This document shows, one piece after another, positions 1 through 64,000 of a DNA stretch of 64,000 nucleotides. Below the pieces are notes generated by a model, which was not told where the DNA came from, made no database searches, and was given only the letters and a program-made list of their open reading frames with translations. Source of the stretch: Chromera velia (lineage: Eukaryota; Sar; Chromeraceae); contig JAHBMJ010003498.1 in NCBI GenBank assembly GCA_018398765.1, positions 26,362 to 90,361 of the forward strand. Direction: 5' to 3'. The position numbers and the translations under genes are program-made. Each line of letters starts with the position of its first letter. The first letter of the stretch is position 1.

Positions 1-116
1 GATCGATGTACAATTTAAATACAAAGTATAGTAGAAATTGTATTTGGATGCACAGCTTGACGTACACGGTAATACCAGGCTAGACACCAGGATACATCAC
101 TAGAAGAAGATCAATT

Positions 117-1469
117 TTACAGCAACACAGATGGTCTAATAGCTTCATATTTCATCTCCCCAAGCCTCATTATGACCATCCCATCCGGACCGCCGAGGAT
201 ACCACGGGACACGTGCGGCGCCCTTTCCGGCGTGAAGGGAACGGGTTCGTCTTGGAGGGGACGAGGGCACCACCGAAGAATTCCCTCCGCAGCGCCCCCT
301 CTGTCATCAAGGACGGCTCGAAGAGAACGGGGAGGTGCAATGAAAGCAGGTGCCCGTGACTCTTCGCAAATCCATGCAGCTGGAGGAGCATCTGATTCAA
401 AAGACTTGAAGCAGGGGCGATAATGCGAACGAAAGGTGTCCCTCAACTCCACCCAGGTTCCCGACTCCCAATTCCACACTTCGACACACCAGCTGAGCTG
501 TGTACGAATGTCAGGAACATCGCCGACCATTCTCACCGTTCTCAATGCCTTCTCCAACCACTCAATGCTGTGCGTCTCTTTTTCCACCCTCATCAACACA
601 GTCCCCCCCGTGTTTCGATTTTTCCCATATGTCCTCGCCTGCCTCCTTGTTGGCCCCCCTCTGGCACCCGCACTTGCGTCTCCCCCCCCAGTTGCTGCGG
701 CAATGCCCCCTCCCTCTCTGACTGGAGGGGTTGGCCCCCCTCGACTTGCTGAGGCGTCAACCCCTCCCGCCCCCCCTTGTGTTCCCCCTCCCGTTGAAGG
801 AGTGGGTCCTACTCCGCTTGAAGAGGCGTTGCCACTCGGGGCTGCCCCCGAAGAGGGGGCACCGGCGACGGCAACGTATGCTCTGAACGTCTCCGCTTTT
901 GCAATACCGTCGAGAGTCATCTCGAAAGGGAGAGAGGGGGGAAAGTCCTCCAAGGTTCTGTTAACGAATTTGTGGACTTTCAGACCTGCGGCATCAGCCA
1001 CGAGCACAGTTTTCTTTTCCTTCTCGTATACAGTGGGTGTATATATGCCTGGAGACGGCACACAGTCTCCCGCAGAGTTACGAAGCAAGGCCTTCACGGC
1101 ACTCTGTGGAAAAAACTTCCGGAAAACCCCAACAAGATGCGGGAGACTTCGCTTGTCATCGGGGGGCAGAAGTGCTGGTTCGAGCTTTCCAAAACACTCA
1201 TCGATTCGGTACTCAAAATCGTCGGTGGTTTCTAATGAGGACCGGAAGGAGGCAGAGCCGAAAATCTCATCGAACGCCCTCTCGATTTCAGAGGAGACGG
1301 GACCGGTTGGATTGGACTCAGGAGCGGCTTGCGCCATGTTTTGAAATCCCTTGCTTTCTGTTCTTACGTTTTCTTGTGAAAGTACGTTCATTAGAAGCCC
1401 TTCGAGTGCCTCGAGTTTCCTCCCTTCGCAAATTTCGGATCGCCTTTCGATATGCGAATCGATGGCCAT
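117..1469 (-). CDS. Uncharacterised intronless 450-aa protein
   Basis: A single uninterrupted ORF starts at an ATG at 1467-1469 and stops at 117-119. I do not recognise a family. Residues about 1-200 are mixed charged/hydrophobic and look folded. About 205-285 is a low-complexity Gly/Ala/Ser/Pro/Thr linker with repeats of the GGPTP and ASGG type. The C-terminal third looks folded again and is rich in Trp (WCVEVWNWESGTWVEL). The gene is head-to-head with the FHA/SNIP1-like gene, with about 414 bp between start codons, so a shared promoter is possible (inference). Lack of introns is unusual beside genes with 3-14 exons. It could be a young or retro-derived gene or part of a mobile element. The ORF length with an intact frame makes it likely real. 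Confidence 0.55.
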   Translation of the reverse strand: MAIDSHIERRSEICEGRKLEALEGLLMNVLSQENVRTESKGFQNMAQAAPESNPTGPVSSEIERAFDEIFGSASFRSSLETTDDFEYRIDECFGKLEPALLPPDDKRSLPHLVGVFRKFFPQSAVKALLRNSAGDCVPSPGIYTPTVYEKEKKTVLVADAAGLKVHKFVNRTLEDFPPSLPFEMTLDGIAKAETFRAYVAVAGAPSSGAAPSGNASSSGVGPTPSTGGGTQGGAGGVDASASRGGPTPPVREGGGIAAATGGGDASAGARGGPTRRQARTYGKNRNTGGTVLMRVEKETHSIEWLEKALRTVRMVGDVPDIRTQLSWCVEVWNWESGTWVELRDTFRSHYRPCFKSFESDAPPAAWICEESRAPAFIAPPRSLRAVLDDRGGAAEGILRWCPRPLQDEPVPFTPERAPHVSRGILGGPDGMVIMRLGEMKYEAIRPSVLL

Positions 1470-1883
1470 TTCATTTCGTTCTTGAAACGGATTTGGGGGG
1501 GGCGCTCGACATGGGTCAGGTTCTCATTTTTGTTGCTGCATGGGGCGCGCCGTCTCTGTCACCGCGGGACTCCACCACCCTCGGTGCGGAATCACTGCAG
1601 ATTCAAAGAAGTCAACGAACAATTCCGCCAGAATGGAATTGTGAATGGGGCAGTACTCACGTCGGCTTGCAGTCAAGCTGGGTCTCAGGCAGTCCAGGCA
1701 CTTTGGAGAATTGTCGGTGGAACTCCGGCCGACCGAGACCGCCATTTCTCCTCATGCCAATCGAGCAAAAGGCTAAATCTTCAGTGCAGCTTCGCTCTGG
1801 AAGTCTCGATTTTTCTTCTCTTGGTGTGTTTACTTTCTGCCTCTCCTTTTTCTGTATTTGAAGTGTGCCTTCAAGACTGCGAA

Positions 1884-4224
1884 ATGTCTTCTGGACAGAG
1901 CAAGAAAGGGCTTTCCGATACTCGGTCTCCCCAGAATTCTCCTGGCGGCCTGAATTCTCCGGACAGGTGGCGGGAGGGGTCGGGTCGTGCGGACGCACAT
2001 CGAGTGAATGGAAGGAAGAGGGACGACAGCAATGAGAGAGATGGTAGAAATGGGAGGGATGGAGAAAGAGAAAGGAGCAAACACGGAGATCGGGGAGAAG
2101 GCAGGGGAAGGGACACAAGCGTTGACAGGGACCGGATGGACGACAGGGACAGAAGACAGGAAAGAGAACGTGGCAAAGAAAGAGACCGGAGGGATGTGAG
2201 AGAACGAGGGGTGAGTGGTAGAAGGGGTGCCAGTCGAGATAGAGACCACGAAGACGAAAGGGGGGGACACGACAGGAACGAGAGGGATAGGAGACGGGTA
2301 CGTGATCGTAGTAGAAGTCGAGATTGGGCTGGAGAGAAAGAAAGGGAGATGGGAAGGGAACACAAGAGAGGGAAAGACAGAGGCCACTCACCCAGAGAGC
2401 GCGATGTTTCTGGAGACCGTCACGCTTCTCGAAGGAGGAGCAGATCGAGAAGCAGAAGCTGTGACCGTCACCGACGGGGGCGAGACCGTTCCCCGTCAAA
2501 CAGTAGACGCCCCCCCTTTCGCCCCTCTCCTGAAAGGCGCCCCCCTGACAGGGATCGGGATCGGGGCAGACACAACAGAGATGGGTGGAGAGACGGCCAC
2601 CGGGACCGAGGCTTTAACGGAAGCAGCCGTTTTGATGACAGAGACAGTCGTGAAATGAGAGAAAGGCACCGAGATGAGGGGCGACGTGGTGATTCTGGTG
2701 GTGCATCTACAGACCGCTACCGTGGAGGAGGCAGGGGAGAGCTTGAGGCTGAGGATGGAAGAGGTGTGAGAGAGAGGGGGGGGGGAAGAGGAAGAGAGGG
2801 CCAGCTGGCAGTTAGGGACCGCCCTAAAGAGAGGGAGAGAGGGAGAGGAGGGGACAGAGGCCGTTGGGAACGGGGGAGAGAGGAGACGGGGGGCGGGGAC
2901 TATGGGCCCATACAAGAGGCTGGGGAGGAGAGGGAAGAGGAGGAGGAGGACGAAGACGAGCCCTTGGAAGGTCTGTTCAACTCGAGTTGTTCCGACGGTG
3001 CTTTTCTTTCTTGACCGTATTGTCTTGTTTTTTGTCAGCAACCCTTTAAAAAAACTGCAGGTGAAAGACAGACGGAGTGTGTCGTCAACTGAACTGAGTT
3101 GGTCGTGTCTTTGTACTCTCATTTTTCCGCTTCGCCGGCCTCTCTGCAGCAGCACTGGAAAGATGCAGTCTGGTTGCTTGTTTTTTTTTCACGAATAGAT
3201 CCAGACAAATCAACTGCAGTACCTGTGAGTGCACCTTTTGAACAGACTTCTCATGCGCATGTCTTCCAGGGTTTGTTTCCATTTCAATCAAAATCACGCG
3301 CACCCACCACGACAGGATCTGAACGGATGTGTGGATGGATGAGTGCAGTCGAGAAGCCCAACTTCGAACCTTCCGGCCTCCTCGCCGCTGAGACGAACAC
3401 AAAAAATGGAGTCACTGTCAAGGCAAGTCAAACTCTGCTTTTCTTTGCGTTTGCGTCCCCTCTCACGTTGGGACATGGGAGCTGAAAGAGAGGGAGGGGA
3501 AAGATTGTTGTCTGTCTCCGTGAATTATGTCTGTCAAGTGGTGTCAAAAGGTCTTCCGTTCCCGACGTCGTCTCTCACTTTTTTTTTTGCTTTCTTTCCG
3601 TCCGACAAGCTGCAGAATGTCAAAAAAAATATGGGTTGAACGTGTTTGTATCCCTGCTGTATGACACGACTGCAGCATACGAAGCCGGCCGATAGCCGCA
3701 TGCCCACAAAGAGGTGGCGCCTCTACGTCTTCAAACAAGAGCAAGGAGGGGGAGCTGGGGAGTCTGGTCAGTTACGATTGGCGGGAGGGAGAAGGCGAGA
3801 GAGGGCTTTTGAAGGACTTTGACAAGAGATTCGTTGTAGCCAGATCCTCCGTCTACCCTTTCTTCCTCCCCTCCTTCCGTTTCTCCCTCGTCTTTACAAA
3901 GGACGCAGACAAACACACTTATTCACACAGCGAGAAGTAGAGAGAGAAACAGCAAAAAGAAGTCGATGTCGTCATGGATGTCGGAAAGGTGTGCGTGGTC
4001 AAGGTACATCAAAAGCAGATAGATACATTCAATCGGACTAGCCAGATTTTTGCTCTGTCTCTGTGGTGTGAGAGTGCGTGCAGAGGTTCTCCACATCCAC
4101 AGACAGGAAACTTTCCTGATGGGTACGTGAGCTTGGAAAGTTCCTGCATGGTGCGAGCATTCCGTCCTCTTCCAACCTCTTCTCTTCTTCTTCTTCTTCT
4201 TCTTCCTCTTGTTTTTCTTCTTCT

Positions 4225-4257
<33 letters not shown>

Positions 4258-5486
4258 TCTCTCTCTCTCTTTGCTCTCTCTCTCTCTCTGCTCTCTCTGC
4301 GTGTATGTGTGTCGATACTTTTGCTTTTTGTTTGAGTGCATCCTCAATTTCATGTCCTTGTATCCTTCCCTGTTCCCTCCCTTCACAACAGACATGACTC
4401 ACTGACTGTGAGTGTGTGAGTGAGTGAGAGAGTGAGTGAGTGACTGAGTGCGTGACTGACTGACTGACTAAGTGAGTGACTGACTGGGTGAGTGCAGGAA
4501 AGGACTTTCGGGTCTGCGAGGTGAAGGCCATGCACCCCACCTGCTCAAAGCAGCACGCAGTCATCCAATACAGGCTCAAAGGGGGACAGGACGTCAAGTG
4601 AGTCAGGCATGCAGGAAAGACTGGATGGCATATTTGACCCCAAGTATGCATACGATTTCTTTCCAAGCTTTCCTTTCCGGCATTTCAAGTAGGACAGTCT
4701 TCCTTCCAGAGGACACGTGAGAGTGAGCAGACAGGCATGGGGCAAGGAATGAAACAAGGAATTGGAGAAAGGTGTAGGAAGTGCAGCATTGAAGGGGAAT
4801 GGAAAGGCTCACTCATGTCAAATGAAACGATTTTGGTACACACGCTTCTTCCATTTCGTGAGCATGAGCGAACAAGCAAAGAATTAAGTGACTGCATGCA
4901 TGGCTGCATTGCTGCAGACCCTACCTGATGGACCTGGAGTCAACCAACGGCACTTATCTGAATGGGGAGAAGATCGAGGCATGCAGATACTACGAGCTCA
5001 TGTCAGTCTCTCTCTTCTTCAGACTATCTTCAACACATCTGCCGCATTCTCTTAAACCCTCATGCACCTGTTTCACTTATCGACAGTCTCGAGTGAGACG
5101 CTTCTGCCCTCTCTGCCCTTTTTTAGTTTTGAGGCAGATAGACCACGTCAAGAAAGAGGGAGCAGGCGGACGCATCACGGAGCAATGAAGAAATGAACGG
5201 AAGCAGGGAGGAAGGGGGAAAGAGGGTGGCGACGAAGAACACAGATCACATGCAACTGTCGACTCATTTGTCATTTCATGAAAGCGAAATGATTTCAGGT
5301 GGATTCCTTCTTCTGCTTTTGATCTGTTCCTCGTTGTACTCTCTCGAAGCTTCTCTCACCCTTTCTGGCTGTTCTATGCCTTGCAGAGAGGGAGATGTGA
5401 TCAAGTTGGGCAAATCGACAAGAGAGTATGTTCTCCTGCACGATCAGTCAACCGCCGACTCGACCTTAGAGTCGGTACAGGCATGA
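1884..5486 (+). CDS. SNIP1/Pml1/DAWDLE-type FHA-domain RNA-processing factor
   Basis: Model of six exons: 1884-2970, 3349-3422, 3676-3766, 4498-4597, 4918-5001, 5387-5486 (511 aa, phases consistent). Exon 1 encodes about 360 residues of an RD/RS/RE-rich low-complexity domain typical of splicing factors. Exons 2-3 give the linker (EKPNFEPSGLLAAETNT; then TKRWRLYVF) that precedes the FHA domain in SNIP1. Exons 4-6 give the FHA core: HPTCSKQHAVIQYR, DLESTNGTYLNG and REYVLLHD, which are the phosphothreonine-binding loops. Family members (human SNIP1, yeast Pml1, plant DAWDLE) act in pre-mRNA retention/splicing and small-RNA processing in the nucleus; that role is inferred here. The intron after exon 2 starts GCAAGT, a GC-AG type donor. 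The first FHA strands (the HRQS segment of SNIP1) were not found between 3767 and 4497. They are either a missed exon or a real loss. Confidence 0.87.
4225..4497. repeat. CT and GTGA/GACT simple repeats in SNIP1-like intron
   Basis: A (CT)n stretch at about 4225-4296 is followed by degenerate GTGA/GACT tetranucleotides at 4408-4490 that run right up to the GTGCAG acceptor of the next exon. Confidence 0.8.
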
Positions 5487-5768
5487 TAAGCTGCAGAGGA
5501 TCGATGGACTCCACTATCGATTTGTTCGACGGAGTGAGGAAACCTGAAGCCTACTAGGCTGAAGGACCTTATAAAGATATACTGCCAACTCTAGTACTAA
5601 GTAGTATATCTAGTAGTATATAATATAGAACTAGTATAGACATGCATGGAAAGCCTCTTTTAAGTGATAAGTATCATGTGTTTCTAGATGTGTCTAGGAG
5701 TCTTTGTTGAAAACCTAAACAAACAGCTCAGACCAGAAGCTTGGGCTTGTAACATGTTCAATCTGTAC

Positions 5769-5806
<38 letters not shown>

Positions 5807-6720
5807 ACACTGGCACCTAGGGGTAATTTTCAAAAAAAAAAAAAAGTCATTTTCATCTTTTTCTTTTTTGTTTTTTTTCTGGTGTCAAGCTGAAAAATAT
5901 GTTGTTTAAGTGTTGTTCATGTGTTGCACGAATCAACAAGTGCTGTTTAAGTGTTGTTATACTATTGTTTCTTTGTTATGATGATAAATGAATGGTGTTG
6001 CACTGTTATACAAGTGTTACATTAGTGTTGTAAGCTAGGTTGCAAGGTGTTACATATGGTTGTTACGTCTTGGTGGAGGTTATCATCGAAAAGCAAAAAA
6101 AAAGAAATAAATTTTGCTCTTGAGACCATACATATAAGATTAGGATTAGGATTAGGATTTATGTTCCGGGTTGCCCCACAGTCCACTACCGGGCCTCAAC
6201 TTGCACCGTCGATATGTGAATATGACACATGCAGACGTAACATCTAGCATAAGATGGTATATGGTTTGAAATAATATTACTGTAAAATAATATTTGATTA
6301 AATGATTTGAACCAGTGTTGAACGTTCAATGTTTGTTGGAATATTCATTGAAACTAACATTGAAAAGCTATACGGTTAAAGTTCAAAATCATTATTTCAA
6401 TGAATAAACTGACTGTATAATTGATAATTTCAGTAAAACTTTTCAGTGTTTTCACAACAAAATATATTATTTTCATTCGGCATTGCTTGCTTGTTTGCTT
6501 TTAAGCAACTTAAGCTGCATTCATCTGCATTCTAGACCAACTTTTCCGGCTTCTTCCTTCTTGTCTCACCTGAATTTGCGGCCCCTCGATCAGGCTTATG
6601 GAAGGGAGCACTTTCATGAGAAAACTGTTCATGCCATAAAACCATCCTTCTCAAAACGGCTCCAAATTAACTCGACCAAACAATTGCATGAGGAAAAACA
6701 AAAGAGAACGAAGGATCTGA
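5487..6720. other. AT-rich intergenic region
   Basis: No gene seen. It contains (AT)n at about 5770-5800, a run rich in the word GTGTTGTT (5905-6040), three GGATTA units near 6137-6160, and AT-rich sequence from 6240 to 6480 in which AATGATTTGAAC (about 6303) and GTTCAAAATCATT (about 6381) form a weak inverted pair. The two neighbouring genes are convergent, so this region should hold both 3' ends. Confidence 0.6.
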
Positions 6721-9640
6721 TCACATGACCTCGCAGCTTGACCGCATGGAGTCCCTGACAAGACCCGGAGTCTTCAGCCAGCTCGACCGACGGGAGCTCA
6801 GGGACCCCCTTGTCGGCCTCCTGGCACCTTCCAGGGCCCCGACCGGTGCGTAGACAAACGAGGAAAGGGGGAGTGCCTTGCGGAGTCTCTGGGTGGCCTT
6901 CTCACAGGAATTGTGGCACAACAGCGGGCAGTCACCCACTCCCAGAGCACGAAAAAATGTACGTCGGGTGCCGAGAAATTTGGGGGAGCAGAGCCCCGCC
7001 ACGATTTTTTCGATGCCCTCCGGTGTGATGGCCTCGTTCCCCGAGAGGTCCAAAACGACCAGGCGAGGGAAGTTGGCAAGTCGCTCTGAGAGCTGATGCA
7101 CGAATTGTTTCTGAATCGATGAGCGGGTCAGTCGGAGAACCTCCAGACTGGAATGTTCACCGCACTTCGAAGAGGCAAAGTCGAGGAAACGGAGCAAATA
7201 CGCACCTCGAGAAAACACCTGCATGCGCGAACACAAAAAAACAAGAGAGGGCGGATCGAGCAAGTTGATCCCAAGAACAGACAGACATCACGAAGAGACC
7301 ATGCATCATCATCATGACAGCATTGTTTTTCATCATTTTCGTGTGCGCAGCTTTTCGCAAGTTGGCCCTGTCCAGGAAGGAAACGAGACGGAAAGTCAAA
7401 ATCGAAAGACCATAGGAAGAAAAGGGGTTTGGGGTGAGCGGTGCGAAAGGGACACAAGAGCGAAAGCAAATGCGGAACCGAGAGAGGGCCTCAGAGTCGC
7501 AACAGATAAAAATGGGGAGGGGGTCTTACGCACAACCAGGAAAAGAGTGACATATCCAGAGAGAGGCACAGAATCAGAGGATCTCGGGATCGAGAAAGAG
7601 ACACGCAGAAAGAAAGAACCGTATGCGAGAAACAACTTACCCTGCCTGCTTGGAAGCAATACTAAGAGTGAGAATCCCACTGTGCAGTACTAGCCTCCTG
7701 ACTGCATGATTCCAGGCTGGCTGGCTGACCGTCTGGCTTGCTAAGTGACAGACTGACAGACAGACAGACTGACTGACTGACTGACTGACTGACGTTGAGG
7801 TCGATGTCATCGAGGTTCACTTTTCTGAGGCTCCAAGCCATGTGGATGGCAAAGTCTGAGTAGATGCGAATCACCAGACCTGCATCCATCGGCCGGTGGA
7901 AAAACCCCACCCCTGTAGATGCCTCCATCTTTGCTCCGACTGCTTCCTTTGGCTTTGTGTCAACGATCAGACCAGCAAAGTCATTCGGACACAGGGGGAC
8001 TCGGACTGTCTGCTCAAAATCTCGGTAGTCCCTCAACCCCACCCCATCGTCTGAATCAATCAACTCAATCACACTTTCCGCCTTCTTCTGGCAACTCAAA
8101 GCGGTTTCAAGGCGCTGCCACCCTCTCCCGTGGAACGGAATCTGTACACCTGGAACCGCAGGGAGGCGGAGGACTGCTGTGCATGGATGGGTTGAGCCAA
8201 AGAACAGGTCCATCAGGTGGGCAGCTGCATAGAAGGAGTATTCGTCTTCCTCGCACTCAAACTCTCCCTCAACGTCTGGCTGGTACACAGAGCAAAAGTC
8301 CCAATACAAGGCAATTCGGCCGTCGTAGCCTTCCTTGAAATACGTCACCAGGCGCTCGCACACGCGCCCTGCCAAAATGCCTTGTGGGTCAGGCTCTTTT
8401 TTCGAATACCAGGGGGCACTGACAGCAACAAACAGAGCTGCTTCTTTGGCCTTCCCAAGACAGGTTGGGGCACTCTCCATTGTCTCCAGAAAATCCAGGT
8501 CAGTGAAGAAGACCTCGGGGTGCTCTGCCTCTAGAGTTTGACGTTTACTGATCCCCCTACCCTCCTGCATGTGCTGCACCAATGCGTGACCGTCGAGCAA
8601 CGCAATCAGTCCCGCACGAGCATTCTCTGTGATGGGCAGTAGACTCCGGCAACGATAAGTGCTTCTGGACACGACCTGCATGCATGCAGAGGCATTCGAG
8701 TCACACGAACAGACAATTCATTCCCGTTTCCTCAGCCAATCTTTCCCTCCTCCTACGAAAAGCTCTATGAATTTTCGGATGAATCGTTTCAAATGTAGAA
8801 TACACACTCCATGATTCAAACGGGGATCTCAAACAACCCTCCAGACCAGTCCAATCTCCCTTTTTGTGCTTCATCATCACGAACCTCAAACAAGATTCAC
8901 TCACCTCCGGTATTGCAAAAGGACCTCGTGAAAAAGAGAAAAATCATTGACACCCGACTAACAGTCTCTACAGCAACTTGCGCCTGCTGTGTTTGCATGC
9001 TTTGGTGTCGCTCAGTCTGCCTCGATCCGAACCATGGTTGAGCGTGCCCGAACACGTATAACTGTACTTCTGTTTTTCTATCCACCTGTCTGCGTATGTG
9101 AACATCACCCGCCTTCCAGTCCGCTTTCTCTCTAACCACCCCCTCTCTACTTGGCATGCATGCATTTTGACTGACGAATGCGAAGCAAGACCGGCAGAAG
9201 AGCGCCTCGCTGTCCAGACAGCCGACAGAGTTGTCCCCCTTTTTACGACCGCATATGAAGAAGGGGGCGCTCGGAGAAGAAGGGGGGGGAGATATGGAAG
9301 ATGAAGAGAAGCTCTCTCTCACGGGCGCATCGCAGCATGCGCACACCCGGTCTTGTCGCTCGGCCTCTGGGACCCACGAAGGGAACTTCTGTAGGGGTTC
9401 AGTGACGGCCTCTGCGTGCGTGTGCAGACATTGAGCTAGGTGTTCTAGGCGCGAGAAATCGTCCATGTTGGCAGGCGGCCCCTCGCTAATGGCCATGGAC
9501 GGTCTTCTGATTTGGACCTTGACAGCTTCTCTTTTGCTGTTGTTCTTTTCCTGAGATGCAGCACTGTGGCTGCTCTCATTGTCGGACATGCGGTCCTTTT
9601 CAGAGGTGTCTGATTGGACTGTGAGCTCTCGCAACTCCAT
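6721..9640 (-). CDS. Cys-cluster / TIR- or HET-like / leucine-rich-repeat protein
   Basis: Three-exon model on the minus strand: 9640-9176, 8675-7794, 7218-6721 (about 614 aa). All joins are phase 0, both donors are GTCAGT and both acceptors are TGCAG. Exon 1 is hydrophilic, then has a possible zinc-binding cluster (CACC then CGRK, C, CRSC). Exon 2 carries a region with the layout SAPWYSKKEPDPQG, then ALYWDFCSVYQ, then GRGWQRLETALS. This resembles protist TIR/HET-like domains (strand, conserved W/D, terminal W-R-x-E helix); the resemblance is by eye only. Exon 3 encodes RNI-type leucine-rich repeats (SLEVLRLTRSSI; RLVVLDLSGNEAITPEG). Function is unknown. Architecture suggests a signalling or sensing protein (inference). 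Start ATG is at 9638-9640; the in-frame ATG 17 codons later is an alternative. Confidence 0.7.
7740..7793. repeat. Tetranucleotide array at a splice donor
   Basis: On the minus strand the intron begins GTCAGTCAGTCAG and continues as GTCA then GTCT units to about 7740. The first repeat unit coincides with intron position +1. Confidence 0.8.
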
Positions 9641-10333
9641 GCCTTCTCTTCTTTTCGCACTGAACAGACTCGATCAATCTTCGCACAGGTCCGACAGGTG
9701 GGTCGACATGCATGCACACGCGTGCATGCTTCCGTTGCACAGCGACAAGTTTGAGGCTGTGAGACCTTGGAGCACGGCTGCTACTATGTCTTACCGTGCC
9801 TTTCCTGAAAATCTGCTGAACAAACACTGTCCTTCCGGGGGGAACTTTCCACACACATAGACGGCATTAGTACTCGCTGCGGTTCGAGCAGCCTGAATAT
9901 GCCTCAATTCAGCTATAGTGATCTTCTTTCAGTCGGGATCGTAATTCCTGTACGTGCCCCTCATACACCCAAAAACCTGACCTTGCATGAGCTCCGTGCG
10001 AGCACGCTCAGGCTGGACAAATTTTCTTTTCCTTTCCGCGATCGAATCGGCGCAATGATTCTTTCAGACTTCGATCCGGCCCTCTTCACTTTTCTTCTAC
10101 CGGCATTGAAGCTCCATTCGACATCTCTCGATCCGAACAGTTTTTTTCAGTATGTCTGGTAGTGCTTTCTCGCCATTTTGCAGCTCTGGTTAATGGATTT
10201 AAAGCCGATCAGGCTGAAGTTTCGTTTTTTGTGCATCATTTCAGCATTCTTTTTTCCCGATTGGTGAGACGGCAAATCGAAATGCGTGATCAGAAAACAG
10301 AGCACAGTTAGCGACAGAAATCATTCCGCCACG

Positions 10334-13300
10334 ATGGAACTTTTGCATCGCTTTTCCCAAATGAAGGAGCTGTGCTCCGCTGGGAGTGCTCAAATCACAT
10401 TGGGGTCTCAGGGAGCCGCAGTGACCCTCAAGGCGGGAACCGTCCGCCTTTTTGCACCTCCAGGTCAGTCCGGTACATCGAGTTTTCCTTCCTTCTCTGC
10501 TTCCCACTTTTGCTGTGTGTGGCTGAACGTTCTCATAACGATCATTTGAGCTGACACATACACTCTTTCGCCGCTTTTCTGCCTGCGATGCCCTTCAGAG
10601 GGAGAGTTTGGGGTTCTTCTCTACGATGATTACGTCCTCCTGCGCTTCGAGGAACACTGGACTCTCAACAAAAAGAAGCCAACGGGCTCTTTTGACTTCA
10701 CCCCGCCACGAGGGAGTCGGCGGCAGGGTTTCAACCTGAGGCTGGGAAATGACACGGAGTAAGTCGAGACCGAAGGGACTTCTCTCTCTTTTCTTTTAGG
10801 CGAAGCGTCTCCTCTGTTTCTTTCATCCCTTCTTCCCTCTCCCTCGTTTTTTTCAAGCGTCCCCGTCGTCTTTATCTGTTTCGCATCCATTTGTCTGAAA
10901 GGTTCGTGGCTGTCGTCGACAGGTTCCTCCGTTCGTCGGAATGTTTGTCTCATTGGCTGGTTGAGTCAACATATGAACTGTTCGCCTCTGTCAACTGCCT
11001 GTCTACCTCCCTGCCAGCCGGTCTTTCCGTCGTGTATGCATGTACTTTCATTTATGTGACTGTATGCGTATGTGTCTATCTGTGCATTTTTGCCTGTATT
11101 TTATGCGTGGACATATGAAATGAAATGCATACAGGTATGTAGGAGTACCTGTCTGTCTGCTTGTCAGTCCGTTCGACCGTCCGCATCTGTTTGTTGCTCT
11201 CTGTCGGTTTGCCTGTCTGTCCGTCTGTCTGTCTGTCTGTGTGTGATGTGTCTGTATCGGTATTGTGCTTCGGTGTTGAAATGAAAAAGAAGAAATGGAA
11301 GAAGAAGAACAGGAAGAAGAAGAAAAAGAGGAAGAAAAAAAGAGATCAGGAAGAGAGAATTCTCGGTGCGCCTGTCCGTCCGTCCGTCCGTCCGTCTGCC
11401 GCTTCCTTCACACGTTGAAAGAGGAAGAAAGGGAGCAGATAGAAAAGATGGATGCAGATGAGACATTCTCTGCCGTCTATCCGCGCTTTTGCCGACTTTC
11501 ATTTGCTGCCTATTTTTCTCTTCCCAAGAAAAGGTAAAGAGTATCAAAACAAAAATCACAAACGAAAAATAAAGCCTTAAAGAGAGAATAGTCTGCCCCG
11601 AAAACTGTCTTTTGCTACACGCCCGTGCAGGCTGTGGGCAACTTTTTTGACCCATTTGGAGAGCCTGCCTTTCTTCAAGTCCGCCTCCTCCGGGATCACT
11701 CCGCAGAGATCACTTGAGAGTGGAACCTCTGCTTCCTCTGTACCCATTCAGCAACAGCAGCAGCAGCAGCGCACTTCTTCTCCCCCGCTTTCTGTTGAAG
11801 CCCCACCAGGACTGGCGATGCCTCCAGGTCTGCACACGGTGCATCAACAGCAGCAGCGCGAGCAAACCCGGCCCGTCTCCATCCAATCTGCAGATCCGTC
11901 CGCAGCTTCTACTCCCTACAACCTCCTCCCGATCGCCCAAAACCCCCACGCAGACAACGCAGCAGCAGCACTGCTCTCACACTCACAGCAAATCCTCCAA
12001 CCCCAGCAGCATCAGCAGCTCTCCCTGTCCTCCCACACTCCCGATGCCCATCTGCACTTGTCCTCCTCGTCTTCAAACGCTGCCCACACAAATGCAGCCA
12101 TGGCAATCCAACAGCTCATGGCAGGAGGTTCAGACGCTGTTGTTCCTGCAATTTACGCACCCCCGACGCAAGGTTACCACCAGCCGCCCACTGTTTACCC
12201 CGTCCCCCCACGCACCCCGAGTCCCGAAAACCTTATGACCGACCACCAGTGGAGCGCTGGAAAAGACACAGAGAAGGACAGAGATGGAGGAGGAGGAGGA
12301 GGAGGAGGGACGGTTCTCCGAAAAATCAGAGGCGCTGGGACAGACGGCCAACGAAGTCCCATCGGGGAGAGTCCCCGAGAGACCACCGGAGCCATGCAAT
12401 CGCACAGCCGAAAAATACAAAATGTGCCGTACACTTCCCCCTCCATGAGTATCCAAGAGATGCGAAAACCGTCTCTACCTTTGCCAGACGTAGGTGTCCA
12501 ATCCGCGTCAGTCGACGAACCGGGTCCCTCTGCAGGTCCTCCTTCTCGAGGTCTCCCTCGAGGCAATAGAGGTCAACAGCAGGGGGAGCAAGAGAGCTCT
12601 CCCGACTTTGCCTCTGGTGTACCTTCTTTTTCTGCAGAGACTTCAGAACGTTTTGCCCTCTCCCTTTTCGTTCCGGGCGTTGATCAGAAAGTCCTTGAGG
12701 AACGAAGCAAACCACTTGCAGCTGCCCCGGTACACATCCATAAAGCAGCCGAAGAAGCATTTAGAAAGAACTTTCCTGACAAAAAAGACGACATCCCATA
12801 CGAGCCGCCACTGGTAGACTGGGAGTGGGAGGAAGAGAAACAGTCATGGGGATCCTTCGGCATAGGCCCTCTTGCCCCTGGAGACAGAATCCGTCTAGAT
12901 GCCGATACGGCTTTTGCTTCCGACTACATTCATGCCGCTCCCAGTCCGAGAGCACGCGACGGTGGGAGTGGTGCAGGTCCTGCCTGGGGTGGGGGTGCAG
13001 AGCTGCGGGACATGCAGGCGTCTCCTTCCTCTGTTCCCCTCAGGTCTCCCCGAGGAGGCGACTTGAGGTCCCCCCACCCCTCCCCCTCCTCTTCTTCCTC
13101 TGCTGCTGCAGCGGCTTTCCCTCCCCCCACAAACGTTAAGAGTTCTCCCAGAGCTTCGGCGGGGCATGGACAGGCAGCGGGAGGGAGTGGGGACGAGGGG
13201 CTGGGAGACTTTCTTGCCCAGGAACTTGTCGGCTGCAAGAGTGTTGGTGGTAAGTCTGTTCTGTGTTTCAATGAGTGGTGCAAATGGTTGGAGGAGAGTG

Positions 13301-16300
13301 GACACAGATGTGTGTGAGCTTGCCTACGGAAAGGCTGGATGGTGTTCTTGAGGCCGGAGAGTCAGACAGACAGACCCTAGAGGTGTTTTGTCAACGAAGG
13401 AGCAGTCAGTTCCGTCTTTTCCGATTGGGAAGCGTGTCTATCTCTATGTGTGCAACTTCTATTGCTCGCTTCTGTGCTCTCTCTTCCCGTACCCCTTCAC
13501 TTCACCCCTTGTCTGTCCCTTTATTTGTTCATGCAGACCTGTGGGAGTCTATGAGGACAAACTTCGAGTCACACCTGCAAGACCCGAAGTACGGTTGTGT
13601 TGTGGACGGACGGGTGCCCAGGGAACCCGGGCAGAGGACACTCGGGGACCTCCTCTTGATTTGCCATCGGATCATTACAGGTACCGTCGGGGTGGAAAGG
13701 CTGGCTGGCTAGCGTCGTCGCCTCTTCAATTCAAAGAGCCAGACAGTCAGCCGGACGCCTTTCATTCATGCAGTTAGAGAACGGACAGGCAGGCATTCTG
13801 CTAGAGGACAGTCGAATTGATGCAGATTCATACGGAAAAGGGAGTCAGGCAGTCGCCAGGGTTCCTCGCGCTGCGACCTTCCACGAGAAAAAAAAAAAAC
13901 ATTGCTCAGAGGCCGAAACAGACAGTCGCTTTCACCTTCCTCAATTTTCCATTCGCTCTTCACACCGAGAAAGGTCGCTTAAGTTGTTCCTACCTCCTTC
14001 CTCTCTCGCTCTCTGCAGAGAAGCTCGGGTTTTCTGTCAGAGACCCTGCTTTTTTGGAAGCGGTACGAGAGGCAAGGGATGGAGGGTGGGACATGAAAGC
14101 GCATCGTTCGAGTGATCAGAGGCACCATGGGGGGCAGTCGGGCGGTTTTGCTGTTGACATAAGGCATTCAGGGGTCCGTGCCACCCCCGACGTCCTCTCA
14201 AGCAGGCGAACTTCATCTTCCAGACCCCAGACAATCGAGAGCTCTGTGCCAGTCATTCTGCAGGATCCCTCGCGGGACCATTTGTTAGCTGAGCAGTTGC
14301 AGAAGGCACTCGACAAGGAGGAAGAAGAGTACCCTGCCCTCGGTGTTGCCCCTGCCGCTTCCTCCCTCTCTCAGGGCGGGAAGAAGAAAGGGGGGGCGAC
14401 ACCCGGAGGGTCTGGGGTTGGCACTGCTCAAGGCCCCCCCGCCTCTTCTTCTTCTTCCTCAAAGCCACAGCATGTAGCTGGGGGCATGTCTAGTCCCCCG
14501 ACGGTTCTGCAGCCTCCCACGAGGGCTCCAGCCACCGAGAGCTTCAATATGCCCGTGTCACGAAGAGAAGGAGGAAGAGAAAGAGAAAAGGGGCTCCCCC
14601 AAAGGGAGAGAGAAAGAGAACGAGGAAGGGGCCTCGACTCAAGTGGGTACGCAGAAGGGGGGCACGGGGGGATGGGGGCAGAGGCTTCTTCCCCTGCTTC
14701 CGCGTCAATGCCGATCCCGGCCTCAGGGGCCGGTCTGCCCCCCCCCACGCCGTTTGACATGCGGAATGGTGGTGGGCAGTTGTCTGAATCCTCCCCTCCT
14801 TCATCCTCCTCCCAAACATTGCAGCAGCCGTCAGGAGGTGTGAAGCTCGACTTGAATGCCCTCCTTCCCAATCGGTTTAGCGATGCAGAGGGACGGCTTG
14901 AGAGCACAGAAAGGGAGAGAGAAAGGGAGAGACCACAGCACTCAGAGTCATCCCTGAGTCTGTCCGAGAGAGACAGAGAAAGAGAGGCCCAGCAGATGTT
15001 GCTGCCTGAGCAGCAGCAAACTGCTCCCACTCCACCCTGGAAAGGAAGGGGAGACGAGAGACCCCTCCCGAGCCACACAACGGGTTCTGAATCCCTTACC
15101 AAACGGCAACAGCAGCAGCAACAGCACAGACCTCTCCACGAGGGTCTACCCCCCCAAGAGAAAGAGAAAGAGAGAGAGTCAGTGGCCACAGCCCCCCCGC
15201 ATCACAGGGGCAGAGGCACCCCCTCGTACGACCCAGCTGCAGAGAGTGCCAAGAGAGAGAGGCAGCTGGGGAGAGAGGGAGAGAGGGGCGAAATGGATCA
15301 TCGGGACAGAGACCGCCAGGAGGCCTCTGATAGGTTCCCTCCGAGAGACCCTAATTCTTCTTCATCCTCTCAGTATCCAGCACACACCCACACACCCAGG
15401 GAGAGGGAGAGGGAAGCTGACGCGGATGGTGGTGACATGGGAGCTGAGGCAGAAGAGGAGAGAGAAGTTGACGAGAAGGATTTGACAGGCCAAAAAGACA
15501 AAACACTCATGTATCGGAAGAAAAATTCCGCAGTTCTCTTCACTCGCGAGTATGACGCTGAGACCCCTCGAGTTACTCGTGATTTCGTCGACCCCCTTCG
15601 TCAGCAAACCCAACACCGCACTGCCGTTCCGGGGCCAGCAGGAAGAGCGGGGCCAAAGGCTGGCGGTCAGATAACCGCCTCCTCCCCGCCTGTTCCCCCC
15701 TTTGTGTCTCGATTGAAGGAGATTGCGAGGGAGCATCATGTACGCGGGAAGAAGGAGAAGATTGAGAACATCTTTCTGAATATCCCAGATTGGAAGAAAT
15801 TGAAGAGTGACGAGGACCGACTTGTGTATCTCACAGAGCTGCATGCGTTGGCGCCTGGCTCGTCGATCAGATTTCTCAGTTCGACTCTTTCAAGTCCGTC
15901 AGCGCGACTTCCTTTCTCCTTCCTTGACTCCGACAACCTTTGAACTGATTCCTGTCTCAATTTTTTCAGCCAAGCTCGCCTTCCCTTGCTGTTTTTGTTT
16001 TTGCGTATCGCCTGAACTCTCTTTGCCGTCCATGAACGAAGAGAGGTGGGTCGGGTCTATCACAGAGATTCACCTCACCCTCGACTGAATGGAATGGAGG
16101 AGCACAAGAAGGAAAAGTCGTTGGATTGGATTTCCCTTGAGGTTGTGTGTGTTTGTGTGCCTGGGTGTTTCCTTTGCATTCCTCACACCATTCCTCCCCC
16201 CCCCTGTCCTGTCCCTCCCGTCCTTTTACAGAGGATCACGACGCGCACCTGAAGAGTTCCGGTGTGCCTCCAGTTGCCAAGCGCCTCCCTTTCCTGCTCG

Positions 16301-17559
16301 ATGCCCTCCACATCTCCCCTTTCCCTTGTGTCAGTCAGTCAAGTCGCCCTTTCTCTTCTCTGTCTCCTCTCCAATTCCCTCAAGTTTCTTCTGTTGTCCT
16401 GTTTATCATCTGTCTAGTTCTGTTCTCTCTCTCCTGCTGCTCGATGGAACTTGGTGACCGTGTTCACCTCTCATTCATTCTCTCATGGGGGGGGGAAGAA
16501 GATCCAAAAAAGGTTGATCAGTGGAATTGAAAAGTTCTCCGGTAGTATGGATGGGCTGTGGTGTTCGTGCAGAAGGCTTCCGCTCTACCTCGTGTGTCAT
16601 TGAGTTTGTTCTTATGCATTCATATCTCACACGCAACAATGCGGAAACACAGACGGACACAGACGCATGGGCACCTACACACACTCACACATTTTCAGAG
16701 AGAAACGCGAGCAGATGCAAAGACTGCCTCTAATACTCACATATCACCCACGCATGCTTTTCTTTTGTGCAGAGAATTCGGGGCTTCAAAACTGGAAAAA
16801 GGCCCCAAAAGTGAGCAAGCACATTGATAGATGGAATGATCAGCCGAGGGAAGGAGTAGATAGATGTCGTCTGCTGGTGAAAGAGGAGATGGATCAATGC
16901 AGTTCAGGAAAAGAAAGCACAAGAAGAAGAAGATGCACACACAAAGACAGGATCGAGCCAGCCAAAAATATGAGTCCGCACCAAAGTGATAGCCGAAACG
17001 AACAAGAAACCGTCTCGCTTCCGCGGTTTACTTGCCTCTCTGCTGGCACTCAGCTGACTTTCTGCGTGCCCTGGCTTAAGCCCCGAGTCTTCTTCTGTTC
17101 CCTTCTCTCGTCCTGCACGCCTGCACTTCCTGGCTCGACCTGTATTTGTGTCAATCTTTTTTTCATCATCGTGTTGTCCCTTCCTTATCCTTGCTGCTCA
17201 TTTTCTTTCTTTGTTTATTTGTTTGTTTCGCTGCTTTCTTCTTCTTCTTCTTCGTGCAGAAACGACGCCATCTGCTCGATGCAGAGAGTGAAGATCCAGC
17301 CGTGGGGTCTCGCGTGGGACTTCGCTTGGTCGTTGGATGGCGATGACGTGGCGGTGGTTAGTTGGTTGGTTGGTTGGTTTTCTCCTCTGTTTGTCTGTTT
17401 GGAGGGAGGGAGAGCTTTTGGGTCTTCTTGAAGTCTGCTTCCCTCTCTGTCTTCCCGTGTGGTCTTTTTGGTTCTGTCGCTTTCTCAGCAAGTCTCCTGC
17501 TGCGGCAACGCCTTTTCTTGTTCTCCTTTTGTTTTGTCCTTGTTCGCGTGTCACAATTT

Positions 17560-17606
<47 letters not shown>

Positions 17607-17624
17607 AGAAAGAAAGAAAGAAAG

Positions 17625-17707
<83 letters not shown>

Positions 17708-19207
17708 AAGAAAGAAAGAAAGAAAAAAAGAGTGCACGCGCGGAGAGAGAAGCTTTCTGTCGGTCGATGAATCAATCTGCCTTTCCCTTTCTGTCGGCTC
17801 GCCCACGATGGTGTACGTGCTGACTTGTGTCTGTCTTATGATCAGTGGTGCGCTCCCTTCGTTTTGCCTGTGGACTGCCTCCCTGTCTGCTCTCATGTTG
17901 CAGCTCTATTGTCTTGCTTCCTGGCTGAGGAGGGAGGCCTTGATGAAGGTGCTGACTGCTGCGACAAACGCACTGTTGGACGAACAACGTGCTTCTTCTG
18001 GCAGGTCTGCATGTTTGTGGTTGTTTGTTTGTTTGTTGTATTCTCTCTCGCCTTTGTGTTTGTTTACCTACTCTTTCTTTTGTCCTTCCTGCATTATGTG
18101 TTTGTCAGTTATCTGTTTGTCGGTTGTCGGCCGGTCTATCAATACACCAGCCTTGCAGCGAGCCGCAGTGTTTTCAAGAATATGCGTAAACTGTATGGCG
18201 ATGTGGCAGCAAAATTTTTGTCAGCCAGATTCTCCCTCGTCAGTGCGAAGAATGCCGTCGACAGCTGTCTCTTTCTTTCTTCCACCGGAAAGAAAATCCT
18301 CCACCGTCCCGTCGCTTCCTTTCCTCAATTTTCCTCCCTCTTCTTTTACCCTCTTTCCACACTCACTGATTTCCCTCTTTTCTTTTCTGTCTGTGTAAAT
18401 CTGTATCAATTTGAGAAAAGCAGGAGACAGCCGGATGACAAGATCGACGAGAACCTGAAAAGCCGGGTGATGAAGGACCACGTAAGAGAGAAACTTCGGG
18501 AGTTGCAGACTGAGGTCATGCCTTTTGACAAAGTTTTTCAGGACGCTGCCGACATATGGGCAGACCCTGGCTTTTCCACTTTCTGGCTCAGTGGATCAGA
18601 GTCGAGTCACTCAGGTGGCGGAGGCGGATCAAAAAATCGTGGCGGACATGGGATGAGTGATCGAGACAGAGACAGAGAAAGGGGCGGAGGAATGAGGGGG
18701 GACGGGTACAGAGGGAGAGGGGCCCTCCAGCAGTCTGCTTCATCTGACAGGGGGGAGAGGTACGACCGAGGAGGGGGAGGTGACAGGAGACGAGAGCACC
18801 AGAGAGACAGGGGGGAAAGAGAAAGAACGGATGGAGGCGGAGGAAATAGAGGCAGTTCCAGCCGGGGGGAAGGGGGTGCGGCGAATCCGCGCACAGCGAA
18901 CGTGAATGGAGACATAGGGGAGGCCCAGGCTCGCAGTAGAGACAGGTCAAGAGAGAGGGAGAGCAAATTTGAGGACATGTGGATGACTGGACGGACTAAC
19001 GGCATCAAAAGTGGAGACAGAGACAGAGACAGAGAGAAAGACCGAGAGAGGATTATGAATAAAGGAAGGGGGAGAGACAGAGGAGGACATGAGTATGAGT
19101 CCTTCCAATCAGGGCACGAGGGAGGAGGAACCGTTGGGGGAGCGCATCTGAAATCTTTGAAAGAACCGGGCAGACACCAGCAACAGGGAAATGGGGTGGT
19201 TGAGTGA
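10334..19207 (+). CDS. Very large disordered Q/S/P- and RD-rich protein, family unknown
   Basis: Exons with matching phases: 10334-10463, 10599-10758, 11631-13249, 13537-13680, 14019 to about 15870. Further exons are less certain: about 16231-16350, about 17262-17330, about 17903-18002, and a last exon from about 18420 to the TGA at 19205-19207. The first about 115 residues form a compact beta-rich stretch (EGEFGVLLYDDYVLLRFEEHW) that might be PH-like; this is a guess. Then come poly-Q, Ser/Pro-rich and Arg/Glu/Asp-rich low-complexity segments. Short conserved-looking islands are DIPYEPPLVDWEWEEEK, KLGFSVRDPAFLEAVREA and MPFDKVFQDAADIW. The C-terminus is RD/RG/G-rich like an RNA-binding protein. 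I do not recognise the family. Transcript data are needed to fix the middle exons, and one gene versus two is not settled. Confidence 0.6.
11160..11400. repeat. CTGT/GTCC and GAAGAA simple repeats in intron 2
   Basis: The 872-bp intron between 10758 and 11631 is mostly low complexity: CTGT/GTCC tetranucleotides at 11150-11240, a GAAGAA/AAG tract at 11285-11360 and (GTCC)n at 11376-11396. Confidence 0.75.
17573..17735. repeat. (GT)n - (AAAG)n - poly(A) compound repeat
   Basis: (TG)n to 17600, AAAG units 17601-17625, an 80-base uninterrupted A run at 17626-17705, then GGAAGAAAGAAAG. It lies in a probable intron of the large gene. Confidence 0.9.
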
Positions 19208-19298
19208 AAAGAGAAGAAGAGACATGAAGAAGAGAAGGAAAAAAGCTTGTCACCCTTCTGAGTGCTCGCTCCTGACATGCGAAGCCACCCCCCCCCCC

Positions 19299-19647
19299 NN
19301 NNNNNNNNNNNNNNNNNNNNNNNNNNNNNNNNNNNNNNNNNNNNNNNNNNNNNNNNNNNNNNNNNNNNNNNNNNNNNNNNNNNNNNNNNNNNNNNNNNNN
19401 NNNNNNNNNNNNNNNNNNNNNNNNNNNNNNNNNNNNNNNNNNNNNNNNNNNNNNNNNNNNNNNNNNNNNNNNNNNNNNNNNNNNNNNNNNNNNNNNNNNN
19501 NNNNNNNNNNNNNNNNNNNNNNNNNNNNNNNNNNNNNNNNNNNNNNNNNNNNNNNNNNNNNNNNNNNNNNNNNNNNNNNNNNNNNNNNNNNNNNNNNNNN
19601 NNNNNNNNNNNNNNNNNNNNNNNNNNNNNNNNNNNNNNNNNNNNNNN
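19299..19647. other. Assembly gap (349 N) between C-rich tracts
   Basis: Ns run from 19299 to 19647. The left flank is a run of C and the right flank is a C run followed by CT-rich sequence, so the gap probably spans a homopolymer/CT tract. It lies about 90 bp past the stop codon of the large gene, so no recognised coding sequence is interrupted. Confidence 0.95.
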
Positions 19648-21350
19648 CCCCCCCCTCTCCCTCCCTCTCTCTCTTGCTCTGGGGAGTCGTCAACTGCCGC
19701 TCTCTTACTCTCTTTTTCTACCCGTGTATGCGGTGCGCGGCCCCTCTGTATCCCCTCCTCTCCACCCATTTCTCTTCCTTCCCGCTTTTTCGTTGGGACC
19801 CTTCCCCGCTCTTTCCTTTTCATTCTTTCCCTCTGTTCATCTTCTGTCTGTTCCGTGTGATTCTTCTTTCTTTCTGTCGGTGTGGCAGGCTCTTACTCTG
19901 TGCCTTTCTCTCACGTACGCACAGAGAGAGATCCAGCTCTGAAGAAACAAAACACTTTTTGGTGCTCGGTCCCCCTCCTGATCAGAGAAGAAACTAATCT
20001 GTGCCGTCGACCAGTGAGAAACACGCGCAGACAGGACAGGACGGGAGGTTGCTTGGTTGTCGTTGTAGAGGCGATCTGAATGGAAGGAAACCTTTCCAAG
20101 AGTTCTGGTCTATCTATTTAATTATTGACTGCGCGCGTGCACGTTTGTTTGTTTTTGGACGTTTGGCGTGAATTTTCGTTTGTTTCTTCTTTCTCTTTTT
20201 CTTCTTCTCCGAGACAACCGTTACGAAAGGCAACGAGCAAGAGTCCGAAGGGGCAGGGGAAATGAAAAATGATGAAGGGAAAGGAAACGCACACTTCAGA
20301 GAGGTGAAAGCATCACGATGTTTTTGGTCGTCTTGGGCTCTCACGCCTCTTCGTCTGCGTGTCTGTCGAAGGAAGTGTTGCGGGTGTGCTCTGGAAGCTG
20401 GAGGGGAAGGGTGGGATGTTGTAGGGGAAGAAAAAGGGTTCACATGAACTGAAGGGGGGGGTTAATGTCTTAGTTGTCTGCATGAGTCTCTCTGGATCTT
20501 CCTGCGTTGTTTCATTGACCCCGTCAAGTGAACGAAAGAAAAGGGGAAAAGCTGTAAAGCTCCACTCCCCTCCGCGTGTCTTTTCCTTCCTTTCTTTCTC
20601 TCTTTCCCCCCTCTTGCTTTTGACTTTTGTGTCTCACTCTCGCTCTTTCGTTTTCAGTGGTGTGGCTGCATACGCTGCATGTATGTGTGGGTCTACGCAG
20701 CCGGATCCAATCCATTGTTGTGGTGTGATTCGAAGTTTGATGAATGAATTGACGGATGCCTGGATGGATGAATGAAAGCAAAAGGGGGGGCTCTTTCTAG
20801 CTGTCTGTCTTTTCGTCGAGATTTGTGTCGGGGTCTGGAACGTCAGTCTTTGCCAACCAGGGTGAGAAAGAAGGAGGATTCGTGGGTGGGGGGAAAGAGA
20901 AATAACACGGGTGGGTGTATGTGAGGGACAGACTGTTTGTTTGTTCGGGGAAGAACACACAATGAAGCTTGCAGGAGCCTGTGTACGTCAACGTTGATCA
21001 ACTGCCGATGTTCTTCGATGCTGTCTTCCTTCCTCACTTGTCTGTCTCTCTCTTTCTCCCAACAGCATTTTGTTTCTCTAGTACACATAGTAAGGTGCGC
21101 TTCGTGAATGAAATTCGTTCCCGAAATTAATGGATGCGTGCGAGGCCCACAATCTGTTTCCTGTTTCTATGTATCTCAACAACAACGCCGCACATGCATG
21201 TCGTCTGTTCAAATTCAACGGAAAACGGCCAACAATGCGGCAGATCTGCTGCAGCCCGAAGAATACAATAAGCGAGAAGCTGAGTCACTAACAACATGAA
21301 CTGACGCAGAGTTATTATCAATTTCTAGATAAACTTTTGTTTGCTGAATA
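19648..21350. other. Non-coding region, nothing recognised
   Basis: CT-rich sequence after the gap, then mixed sequence without a convincing ORF or conserved exon on either strand. Likely 3' flank of the large gene and intergenic DNA. Confidence 0.5.
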
Positions 21351-21356
21351 AGAATC

Positions 21357-21716
21357 ATTACCCTGCAAGTTTAAATAATTTAGATGAGTAATGTAATTTA
21401 GAGCCTGAGTAATAATCAGTAATATTTAGCTAGTAATTTAGCTTAGTAATTTAAAGTAAAACAATTTAGATAATTAAAAGTCATTTAGAATAGTAAATTA
21501 AAGTAATTTGGAAAGCTAAATTATTCATTTTAGTCAAACTTTGGAGGTCGATTTCTCGTGAACCATAAAGAGTTAGGCGTTCAAACTAACCATTGGTAAT
21601 TTAGCTTAAATTCCAAATTACTTTAGTTTACTATTCTGAATTACTTTAAATTACTAAGCTTAGTAAAATAAATTACTTTAAATTACTCATCTAAATAACT
21701 CAAACTTGCATGGTAT
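21357..21716. repeat. AT-rich fold-back (MITE-like) element
   Basis: The left arm begins CCTGCAAGTTTAAATAATTT and includes TTAGATGAGTAAT. The right arm ends with ATTACTCATCTAAATAACTC then AAACTTGCATGG, which is its imperfect reverse complement. Most of the interior (TAATTTAGCTTA, TTTACTATTCTGAATTAC and so on) also pairs across a centre near 21550. The unit can therefore fold into one long hairpin, as non-autonomous fold-back elements do. No ORF. Confidence 0.6.
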
Positions 21717-22675
21717 AAGCAATATAACCATTATAATTAATTATAATTTTAGAAATTGATTGTATATTAAATGTATGCATGCATGCCATGTTATCATCAT
21801 CATTATCATTCATCATCCTAGTCATCATCGCTGTCAGCGCATGTAAATGAGCGTCTAGCGTTGGGCTGCCATATACTAAATATACCGTGAGTGAAACCGT
21901 ACTTTGCACAGAAAGGCCTCTCTGCGAGACCCAGTGCTAGACCCAGTGTCAGACCTCTCCCGCGTCCCCTCGCGTTCCTGAAAGCCCATCTGTCTCCTCT
22001 CTCCAAATGACAAACAACACAACGAAATTGAATTCGGGAGGATGGATCCTTCCTTACCTGGATCCTTTCTTTTCAGCTGACACACCCTAGGCCGCTGCCT
22101 CATTCCCAGCCGTCCGTGCTGTAAGCTTCCCACCAGTCCTCTCCCCCACTACCGCCACGGCTAGGAACTCCATGCTGTTAATTCTGCTCCCTCTTCCCCT
22201 CAATCCCCCCGGTGACGGGAGAAGCGGATGCAAAGGCCACCCGTCGAGGCTCCCTGGCTGCCTGAGAGAAAAGGCTGAGTCGGACGGCAGCCCCCTCACA
22301 CACAACCCTTCAAGAGAAGTTATGCAAACAGAGAACGCTCAAACGCACACGGGAAAGGGAAGGAGCCCAGGAGGAATTTGACAACGATTTCTCTCCTGCC
22401 ACTCGCTTTAATCTCTGCCGCCATCGATCCTGCCCAGCTCTTGATCGCGAAAGGAGGGGGTGCAGCAAGGGGTAGCTGTACAAGCATCTTCACCTGACTG
22501 AGGTCTACCGGATCCGGCATCTCCGTCTGCCCACGCTTCTCATCATCTCTCTAGGGTTCCTCCCTTCCCCCTGCGTCCCCTCACCAAATGGTGGAGGTCG
22601 AAGGAGGAGAATGCCCCAACTCCCTGCAAAGCAGGAACCCCGAGAAAGAGAGTGCATGCGACGCCCTCTTCTGCT

Positions 22676-23120
22676 CCCCTCTTCTCAGAGATCTGGACCC
22701 CGTCCATTCCTCGAGTGCCTGTCTTCCTGACTTGCTCTCATCTGCGCCTCGCTACTGTTCTTTTCGGGGTACGAGCGGAGGATCCGTATCCGGTCCATCA
22801 TTTCAAGACGAACCGAAACGAAAACGCTCTCTCAGAGAAACGATGCGAGGTCAGCAGTTGGGGATCGAACAAACCATCTGAGAGAGAGTAAGAAGAGGAC
22901 AACACGGGAGGAGACCACGATGGTAGGGTGAGGGGGGGCAGTGAGCCACAAAGGCAAGGAAAGAGAGGAAGGAAGGCCCAGATCTGGACGTCCCCCTCTT
23001 TCCCTTTCCCTCCTGTATGTGATCTAGACCATGTCGTCCTCTCTTGCCCTCTGCTGCTGCTGCTGTTGTTGGAGGAGAGAGAAGTCGATCGGGTCCTCTG
23101 GGGTCTGTTTCTCACACTCA

Positions 23121-23164
<44 letters not shown>

Positions 23165-23399
23165 TACATACATACGTACGTACGTACATACATAAACACA
23201 CATATATACACACACTTACACAGACACTTACACTGACACTTACACTTACACTTACACTTACACACACACACACACACACACAGCCACAGAGAGAGAGAGG
23301 AGGCGCGGGCATTGGTGGCAAGTGGGCGAGGTTTGCCTCGTCTCCTCAAAGCTGAGTGTACCTGTGCACGTATGCTTGTATGCGAGTGGGCGTATGGGC

Positions 23400-23446
<47 letters not shown>

Positions 23447-24529
23447 CGCGCGTGTGTGTGTACCCGTGTGCGCGTGTAACCATGGAGTGTGCAGACGTGT
23501 GGCAATGAAGATGCGTAAAGGATCGGTACCGCTGCACGGCGTTCTCATTTTGAACATTCAGCAAAGAAGACGCATGCGCATGCACAGACCGACGACTATT
23601 CTCGCTCTGGTCTGAACACAGCCGACAAACAAAAAGCCGACCTTTGATCTGACGTTGTGCAGGGCGAAGGATACCATTCTGCACACCTGCACGGTGAAGC
23701 GGAAGAACAAGAGCGCTGTCGTCAGAACGTCCTGCACCTCCTCTTCCTCCTCGACCTCGTCAGTCCAATTCTCATCCGCGTCCCCCTCAAATCGCGCTGC
23801 GGCAGCCCCTCCCTTCCCCTTCCCCGCCTTCACAAGAAGTTTCTTCACCCCCTCAACCTGCCGTCTCTCGTAGTTCACCGTCTCCAGATGCTCTTTGCAG
23901 GCCAGCCCGAAGAGCACCAGGCACAGGCAGAGCACACCGAGGTCGAACAGGTTGGACGCGTGACTGCAGTAGCTCCCCCCCTGCAAAGAGAAAGCAAATG
24001 AAAAGATGTTAAGTTAAGCCCCATCTGATCACAAGAGGGTTGCCGGAGATTAAAGAGCCCGGGAACAGACCAGCACATTGTCTTTTGATGACAGCCCCAC
24101 CCAACACCCCCAACTGACCTGCATTGCAAATCGCAGCAAAACCTCCACGAGAACCATGAAGGTCATCAGTCCCTCGAGACAAAGAAGCAAGACGTCGGGG
24201 GGCTCATCGCTGTTCAGGGTCCGATAGAGGACGTAGCTGTTCACAGCAAGCATACTGCCGAAGACATACACTGCCGCTCGGGAAAAGTAGAGTCTCTTTG
24301 CAACTGTCTGTAGGAACTCTTTCCACTCAACAGACCGTGTATACAGCAGCACCCTCTTGTTGTGCTTGTCCACCATGGCATGCGCAACATCATCAGGAAC
24401 CCTGGCTGCCCAGAGCTGAACCTTTAGAGGCGTCTCAGTCTCTCCCTCGTGCTCCTCTTGATCGTCATCTGCGTACCCATCCATCTCCCCCCCGTTTGAT
24501 TCTCTCTCTCCAGGAGTCTTCCTCTGCAT
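22676..24529 (-). CDS. Four-helix voltage-sensor-like membrane protein
   Basis: Exon 1 is 24529-24119 and exon 2 is 23980-23642 (phase 0 joins; start ATG 24527-24529). A third exon at about 22830-22676 is tentative: frame ...RLEMMDRIRILRSY..., stop TGA. After an acidic N-terminus (about 60 aa) there are four predicted membrane segments: S1 AAVYVFGSMLAVNSYVLY; S2 DVLLLCLEGLMTFMVLVEVLL with acidic residues; S3 SNLFDLGVLCLCLVLFGLA with the N..D pattern of voltage sensors; an acidic loop; S4-like ALLFFRFTVQVCRMVSFAL with spaced Arg. No pore helix or selectivity filter was seen. This fits a pore-less voltage-sensor domain protein (Hv1/TMEM266-like layout) by architecture only. S4 has few arginines, so a voltage-sensing role is uncertain. 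The last intron holds long CA/GT arrays. Confidence 0.65.
23101..23460. repeat. CA / CATA / ACTTAC and GT microsatellites
   Basis: (CA)n at 23128-23160, CATA/CGTA units 23161-23205, ACACTT units 23212-23262, (CA)n to 23282, and (GT)n at about 23403-23445. Confidence 0.9.
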
Positions 24530-25324
24530 TCTGTGTATTTCAACTCCACAGCCGTCTCCTCGTCGATGTTATCCTTTTACGGTGTTCTCTTTCCCTCTCC
24601 GCTCCGAAATGAAGATGCCTTGCAGGGCTCAATCAAAACTCTAGGTGCTGAAGTTGAAAGCTCTCACAGCCTTACAAACATATTCTCCGCTTTCAAACGC
24701 AGCGACAAAACTCAACTCTCCTGTACACTCTCCTCGATCACAAACTCGGAAGGTTTGCATGCGAATTCCCGCATCACTGCCCACACGATTCCAGAGTCCA
24801 CACAAAAGACCGAATTGAGTTGATCTTGCCTGTTGATACGGGGTGAGAATGGAACGGAGTACGATGGATTGTGAAAAGGCAGCCGAAGATATTAATAGCT
24901 TTGCCTGGTACTTTGCCCAACCACATGATTTCGAGAAGGAGCTAGCTCCGCGACGTCGCTCGGCTTAAGCGCGCGCGTGCGTCAGATGGAGACGGCGAGA
25001 CGGCTACTTGAAAAGTAAGGGGAGAGAGATACCTTTCAAGTGACTAAGTTAGTGCTGCCACTGCATGGGTCTGGTTAATGCGAGCGGAAGGGCAATTGCT
25101 CCCGACCAGAACACTCGAACACTGGCACCATTCCCGTGACATGAAGGACGTCAGGAACTTTCGCGAGCTTGTGGCGTGTTCTGAAGACGTATGATCCAGC
25201 GGAAGATTGATGTCAAAAAGAGTGAATTAAGAGCAATCCGGCGAAATGCACAAAGAAAGAGTGAATGCTTGAAGCCATTCGGACCTTGTTCTTCAGAGAC
25301 TGCTGTTCATAATTAGTCTGCAGC
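24530..25324. promoter_or_regulatory. Divergent intergenic (probable bidirectional promoter) region
   Basis: The start codons of the voltage-sensor-like gene (-) and the peptidase gene (+) face away from each other across 795 bp with no ORF of interest. Both promoters must lie here if the models are right. No defined motif could be assigned. Confidence 0.45.
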
Positions 25325-26943
25325 ATGTTGATGGTTACGGGGAGTCAACGAGCTGTTGTGCAAGCGTGCAAGGCTCGTGTCCAGTCTCCCCGTCTCCTCT
25401 CGGACTTTCTGTCAGGGAGACGGCAGGGCACAACCAAAACCGCGGCGAGCCCGAGCTCTTCCCTCCTCTTCACGCGCTTCGAGCAGAGACGATTCTTCTG
25501 GGGATTCGGAAAACGGGTCAGTTGGTAGCCGGAAGAGATCTGCGAGTAGTTTTCTCATCCGTCTACATATGCATGCCTCTTCAAACAGAAACCCATGTGG
25601 TTTTTCGTATTTCGGACGCTGACTCTTTCTTTGTTCAGGTCGAAGAGTCTGGGCTTCTCTGTCTCCCAGGACTCCACAAACCCCCAAATTTCCTTCAATT
25701 GGCGGAGACGGCCGTGAGAGACGCTGAGGCCATTCTCAAGGACGCCAACACATCCCCAGGACGCCCTAGAGTGCTGGTCAATGCGCTAGACTCCGTCTCC
25801 AATCTCCTATGCAAGGTGGCCGACTCTGCCGAACTAATCCGGTCAGTGTACTGTAATCCCTGGCTAATGATGAAAGGGACAACAGAAAGACAGGTTGCCT
25901 GCCGAAACAGATCGATAACCCGCACGAAACTGAGACACTGTTGGATGGCAATCTGCATGTGTCGTCTCTTTTTTGGCCCGCACGACGGACCTGCTGCGTA
26001 CGTCCTGTACGTTTTTCCATGTCCTCCTTTGCGCCATGCAGAAACGTTCACCCAAAGCGCGAGTGGAGAGATGCGGCTGATCAGGCAGTTGTGCGGGTCT
26101 CGAGCTTCATCGACAGTGTGAATCTCGACGAGACGCTGTACGAGTCCCTGAGGTCATCTGAGAATTCGTCGGAACTCGGCAGCCTCACTGAGGAGGAGAA
26201 AATTGTCAGTCAGTCAGCCAGCTTTCCAAATGGCAGTCTCTTTCAAATCTTTCTGAAGAAGAAACGAGAAGCATGAGTTCAATTTCGAACTACAGTGCTT
26301 GGATGTATCAGCAAAGGTAGTTTCTTGCAATCCAGAATGTATTTTCCCCCCGCTCTTTGTGCCGGTGGGAGTCCGTCCGTCCGTCTTCCTTTGTTTTGTT
26401 TTGCTTTGAGAGAATTATAGCGAAAACCCTTTTCCTCTTCTTTTTCTTCTTGTTCTTGTTTCTCTCAGGTGCTGAAGAACATGAGGGAAGCGATGGAACA
26501 GCAGGGCGTGCACCTGACGGGAGATGCAAAAGTGAGCCCAGAGGCCCTCCAGATGGAGAAGTCGATTGGCTGCTCTTGCTTTTACTCTCTGCTTCTGAGA
26601 ACGCCCTGGTGCGTTGCGTAGTAGCCATCCTCTCTTTGGCATGTTGAGTTTGCTCGACGACGAATGGGAGTCTGTCTGTGCCCCCCCTCTACCCTCCCTT
26701 ACTTTTCCGTTGTCTCTGGTTTTCCTGCACTTTTCTCTTTGCAGAATGAATGTCTTTTCCTTCTGGCGAAAAGCACTGAGGTGTGCTTCAGCATCACTTC
26801 CCATGATGAGCGGGCATCGAGAGAAACACCAGTGACTGGAGGGGAGGGGCAGGGTCAGTAGAGACAGACAGAGACCATCGTTGCAAAGCCTGTCTGCGTT
26901 TGCAATCTCCTCGACTTTCGCCCCTCCTTTGCTGTCCATTCCC

Positions 26944-26998
<55 letters not shown>

Positions 26999-27628
26999 AC
27001 CATTTTGTTCTCTTGAGGGCGTCTGCGAAAGTGCTCATGGTCCATTGTGAAAAAATTTGAGGGGGCTTCGTTGATTAGTTTGTGTGCTTATGAGGAAAAA
27101 GATGTGCTTTTGTACGCAGGCGCGTGTGATTGTCTAGCTGTCTGGCTGTATCTAGCTGTATCTATCTATCTGTCGATCTATCTTTCTGTCTGTCTGCCTG
27201 TGTGTCTCTTGGCTGGGATTTTGAGATTAGACATTTGTGTGTGTGTGTGTGTGTGTGTGTGTGACCGTTTTGGAGCCTGCAATTTCTGTGTGTGTGCACC
27301 AAGTGAGTGCACTCCCCTCCCCTCCCCTCCCTTTTATGTCAGCAGACGGGAGCCTTTGGGTTGAAGAGAAGGAGCTGCTAGAGGCAGGAATCTCTCCAGA
27401 GGAAGTCGCGAGTCTGCCCCGGATAGGCGGGGCCTCTGTGCTGTCCTCCTCTCCTTCTGCCGTGATTTGTTCACTGGACCCTGACGGGCTTGTGGCACAA
27501 CAGCTGCTCTACGGGGGAAAGAATGCGACGCTGAGACAGAAAGTGTTCGAAGCGCAGAACAGAAAAGTGCCGGTAAGTTGGCTCATGCAGGTGAGCGAAG
27601 TCACCGTCTTGTATGCGTTTTGCCTGTC

Positions 27629-27684
<56 letters not shown>

Positions 27685-30600
27685 AGGAGCTTTGACTTCC
27701 ATACTTTCGTGGAGATAACAATGGAATGAAATTCGGTTCACACTCTATCTATCCTCTCAGCCTCTTCTTCGCTTTCGCTGCTTCTCCCTTCTCCTTTTTG
27801 TTCTCCATAAGTCTCAATCTTCTGCTTCGTTGTCGTTTCCCTTGCAGAACAAAGAGCAGGGTCTTCTGGAACTCCTCACTTGTCGGCAACGGCTTGCTCA
27901 AATGAGGGGGTACCGTGACTGGAAAACATTTGCGCTTCGGTGAGTTCAGCCGTGTTGTCTTTCCTCTTACCTTTTCATCTTTCTTCTCTCTTGCTTCATC
28001 GAAATGAGGAATTTGAAAGCAGTCAAATCTGTGGGGTGCATTTGTGGTCTTCCGCATGTCTGCTCTATGTGCCTGCATGCTGGGCATAAATTTTCCGTCT
28101 TCTCTCATTGGGGCCAAATCTTCTCATGTTTTCTATGTGTCCATTCTCTGTCTTTTTCTGTTGTGCCTGCAGCGAGTCTGTAGTGAGGCAACCTGAGTGT
28201 GTGGTGCACTTTCTTCGGAAGTGTGTCACGATGCTGGAGGTATGTGGGAAGGCTTCTGTGTGTCGCAGTCGAGTTTCTTTTTATTCATAGTTGTCTCCGA
28301 CGTTGGGATAGCGAAAGTTGCGAGAAAGAACTTCTCTCCGAACACCCCAGCTGTATTCTGGAAGGAAACGATTGGATGCATGAAAGCGCGTCCATGAGCC
28401 TGCGATTCTCTGGGATTCCTGTTTTGCTTTTTCGTAGGAGTTTTGCCCTTTGTATCTTTAAAGTCTCATGCCGATCTGTGAAGTGCCTTCTGTCTCAGCC
28501 TGACTTGTTTCATGAACGCAGAAGGGTCTTGTAGAGGAACTGAGAGCTTTGGCTGCTCTGAAGGCAGACTTGAGACGGGAGAGAGGAGAGGGGGACGGGG
28601 AGACTCTGGGAGTTCTCTGTCCTTGGGACATCCCCTTTCTCACATCGGTATACAAGGACAGACACTTCAGGGATGTGGCCTCTGAAATGCAGTCAGTCAG
28701 ACAGGCAGGCACACAGGCAGGCAATGTTTCCAGCTTGCTTTCATTCTTTTGCCTCCAGAATCGACAACAGAGTCAAAGAACTTGTGCATTTTTGGCTCGA
28801 TCGGACGTTTTTGTGTCCATGGAGCGGATCAAAAAGACACAGTTGGCATCCCCTATGAGAGGAAGCCAAAAACCAAACAGACAGCCCAAGCAGAGCTTTT
28901 TGACGGAAAGAAAAGAATGCTGGGATATCTTTGTGGCTCATTGTTGCGCAGTGTCGACGTGTTTTCTGTGAGTGAGTGAGTGAGTGAGTGAGTGAGTGAG
29001 TGAGTGAGTGATGACTAGGGTTGTCACGGGGCCAAATCTCCGTCCTTGTTGTATACCTCACCTCAGTCGCCCGTTGTTTGGGAATCCTGCCTAGAGGAAT
29101 CACCTTTGGTTGCCGATGAAAAGCTCCATTGGTCCCAATGCTCGCTTGCACTCATGCATGGATCATGTCGTTGTTGTCTGCAGAAATTTCCTGAGTCTGC
29201 AGAGTCTGTTGGACGGTGTCCAAGTCGCTTTCCGTTCTCTTTTTGGTCTGGAACTTCACAGAGAGATTCCCTTGGAAGGAGAAGTCTGGCACTTCTCCGT
29301 CCTTAAATATTCAGTCAGGGACCCTTCAAGAAAAGAGGGACAGGCCCTGGGGACTCTGTACCTAGACCTCTTCTCCCGATTTCCGAAGAACATTCCCTCA
29401 GCCCAGTTCACTCTCGTCTGCTCCAAAGATCTGAGCTACGAGAGGGAAAGGGAATGGCCTGTGGGGGGGTCTCTTGGAAAGATGCACGTGATTAACATCG
29501 AGGGATTTTCTGAAACCGCACCGAGTACACAGGAAGGTGAAGCCAATCAGCAAAAGAGACCTTGGCAGATGCCTGCGACTGCTCTGGTGAGCGACTTCTA
29601 CCTTGACCCCTCTGCTTTTCCTCAGGGTCTTCCTGAAGACAGCAGAGACCGAGAGAAGACCTTGGGGGAACTTCTTCGAACAACGCGACTGAATGTCTCG
29701 TCAGGTGGGATTGAGCACACATACACATGAACGTACAGATAGATACACTTGTCTCTGAGCACACAAGTCCGAGTCTCTCCATTCTCCATCGTTCGGCAAG
29801 ACTTACCGAGTGGTCAATTGTTGTGAGGATTTTTTCAGAAAGGGGCGGAGAGGCGTTGAGGAAATATTGTGGCATCCTGTCTTCTTTGAGAGTTTTCTTC
29901 TCTTCTGCGTCTCTCCGGACACCCTTGAATGTTCGGGTTGATCCCCCTTCTTGTCTCTTTTTTCTTTTTCTCAATGACATCTTTCTTCGTCTTCTCTCTC
30001 TCCCTCCCTCCCTCTCCCTCCCTCTCCCTTCTTCTCCCTCTTCCGCCCTCTCCCTCTTCCGCCCTCTCCCTCCATCTCCCTCTCTCGCCCTCCCTCTCCC
30101 TCCCTCGTTTTGCCTTCCTTAACTCGCTTTCCAGCTCTAACGCAGATGCTGTCCTGTAAACTTGCGCATCTGCAGGCCGCACGCACTCTTGAATGGTCGC
30201 TGAGCAGCGCATTTGTACAAAAGAAGGGCATCTGTGCATTAAGCAAATCCCGGACTACTCTTAAATTTTCTCTTTTTGTGTCTTTTCCATCTTGCAGCGA
30301 AGACTTTTTTCCACGAACTCGGCCACGTGACTCACTCTCTCCTCTCTCGAACGAACCTCCAACATCTGGCAGGCACGAGGGGAGCGATCGATTTCGTGGA
30401 GTTTCCCTCTCACCTCTTTGAACACTTTGTGACAGACCCTGGGTGCTTGAAGATGTTCGCTCGAGACGCGCAGGGCAACCCCCCATCAGAGGATTTGCTC
30501 GGACGATTCTCGAAAGGGAGACATCTGTTTGGACATCTGGAAGCAATGCAACAAGTCGTCTACGCACTTGCTGACCAGGTCAGTCAGTCAGTCAGTCAGT

Positions 30601-30745
30601 CAGTCAGTCAGACAAGACGAAGCATGACTTTAGGATGGACATCATCCATTCTGGCTCGATCTGCACGGATGTGGATGTGGGCAGTGCAGTATGAGCGAGG
30701 GAGGTGGTTTATTCCCCACTTTACCGAGTTTCCTCCGTCTCTCCC

Positions 30746-30779
<34 letters not shown>

Positions 30780-31286
30780 CGTGTCAAGTTTTTTCGTGGC
30801 CTGTCTGTCGGTCTACCTATTTGTTTCTCTGCTGCAGAGGTGACTGAATCCTGCTTTGGAGTCTGCCTTTCCTTTCAAGGATTGTCCACTCGATTTCGCT
30901 CGCTCCCCTGTGCCTGCAGGCCTTCTACTCGATTGAGCTGTCTGCAGACGGCCAGAGTGTGCAGCTGGAACCCGGGCGGCTGCAGAAGCACATAGAGGAA
31001 AGCCTCGGCAGAGAGGCCGTCTTAGGAGAGACCCCAAGGGGAGTACCCTCTCAGGGCACGGTGGTGGACCTGGTGGGGCTGCCTGCGATGACATCCTTCG
31101 ACCACCTGGTGCACTATGGGGGCAGCTACTATTGCTACATTTTCTGCAGGTGAGTGAGCTAGGTGCATGGGGAGGTGAGGGGAGTTGGAGATTGGTCGGT
31201 CTCTCTGCCCTGTCTTTCGTTCATCTTTCTCTCTGTCTCTGTCTCTGTCTCCCTCGCTCTCTCTCTCTCTCTCTTTCTCTTTTTTT

Positions 31287-31337
<51 letters not shown>

Positions 31338-31368
31338 CCCTGCCGTTTCTCTCACTCTCTATCCCGCC

Positions 31369-31410
<42 letters not shown>

Positions 31411-31766
31411 ATGTGTGCGTGTGTGTGTGTGTTTGTCTCTCTAGAAGAGAGGAAGGCGACGAAGAAAGAAGGGCAACCGAACAATGAAAAAAAGAAAGAC
31501 AGGCAGACAGAGAGACAGGGACAAACAGAAAGTAGACGGAAAGAAACAAACAAACAAACAGAAAAAGAAAGAAAGAAAAAGAGAGAGAGAGAGAGGGAGA
31601 GACAAAAAGAAAAAAAAAAAGAAACAAACGAACAAACAAACAAACAAGGGAGGAAGGAAGGAAGGAAGGAGGGAGGGAGGGAAGGAAGGAAGGAGGGAAG
31701 GAAGGAAGCAATGAAGGAAGGAAGGAAGGAAGGAAGGAAGGAAACACTAACACACGCACGCACACA

Positions 31767-31807
<41 letters not shown>

Positions 31808-32554
31808 GACTGTTTATATTGAGGAAGACCGAAGGCCGGGAGCGTCTGAAGGGCCTGCAGGGCTGCAGGATGAAATTGTGATTCAGTTCGATCTTCTGCT
31901 ATCGAAGAAGTTCTCTTGGTAGACTTTTTGTCCTTGGGCCAGTCCTCCTCCTCCTGGTTTCTGAATCGCCGCTTGTCCCCCTGCTGAGCTGAGCGACATC
32001 CCAATTTTGTTCCTGGCAGACATTGCTTTTTGTGAAGTGTTTTGCACATCGAGTGGACAAGTTGGCGTTTTCAGTTCGTCTACTCATGGAGAGCTGGATT
32101 TGATTTGACTGCTTAATTCTGCAGGATCCTGGCTGCCCATGTGTGGAAAGAGGAATTCAGTCGTGATCCGTGGGGAAGGGAGGTGGGACAGAGACTCCGT
32201 CAGATGTTTGCACAGGTACGTGTGTCCGTATCCCATTCTGCCGCCTTCGCGTTCTTTCCTATGCTTACATACAAAGCCGTTTTCCCGTCTGGGCCAGATC
32301 TTTCCGGCATCTGTGTCTCTTATTTAGCATGGCACAATACTTCCAGTAAAAATATATTTTTGATAGTTGATATGTTTGCCTGCTTGCCTCTTACTTCCTT
32401 GCAGGGTTCGCTGGAGTCTTCATTGCGTGTTGTGCGTCAGCTTTTGGAAGATGAAAAGCAGTTGTCTCTTAATCACGACATGCCAGAAGAAATTCCTCTT
32501 CAGCCTTTTTTGTCTGAACTTGAGTCATCGCTTCCCCAGGGAGAAGAAATGTAA
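25325..32554 (+). CDS. MIPEP: Mitochondrial intermediate peptidase (M3A zinc metallopeptidase)
   Basis: Fourteen exons, all phase-consistent: 25325-25516, 25639-25841, 26042-26204, 26469-26531, 26745-26853, 27343-27572, 27848-27939, 28173-28239, 28522-28691, 29184-29704, 30298-30578, 30920-31149, 32125-32215, 32405-32554 (853 aa; human enzyme 713). Exon 1 is an Arg-rich, acid-poor presequence ending FFWGFGKR, as expected for mitochondrial import. Exon 2 (GLLCLPGLHKPPNFLQLAE) matches the conserved start of the mature enzyme. Exon 11 has the zinc site HELGH at 30312-30326 and the downstream Glu in DFVEFPSHLFEH. Exon 12 carries HLVHYGGSYYCY, the conserved His/Tyr substrate-binding segment. The enzyme removes an octapeptide from imported precursors after the main processing peptidase. 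Exon 5 to 6 (Gly/Ser/Thr-rich, about 50 aa) is diverged from animal enzymes. Confidence 0.95.
26947..26997. repeat. (GT)n microsatellite in peptidase intron
   Basis: An uninterrupted GT tract of about 50 bases lies in the intron between exons 5 and 6. Further GT tracts are at 27236-27263 and 27651-27681. Confidence 0.9.
28971..29011. repeat. (GTGA)n array in peptidase intron 9
   Basis: About nine GTGA units follow TTTTCT. The array starts with a donor-like GTGAGT although no exon is needed immediately before it. Confidence 0.85.
30579..30611. repeat. (GTCA)n array starting at the exon 11 splice donor
   Basis: Exon 11 ends ...GCTGACCAG at 30578 and the intron opens directly with about eight GTCA units, so the donor GTCAGT is itself the first unit and a half of the array. 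A (CTGT)n array follows at 30745-30778 in the same intron. Confidence 0.9.
31150..32124. repeat. Intron 12 made largely of simple repeats
   Basis: Between exons 12 and 13 the intron holds CT tracts (31210-31400), GT-rich sequence (31400-31435), AAAC/AAAG/GA mixtures (31480-31650), GGAA/GGGA units (31650-31745), CA (31757-31784) and GA (31785-31806). Long ORFs here are artefacts of repeats. Confidence 0.85.
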
Positions 32555-33334
32555 GAAAGACCTGCCTTCTCTAGTGCCTTCTGGACCTTTTTGCATGTTA
32601 TTGATTATAATTTAAAAATTTGATATTTTCTTGGAAGCCGCATGTTGGATAATTAATCGGCATGGGGACGGGAAGTCAATCTTCCAGGCATAAATCCTAT
32701 CTTACTATCCTATTTGAAAAAATCTTTGTAAAAAAATTTCAAAATTGGTATATGCCAGGAGCTAGGCCCGGACTCCGACGGCTTTAGTCATTCATTCATT
32801 CATATATACTTACTTATCATATTGATTGATTAATTGATATCTAGGCTTGTATTTATTATGATACCAGCTACTAGCTAAGCTACTAGACACGGTGACTTAG
32901 GTCTTAGTTATACTTCTAATTATGCTTAAAGAACTAAGAATTCAAAACCATTATATAGTACGGTTAGGAGTTACTATTGGGCCCTTTGGGGGGGCGGTGG
33001 GTTACTGTCACTTTGGTAACCATGGGGCGGTAACTTGGGGGCCCAAAGGCCCCTACCACTAGCCCTACCACTACCGTGGTAGTTCGGGCCAAGACCCCAG
33101 CAAAGGATACAAAAAAAGCGCGACGCATGCATGGATTGAAAATGTCTCCTTCAAATCCGTTTCAACTTTCAAAAGTCAAGTTTCAAACAAAGGTCAACCT
33201 TACTTATAGTCAGAATTATAGAATCGTTTCTCTTTTGTCCCCTATCAGAGTAGACGGACAATTGACGAAGGCTGCAGTTCGGCAGTGATCAGTGTTTTTT
33301 CACTGTACTACAGTTTGGTAGTGCTTCCTCAAGA
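32555..33334. other. AT-rich intergenic DNA with a GC palindrome
   Basis: No gene seen. AT-rich to about 32960. It is followed by an imperfect palindrome at about 32975-33055, in which TTGGGCCCTTTGGGG faces CTTGGGGGCCCAAAGG around GGTTACTGTCACTTTGGTAACC. Confidence 0.5.
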
Positions 33335-33575
33335 GGGGGTCGAGGAGGCAGTGGAGTTGCAGGGGTCTCCCAAAGAGGGAGGGGGGGTGGTGGGGCTGCA
33401 GGAGGCTCCCGAGGAAGGAAGGGGGGCGCTGGAGCTGCAGGAGTCTCCCGAGGAGGGAAAGGGGGTGGTGGGGCTACAGGAGGTTCCCTAGGAGGGAGGG
33501 GGAGTGGTGGGGTTGCCGGGCTCTCCCGAGGAGGGAGGGGGGGTGGTGGGGCTGCAGGAGTCTCCCGAGGAGGGC
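33335..33575. repeat. GC-rich minisatellite, about 40-45 bp unit
   Basis: Five to six imperfect copies of a unit of the form GGGGCTGCAGGAGTCTCCCG followed by AGGAGGGAGGGGGGGTGGT. The unit is near a multiple of three, so it keeps an open frame (repeating ELQESPEEG-like residues) without being clearly coding. Confidence 0.85.
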
Positions 33576-36500
33576 GATGAGTTTTTCCTTCCTTCCAGCC
33601 CGTTTTTTGATTCTTTCCTTCTTCGTTCTTCTTTTTTCTGTCCTGTGTTTTTATGGCCCGCTTCTTGATTCTTTCATTCTTTGTTTTTCTTTTTTTTTTC
33701 CTGTGTCTCCCTCCTGGCCAGAAGAGGTAAGCCACGCATCGACTTCAGGGCTGACCGGCCGCATAAGTCTGGGTAGAAAGGCAGCGACATACCGATCTCC
33801 CAGTCACCCCCCAATGTCGCATTCGTTAGAGTTCGAGTCAGAGCGGAAGTGCAGTCACTGTACAGTTATTTATGTGTATCGTAGTGCATCGTAGACATAC
33901 CGAAGCCGAGCCTTGTACGGTAGGCTCATGCTGCCGAGTCATGCAGTTCTTATTCAATGACGTTGGTCCTCTTACGAGGAGGTACGTGCAGTTACGTCGG
34001 TTGCTCAATATACTGAGCTGAGTACAGAGGTCGACGCCTCACACAGCCCTGACAGGCCTCACTAAGTGACCTCGACTGTCTAGTCCACATAGTTTGGACA
34101 TTCATAGTATACAGCATGCATTATCGCATAATTATTGAACAACCAACGCTCGTACTGCAGCTGTAGTAACTTTCTACCGCTTTGGAGGTAGTGGCAGGAC
34201 AGATGGAGAGCTAGACCAGAGACGAGGCCTAGACAGAGAGGCGGATCTATAGGCTCTACCGACTCTAGCTTAGTCTGAAGATCTCTGTTAGCTAAAGGAT
34301 TGGATATGGGAAGATGCTTAGCCATTCGTAGAGTCGAGAGCTTGGACCTTGAACTAGTGATGCTAAGATAGGATAGACTCACGACGGGCCAAACCGAATA
34401 AACGATCTCAGCGTCAGAGACGGCTGAACACAAACTTTTTAAAGCCTGGTCCCCGCGCGAATGCAAAGACAAGCTTTCCGGAGTCAGACAGACAGAACGC
34501 GGCGGCGGGCGATCGAAGCAAAGGCGGTGCGCATGCGAGAAGGACCGGACGGTGGCGGTGGGACGGCGTCGGAAGGTAGGACACTACACATCCCCCCCTC
34601 TCACCGGTAAGAAAATCGCGCCCTCACGATCACTCATGCAAACACACTCGAGTATGCTCAGAAACACGGCCGGTGAAGATACAACCACGCAAGCATACGC
34701 TGAAAACCGGATGAATAGATGGCATACCACTCGTAAACAACAAAGCAAAAGCGCCGAACTGACACACTTCTCTGCTAAACACAGCTGAACACTCAAAAAC
34801 CTTAGGCTAGCCGGGCAAAGCAAATGAGTCATGCACAAAGATGAGAAATTGATTGACAGAGCAGTATAGAAGCAGCGACTAGAGTTGGTCATATAAACAC
34901 AGTGAGCCTGACAGCGTCGATTTTTTTTCTCCATAACTTCTTTTTCTTCTTTCTTTCATTTTTTTTTTCTGAGGGTGCTAGATCGTGAGATCAGCTACTG
35001 ACAGAAATCCGATGCAACCTTCTGCCTTCCAAGACCGGACCAGGTACTTTACCCTGGAACCCTTGGCTCCAGGCTTTTCCCATCGGACACGCCACTACCG
35101 AAGCACCAGGTTTCGTTCGCTTTATATCACCAGTCAAGGTCGGACAGGCGGCTACGGTTTCTATCAACCCCTCATTCATTGTTCTTTTCTCTTTTTCTTT
35201 CTTTCTACTGTCTTTTCTTCAAAGCTCCAAACGCAGAAGCAGCAGTGGACAGAAACAAAGACAGCGGATGCACTTAGTCTGCTCTCTTTCTTCTTCCGTA
35301 TCTTCAGGGAAGCTGCTTTCTTCTGTTAACTACCTCTGTTGACAGGAAGCACACGGCGGGCAGCTCGACAGATTTAACAGACGGACACATGGACGATGCC
35401 AGACAAAAAGGCCCTGAACTCTCATGTAAAGCAAGGAAAGACGGCGACGGTACAAAGTTCCTTCTTCTCTTTTCTTTTTTCTTTAATTCCTCCCACCTCC
35501 CCTCTACTTTTTGCCTACCGTGCGCCCTCACTCTCAAGGAGCCTCAGGAGTACTGTAGATTTCCGGCGCAAACGGTGACAGCAAGTCAGGGAACGACAGA
35601 AAGAAATATGCTAACAGAAAGGGAGGACAGAGAACAGATTCATTTCTTCCTGTACCTTCTTTTCTTAGACTCACTTAATCCCATATCGCCCCACATTCAC
35701 AACATGCCGCAAAAGAAGGGAAAAGTCACCAAAAACACAAGCGCTGGAGAAAGATGCACACAGATGTAAAGAGAGACAGACACAGCAGACTGTCACAGCA
35801 ATATAAATGCGTCGCCGTCTCCAGAAGTTGCCTCCAGATGAACAGCATGCTTTTCCCGCTATCAGGGGGAAAGAAACGATACCGCCAGACCTAGAAGGAT
35901 CCGGAGCATCGCAATTCCCCCTACAGTGGCAGACACAAAAGGAGAGAAGACACAAGGGATGCACAGGCTATTCCTTCAGGTTGACTTCCTCTCTTCCATT
36001 CTGCTTTGCAAATGTCTGCCTCGACAGCCGTCTCCTTTCCTCACACTCATACCTCCATATTTTCTCTCTCTTCCTCTCTTCTTCGCTTGGTCTCTCTTTT
36101 TTTTTTCTTCTCACAAAGAAACGAAACGTTCGACCTAGAAGGATTCACTTGCACGTGGACTGGACACTCTTCCACCAAAGAGACTAAAAGGAGAAGGCGA
36201 GGGCACCTAGGAGGGCACAAACGTAAGCAACGAAATGAAGAGAGAGAGATCGATCCTCAGGGGAAGCTCCAGCAAGCTCCAAGCGCTCTCAAGTGGTGCG
36301 CGACTTGTTCTTCTTGCAGTTCTCCTCGTTATCGCTCTGCTTCACAAGGAGGTCAATTGGTTGCTCTCCCTCCCAAGTCCAGGGCGGGAGCGTGAGAGCA
36401 GTCGCGAGCATGCACAGCCTCCCTAAGGCTTCTCGTGACTCTCACCTTTTCTCATCCTACCTCACTATTGCTGCCACGTCTCCGTCCTCCCCTTCACATT

Positions 36501-36633
36501 CTCTCTCTCTCTCTCTCTCTCCCTCTCTCGTCTCTCTTTTCTCTTTTTTGCTTATTCTCTTTTATTCTTTTCCTCTCTCGTTTGTAGGTGTATCTGTGTG
36601 AGAGAGAGAGAGAGACAGAGAGAGGGAGGGGGG

Positions 36634-36676
<43 letters not shown>

Positions 36677-37916
36677 GGAATCAAGAGATAGAGAAGAGGG
36701 CCCGGAGATCTCGAGTGCCAGAAAGGGAGGGAGGGAGGGAAGGAGGGAGAGTAAGAGGTCCTGGAAAGAGAGATGCATCACAAAGAAGTGTAAACGGAAT
36801 GCCAAGGAAAAGAAAAGGATAAACGGATGCAAAGAGAGGAAGCAAGGAAGAACAGGAATTTTCAAAGCTAAAAAGAAGTAAGGGGAAAGTTCGCTTCCTG
36901 CACATATTTGTTCAAATTGTCTCACGTGTGGTCTATTTTCTTCCATCAGGCTGTGTAAAGGTTTAGGCTTTTCCTCAAGCCCTTTTTTCTTGCGGGTATA
37001 GATTCGTTCTCTGAGTCCAACAGATCAAAAAAGTGGTTTTCTTTCCTATCCAGCTGGTTGAAGAAGAGAATAGAGAGGCCTACTCAGCATTTTTGCTGAC
37101 TTGTTTTCCTTCCGTTCTTTTGTGTGTGCGCGTATGTGTCTGTCTGTCTGTCTGTCTGTGTTTTTCTTTCTTGATCTCTGCAGGAAGAAGATCCAGAGCA
37201 CCTCGAGAGGGGCAAACGCTAATTGGAACGAGGTCGGTCTCTTTATCCCTTTCTTTCTCATATTGAGGAAAGATTTTTTATTTTTTGTCTGATCTGGTCT
37301 GGTCTTGTCTTTATGTATGTTTATATATATGTGTGACTCTGAAATGGTCATTCTAGTTTCTGTTTCTCTCCTTTCTTCATTATTGTGTACAGGCGATTGA
37401 AGCAAGGTATCCCTGATCTTCCTCCCTCGCTTTGCTCGTCTTCGATCTTTCGATCGATTTTGCTGAAGAGCGTAAATCTACTATAACACAAGACGAACTC
37501 TTCCACAGGTATGTCCGAGTATGTGTGCCTTTTTCCTCGACATCTTTCTAGTATGGCTCCCCAGCCTTGGCTGTATTGCATTGTGTTGCTCTTTTCTCTC
37601 GTGAAACACACGATGGCTCCCTACCAACCCCCCGCTATCTCGGTCGTTGTTTTTCTCTATGTAGGCTGAGTCACAGGCCTATTACTGCCTTCCCACACTA
37701 AATTGTCTACCCCTTCTCCCTGTTTTGATAAGTTGTTTCCATTCTCCCATACATGAATACTGTTGTTCTCTAAGCTATATACAGCCATGAAATTTAATGC
37801 ATCAAAATGATATAACATATCTCTTTTGTGTGTCTTGTTCTTTATTTACAGGTTCTTATTCACTTTGGGTCCTCGTGTGGCCGCACTGGGCCTGTTGGTG
37901 AAGCGTTTATTTTTGT
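33576..37916. other. Mixed low-complexity region, possible exons unassigned
   Basis: No gene could be defined. Open stretches with plausible splice borders occur on + at about 35806-35960, 36120-36250, 37182-37233 (...ANANWNE) and 37852-37980 (ending LLVKRLFLYEPPF), but no family is recognised. CT and GA tracts lie at 36503-36535 and 36600-36675. Confidence 0.35.
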
Positions 37917-38564
37917 ATGAACCACCTTTTGGACTCGAAGAGGGGGCAGCTGAACTCCTATGGTATGAGGTTAGCAGTTTTACACTTCGCACAGTTGTAC
38001 AAAGAGGTGGCAACCGGAGACTCTGAAGGATATCAAACTGCCGTTCCGCTTTTGCTCTTCGATGTGAGGAGCGTCTATGCCCGCTTCCCTTTTTCACCGT
38101 CTAAAGAGAAAGAATTGTTTCCCCGTCTCTTTGAAGGGAGATAGACAGACCTGAATACGAAAAAGAAAATCAAACCTGAAGATGATTCTCAGATCGGGAA
38201 CCCTGCTGCTATGTCTCCTGCTGCTTCCCCTCTTGTTTCTCCTCGGGGGGGGGGGACACTCTCACACGTCTTTCCAAAGGTCTTGAAGGTTGCGCATATT
38301 GATTCCGCTCACCGTCTTCAAGAAGACATGATTCAAAAATTAAATGAGGGATCTATTTTGCGAGATTGTATAGTGAAGGGGGGGCCAACGTTGTTAAATC
38401 TTGTCTACACCTTTTTCTTACAGCAGCTGCGTCTCCTTGACCATCCCGATAAGGTCTTCTGCATGAGAGAAACTGTTGAAGATAGATTATTCCTCTCTCT
38501 CCAGGGCTCTGGTATAGAAACAGGCATTCTGTTGGGGGATTTGAAGAGGTGTTTGTCGTTCTGA
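37917..38564 (+). pseudogene. Interrupted ORF (in-frame TAG), family unknown
   Basis: One reading frame runs from 37917 to the TGA at 38562-38564, broken by a single TAG at 38142-38144. Both sides look protein-like: upstream LAVLHFAQLYKEVATGDSEG..., downstream LSHVFPKVLKVAHIDSAH... and LNLVYTFFLQQLRLLDHPDK. The segment just upstream (37852-37915) reads well in a different frame (LFTLGPRVAALGLLVKRLF), suggesting an additional frameshift. Alternatively an unrecognised intron removes the stop. I favour a decayed gene because it sits next to repeats and a mobile element. Confidence 0.45.
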
Positions 38565-38857
38565 AGCACTGCTAAACACAAAAAGGCCCCAGAGATGCCA
38601 AAAGAGCACAAGTTGCGCTTTGTGGCAGCCGTCACAGCTGTAGTAGACGCACATGTCACGATATGTTACGGCAGGCACTCTTAGTCATCCAATCATCAGC
38701 GGACCCCTGCAGAACCTCCCACACGTGCAAGAGCACCCTCATTTTAGTCTGCAGAAGTCCTTCCCCGGCTTTCGTCACGACCAGTCTCGCCATTTATACT
38801 CGTCTCCTTAGAACCGCTTCCCTTCCCAACTTCATACTCCTCCCTCCGGCGCCAGAA

Positions 38858-39145
38858 ACAGTCACTCTGCTTAGAACAGGCCTCTCCCCTCCCCCTTACC
38901 CCCTACCCCGGCCCCAAAAACAGTCACTTTGCTCAAAACAGGCCTCCCCCCCCTCCTACCCCCCCCTCTGGCACCAGGATCAGTCAATCTGCTCAAAACA
39001 GGCCTCTTCCCCTTCCTACCCTCCCCTTCCAGCGCCAGGATCAGTCATTCTGCTCAAAACAGGCCTCCCCCTTCTCTTACTCCCTCTCCCGGCCCTAAAA
39101 ACAGTCACTTTGCTTAGAACAAGCCTCCTCCCCCTTCTACTTCCA
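38858..39145. repeat. Minisatellite, about 60 bp unit x 5
   Basis: Five copies of a unit opening CAGTCACTTTGCTCAAAACA then GGCCTC, followed by a C/T-rich tail and ending GGCNCCAGGAT or GGCCCTAAAAA. Copies start near 38858, 38920, 38980, 39042 and 39102. Confidence 0.85.
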
Positions 39146-39379
39146 ACCCTCAAGCCTCTACCTAGAGTAGAGAGGGGGGAGCTACAAGATTTTCTGGATC
39201 CATTGGCGGCTGCGAAGAGTGCATGTGTGTCACTATGTACGGAGTCTTGAGGCTTCTAAAGGGATGGGTGATTTTAGGTGGGGAACAACAAAGGGTATGA
39301 GAGCAAGGATGATGTTTATAAATTATTGAGAGCGAGAGAAAGAGAGATGAGGGGGGGGGAGGGGGACAATGTCGTTCTT

Positions 39380-39595
39380 CGCATGCCGGGGCTCGCCGGG
39401 TTCTTTTTTGCCCCCCCCCACCCATATGTAGGCGGCGCTTCGCCGTCAAAAACTCAACTGAACCAACCAAGTGGCCTCCAGAGCTGAAAGTTGGGGGATT
39501 TCTCACCCATCCCACTCTCATCAATTCTATGGAACAGAATTTGCAGACTGAACCTATAGCCTCTGCACCAGCAGTTTCCTGTTTAGCAAGGTGTA
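39380..39595 (+). repeat. Left terminal inverted repeat
   Basis: Reverse complement of 44438-44635. In the block around AACTGAACCAACCAAGTGGC to CAATTCTATGGAACAGAAT I count 5 mismatches in about 92 bases. It contains the small palindrome CGGCGCTTCGCCG and a C-run not present in the other copy. Confidence 0.85.
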
Positions 39596-39675
39596 TAGAC
39601 TTTTATTTCTGAGGTCACCGTGTTGTTCACTGTTGTTTGAGCTCAGTTCCAGACTGAGCCGTGTTGCAAGCCGCG

Positions 39676-41109
39676 ATGCCATCGCTCCCACCGCCCAAAT
39701 CTTTGAAGGGGCGTAAAAGAGTGGGAGGGAGACCCACAAGAGCAGAAGCAGAAGGTCTGAAGGACAGATATGTACCCTTAAGAGAGTACCGTACCAACCT
39801 TGTCTCAACCATGTGCGGTTCGTCTCCTGTGTTGGAAAGGCCCCGCCACATAGCAGGGCTAGAGGCTATCAAGGCCTATAGGGACAGAGAAATGCCGCCT
39901 TTCACTGCAGTGTGGACCAAACAGCAACAGCAGGAGCGAGATGCCCACCAGCAAGAGCAGCATAAAAGGAAAAGACGGATGAGTGAGCAGCCGGGGGTGT
40001 ATTGGGAGCAGGTTGTGAAGCGATTTGCATCTGATACCCCGTCTTGGCCCCTTCATGACAAGTACAAAGAGGCCGTAGATGTGTTTTCCTCTGTAGCTCC
40101 CTTGCCTCCTATTCCCGAGGAGGACCCCGACGCTGCTAACGGCAGCTACGAGAACGGCCGCCGGAATCGGGCCAACATGATTGAGAAGCTCGACAGTTGT
40201 CAGGACGCCCCGTCCTTCCATGGAGCGCTCATCCTTGACCCCTGAGACTATGAGAGGTCAGGGAAGGGTGCAGAAAAATTGGCTAACAAGACAACCGCAG
40301 TGGTTGGGCTAGTAGATGACCTGTATGGGCTGAAAGGCCTGCCCGTAGAAGAGCGTGCGGAAGGCCTCACATCGGCCTTTGCTTCGATCGCGTGCAAGGC
40401 CTTCTCCATCAAAGAAATGGAATTGGCCGAGATGATTGCAGAGAACACACAGCAGGGGGGGTATCGTTTCGTAGATACAGAGAGGGAAAACAGAGCAGAC
40501 ATGCCCCTTCACATTAAAAAGAGACTTGAGAGAGTGAGGGGGCGGGTGTGTTTCACTCATGATGCGGCCCCTCTATGTCCCAAACGAGGCACTGTACAGA
40601 GTTGATCTCTCTTGCTGCCTTGGCATTGCTAATTGGCAGGAGAACGTCAACACCATCACCTCCCTCTTCGAGGCCCCAGAGATCAAGACTGGGGGGACCC
40701 TTCTCTCGACGACCGGGATCGTTCTTCAAAAAGGCCCACACGAAGGAAAAACTGTCAAAGTTGGTCTCCCCGCCCCTCCCTTCCGCTCCTTTCCCCTCTT
40801 TCTCTCTCTCACTCTATCCCATAATAATTCTCCTGTTTCTTTTTCTCTCTCTGTATGCAGATAGAATTCCACGGGACCGCAGACCAGAGCGCTGAACTCA
40901 AGGGAAAGGGACATGCGGGGGCGAGTTGCGCTGCGTCCTGCGGCAACTGTTTTCAGAATGACAAAGAGATGTAGACCCTCAAGGGGCTCGAGAAGTGGGT
41001 TCCGAAGGATACCAACTTCAACCCCCGAAGACCAACCAGGTCCTACTTGGACCCTCCACCCCTTGACTCGGCCCCGACGAGGACACGTCAAAACCACGAT
41101 GTAAAAGTG

Positions 41110-41182
<73 letters not shown>

Positions 41183-41192
41183 GTATGTATGT

Positions 41193-41242
<50 letters not shown>

Positions 41243-42441
41243 GTGTGTGTGTTGTTCTGGAAAGCACTCGACAGATTGCTACTGATGGGTCTGCAAAGGC
41301 AGCGTGGGGCCGTGGCGGTAGCCCTCATGGATCAAAGAGGTCTGGCCCGATGTCCTCCACCTTGCGATGCGTGCGGCAGAATTCATCTGCATTCGCCGTT
41401 TTCGCACGACCATGTGGAGAAGTGCCTGCGTGTGTCAGGAATGCAGGCAAGGGGGGGGGTCCTCTGCGAGTGAGGCTGAGCTGAATGCAGAAGAGGGGGA
41501 CAAAATTCCCCCCCCCTGTGAGGATTCCGAAGAGGAGGAAGCGAAAAGAAAAGAGGGGGAGGAGACAAAGAAAGCCAAGATCCAGCCCCTTTGCTGTCAT
41601 GAGTGCAACTGCCCTCTCGAGCCAAACGAGGAGGGCAAGCAGTGCGGACGGAAAGTCCTGTACGAGATGAACTCTCTTTGGAGGGACAGCATCCTGATCA
41701 ACACAAACACACTGATTTCGGTAGCCAATCTGGAGCTCTCGAAGAAGCCAACTGCCCCAAAGTTCGTCTGGCCAAAGAAGAGTCTGCAGGGGCGAACTGT
41801 TGTGAAGCTGTCCCTTCAGCACAAAGACATGTTCCGCATGTGCCACATGACGGACATAAAAGAGAGGATCATGCAGACATCGTTGTTTCGGTGCCTGCAT
41901 GTTCTTCGTATGACAACAGATTTGGATGTGAAAAGGGGTAGGAAACTATGCAGCTGCGTTGGGGCAGTTGAAAGATCTTTTTCTGCAGATTCATAAGCAT
42001 ATGGGGGTAAAGTGGAATGGGACCCTCCACAGGCTTGAGCATGCCTGGTATTGGCTGAGAACGAGGGGGTCTTATGGGAGGGTCTTCAATATGCAGGCTC
42101 ATGAAGCCTTCAACCAGGTCATCAAGGAGGCCTTTTCATTAAAAGGCGCCTCAAGTCATGGTTCGTTTGGCACAAAGGCCCCAACGGGAAAGTGGGAGGG
42201 AAGAGACCTAGACATGGGCCATCGGCTAGTGACTGGCCATCTCTTGCAGACTCTGTCGGCTTCCAGTACCGCCAACAGAAGGACAGAGGCATGGACCGCT
42301 TCCCGCCTTGAACTAATGCTTACACCAGGTGAGAAAGAAGACCTCTCGTCAGAGAGTGAAGCTGATTCCGATGCCGATTTAGACATATCTGTTGAGCTTG
42401 ATTTCGTTGAAGACGTTCAGGACCAAGATGAAAACATGTAA
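39676..42441 (+). pseudogene. Transposase-like gene unit of the TIR element, broken
   Basis: A chain of coding segments on +: 39676 to about 40555 in one frame but with a TGA at 40243-40245; a frame change near 40555; a segment to 40758; a plausible intron 40759-40860; a segment with Cys pattern (HAGASCAASCGNC) stopped by TAG at about 40975; a CT/GT microsatellite at 41110-41253; a segment 41367-41996 with CHECNCPLE and acidic/Lys-rich stretches; and a last segment 41959-42441 in another frame (HRLEHAWYWLRTRGSYGRVFN, then an acidic tail). The segments look like one long protein that has accumulated stops and frameshifts. Lys/Arg-rich N-terminus, Cys motifs and acidic C-terminus suit a DNA-binding transposase, but this is inference from position and composition. 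Confidence 0.5.
41110..41256. repeat. (CT)n-(GT)n microsatellite inside the transposase unit
   Basis: A CT tract passes directly into GT/GTAT units. It may be an intron (GTGGGT donor at 41107) or an expansion within a dead gene. Confidence 0.85.
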
Positions 42442-42809
42442 AAAAAAATTAATAGCATATAAATTTTAAGCATTAAATTTTAAGTCATTTAAACTCTAAT
42501 TTAAATTAAGTAGATTCAGATGACGTATATTTGCGTAGCATAGCATAGCATTGATATCAACCGTCAACTATATTTTTAACTAGAGTTTATAAATCAATAA
42601 ATAAAGTATACATAAAGTATATAAACTATAATTTAAATAAAATACATTAACCGTCAACTATATTTTAAACTAGAATTTCTCAGTTTAAATTTTATACTTC
42701 GATCAAAAAGAATTTAAATTATAAGTATACTTTAAGCATAAATTAAAATTTAAAATAGAATTTAAATGAGCGGTTTTTTGTTTAAAATCAAACCTCAAAC
42801 CTCAATGAC
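42442..42809. other. AT-rich centre of the TIR element
   Basis: Non-coding and strongly AT-rich, between the 3' ends of the two convergent units. It contains a direct repeat AACCGTCAACTATATTTT... at about 42558 and 42649. Confidence 0.7.
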
Positions 42810-44393
42810 TCAAACATCAAAATCAAAGTAGACTTTATCCTGTCCGTCATCGGCCGAATCCTCTGCGGGCGCCGAAGGCTGAAAAGGGAGTGGCGGCCCA
42901 CTCCAAGCCACCTGAAGGACACCTACTCCTGCTGTAGCCGCTGCTGCAGGTGCTGGTATAGTAGAGGAAGAAGAAGAGGCCACAAACGTCATCTGCTCCA
43001 TTGCTGCAGGGTTGTCTGGAACATCATACACCAGGTGAAGGGACGCCGACCCCACCCTGCTACTGCTGAACAACATGTAAATGGAAGGACGAAGGAGCCG
43101 TCTTGCTACCCCCCCCTCCACTCCAAACCATCGGTTGAAGACGGCATTGACCTGTAACCCAGGCAGCACACCCTGGATCGCCTTTCCCCTCAGATGGACA
43201 ACGCAGGGGCGCTCCATGGCTGTCCTGAATTGGACGGCCTCCATCTTGAGGAGGCACTCCACTGCCTTCCGCCTCTTCGCATCATTTTGGGGCTGCCTTT
43301 TTTTCAGCTTTCTCTTCTTTCCCCCTCCTTCCTCCACTCCTTCTTCCTCCGAGGTCACCTCCTCCTCGGGGTTGTAGTTCGTCGTCAGCAAGGCACGCAT
43401 CCTCTCGTCCGTCACGTCGAACATGGGATCCACTCCACAAATCACCTCTGCACTCACAGAGGCGCACATACACCATCAAGTCATTCATCCCTCCATCCAT
43501 CACCAGGCAGGCAGGCAGGCGAACAGCCCGGCAGACAGGCAGGCAGACAAGGCAGGCAGACAAGGTAGGTAGGCAAGGTAGGCAGGCAAGGCAGACAGGC
43601 AAGGCAGGCAGGCAGGCAAGCCTGGCAAGGCAAGGCAGGCAGGCAGGCAGGCAAGGCACACAAGGCAGGCAGGCAGGCAGGCAGGCGGGCAGCTGGGCAG
43701 AGAGGCAGGCAGGCAAGTACAGGCAGGCAGGCAGGGTCCATCCATCTGTTCATGCACTCATGCATCTATGCACCCATTCTTCCGTTTCCCCGGTCCAAAC
43801 ACCCCTCCGCAGTGTGACCAGCACTGCTTTATTGGGGGAGAAAGATGTATCAAATCACCTTTCAGAATGTCGTCCTGCTCGGCTGATGCATCTACTTTCC
43901 CCAGTCCCAGAACGACCCTCCCCCATACGTAGTGAGGTCCGAAGAACCCCGTCAGAATGTCCGTCTGGTAAGTAGCGAGCGAGAGGACTCGGTACTTCAA
44001 CGCGAAGTACTTAAGGCCGTTCGACACGCACAATCTGTAGGACAACCAATTTAATGAATCGTGAAATTCATTGAATTTGTCCTTGCACAAGTCAAAAAGG
44101 GCCCGGCCCCTCGCAACCCAGTGCCCTGGGATTTCTTTTAGGGCCTTCCTGGCCCCGTACTCAGGCCTCCGCATTGTTAACGAGAGCAGATTTTCGAACA
44201 AAACAGAGAAAGAGTTGGTCATCTTCGATTGAAGCGAGTCAAACAATTTAAGGACTCCGTCTTTCTTCTCTTCTGGGGGGGCCGACTTTCCTTCCAACGC
44301 TAAAATTAGGGCCGTGATGGGTCCCTCATCCGGAAATATGCTTCTGCACTGCCTCACTGCCGCGATGGCTGCCTCCACACTTTCAGCAACCAT
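42810..44393 (-). CDS. Second gene unit of the TIR element, unknown protein
   Basis: Two-exon model on the minus strand. Exon 1 runs from the ATG near 44393 (MVAESVEAAIAAVRQ) to about 43790. Exon 2 starts after a GTGAGTGCAG acceptor at about 43448 (EVICGVDPMFDV) and ends at the stop at 42810-42812. Total is about 400 aa. Exon 1 is helical, with LNWLSYRLCVSNGLKYFALKYR. Exon 2 has a Glu-rich stretch, a basic nuclear-localisation-like KKRKLKKRQ, a beta-rich segment (RPCVVHLRGKAIQGVLPGLQ) and an acidic tail. Frames are intact, unlike the partner unit. No family recognised. The exact donor was not fixed. Position just inside the right TIR suggests an element-encoded accessory or DNA-binding protein (inference). 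Confidence 0.5.
43500..43738. repeat. (GGCA)n minisatellite
   Basis: About 240 bases of GGCA units with AAGGCA/GACAGGCA variants, inside the probable intron of the minus-strand unit of the TIR element. Confidence 0.9.
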
Positions 44394-44437
44394 GGAGACG
44401 GAAGGGAGCGGACACGAATTTTTTTCAAAAAACAAAC

Positions 44438-44635
44438 TGGCAAACAGGAAACTGCTGGTGCACTAGCTATAGTTGAAGTCTGGAGATTCTGTTCCATAGA
44501 ATTGATGGGAGTGGGATAGGTAAGAAATCCCCCAACTTTCAGCTCTGGAGGTCACTTGGTTGGTTCAGTCGAGTTTTCGGCGGCGAAGCGCCGCTTTGGG
44601 AGGGCAAAAAAGAACCCGGCGGGCCCCGGCATGCG
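44438..44635 (-). repeat. Right terminal inverted repeat
   Basis: Reverse complement of the left repeat at 39380-39595; the outer edge reads CCCCGGCATGCG on the plus strand. Confidence 0.85.
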
Positions 44636-45952
44636 TTCATGCATGGAAGCATAAGTCTTTCTCGTATTATACCAGTCATAAGGGGAGGGGGGTGCGTAGA
44701 GGAGTAAAGATAGCAAGCAGATACACGGACATGGTGTGTGTCCAGACACACAGATAAATATTCTGTCAGCATGATGACTAGAAGGCCAGTCTGGGCCATG
44801 CAGTCCGGATCAGGGGCCAACTCTATTCATCTGGCACTGAAAAATGGGCTTTTGCTATTGTACTCGCTGTTTCAACAAGGGGGTGCTCCGTTCCTCCTCT
44901 AATTCATGAATAATCAAAATCGATCGGACTTGTCGATCCATCTAGACCTCCTTATGACGTTGTTTACTTTCTCTCCGCTTTGCCCTCTTACAGGACCGTT
45001 TGTGTATTGATGTTGAGCCTTGTGCCGTAACGGTTCCAGCTGTATTTTTCTGTTGCATGTCTGTGGAGAAAGGGACTGTGCTAGGGAGTGTGAAAGTATG
45101 GTCCGACAGGGAGAGGAAAAGATGATCTTGCACTGATCGAGCTCGAATCTGATGGATGCACAGGCATTCCTCTCATACGATGGAGATGGTTTAGAGCTTT
45201 AGATATCTCTAAAATAGGTTTGCATATCAAAACTTATAACATTTGCAGCACCTCCCTTATGTTCGATTTAGAATTAAGTTATTAGGATGTTCTATCTAGC
45301 GCTTCTAGTGCTAGTCCTAGTGAAAGTAAGCATGCCAATCATGTTTTTAACTTGAAGCTTTTTTTGATCACATTCTTTCTAAAAAAAATGTTAGAAATGT
45401 TAATTTGGAGATGTGGAGATGATTCAGGAGATCCCCCAAGACTAGCTCAAAGAATTTTGGAGATTCCCAACAAACACGTATGTGACTCCCAGTGTCCCAC
45501 TCTCTAACGTCTCTAAAGTATCTCAAAACCGGACTTTGGGAGCATCTTCCTTACGTTCGATCTATAAGCTAGTAGGATGCGCTTCAGACCGCCGCTTCTA
45601 GTGAAACTAAACGTGCCGATCATGTTTCTCATTAAGCTAGTTTCTAAGCTTTATGTGATGGTATTCCATCCTAGATCGATTCCATCTAAAAAAATGTTTT
45701 TACAATCTTCCTCAGGCTTCATTAATTTTGAAAACACCGTCACATATCTTAAGATGTACCTAATTGTTTCTTAATTCAACTTTAAATTTGTTTTGCACAT
45801 TTTTGCATATGAATTGAAGATGATATACAGCAATGCATTATCATGCCATTATGATAAATTCTCAGAAAGAATGTTATTTTTTTGTTTTTCATTCTTTTAA
45901 TTCTTGTCTTTTGTTTCAACAGCAGAGTCATAACAGAGTCACTGACAGCACT
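44636..45952. other. AT-rich region with a diverged duplication
   Basis: No gene seen. Two related blocks lie in the same orientation, about 45205-45395 and about 45510-45700. Shared landmarks are CTTATGTTCGATTTA / CTTACGTTCGATCTA, then CTTCTAGTG, then GCCAATCATGTTT / GCCGATCATGTTT, then TCTAAAAAAA. Confidence 0.5.
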
Positions 45953-46969
45953 TTAAGCAGCGCTCTTGCCCTGAGGCTCGTCTGGAAAGGAGAGCGACAT
46001 CTGGTGGGAGACCTCTCGAGCAGGCGCCAAAGGAGCGCCAAGGCCCCCCGCCTCCGTCTCGTTACCTGAAACCCCCTTCCCCCCCCTCACTTCCTTCAGA
46101 AAATCTTCTGCAAGAGCGTCTAGTTCGTTTGCACATCGCACGGGAGACGGGGATACGCCCAGTTCGTCTTGAGGAGACGCGTGGCGAGATAGAGAAGGGT
46201 GCCGCCAGAGAAGAGGAGACCCCAGAGCCACAGCACAAAGGGAATTGGAGGCATTGGGGGACCCTTTTGAGCTCTTTGCGCTTCCTTCTCTTTGAATCTG
46301 CCAGACACGCGGTGGCATCTCCTCACCACTGACCAGTCTTTCTGTCTCGATTGTTGACTGCGAAGCAACCACCCCCTCGTTTCTGTTCCCTTCCTTCTCT
46401 TGTTCCTCCAAGCTACCGCTAGAGGCCCTCGACTTGCCCCCCTTCGACCGGGGGGATGGGGAGGAGCGGCCCTGGCCATGCACGTGGGGGAGGAGGGCGT
46501 CCAGATGGAAGGCCGCGGTCACACATCGGAGTGCGGAGGTGAGAGCGTCAAGTCTCGGCTGCAAAGTCCGAGTGACGTGGGCAAGCACACAAGCGTGGGG
46601 AGGGATCAAAGGAAGGTTTGCACAAAGAGTATGGAAGAAGCAAAGGAGAAGACGGACAGACAGACAGACATGCAGGCAGGCAGAGAGCCAGACGGACGGT
46701 CTGAAAGAGAGGTAGACAGAAAGGAAAGTAAGAAGATTACAATTCATCGAGAGTGCTTCCTGTGAATGTCAGTAAATTCAAAAGGCATACAATGAAGAAG
46801 GAAGGAAGAGCGAAAGAAAAAAAAACTGAAAGAAACAGAAAGAAAGAGACAAAGGAAGAGGAAGGAAGGAGAAGGGAAAAAAGGAAGTAACAAAGAGAGA
46901 GCAAAGAAGGAAGAAAAGGCAGGAAGAGAAAAGAGGACAAAGAAAGACAAAAAGGAAGGGAAAACGAAA

Positions 46970-47013
<44 letters not shown>

Positions 47014-47601
47014 AGAAACAAACATAGGAAGGGGCAGGGGAAGGCTGAAAAAGAACCAGAGAGACGGCCACAGAGCGCCCGAAGAGACCGACGTACCCTC
47101 TCCCTCATTTTGTCGAATGCCTCGCCAATCGCCTCACAGATCTCACCGCCAGAATGAAAAAAGTAGCCCGTCAGGTGCCCTCCCTGAGACACAAGCGAAA
47201 GAGGACAATGTGGTGTACAAACCAATTCTACACAATGCAACAAAAATAACGTGTCGATAATATGTGTTTTCTTAATTCCTCTTGGTATCTCTCTCAATGT
47301 CGTCCAGCGCCCCGCTTCCCATCAACCGTCTTTTGTTTGGTTGGTGCGATCGATCGACTTTGCCCTATACCCTTCCATATGTGATCGAGTTCCCGTACGA
47401 TTCTGCTTTCTTCCACCCCGTTGGCCGACTGTCTGCGCGTCTGTACTCATCTTCCCATCCAAATACACGCCCATTTCTCGAGAGGTGTTTCCGTTGGTCT
47501 CTAGTCGGAAGCTCTGGATAAAGGTTCTTGCTGGCAGACGGCGAACTCTCACTAACAGACAGACAGACTATATGTTCCTTCTTCTCCCTTCTTTTCTTCG
47601 T

Positions 47602-47648
<47 letters not shown>

Positions 47649-50600
47649 GGACAGACAGACTGACGATCAGCCATCTCTGTTCGAAGGATCCCCCCCTCCC
47701 GACGTAGGGCGCAACAAAATCCTCAATCGCCCGGGTGAATTCTTTTGGAACAAAATGATCGTTCTCAACTCCCACCTGCACACAGAAAGAAAAGAAAAGA
47801 AAGAAGAGGAAAACAAAAAGATTGACTCGTTCGGTTCAAAGAAAAGAGCACACAGAGAAAGCAGAGAGGCGGAGAAGAGAAGAGAAGAGAAGATGGTGCA
47901 AATTCCCGTGCAAAGAAAAACACTGCGTTTGATAGATAAGGCAACACGTCGTCGTCCTGTCACCAGTCCCCGTCTGTCCAGAAGCAGCAGAGACCTGTCA
48001 CAAACTTTGCGTATAGGATCGGAAGCAAGCACAAAGAGACGCAGGTGCAGCCGACGATGCACGACGAAAAAGTCAGAAAGAAAAGAGAAAGGTGCAACCT
48101 CCGCTTACTTGAATTACTACTCGCCGGCCGATCTTCTCTCTGCAGGCAATAATGAAAATAAAAATAAAAAGAAACAGAAGACTGCGACACAGGTGGAAAC
48201 CAGGCTCTCAGACGCACTGTGAGACGGTTTCAAGCCCCGGTCGGGTGACACCACAACGCCATATTTATTTTTCTGTGTCTCCACACACACACGGTGCCTT
48301 GCTTTCGGACAAAAGAAGACATCCCGGTATTTCCCACTTCCACGCCCAAGGACAATCAAGACAGCGGCACGCCAGATCAAGCAGGGGGGGAGAAGCGGTG
48401 AAGAGAAAGAAACCTCGATCGCGGGAAGTGAGGGACCAAGAGACGGAAGGATCCCCGTTGAGAGTTGAGGGTGAGGGGAGAGACGTCACCCGCAGAATGA
48501 AGAGGACAGACGAATAAAGAAGCGTCATCGAAATTCATGCATCCGATCGAGTGATAGAGGAACCGTCAGTTGAGATGAGAAGGGACAGAGAGTGCAGGGT
48601 CTGTCTGTCTGTTTGTCCGTCTAGGTGCTCACTTGGGCATATGCTCTGCAACCTCCCCGATGGCCACTGCTTCCAAGCACTCCTTCAGTTCATCGAAGGC
48701 TAGGGAAGGGTCCAGGTGATCTTTCTGCACCACAGGGGGAAGGGAAGTGGAAAACCGGCATTGAGAAGGAATAGCGTCCCCTAATTCACATGAGCTTCCA
48801 TAGTTCCATGTCTCTTTTGCTGGAATGGAGTGATTGACGAATGATGGAGGCCCGAGGTTGTTTGAGCGAATGGTGAGGAAAATGCTGCTGCGTGGTTTTC
48901 TCTCTTTTCTTGCTTCCCGAGGCATGGAGCAGAAGAGCACATGGAAAGAACACAGAAAAGTAGCGGCTCCAAGCCAGCATTTACCCCCCCTCCGACCCTG
49001 AGAACGTTCCAGGCGATGTTGTTCTTCACAATTCCGATCACGTACGGAGACGCATTCCATGAACCCATGCAGGGCACCAGAGCGAAGTCACCTGCATGCA
49101 TGTTTGGATTAAGGGAGGGACGGCGGAAGATGGAAGAGAGACATGGAACAAAGTAGAAGAAGGAACATGGGAAGAAGAAGGAGGAGAAAGTGCATGATCC
49201 GCATGGCAGAAAGGGACAACGAACAAACTGCCGACCAACCAGCGACTATACAGAGCGTGGAGAGTTCAGAGAGCGTGCAGAGGAAAAATGGACCGTTCAG
49301 AGAGGGGAAGCTACGCTCCGAGGGATAAATTGTACCAATGCATCAAGTCAAACATTTGCAATCACCTTGCAATCTTTTCTTCTCTTTGGTTCTCCCAGAA
49401 GACGAGGGGGCAACCGAAGATAGGGAGAAAAACAGACACACATCGACACACAGACAAACTCACCAGGGGACATCAGCCCCGCACAAATAGCAGTGCCCGC
49501 GCCTGCATGCAGATCAGGAAGGAAAACAAGCAGGAGAGAACACAACGGAAAGGCTGATCCACAGCAGAAAGGCTTTCCACCATCACACGCAGACACACAG
49601 AGGGAACTAGGCGAATCAGCCCTCGCAAGCAACACCGAGGCTGCCTCAAACAGAGAGCAGAGAAGAACTTCCCATCCCCCCACGCACCCAGGCTCATTCC
49701 AGTTAGTCCCACAGGAATTTTGTGGAGCATCAGAGAGTCCAGTTCCCCACGGAGCCATCGGAGGACGGACGCAGCCTCGACAAATCCCGCAACCACTGCA
49801 GTCACAAGAACAAAAACAAGAAGAAGAAGCAGGGCGAGGCTGCATTCGTCAGACAAAAAATTCATATTCTTTCCAAATGAGTTTCGTGGAGCACCGCATA
49901 AACGGAATGCGAACATTCTTGCCCCATGCATGCATCTCTCGATACACAAACACAAAAACGCAGACAGGCTCGTTGACATGCACTTCGTCTCGCACATCGA
50001 TGAGAAGTCGCGTGGATGGGATCGGCGCTTCCACGGGATGCTTCAATGAAGAGAAAATGACGGAGTGAGTGGCAGAGAGCTGCAGAAAACGTACTGAGTT
50101 GTTTTTATATTGACCCTACGTACGGACTTTGAATTTTGAAGTCCACCAAGTTGGGCACATAGTGGAGTCTCTGAGAGGAGGGCCGCCTCTTCCCGTAGAA
50201 GGGCGCCATCATGATCAGACTGGAGATGCCCTTCTTGCTCAGGAGAGGCTGCACGCATTCATAAGGCATGCATGCATCAGGGTAGGAAGGGAACGCGGTG
50301 CGGGAACGGAAGAAGAGGAAGGAGTCCACAGGCAATAGTGCAAGTTCGACTTAATCTGGAAAAAGAGATTTACACACACAAACAGGCACGCGTGTATTCA
50401 CACAGACAGACACACAAACACATATACGTAGTGCGTGAAAAGATTTTGCACAAAAGCTGGAATCGAATCATTTCGACGCAGCTCTCAGGTGAAGCACTCC
50501 TACAGGAGAAAAAACTGTGGCACACAAGTACAGCATGCAAATTGCGTTGTCTATCTTCCTTCGCGTCGGCCCCCCCACCTCAGCAAGGAGTTTCCTTCTC

Positions 50601-51304
50601 ATCCAGAACCACTCATCCCCAGTGCCAGGGCAGTGCACAACCATTCCCTTTGTACCGCTGCCTGTTGCCAGACCGCTGCTTCCACCCTGTTGATGCACGT
50701 ACTGAAAAAATGCGAACGCGCTCTCCTCGGGCAGCCAGTGGGACAAGGGACTCCTAAATCTGGCAATCTGTGTGACCATTCCTGTCTGATATGCCCCGTT
50801 TTGTTGTTGCCGGGCTTTTAAAGATCCCTTTCCATCTTTACCCTTCGGTTCACTTCCGTCCCTTTCCCCCCTTTTGTGTGTCGCGTCTCCGGAGAAATTC
50901 TTTTCTGAAGTCTGGATCCACTCCACGGAAATCGGAGGGGGCCCTTTCTCGATTAAGCCGACCACCTCCCGCTTGAACTTGTCCCACTTTTGCATGTCCC
51001 CGAGACTGCAGGCAGGCAAGCAGGTAGGCAGGCAGATCGATGCACATTAGATAGTTCAGACAGAGGCATGCATCGATGTTGAATTTGAAGCCCACAAACA
51101 AAAAGAGACCTCACAAAAGCGCAGGAGGCAAGCTTAGAGGACGACGGAAGAACAAGCCGACCAGATGGAAAAGGAAACTGTCCCTGCTGCTGACCCTTGG
51201 CTGAAGAGGTTGAAGCTGTTGTCGATGTTTCCGAGGGCCATCAAAGAATGGTATGCAAGGTCGCAGGCCCCGAGGGCCCGTGACAAGAGATCCTCAAAAT
51301 TCAT
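45953..51304 (-). CDS. ABHD18-family alpha/beta hydrolase
   Basis: Exons on minus: 51304-51195; 51005 to about 50842; 50753-50579; 50248-50128; 49795-49688; 49502-49464 (39 nt); 49091-48997; 48724-48633; 47775 to about 47690; 47183-47097; and a last exon near 46600-45953. Conserved landmarks in order are HCPGTGDEWFW (oxyanion strand), SLIMMAPFYGKRRP, EAASVLRWL, GMSLGG (nucleophile Ser elbow split by an intron), GIVKNNIAWNVL, ENDHFVP (acid region) and GGHLTGYFF (catalytic His). This order matches human ABHD18 (former C4orf29), a poorly characterised serine-hydrolase-fold family; substrate unknown. One disordered exon between 48633 and 47775 was not found. The last exon is a C-terminal extension absent in the human protein. 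Two frames compete there (stops 45953 and 46120); the second would end in a membrane helix. Confidence 0.83.
47580..47650. repeat. (GACA)n microsatellite
   Basis: About ten GACA units in an intron of the ABHD18-like gene. Related (AAAG)n lies at 46973-47013. Confidence 0.9.
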
Positions 51305-52156
51305 CTCCTCGTCGCAAACAGCCTTGTCTACCTGTCTCGCCCCAAGATCCTGAAATCCGGTCCCTCCTTTCTTCGGCTTCAGTCGTATCTACCCACCGCG
51401 AATCCAGGAAAGCGAGAGATTTCGAGATTCAGCCTTCTCAACTTAGAAGAGACGGAGACGGCAAAAAAAAAGAAAGGCAGTCTCGGGGTTCCTCTGCTTT
51501 GCATCGGCAGACGGCTCTTCGCATGTGCTCAAGACGACATCCACACATTCGTCTTCAGACATGAGCTGCTCGAGCTGAACTTGGGACGACTGCATGGCTA
51601 GAAAGGCTGACTTTGGCTGTCTTCTTAGTCTTTCAAGTCAAGATCGAGCATGAAACACGTACGCTCTCATGGGCTCGATCCATATTAATATCGACCCCCC
51701 AACATTTTTTCGGCCGGGGTGACGTCGACGCGCGTCGGGGCCGGCAACTTTCAGGACCCGTTGCAGGCCGAAGAGTTGTGTAAGGCAGCATCCCTAGTAC
51801 CCCTCCCCCGCAAACTTCATACAATTCGGGCGCTCAACCTTACACTGAACAGTGAACACCTTAAAAAACTTTTTATGCACGATGATGATTCGATTTTTTT
51901 ATGGAGATCACTGTGGGTTGAAAGTGTTTGAAAGTATATTAAAACACGACTAAATAAAAAAACCATTCTATAAGTTTCAGTAAACTTTTCACTACAACAT
52001 TCGTTTTAAATCAAAATCGTTTTACACGCTACCTTACAGTCCTCTTACTGTTTCTTTGTGAGTAAGTAGCTATTCTAAATTAAGTTTCGGTTACTAAAAA
52101 GTTGTAACGGCGGCCTCGTTACTATTTTAGAGCCTTTAATTGTCAGACCCCTTAAG

Positions 52157-52198
<42 letters not shown>
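52157..52198. repeat. (AATC)n microsatellite
   Basis: About ten uninterrupted AATC units in an AT-rich stretch. Confidence 0.9.
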
Positions 52199-54570
52199 AA
52201 TTCTTACGTTGATGGTCTATAAAACTCTATAAACTAAGAATAATTTCTTTCACTAGTTTCATTTATCTAAGTTTTTTCAGAAGTTTTTCTAATTTTTGAA
52301 TTGTGTATATATTTAAAGAAAATTTAAAACAGAGGTTTTTTTTACGTATCACGGTATCCATGTAACGCAACGCTTATTATTATATCAAGATTGTCTGCAT
52401 GCAGCTCTCAAAATTTACGTTCTTGTTTTTCTGGTTGCTTTTGCGCTTATGTGCGCTTTGGAGACAAGATGCTCAGAAGAAGGGAAAAAAAGGCGCTTTA
52501 AACAACCTCCAAATTACGGCTGCAAGTGAAGATCTAGGTGAAGATCCACGTCGAACTCGCAAAAGCTGCCGTGACAAGCATGCATGCATTTAGTACCAAT
52601 ATACGTGCAACTCTGACTTTCTTCAAATCGAAGCTTTGCGCACGTCCTGAGTGTATGAATCTAGGTGTGGATCGAGTTGAACCGTGCAGAGCCTTCTCCA
52701 CCGATGCCAGTGGAGCGGGAAAAAAAGGAAGGAATGAAGCACAGCGATTCGGCATGTAAGCAAGTGGATGAGCCCTATTGATAGGGAACACGCGGAATGG
52801 CAAAAAAAAAAGAAACAGCACTCGCAGGAGGCTTTTATTTTTCTTTACACGCGTGGTCGTAAGTTTCTTTCTTTCTTTCTTTCTTTCTCGTCCTGCACGC
52901 CTGTTCGAAGTATTTGATTGGAGGTAGACGGCAGGAGAAGACAAAATGTCCCCGAGGCCACTGCTCGTTCTCCCTCTCCTTTCTCTTCCTCTTTCTTGTT
53001 TCACTCCCAAGGGGATTCTAAATGTGCAGGCGGGGAAAGCAATTCAGTCAGCAACCACAAGCTGCAGACAAAAAATGTAAACAAAAAATGTCAAGACGCA
53101 CATGCGTGAGAGAGCCGACCGCATGCATGAATGCAGCAAAATCGACCGACCAGCGGGATTGACCCCGCAAGACAGAAAGAGAGAGAGAGACTCAGTCAGC
53201 CCAAGCAAGCCGGAGTGGCTGCATGACTCGATGCACCCATGCACCCTGCCCCTCTCTCCCTGTCCCTGTCTCTCTCTGAAGGCAGGAGGCGGGCAAGGCG
53301 GTGAGGCTCAGCCGATTTTTTTCATTCACTTCGACGAGTCCTTTGCCATCCATGGACAGAGAGAGACCCTCAAGGCAATCAATGGTGCCCTGCCCTGACC
53401 TCTCCTCTCCTCCTTTCTCTCTGTCGCATGCCGTCATCACAGACAGGCCCACAGCACTTCTCTCTGTGCGTGGACAACCAGTACCGCGACGACCGAAGCA
53501 CACCGCATGAACGTGCTTGGAAAGATAAAAAAAAATCACGGAATCTGAACGAATCGACGGATTCGACTTCGGCTACCAATTGAGTTTCACAGCTACAGCT
53601 CGGCTCAAGCCGCATTTTCTTTCCTTGCTTCCGGTGGCTCCATGCAATGATTATTTGTCTCCCCTCTTAAATCGAACAAAAAATAGAAATGGATTGAGAG
53701 AGAGCAAGGCCTAGCATCTTGCTTCCTTCCTCCCCCCCCCCCTGACCGTCACCACGACAGATTCGGATCCATCCGGAGGTTGCCTGGCTGCCTCATTCTG
53801 TCTCTGTCTGTCCCCACCACACCTCTCCTCTGTCCCCAATGCAAGCGGCAGGCAGAAAAGAAACGAGGAGTGGAAAGGTTGAAGACAAAGACAGAACGAC
53901 AGGCAGCTCAGAGGGAGCCCCCCGAGAGACCGCATGTTTACCTTCCGTGGTCAGTCTGCCTTCCGATGATTTTCCGTATTCGAAGGACACAGCTGTACTC
54001 TTTCTTGCTTCTCTTCCCAGGACAGCGCAACGATCGAAACATTCGATCGCGCACGTCCGTGTCCTCCTCTCTCCTCCTCCTCCATTCAATGCAAAGGTAA
54101 AGACAGGCACATGAAGGGAGACAGAAATGAACCGAGTTCATAAAAGAAGGCGGAGCAGAGCAGAGCAGAGAAGAGAAGAGAAGAGAAGAGACCATCTACC
54201 CGACTCAATCAAACGAGGCAAGATACAGGAAGAGAGGAGAGGGAGTTGATGCACATCCATCCATAAGGAGAGAAGAATAGACTCAAGAAAAGAGGGTGAG
54301 GCGGAGAGAAAGAGGAAGAGCAAGTAAGATTAACATACGGGAGCCGACACCGATGTCGATCTTTATTCACTCATTTGACCAAATAAGAAGTGACCTGTTG
54401 TTCTCTCTCATGCAAACAGCTTCCTTCTATGCTACAGTCAGTTGACACTTCCAGTCACCCGCTCTCGAGAGAGCTCTGAGGACGAAGCTTGTGACGCAAA
54501 AATACCAAAAAAATGAAAAAGAAAAAGGACATCGTCAGGTCAGCACGCTGTGAATGCTAGCGGACCAGAC

Positions 54571-54675
54571 AGAGAGAGAGAGAGAGAGAGGGAGGGGGAG
54601 AGAGAGAGAGAGAGAGAGGGAGGGGGAGAGAGAGAGAGAGAGAGAGGGAGGGGGAGAGAGAGAGAGAGAGAGAGA
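54571..54675. repeat. Higher-order GA repeat
   Basis: Three blocks of (GA)n each followed by GGGAGGGGGA, so the unit is about 37 bases built from a dinucleotide plus a G-rich spacer. Confidence 0.85.
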
Positions 54676-56196
54676 TGCGCGAAACCTCACGCACCGATTC
54701 TGGAGAGGCTCTCAATTTCTGCCTGCAAGTACCAACCTCATGCATGCAGTTACATACATGACAGGAGTCCCTGTGTCCGTCTCTGTACTTCCGCGCACGA
54801 AGAGAGGGCACGAAGGAAGGAAGGAAAGAAAGAGGGAAGAAACCTAATGTCTCCCTCCCTCCACTGCGAGGCATCATCGGAAGGACCCGATCCTTCCTTG
54901 GTCCGTCCCTCCCTCCCTCCCTTCTTGTCTTCTCTCTCTCGCGACTCCCTGGCACTGCTTGCCTGTGGTTGGATTCTGTGTCTGGCTCCAAGTATTTCTC
55001 TCTCAGTTGTAAAAAATAGAAAAACGCTTTTGCCTCACACACGCAGCATTGATTAGTTTTCTTCTCATCATCAGCAACAGCACCGAGAGCCACGGAACTG
55101 AAAAAAAAGCACAACTAATCACCCAGTCTGGACTGCAGCACTGACATCACGATCCAGCAGTCGCACCTCTGTGTCCCTCAATTGTCTTCATTCCCGTTCC
55201 TCTGTTCCCTGTCCAGCCAGACATCAACAGAATCGAAACGAGTGAGAGCCAAAGAGAATGGGACTACTCGACACGATGAAATGAAAATGCAGGCAGCCCT
55301 CCTACAAGGTCGTCTGAGATGATCGCGCGCACACCCCCTGAATGTCTCGTCTCTCTCCTGTCCGCAGACACCCTCAGAGAGAGAGGCATACCCACCCTCC
55401 ACCTGCAGGGCTCCCCACGTCCCCGTTTGAGGACACGACTTTCTTTCTTTCAAATGATCGATGGCTTTCAAGGGACGTCATGGCCGAACATGGATGTACC
55501 GGAAAGAAGACGACGCAACTGGAACTGATCTCTTTTGCAATGGAAAACGTGCAAACAACCTGAATCAGACAGACAAGACAGGCAAACAGACGGAATAAAG
55601 GGAGAGACAGCCGCCCTAGACAGCCGCCGGTTCCCTTAACCTACCAGGGTCTTCCCCTGGATCCTCTTTCTTTATTTATTTATTTCTCTCTATCATGTCC
55701 TTGTTCGCAGGCGAATACAAATGATGCATTTGCTTCTCATTGAAACAACTTTGTTTCTTCCCCAGCGATTCTCAGGAAGTCACTCATTTGGCGGGGCGAC
55801 TGAGCCACCCACCCTTTTGTTGCGCTCTGTGTTGCTTCGTTTCCATTGTCGCTATGGCCATCACATCACAAAAAATGCATCCAAGTACAAAAATAGGGCT
55901 CGAAAGAACGTCAGCAATTCGTAATCGATTCAATGACCGTCCTCACTCTCCCTCCATCAGCTTTACGCATTTCTTTCGGGACCGCAGCCCCGCCCCATGC
56001 AAAAGGCATGTCGAACGTGCAACCAGGAAGGAAAGTGTCGTCATGATTTCTGTTTCTCTTGCACAACGAAAGCAGGCATCGATTTACATTCAGCTCTCCC
56101 CTCTTTTCTTTTTTCCAACACCTGCGCCATTCCATTCTTGCTCTCTCTTCCTGACTATTTGTTGTCGGCTCTCTAAAGTTCCGGCTTAGGCGTCTC

Positions 56197-57487
56197 CTAG
56201 GTTCTGCCGAAGAAGACCCCACGCCCCCCCCTGAGGACCTCCACTCCCTCCAGGACCCCCACAGTGCACACAGCCACTCCCGAGAGGACGGCCACCTTCC
56301 GCAGCACCTCCCTTTGGGCAGCTGAAGGGATCCACTGCTGGAGAGACGCAGAGAAAGAAGAGGCCTCACAGGCAGACGACATCCTCATACCTCGGGTCTC
56401 CATTCTGTTCTCATTCTTCACCTGCAGCTGGTGGGAAGGGGGCTCTTTCGCCTCTCCGGTGCCCTTGCCGGCTGGCACCCGTGCGTGCACGTTGGCGGGG
56501 TGGATCGGGTCGTTCTCTGTCGCCCAGAGAGTGTGCACGGCCTCGAGCTCACCCGGGGACCCGGAAGGTCGCAGCTGCACCGAGTCACTCACACACACAA
56601 GGATGAGAAGAAGGAGAGGGAAGCGACCACAAGAGAAGAGAGAGAGAAAAATGGCAAGCCCCTAGGACACATTCAAGGGGAGAAGTAAAAAACAGCCAGC
56701 GCACATCCCTGATGGAAAGAGAGAACGATGAATGACTACGTGCATCAGTTTGGTCATTCACTCCGTCCAGACGAAAGACAAAGACATTCTGCATAACGGT
56801 GTAAAGCTCGGGAAAGACTGCAAGCATGCAATGAAAACAATTTGGCTCTGTAAACCTACCAACCAGCAGACCAGCCAGCCCCCCCCAAACCCTACCTACC
56901 CAAAGAAAGAAAGAACAACCATGCACTCACTCACCATGATACGATACCAGGCGTTGTTCATCATCCCCAGGAGATTCCACGTGGGCACATCCGGCATGAT
57001 GTTCATCGCATCGTCCTGAGCCCTGCATGCAGGCGCGGTCATACAGCTTATGCGAACACTTCGCTTTCCGGGGCCATTCGTGCGATTGCCGTGCTTCTCT
57101 CAGATAGGCATGCGGGCATGCAGAAAAGAGCAAAAACAAACGGGGTGACAGACACCAAGGGAAAGCGACAGACTAAGCCAACCTTCCTTTTCTTCGTCTT
57201 TTTCAAGAGAGACACAGACACAGACACAGACACACACACACACACAAAGGGCGGGGAGAGATTGGAGGAGAGAGAATGGGGAGGGCAGAGAGAGCGACTG
57301 AGCGAGCGAGCGAGAGTTTTTGTCTGTCATCCTGCCTAACCACACACCCGCCCGGCCCCCCCTTACCCAACCTCGGTCCCACCTGAAGCACACCACGGTC
57401 TCTCTGTCTGTCTGCACCTCCACGTCTGCCTCCCAGAAGGTCCAGGTCCAGCACCGACCCGTTGGAGACTTCAGCTGATCGGTGTGT

Positions 57488-57538
<51 letters not shown>

Positions 57539-57593
57539 CACACGGACACACACGGACACACACACACACAAACGGACACACACACACACAAAC

Positions 57594-57676
<83 letters not shown>

Positions 57677-59851
57677 CACTTAACAGAAAAATGTCACTGA
57701 CATGAAGCAACCTCCCGAGATTATGCATTCGTTCATCCATCCAATCCCTGATCCGGTCCTGCAGCATGGTTGGTCACTCGGGTGCTCCCCATATTCTTTG
57801 GTGACACGTGCGGTTGGCCGTGCCTTTTTTCTTTGGAAGAGCCCGGACTAAGAGTGCGAATAAGAGAGTGTCCAACCATTCGGTCGTTCACGAATTTTTT
57901 TCTCTCTGCTTTTTTTTATACAACCTTGTCCCTTCCTATATGGAGTAGAAAGGAAATCAAGGGGGAGGTAGTCAAGGAGGGTGGAACGAAAGAAAGAAAA
58001 ATTGCATAGCATCAGAGAGATCTGTCGAACAGCAAATGAGCCAGCCACTCGACCTACCTGGCCAGCTTCCAGTTCAGACCCCCGTCTGTGGAGACCTCTG
58101 CGCGAAGAATCCGGTGACCTCCTCCGCTGTACGCGTACCCCTTCATCGTGACTGTGCCAACCCCGTCTCCACTCTTTTGCGGTTTCACAATTTCCGTCGC
58201 GTGCGGTGAGAGAATGGCCCCGTTGACGTTCATGTCCTGCATGCCAGTGTGCATGCAACCGGGTTGCGCAAGCTTTTTTTGGACAAGCAAGTGCGGCAGT
58301 GCACACACAATTGGGAATCGTTGCAGTGTATGCAGGCATCCCGTGTTTCATCAGTAGGAAGGAGGAAACAAAGAAATTATTCCTATATACCAAAATGGCT
58401 TCCAAGACAAACTAAAAAAAACGGAAGCACTTCCCTCTTCCCCTCACCGTCCCCTTTCCATCCACTGCGTCGCCCCAACATGCCGAGCTAACCAACCATG
58501 ATGATGTACTCTGGTCTCTGCCACCACCCTTCTTTGCCGACGTTGCTCACCTCGACGCCCGGCGGCAACACCTGCACGCATGTGAGAAATGATTCAAGCA
58601 TTTAACAACAGGTCGAACAAGCAAGAGGTTTGTACACGTACACTCAGGACGAGAAGCTGGTTCATCAAAAGAGAGACAGTCGTTGCAAACACAAATGAAA
58701 GAAAAGATCCCGTCGCAACCTGCGCAAAGAGAAGAGGGTTAGACAAGACCACAAAGAGACACGACCGCTGGCCACCTCGAATCTCACTACGAATGCCTTC
58801 ACACACGAAAAGATGCATGCCCAGACCCCGCCCCTTGCCCCCCTACCCCCCCTCCCCACACGAAGCTCTACGTCCCCGACTGCCTGCCTGCCTCTTTCTG
58901 ACCTTGTTGTCGTGCCAGTGCCAGTGATTCTTCGGGTGTCCCTCCACAACGTCCAGCGTCTTCACCCACTTCACGAACCGACCGCCGATGATGCCGGGGG
59001 CAACGATGCGGAAGGGGAAGCCGTGGTCGACGCTCAGGGGCTCTCCTGCATTCAATCATTTCTTTCATGTTATTCAACTCCACCTTCCCACACACACGTT
59101 CTTTCATCTTCACCTGCCTTTCTCTCCCTTCTCATTCACAGAGGTCTGAATGCGTGAGCCGGGTGGGCGGAAACGGAAATATGTTTTCTTCTTTTCTATC
59201 TCTGTGATGACGACAGACTGCACGGACAGGGGGAAGCACACGGCGACTCCACTGTACTGGACAGCGACTCAGCGGCAGACTGGCAGTCGTCGGCTCTCTT
59301 GGAAGAAAATGGACCGAAAGATGCGAAAGTGCAGAGACATGCACGCACAAGTACATGTGAATGAAGGTGCAGTCATACACGCCCAAGAATGAAAACAGCC
59401 TTCCAAAGTCTCAAAGAGGTTCACTGACCGTTGATCTCGTACGCGAGGAGGACCTGTGTGGGGGATGGCACAGAAGAAGGAAGACGCAAGAGAAAATGCA
59501 CGAGGAAGCGGGCATGGAGGTCAGGGATAGTCTTTTCGTCTCTTCCGCAAACTTCTCTTGAGTCATGAGTCAAGACGGACAGACCAGACATACTGACAGA
59601 GAGACAGACCCAGGCAGAAAAAATAGCAACGCATCCACTACATTCACTCGGAATCACCGCTCTTCTCTGTCATCCTCATCTATGAATATTCACTCGCGCA
59701 AGCCTGAATAGTTGAAGCCTTTTTGAGCACGAACAAGTCTAATATGAATGCCGGGTACATTCTGACCTCATCTCACCCCACGTTCATAAAGAGGAGTGAA
59801 GAGGAGACGGGACTCATTGTGCGTATGCTGTGTTGGAGAGAGAGCCTCTAC

Positions 59852-59895
<44 letters not shown>

Positions 59896-61344
59896 ACAGA
59901 ACAATTCCACGGACATACAAGCAAAACAGGATCACAGTAGACGTGCACTGCCATCCATCCTTCTAGCTCTCTTCAGCCCGGTTCTCAACCGAAGTGCCCG
60001 GACTGGCTCACACATCACTCACCTGCAGGCTCCTATCCATACACCTCCATAGGGGCAGCCCTGTCCCATAGGCGCCGTTCCTCAACGTCTCGTCTGCCCC
60101 CACGCCCTCCAGCCAGCGCTCCTCGCCCACACCATCCTCTGGCAGCACCCCTGCGGCGTCGAGGATGTCAGCCATCAGGGCACCTGCAGAGACAGAGACG
60201 CACAGGCAGCAAAGCAGGGAAGCAGGTCACAGGCAACCAGAAAACATGCCCATTTGCACCGTCGGTCATGGAAGCACCCGGCGGTACAGCAGCGGAAAGA
60301 AAAAAGGGAAGAGAGATACACGCAGGGCACTCGAGAGCTACGATCCTCCTTTTCCGTTCCTCTTGGGGTGCATGTCATTTCTTTCACCATCGGAGCGCTG
60401 TCAGGATAATACCCTGAAAGCGTCCCAAGCCCCGTGCATGCATCTGCCCAACCCATGCACCTGTGTAAGTGATGGTGCCGACTCCCGTGGGACCCCAGTT
60501 GAAGCCGAGGCCCTGCTTGATTTGGTTCTGCTCCTTCCTCCGGTTGCCCACACAGATCTGAGTCATGGTTACAGACGAGGGGGGGAACCTCTTCACGTCC
60601 TCCAGAGACAGCTCAAGGGGACGGGACACCAGACTCCCCACTTTGCACTTGTGCGTGGCAGCGTCGAGCTGGGGGGCGTCTCCTGAAAGTCGCCACGCAG
60701 ACAGGAGGACAGGGTGTGAAGCATTGAGCGCAGGCGTGATACAGTGCTCATACTATGGACTTGCGCAGATTCACTTGAGAATTTTGGGGAATTCGGAAAC
60801 TTTTGCTTAGAGTTTTTTTTTTTTCTTCCGGTGGTCGCTCTGTGCCGTGGGAGTAACGCCGTCTCACTCGTGTGTTGTTCGTTCTGGCAATCCGCAGAAA
60901 AACAGTCAACCATAGAAACTGCCTGAAGGTCTCAAAAGCTCACAATGGTTGTATATGTTCGGAAGTGTTATTGGGGAAGGGGGAAAGGAAAAAGGACTGA
61001 CCGTGATTTCGAACATAGAGGAGCTCTTGGGGAGTGTGGAAGTTTTCCATCAGAGCGGTCATCGGAGGCTCCGCATTGAAGGGGTGCTTTCCGGTGAGTC
61101 GAATCATGTCTCCCCTTCTCCCGGACACCCAGGCATCATCCAGAGTGTCGGGCGTGCCTGTCTCCCTCACATCTCCCTTCATTGTCCGGACAGTGAAGAA
61201 CGGCTCTTTCTCCTTGCAGGAAGGAGAACTGGAGAGGGAAATGGAGTCAGTGCAGGTGTCGGCAGAAGTCTGCCGCACCGCCTCCATCTCTTTCGGTGGA
61301 ACCAAGTGGTCCAGCTGCACGGAGGCTCCCTCAGTTGTCGTCAT
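56197..61344 (-). CDS. Nitrate-reductase-type molybdopterin domain protein (sulfite oxidase superfamily)
   Basis: Ten exons on minus with matching phases: 61344-61002, 60682-60461, 60183-60023, 59453-59429 (25 nt), 59045-58903, 58571-58497, 58236-58058, 57487-57383, 57022-56935, 56574-56197 (about 572 aa). Mo-pterin landmarks are [40 protein letters not shown] (Cys is the Mo ligand), [32 protein letters not shown] and [18 protein letters not shown] and MMNN favour nitrate reductase over sulfite oxidase. The reaction expected for the family is nitrate to nitrite, or sulfite oxidation. Plant and fungal enzymes run about 900 aa with cytochrome b5 and FAD/NAD domains; none is visible here. The last exon instead ends in a hydrophobic segment ([19 protein letters not shown]). 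A strong donor (GAG|GTATGAG at 56391/56390) offers an alternative 3' end. The ATG at 61342-61344 is the first in frame. Confidence 0.9.
57490..57673. repeat. (CA)n with CGGACA variants, then (GA)n
   Basis: CA tract 57491-57643 interrupted by CGGACACA units, then (GA)n to about 57672. On the minus strand the TG tract forms the polypyrimidine-like run directly before the acceptor at 57488. Confidence 0.9.
59854..59891. repeat. (GA)n microsatellite
   Basis: About 18 GA units in intron 3 of the nitrate-reductase-like gene. Confidence 0.9.
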
Positions 61345-61950
61345 TTTACTTATGTTTGGATCGAGATCTCGGGTTTGGTAATGCTCGGTTGAAAAAATAG
61401 ACACAGCAGCGTTCGAAAAAAGAAGAGTGCACGAGCTACTGAGATCGGATCAGACCTTTGCGGCAAAGCAACTGTGGAAACGAAACGGAAACAAGTGGAT
61501 CATGGAGTACAAGTGGAAATCTGCGCTGTCTCGTGATGTCTGTTAGGGTGAAGAATGGCTGAGCTGAGTTTATCTGAGTTTCTTTGTCGGAGACTCGGAG
61601 TTTGTCGGATGGCAAGATTCATGATTTCCGTTCTGTCTTCCGCGCGACAGTTTGAAATGACAGTCTAAAAGTTCTTAGCCACGAAAAGGTAATTCATGGT
61701 AATTCTGACGCACGCACGCATGCAGGATTCAGGGAAGGCGTGGCGGCGCTTGCGGAGCCTTGAGCCGAGCGTTTGAGCGTCGTCGCCGCATGTCGCCGCC
61801 GCTCACCGCAATATTTCAGAAAAAAGATTCACCTAGATACACCCCAACAGAAGCAACAGGAACAGCAGTGAGAGAAGAGAACCTGAAAGACCGTCTGTGA
61901 AGCAGCCGGTGAAATCGAACGGACACCCACTCACTCGCCACGTTTTTTTC
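61345..61950. promoter_or_regulatory. 5' flank of the nitrate-reductase-like gene
   Basis: No ORF of interest. It lies upstream of the minus-strand start codon and should hold the promoter. No specific element could be assigned. Confidence 0.35.
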
Positions 61951-62755
61951 TTCAGGGTTGCCGATTTTTCCGGTAGTAAAGCAAACTAATTACCGGTAAA
62001 ATGGCCGGCCACCGGTAAAAAGTTTGATAAAGGTTGTAGAGATAAAGTATAATTGAAAACCATAATTTAAAAAATCTATTTACGATAATAAGCATTTTTT
62101 AAAGCATTTTGAGTTATTTGTTCGTTCATTTATATGGTCTAACTAGGTTTGACAGTCATTTACATGTTGTAAATTAAGTTATCTATGGTTTAAGTGAGAC
62201 ACTAAAGGGCAGCCATGCTGTTTTAAATAATAAAACTGGAAAGACGGATTGCCATTGGCCTTAGTAGCATCTAAGTAGCGTGTTGACGACTAAAAACGGT
62301 ACACAATTGGCATAACTCGCCTCCACAAACACTTTTGTGGGCCGCCACGCTATATTTATAGGCACCATACAAGTGTGATGTAACAAATCTAACAACTTCG
62401 AAGGTGAGCACGTCCTCTTAAAAGAGGTTTTCATGTCTTAAGGCCAGGCCATCTGCTAGCTGCCTCTTTACCTCCGCAACAACTACCGCTTCCGGTTCAT
62501 AGACCTCCGAACCAGGCAGACAAGCGCAGACAAACAGCATATTTTTAAAAGAATCTTAATTCAATTCCTAAAAGTGCCAAAAACGTTGAAAAAAGTCTTT
62601 AAAGCTAAAGAATAGGAGTTGCGCCGCAGGTGAAATTTTTTTTTTGAAGCTTCATTTTCTTCTTATTTTTTTTTTGTAAAACTTAGGTAATTACCGGTAA
62701 TCCGGTAATTACCGGTAGAGAGGGGTCGTTACCGAACGAAAAAGCAACCTTGTTT
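61951..62755. repeat. Candidate AT-rich repeat element with ACCGGTAATTACCGGT motifs
   Basis: Near the left edge, GGTTGCCGATTTTTCCGGTA then TAATTACCGGTAAAA and CACCGGTAAAA. Near the right edge, GGTAATTACCGGTAATCCGG then TAATTACCGGTAG, and TACCGAACGAAAAAGCAACC. The two edges are imperfect inverted copies. The interior is AT-rich and non-coding. Confidence 0.4.
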
Positions 62756-64000
62756 TTCTTTATAGCATAGTTTCTCTAATTCAAAGCCTTATACTACCTT
62801 ATACTTGGGTAAAATTCAAACAGCTAGGGAAGAACTATTCTGTTTTTTAGACGATGACGCTCAAGAAAAGGCTAAAACACAGCTTAGTTTTTCCTGTGTG
62901 CATCGGTCAGTATCGGTCAGCACCGTCAGCCTACAGTTTTTTCGGTCCTAGTCGGCCCTTAAATATGTCAGGGTTAGTCGGGGTTAACCCGGTTTTCGGT
63001 AAGACGTGATCTTAATAATCATCCTATATACCTTTATGCATCTAGTGCCCTCCTCCAAAAGCAGTCATATATGAACAACAGAGGGCGGCGATAGAAGCTT
63101 GAATGCATCAGACGCGGGCTTAAATGAATTTTTTCGCACGTAAGCAACTATGTTGTTCCAATAAGTTCAATTAAGTTGGCAATAACACAGTTTTATAAAC
63201 TATAACCCATAAAATAATTTGCCTCCGGTAGCCCCTGGCCCACCCCGGTTACACAGGCATGTGTCATCCCTCGTGAGAAAAATTAATCATTGAATTAAAT
63301 GATGATTGAGGGTTTTGTTATGTATGCCATTGCATGCCACGTCCGCATATATATGGAGCGAATCTAATCTAGTTTGTCCAAATATTTAAAAACACGCCTC
63401 TTCATTGATTACTTTAAATACTTTCTAGATTGTAGGGGGGGGCACTTCAGCCGGTTACCTAAGCCCGTTACACCATGATTACTGACCCTACACCCCCCCC
63501 CTACAATGTATGATATATAACTATCAGTCAAAAGTGGTGCCAATCGATTAGTTACGTTTGGTTATTCACAAAACTGGCTTCAAAATTGTTAAACAATTCA
63601 GGTTATGGTTAAAAATGATGAAAAATGATGTGTCACACCCACTTTGCCCCCAAACCCTCCGTAACCGGGTAACTCGTAACCTTTTTTGACCCCCCTCAAA
63701 AATGAAGTAACCTTCCTCAAGAAGCATTCAAACGTGTTTTAAACATCATTTTGAATATTTTTAAAAGTTGAAAATTTGGTTGGTTGCTGAGGTCAAAATG
63801 CTCGTAACTGGGTGTAATCGGGATGCTATCGTCGAATGGTATCATAACCTATGTGCTTTTTCCTTTTCGTGCCTCAATGATTTCGATAATGCTCTTCCAT
63901 TCCCTTCTTTCCCTACCCTGAAGAGAGTTAGATTCATCCATGGTTTCTCTTGCATTCCTCGGTTGCAGGGAATGATCGGACAGATGAGTTCGAATGTATT
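62756..64000. other. AT-rich intergenic region, no gene seen
   Basis: Includes a short inverted repeat at 63428-63508 (ATTGTAGGGGGGGG facing CCCCCCCCCTACAAT) of MITE-like size, and several GGTAAC / GTTACC words. No coding region recognised up to the window end. Confidence 0.5.

Follow-up and report, generated by a model that had tools for sequence, protein, structure and literature searches.

A damaged two-gene transposon with long inverted ends in Chromera velia, provisionally placed near the CMCT clade

The 64,000-nucleotide stretch of Chromera velia DNA analysed here (the window; GenBank assembly GCA_018398765.1, contig JAHBMJ010003498.1, positions 26,362 to 90,361) contains, at positions 39380-44635, a damaged copy of a genuine family of mobile DNA elements with long inverted ends and two convergent genes. 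We consider it probable that this is a no-longer-autonomous copy of a two-gene cut-and-paste transposon with a CMCT-like transposase, membership in that clade being provisional; the consulted part of PMC12730594 places EnSpm, Mirage, Chapaev, Transib/RAG1 and others in the CMCT clade. On our best reading, the family represents a new two-gene CMCT-like lineage that follows the plan of RAG transposons, but with a different second gene, different ends and 2-bp duplications.

Results

Two convergent genes between long inverted ends

The inverted arms pair in two blocks, one of 38 nt (39380-39417 with 44598-44635, 95% complementary) and one of 153 nt (39432-39584 with 44442-44594, 90% complementary), and the terminal inverted repeats (TIRs) measure 205 bp on the left and 194 bp on the right with 85% identity, gaps included, close to the ~200 bp of the original prediction. 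Between them, a broken four-exon gene 1 on the plus strand and an open two-exon gene 2 on the minus strand point at an AT-rich centre with a GC content of 20.4%, compared with 51.3% for the whole element (Table 1). Gene 1 runs from about 39676, a point 92 bp inward of the left arm, to 42441, and gene 2 from 44393, 49 bp inward of the right arm, to 42810, in agreement with the prediction that a gene unit would begin within about 100 bp inside each end and run to the AT-rich centre.

Table 1 Features of the element copy in the window
Feature	Position	Strand	Remarks
TSD TT, left copy	39378..39379		2-bp length established by empty sites of copy L013
Left TIR	39380..39584	+	starts 5'-CGCATGCCGGGG
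Gene 1 exon 1, 5' part	39676..40539	+	in-frame stop 40243-40245
Gene 1 exon 2	40540..40759	+	
Gene 1 exon 3	40861..41110	+	second predicted catalytic D (GTADQS) and C(2)C
Gene 1 exon 4	41257..42441	+	DVLH, H(3)H (TLHRLEH), predicted catalytic E (MQAHEAFN)
AT-rich centre separating the convergent genes	42442..42809		20.4% GC
Gene 2 exon 2	42810..43447	-	full protein 390 aa, open in window copy
Gene 2 intron	43448..43858	-	GT-AG; CAGG-rich tandem array at 43504-43735
Gene 2 exon 1	43859..44393	-	ATG at 44393
Right TIR	44442..44635	-	terminates CCCCGGCATGCG-3'
TSD TT, right copy	44636..44637		

Copies, ends and target-site duplications

A 221-bp query from the left arm had at least 32 matches in the genome, its own match counted, so the inverted arms are not a chance arrangement. 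We inspected 20 loci, the window copy and 19 others, among which nine carried both true ends (the window copy, L009-L015 and L017), one was rearranged (L016) and ten retained a single end (L018-L027). The nine two-ended copies sit in different flanking DNA and their ends fall at the same place, which bears out the original prediction of a two-gene, long-TIR element; the outcome named as refuting it, an absence of other copies or copies with ends elsewhere, was not what we found. Copy L013 splits a repeat that is found uninterrupted elsewhere, and comparison of filled with empty sites defined the ends as 5'-CGCATG..CATGCG-3' and revealed a clean 2-bp TT duplication, supplying the target-site duplication (TSD) that the prediction had left to be defined.

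Beside the family of the window copy (family A), the genome contains two diverged lineages, B/C and D, alike in overall plan. Duplications of 2 bp flanked seven of ten paired ends (six of the nine in family A, plus the B element L063), a number reached in 12 of 20,000 right-flank permutations, and a non-autonomous copy of D type was flanked by AA|AA, so that B/C and D each have one copy with a 2-bp duplication. TT or AA accounted for six of the eight duplications seen, whose sequences were TT, AA and TG; no 2-bp duplication was present at L010, L011, L017 or the fuller D copy. Ends of the form 5'-CG..CG-3' occur in A, B and D, and the 5'-CGCAT start is common to B/C and D as well.

Decay of gene 1 and constraint on both genes

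Gene 1 of the window copy is broken, as predicted. Besides the in-frame stop in exon 1, ~720 bp are absent at 40537-40542 relative to L009, corresponding to the rest of exon 1, including the first predicted catalytic aspartate (D1), and most of intron 1; the frame of the last exon breaks between ~41932 and ~41996, and the exon 4 acceptor site used in other copies was not found in this one. Lesions in gene 1 were present in every copy tried, and its dN/dS was 0.42 in the single pair compared. Gene 2, predicted to keep an open frame, is open throughout as two exons, and its dN/dS ranged from 0.30 to 0.66 in 15 of 15 pairs (six of seven copies used), indicating coding constraint.

The same two genes form a convergent pair in A, B/C and D. 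A B/C gene 2 was found on 13 contigs, 11 of which also carry gene 1, convergent in all 11. Gene 2 profiles linked A with D (0 of 100 shuffles attained the score) and B with D (0 of 100; probability 82%), and A against B alone was weak, at least one of 60 shuffles scoring higher. No significant match to gene 2 was found in Pfam or IMG/VR, the best weak Pfam match being that of a B-lineage gene 2 to DUF1360 (E 0.024), and AlphaFold, run on exon 2 of the window gene 2 as a single sequence, gave a model with a mean pLDDT of 34.

The gene 1 proteins of A and B/C are 31-34% identical, and all five alignment rows keep SxDG and GTxDQS unchanged. The predicted catalytic D, D and E align in order in A, B and C, and D1 and the second aspartate (D2) also in lineage D; in L039, K replaces E at the catalytic position. 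C(2)C was present in all seven family A copies where the stretch was located (12 loci scanned) and in the one locus of lineage D, which stops before the three-H part, and H(3)H in all seven readable family A copies. B/C has neither C(2)C (0/6) nor H(3)H (0/8). DVLH occurs in four of five family A copies, L018 carrying Y, and DCLH is retained in all eight readable B/C loci (nine scanned).

Affinity of the predicted transposase

The original prediction found no recognisable transposase family, and at the level of sequence libraries this stands: nothing significant matched gene 1 in Pfam, PHROGs, PDB (sequence and profile), IMG/VR or GTDB genomes, the best weak PDB match (E 0.019) was to an unrelated protein, and Pfam matches taken up to E 1 or 10 included no MULE model. 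A PF02992 search of the same genome also returned nothing, a weak test in that its positive control was silent as well. What no longer holds is the lack of any affinity, which the ordered motifs provide. The consulted part of PMC12730594 defines CMCT transposases by D, D and E together with 2C and 3H, with TSDs of 2-5 bp and ends mostly 5'-CA..TG-3' (TGT..ACA in PlavakaA). Gene 1 of family A has three predicted catalytic acids, 2C and 3H in that published order, and all eight residues marked there are in order in L014. The C(2)C lies at D+19/D+22, the spacing of D708/C727/C730 in RAG1 (RAG1 residues checked), and H(3)H lies 21 residues from E, compared with 20 in RAG1. An ordered-motif pattern, composed after viewing the alignment and following two earlier versions that missed HzTransib, was matched by RAG1, HzTransib and L014 and by 0 of 30,000 shuffles; family A copy L018 and lineages B and C do not fit it.

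Profile comparison pointed the same way over a short segment. From D1 to C(2)C, the profile scored 30.5 against HzTransib, compared with maxima of 18.5 for 60 shuffled templates and 18.3 for 40 column shuffles, the significant match spanning 23 columns; in the same segment test with RAG1, one of 60 shuffles attained the score. For the DxLH and E segments, 3, 17, 1 and 11 of 60 shuffles scored at least as high and the alignment register was wrong, and the whole gene 1 core matched neither Transib nor RAG1 in hhalign, where RAG1 against Transib itself reached only 20%.

The 2-bp duplication falls within the 2-5 bp given for the CMCT clade, but the ends, 5'-CG..CG-3', depart from CA..TG, which is not an absolute requirement since the consulted text of PMC12730594 speaks of most cases. 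Given these ends and a profile kinship confined to the C(2)C segment, we treat CMCT membership as provisional. Taken together, the 2-bp TSD, the absence of a MULE match in Pfam and the CMCT-ordered motifs suggest that a very diverged RAG1/Transib/EnSpm-type transposase is the most likely product of gene 1.

Discussion

The strongest competing explanation, which we regard as unlikely, is that the element is truly a two-gene cut-and-paste transposon but that its DDE transposase belongs to a superfamily outside the CMCT clade, either undescribed or kin to one already known, in which case convergence or a general RNase-H transposase layout would account for the resemblance in C(2)C, LH and H(3)H. 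The 23-column limit of the profile match, the lack of 2C and H(3)H in B/C and the CG..CG ends fit this explanation, whereas the eight ordered CMCT residues in L014, the RAG1-like spacings from D2 to C(2)C and from H(3)H to E, and a Transib match above all 60 shuffles speak for CMCT kinship.

An ISL2EU (PHIS) identity is very unlikely. The consulted part of PMC4482050 describes ISL2EU as having two ORFs, a DDE/HTH/THAP transposase with a YqaJ partner, AT duplications and TIRs of 6-259 bp that usually start with GG. Two genes, a 2-bp duplication (here mostly TT/AA) and the TIR length agree with that description, but our TIRs begin with CGCAT, the duplications are TT, AA or TG, and no DDE_4, THAP or YqaJ match was found in Pfam, on which grounds we rejected it. 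A MuDR/MULE element, whose plan of long TIRs and two convergent genes had suggested the likeness in the original prediction, is more improbable still, as MuDR/MULE elements make ~9-bp duplications and use a different transposase; the 2-bp duplication from empty sites led us to reject it, and the lack of MULE models among the Pfam matches and the CMCT-ordered motifs also tell against this kinship. A non-mobile segmental inverted duplication with captured genes would accommodate the gene 1 lesions in every copy, but is scarcely credible and was rejected because comparison of occupied with empty sites shows a clean 2-bp duplication and nine two-ended copies lie in different flanks.

Returning to the CMCT-like transposon, we infer the fold, zinc site and catalysis of the gene 1 protein, as well as the role of gene 2, and propose that the long TIRs would be bound and the DNA cut at 5'-CGCATG, that the ends would be joined to the target, mostly at TT/AA, through cuts staggered by 2 bp, and that the gene 2 protein (390 aa) may act as an accessory DNA-binding or complex-forming partner. 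More tentatively, the family could be an undescribed, superfamily-level CMCT/RAG1-type lineage with an unrelated second protein, a long-lived tail-to-tail two-protein machine parallel to or older than the RAG1-RAG2 plan, one branch of which has lost all four putative zinc residues of the RAG1-type insert domain. The titles and abstract openings of the literature on new DNA-transposon superfamilies, two-ORF, RAG-like and CMCT elements and Chromera contained no such element, which is no proof of absence, Repbase lying outside this search. RAG genes are thought to derive from an animal transposon that paired a RAG1-like transposase gene with a convergent RAG2-like gene (PMC7204232, consulted in part). 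If our reading is true, the retention of another convergent partner across three lineages within one genome would mean that the two-protein plan arose repeatedly or is older. It would also provide natural sequences with the C(2)C/H(3)H zinc site (A, and the C(2)C half in D) and without it (B/C), so that the need for this putative site in transposition becomes testable.

Among the known systems, EnSpm elements often encode two proteins and Transib carries a single gene. Duplications of 2-3 bp and the 2C and 3H motifs also occur in EnSpm/CACTA, Mirage, Chapaev, Plavaka, ESTA and Lanisha, but their ends are mostly CA..TG in the source text consulted, compared with CG..CG here, and gene 1 had no Pfam match to Transposase_21. 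Transib resembles our element in its DG-type first motif, C(2)C after the second D, an LH that precedes E by seven residues, and a third motif like SxxxxExxN (SxxxxExxN in B, N for S in A), but the consulted part of PMC7204232 gives it 5-bp duplications and CAC ends, compared with a 2-bp TSD, CGCAT ends and two genes here. RAGL/ProtoRAG, for which the same part of PMC7204232 describes a convergent RAG2-like (Kelch/PHD) second gene, a 5-bp duplication and 5'-CAC ends, was rejected as a home for the family, given a 2-bp TSD, CGC rather than CAC ends, ~200-bp TIRs, a gene 1 unrecognisable as RAG1 by sequence, and a 390-aa second protein with no Pfam match to Kelch or PHD in A, B or D. What the two have in common is a RAG1-type transposase gene, putative in our element, with a convergent second gene between TIRs, the order D..D..LH..E, and the C(2)C spacing of RAG1 after the second D.

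Copies, ends and target-site duplications

A search of the 177.8-Mb assembly (4040 contigs) with the left arm of the element, a copy of family A, returned at least 32 matches, the window's own included. The size of the assembly and its GT-AG introns mark the source as a eukaryote. Both ends were present in 9 of the 20 loci examined (the window and 19 fetched), namely the window, L009-L015 and L017, seven of these copies measuring 5130-5987 bp and the two shorter ones 3140 and 2468 bp; a single end was found in ten loci, and one (L016) was rearranged. All 29 true ends listed open with 5'-CGCATGC or with that sequence altered by C>T/G>A.

The dinucleotides flanking the ends were identical in six of nine family A copies (TT, AA, TT, TT, TT and TG) and in the lineage B element L063 (TG), and did not match in L010, L011 and L017. 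Together, 7 of 10 paired ends showed 2-bp identity; when the right flanks were permuted 20,000 times, 12 permutations reached seven. Flank matches of 3-6 bp were absent among these ten. For the empty-site search, the flanks of seven copies were joined with one copy of the 2 bp kept, and the best 40 of 1082 candidates in the genome were scored. Among these, the L013 junction was spanned by 40 of 41 rows at 90-92% identity, dominating because L013 sits in a repeat. All five L013 empty sites read run on through AAGATGTTCTT, whereas the filled site reads TT, element, TT; therefore, this comparison directly demonstrates the CGCATGC-type ends and the 2-bp duplication, both of which had been left to be defined. 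The L013 flanks (contig C1739) belong to a repeat family with at least 40 copies at 90-92% identity across the insertion point. In L018, a one-sided case, the left flank matched a repeat that stands unoccupied in L011; the match runs to the element's first base, with a few bases beyond it matching too. That the sequence is a real transposon is nearly certain.

Coordinates of the element, its sister lineages and associated repeats
Feature	Location	Size	Description
Inverted arms	window 39380-44635	205 and 194 bp	two gene units lie between them
Tandem array, gene 2 intron	window 43504-43735	18 copies of 13-bp unit	CAGG-rich
Repeat right of element	window 45165-45631		diverged; at least 43 further matches, 67-94% identical across portions of it
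Rearranged locus L016	C3592:24900-31700		right-arm sequence in two pieces, same orientation, ~5.5 kb apart
Full B/C-lineage element	L063:484-7157		ends 5'-CGCATGCGGG
Lineage D element	~871-5626 of L065 joined to L066		ends 5'-CGCATCCCC; flanked both sides by inverted copies of sequence matching many other places
Inverted repeat at D	L065:660-1236 and mirror in L065/L066	577 bp	97% identity; contains the D ends and extends outside them

Gene structure and decay

Gene 1 of L014 and L018, the fuller copies, comprises four exons with shared borders and 1001 codons, its introns being GT-AG except for one L014 acceptor (CAA), and each copy carries three premature stops. Exon borders could be set in six of seven copies tried, and all six contained stops or frame shifts. 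As predicted, the plus-strand unit of the window is broken, gene 1 being destroyed by an in-frame stop, a 720-bp loss and a frame break, and the minus-strand gene 2 is open, with two exons encoding 390 aa. Gene 2 is fully open in two of seven A copies (the window and L014), with stops or a frame shift in L009, L011, L012, L013 and L015. CT/GT microsatellites lie inside gene 1 introns 1 and 3. Among ten long ORFs outside the element, taken from 28 listed in the window, none matched Pfam at E 0.01.

In eight copies (the window, L009, L011-L015 and L018), C>T/G>A accounted for 850 of the 1000 departures from the majority base, occurring in every context and highest at CpG (261 changes, ~520 sites) and CpA (315 changes, 857 sites), which looks like heavy cytosine deamination, either methylation-linked or RIP-like. 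Between A copies, dN/dS was 0.30-0.66 for gene 2 (15 non-independent pairs from six copies) and 0.42 for gene 1 (a single pair), the pattern expected if selection acted on both genes up to insertion and decay followed.

Sister lineages keep the gene pair

With the last exon of gene 1 as query, relatives at 31-38% identity were found in the same genome, defining lineage B/C, and further search revealed lineage D on contig C2090. The D copy itself is flanked by TT and AA, that is, no duplication, and on C1250 a non-autonomous D relative is flanked by AA|AA duplications. Between the three lineages, gene 1 protein identity is only around one third.

The B gene 2 protein had 23 matches on 13 contigs, 11 of which also carry gene 1, convergent in every case; on C1416 and C1105, gene 1 was absent among the matches listed. 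In lineage D, an ORF in the corresponding position lines up in register with the gene 2 C-terminal domain. In hhalign, B versus D gene 2 reached a probability of 82%, with none of 100 shuffles as high, and likewise none of 100 for A versus D; A versus B was weaker (26.4 against a shuffle mean of 13.9 and maximum of 27.8, n=60). A-B BLASTP (E 0.029) was not significant by itself, nor was tblastn of gene 2 on D, and no Pfam family fits gene 2. The conservation of this pair, convergent in layout, across three lineages marks gene 2 as a putative partner of gene 1. We propose that the gene 1 protein, partnered by the gene 2 protein, would bind the long TIRs, cut at 5'-CGCATG and insert the element with a 2-bp stagger.

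Possible kinship of gene 1 to the CMCT clade

Gene 1 had no significant match in Pfam, PHROGs, PDB, IMG/VR or GTDB genomes, its weak matches (Pfam, E of at least 0.05; PDB, E 0.019) all being to unrelated families, consistent with the prediction of no recognisable transposase family. The alignment of A and B/C gene 1 proteins contains SxDG, GTxDQS, DxLHxAMRxxE and MQAxxAFN. Family A carries all the marks of the CMCT clade (EnSpm, Mirage, Chapaev, Transib/RAG1) in the excerpted definition, namely three catalytic acids, 2C and 3H (PMC12730594). Its C(2)C lies at D+19/+22, as in RAG1 (D708, C727 and C730, residue identities checked), in every one of the seven copies, from 12 loci scanned, that yielded this stretch. 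DVLH is present in four of five A copies (L018 has Y), and H(3)H, with E 21 residues on (20 in RAG1), in seven of seven. In lineage D, C(2)C lies at D+21/+24. B/C retain D, D, LH and E (except E in L039), and their readable loci show C(2)C in none of six and H(3)H in none of eight; such joint loss would be expected if the two halves of the presumed zinc site had a shared role.

A motif pattern was drawn up after the alignment had been seen; neither of its first two versions matched HzTransib, and the first missed both A proteins as well. A widened-range version matched RAG1, HzTransib and A copy L014, did not match L018, B or C, and, when each A protein was shuffled 30,000 times, matched none of the shuffles. 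The D1-to-C(2)C profile scored 30.5 against HzTransib, in a match spanning only 23 columns (mean of 12.8 and maximum of 18.5 for 60 shuffled templates), and 19.7 against RAG1, the latter reached by 1 of 60 shuffles. Profiles of the DxLH and E segments were equalled or exceeded by 3, 17, 1 and 11 of 60 shuffles, with the register wrong, and the whole-core comparison gave no match. Gene 1 is probably kin to the CMCT clade; we stop short of assigning it full membership because the element's ends differ, B/C lack two of the marks and the kinship is not statistically settled.

Comparison with known systems

RAG transposons, as described in the excerpted source, have a convergent gene pair and TIRs, the same plan as here (PMC7204232). 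RAGL membership was rejected on the 2-bp rather than 5-bp duplications, CGC rather than CAC ends, and a gene 2 without a Kelch/PHD match in Pfam. MuDR elements likewise combine TIRs with a convergent gene pair, and membership is ruled out by the 2-bp duplication, against ~9 bp in MuDR. ISL2EU was dismissed, the element showing no Pfam match for the YqaJ partner or DDE/THAP transposase and neither the GG ends nor the AT duplication given for that family in the portion of the source available (PMC4482050). The element differs from RAGL, MuDR and ISL2EU by the features tested, and shares its plan with RAG transposons and MuDR.
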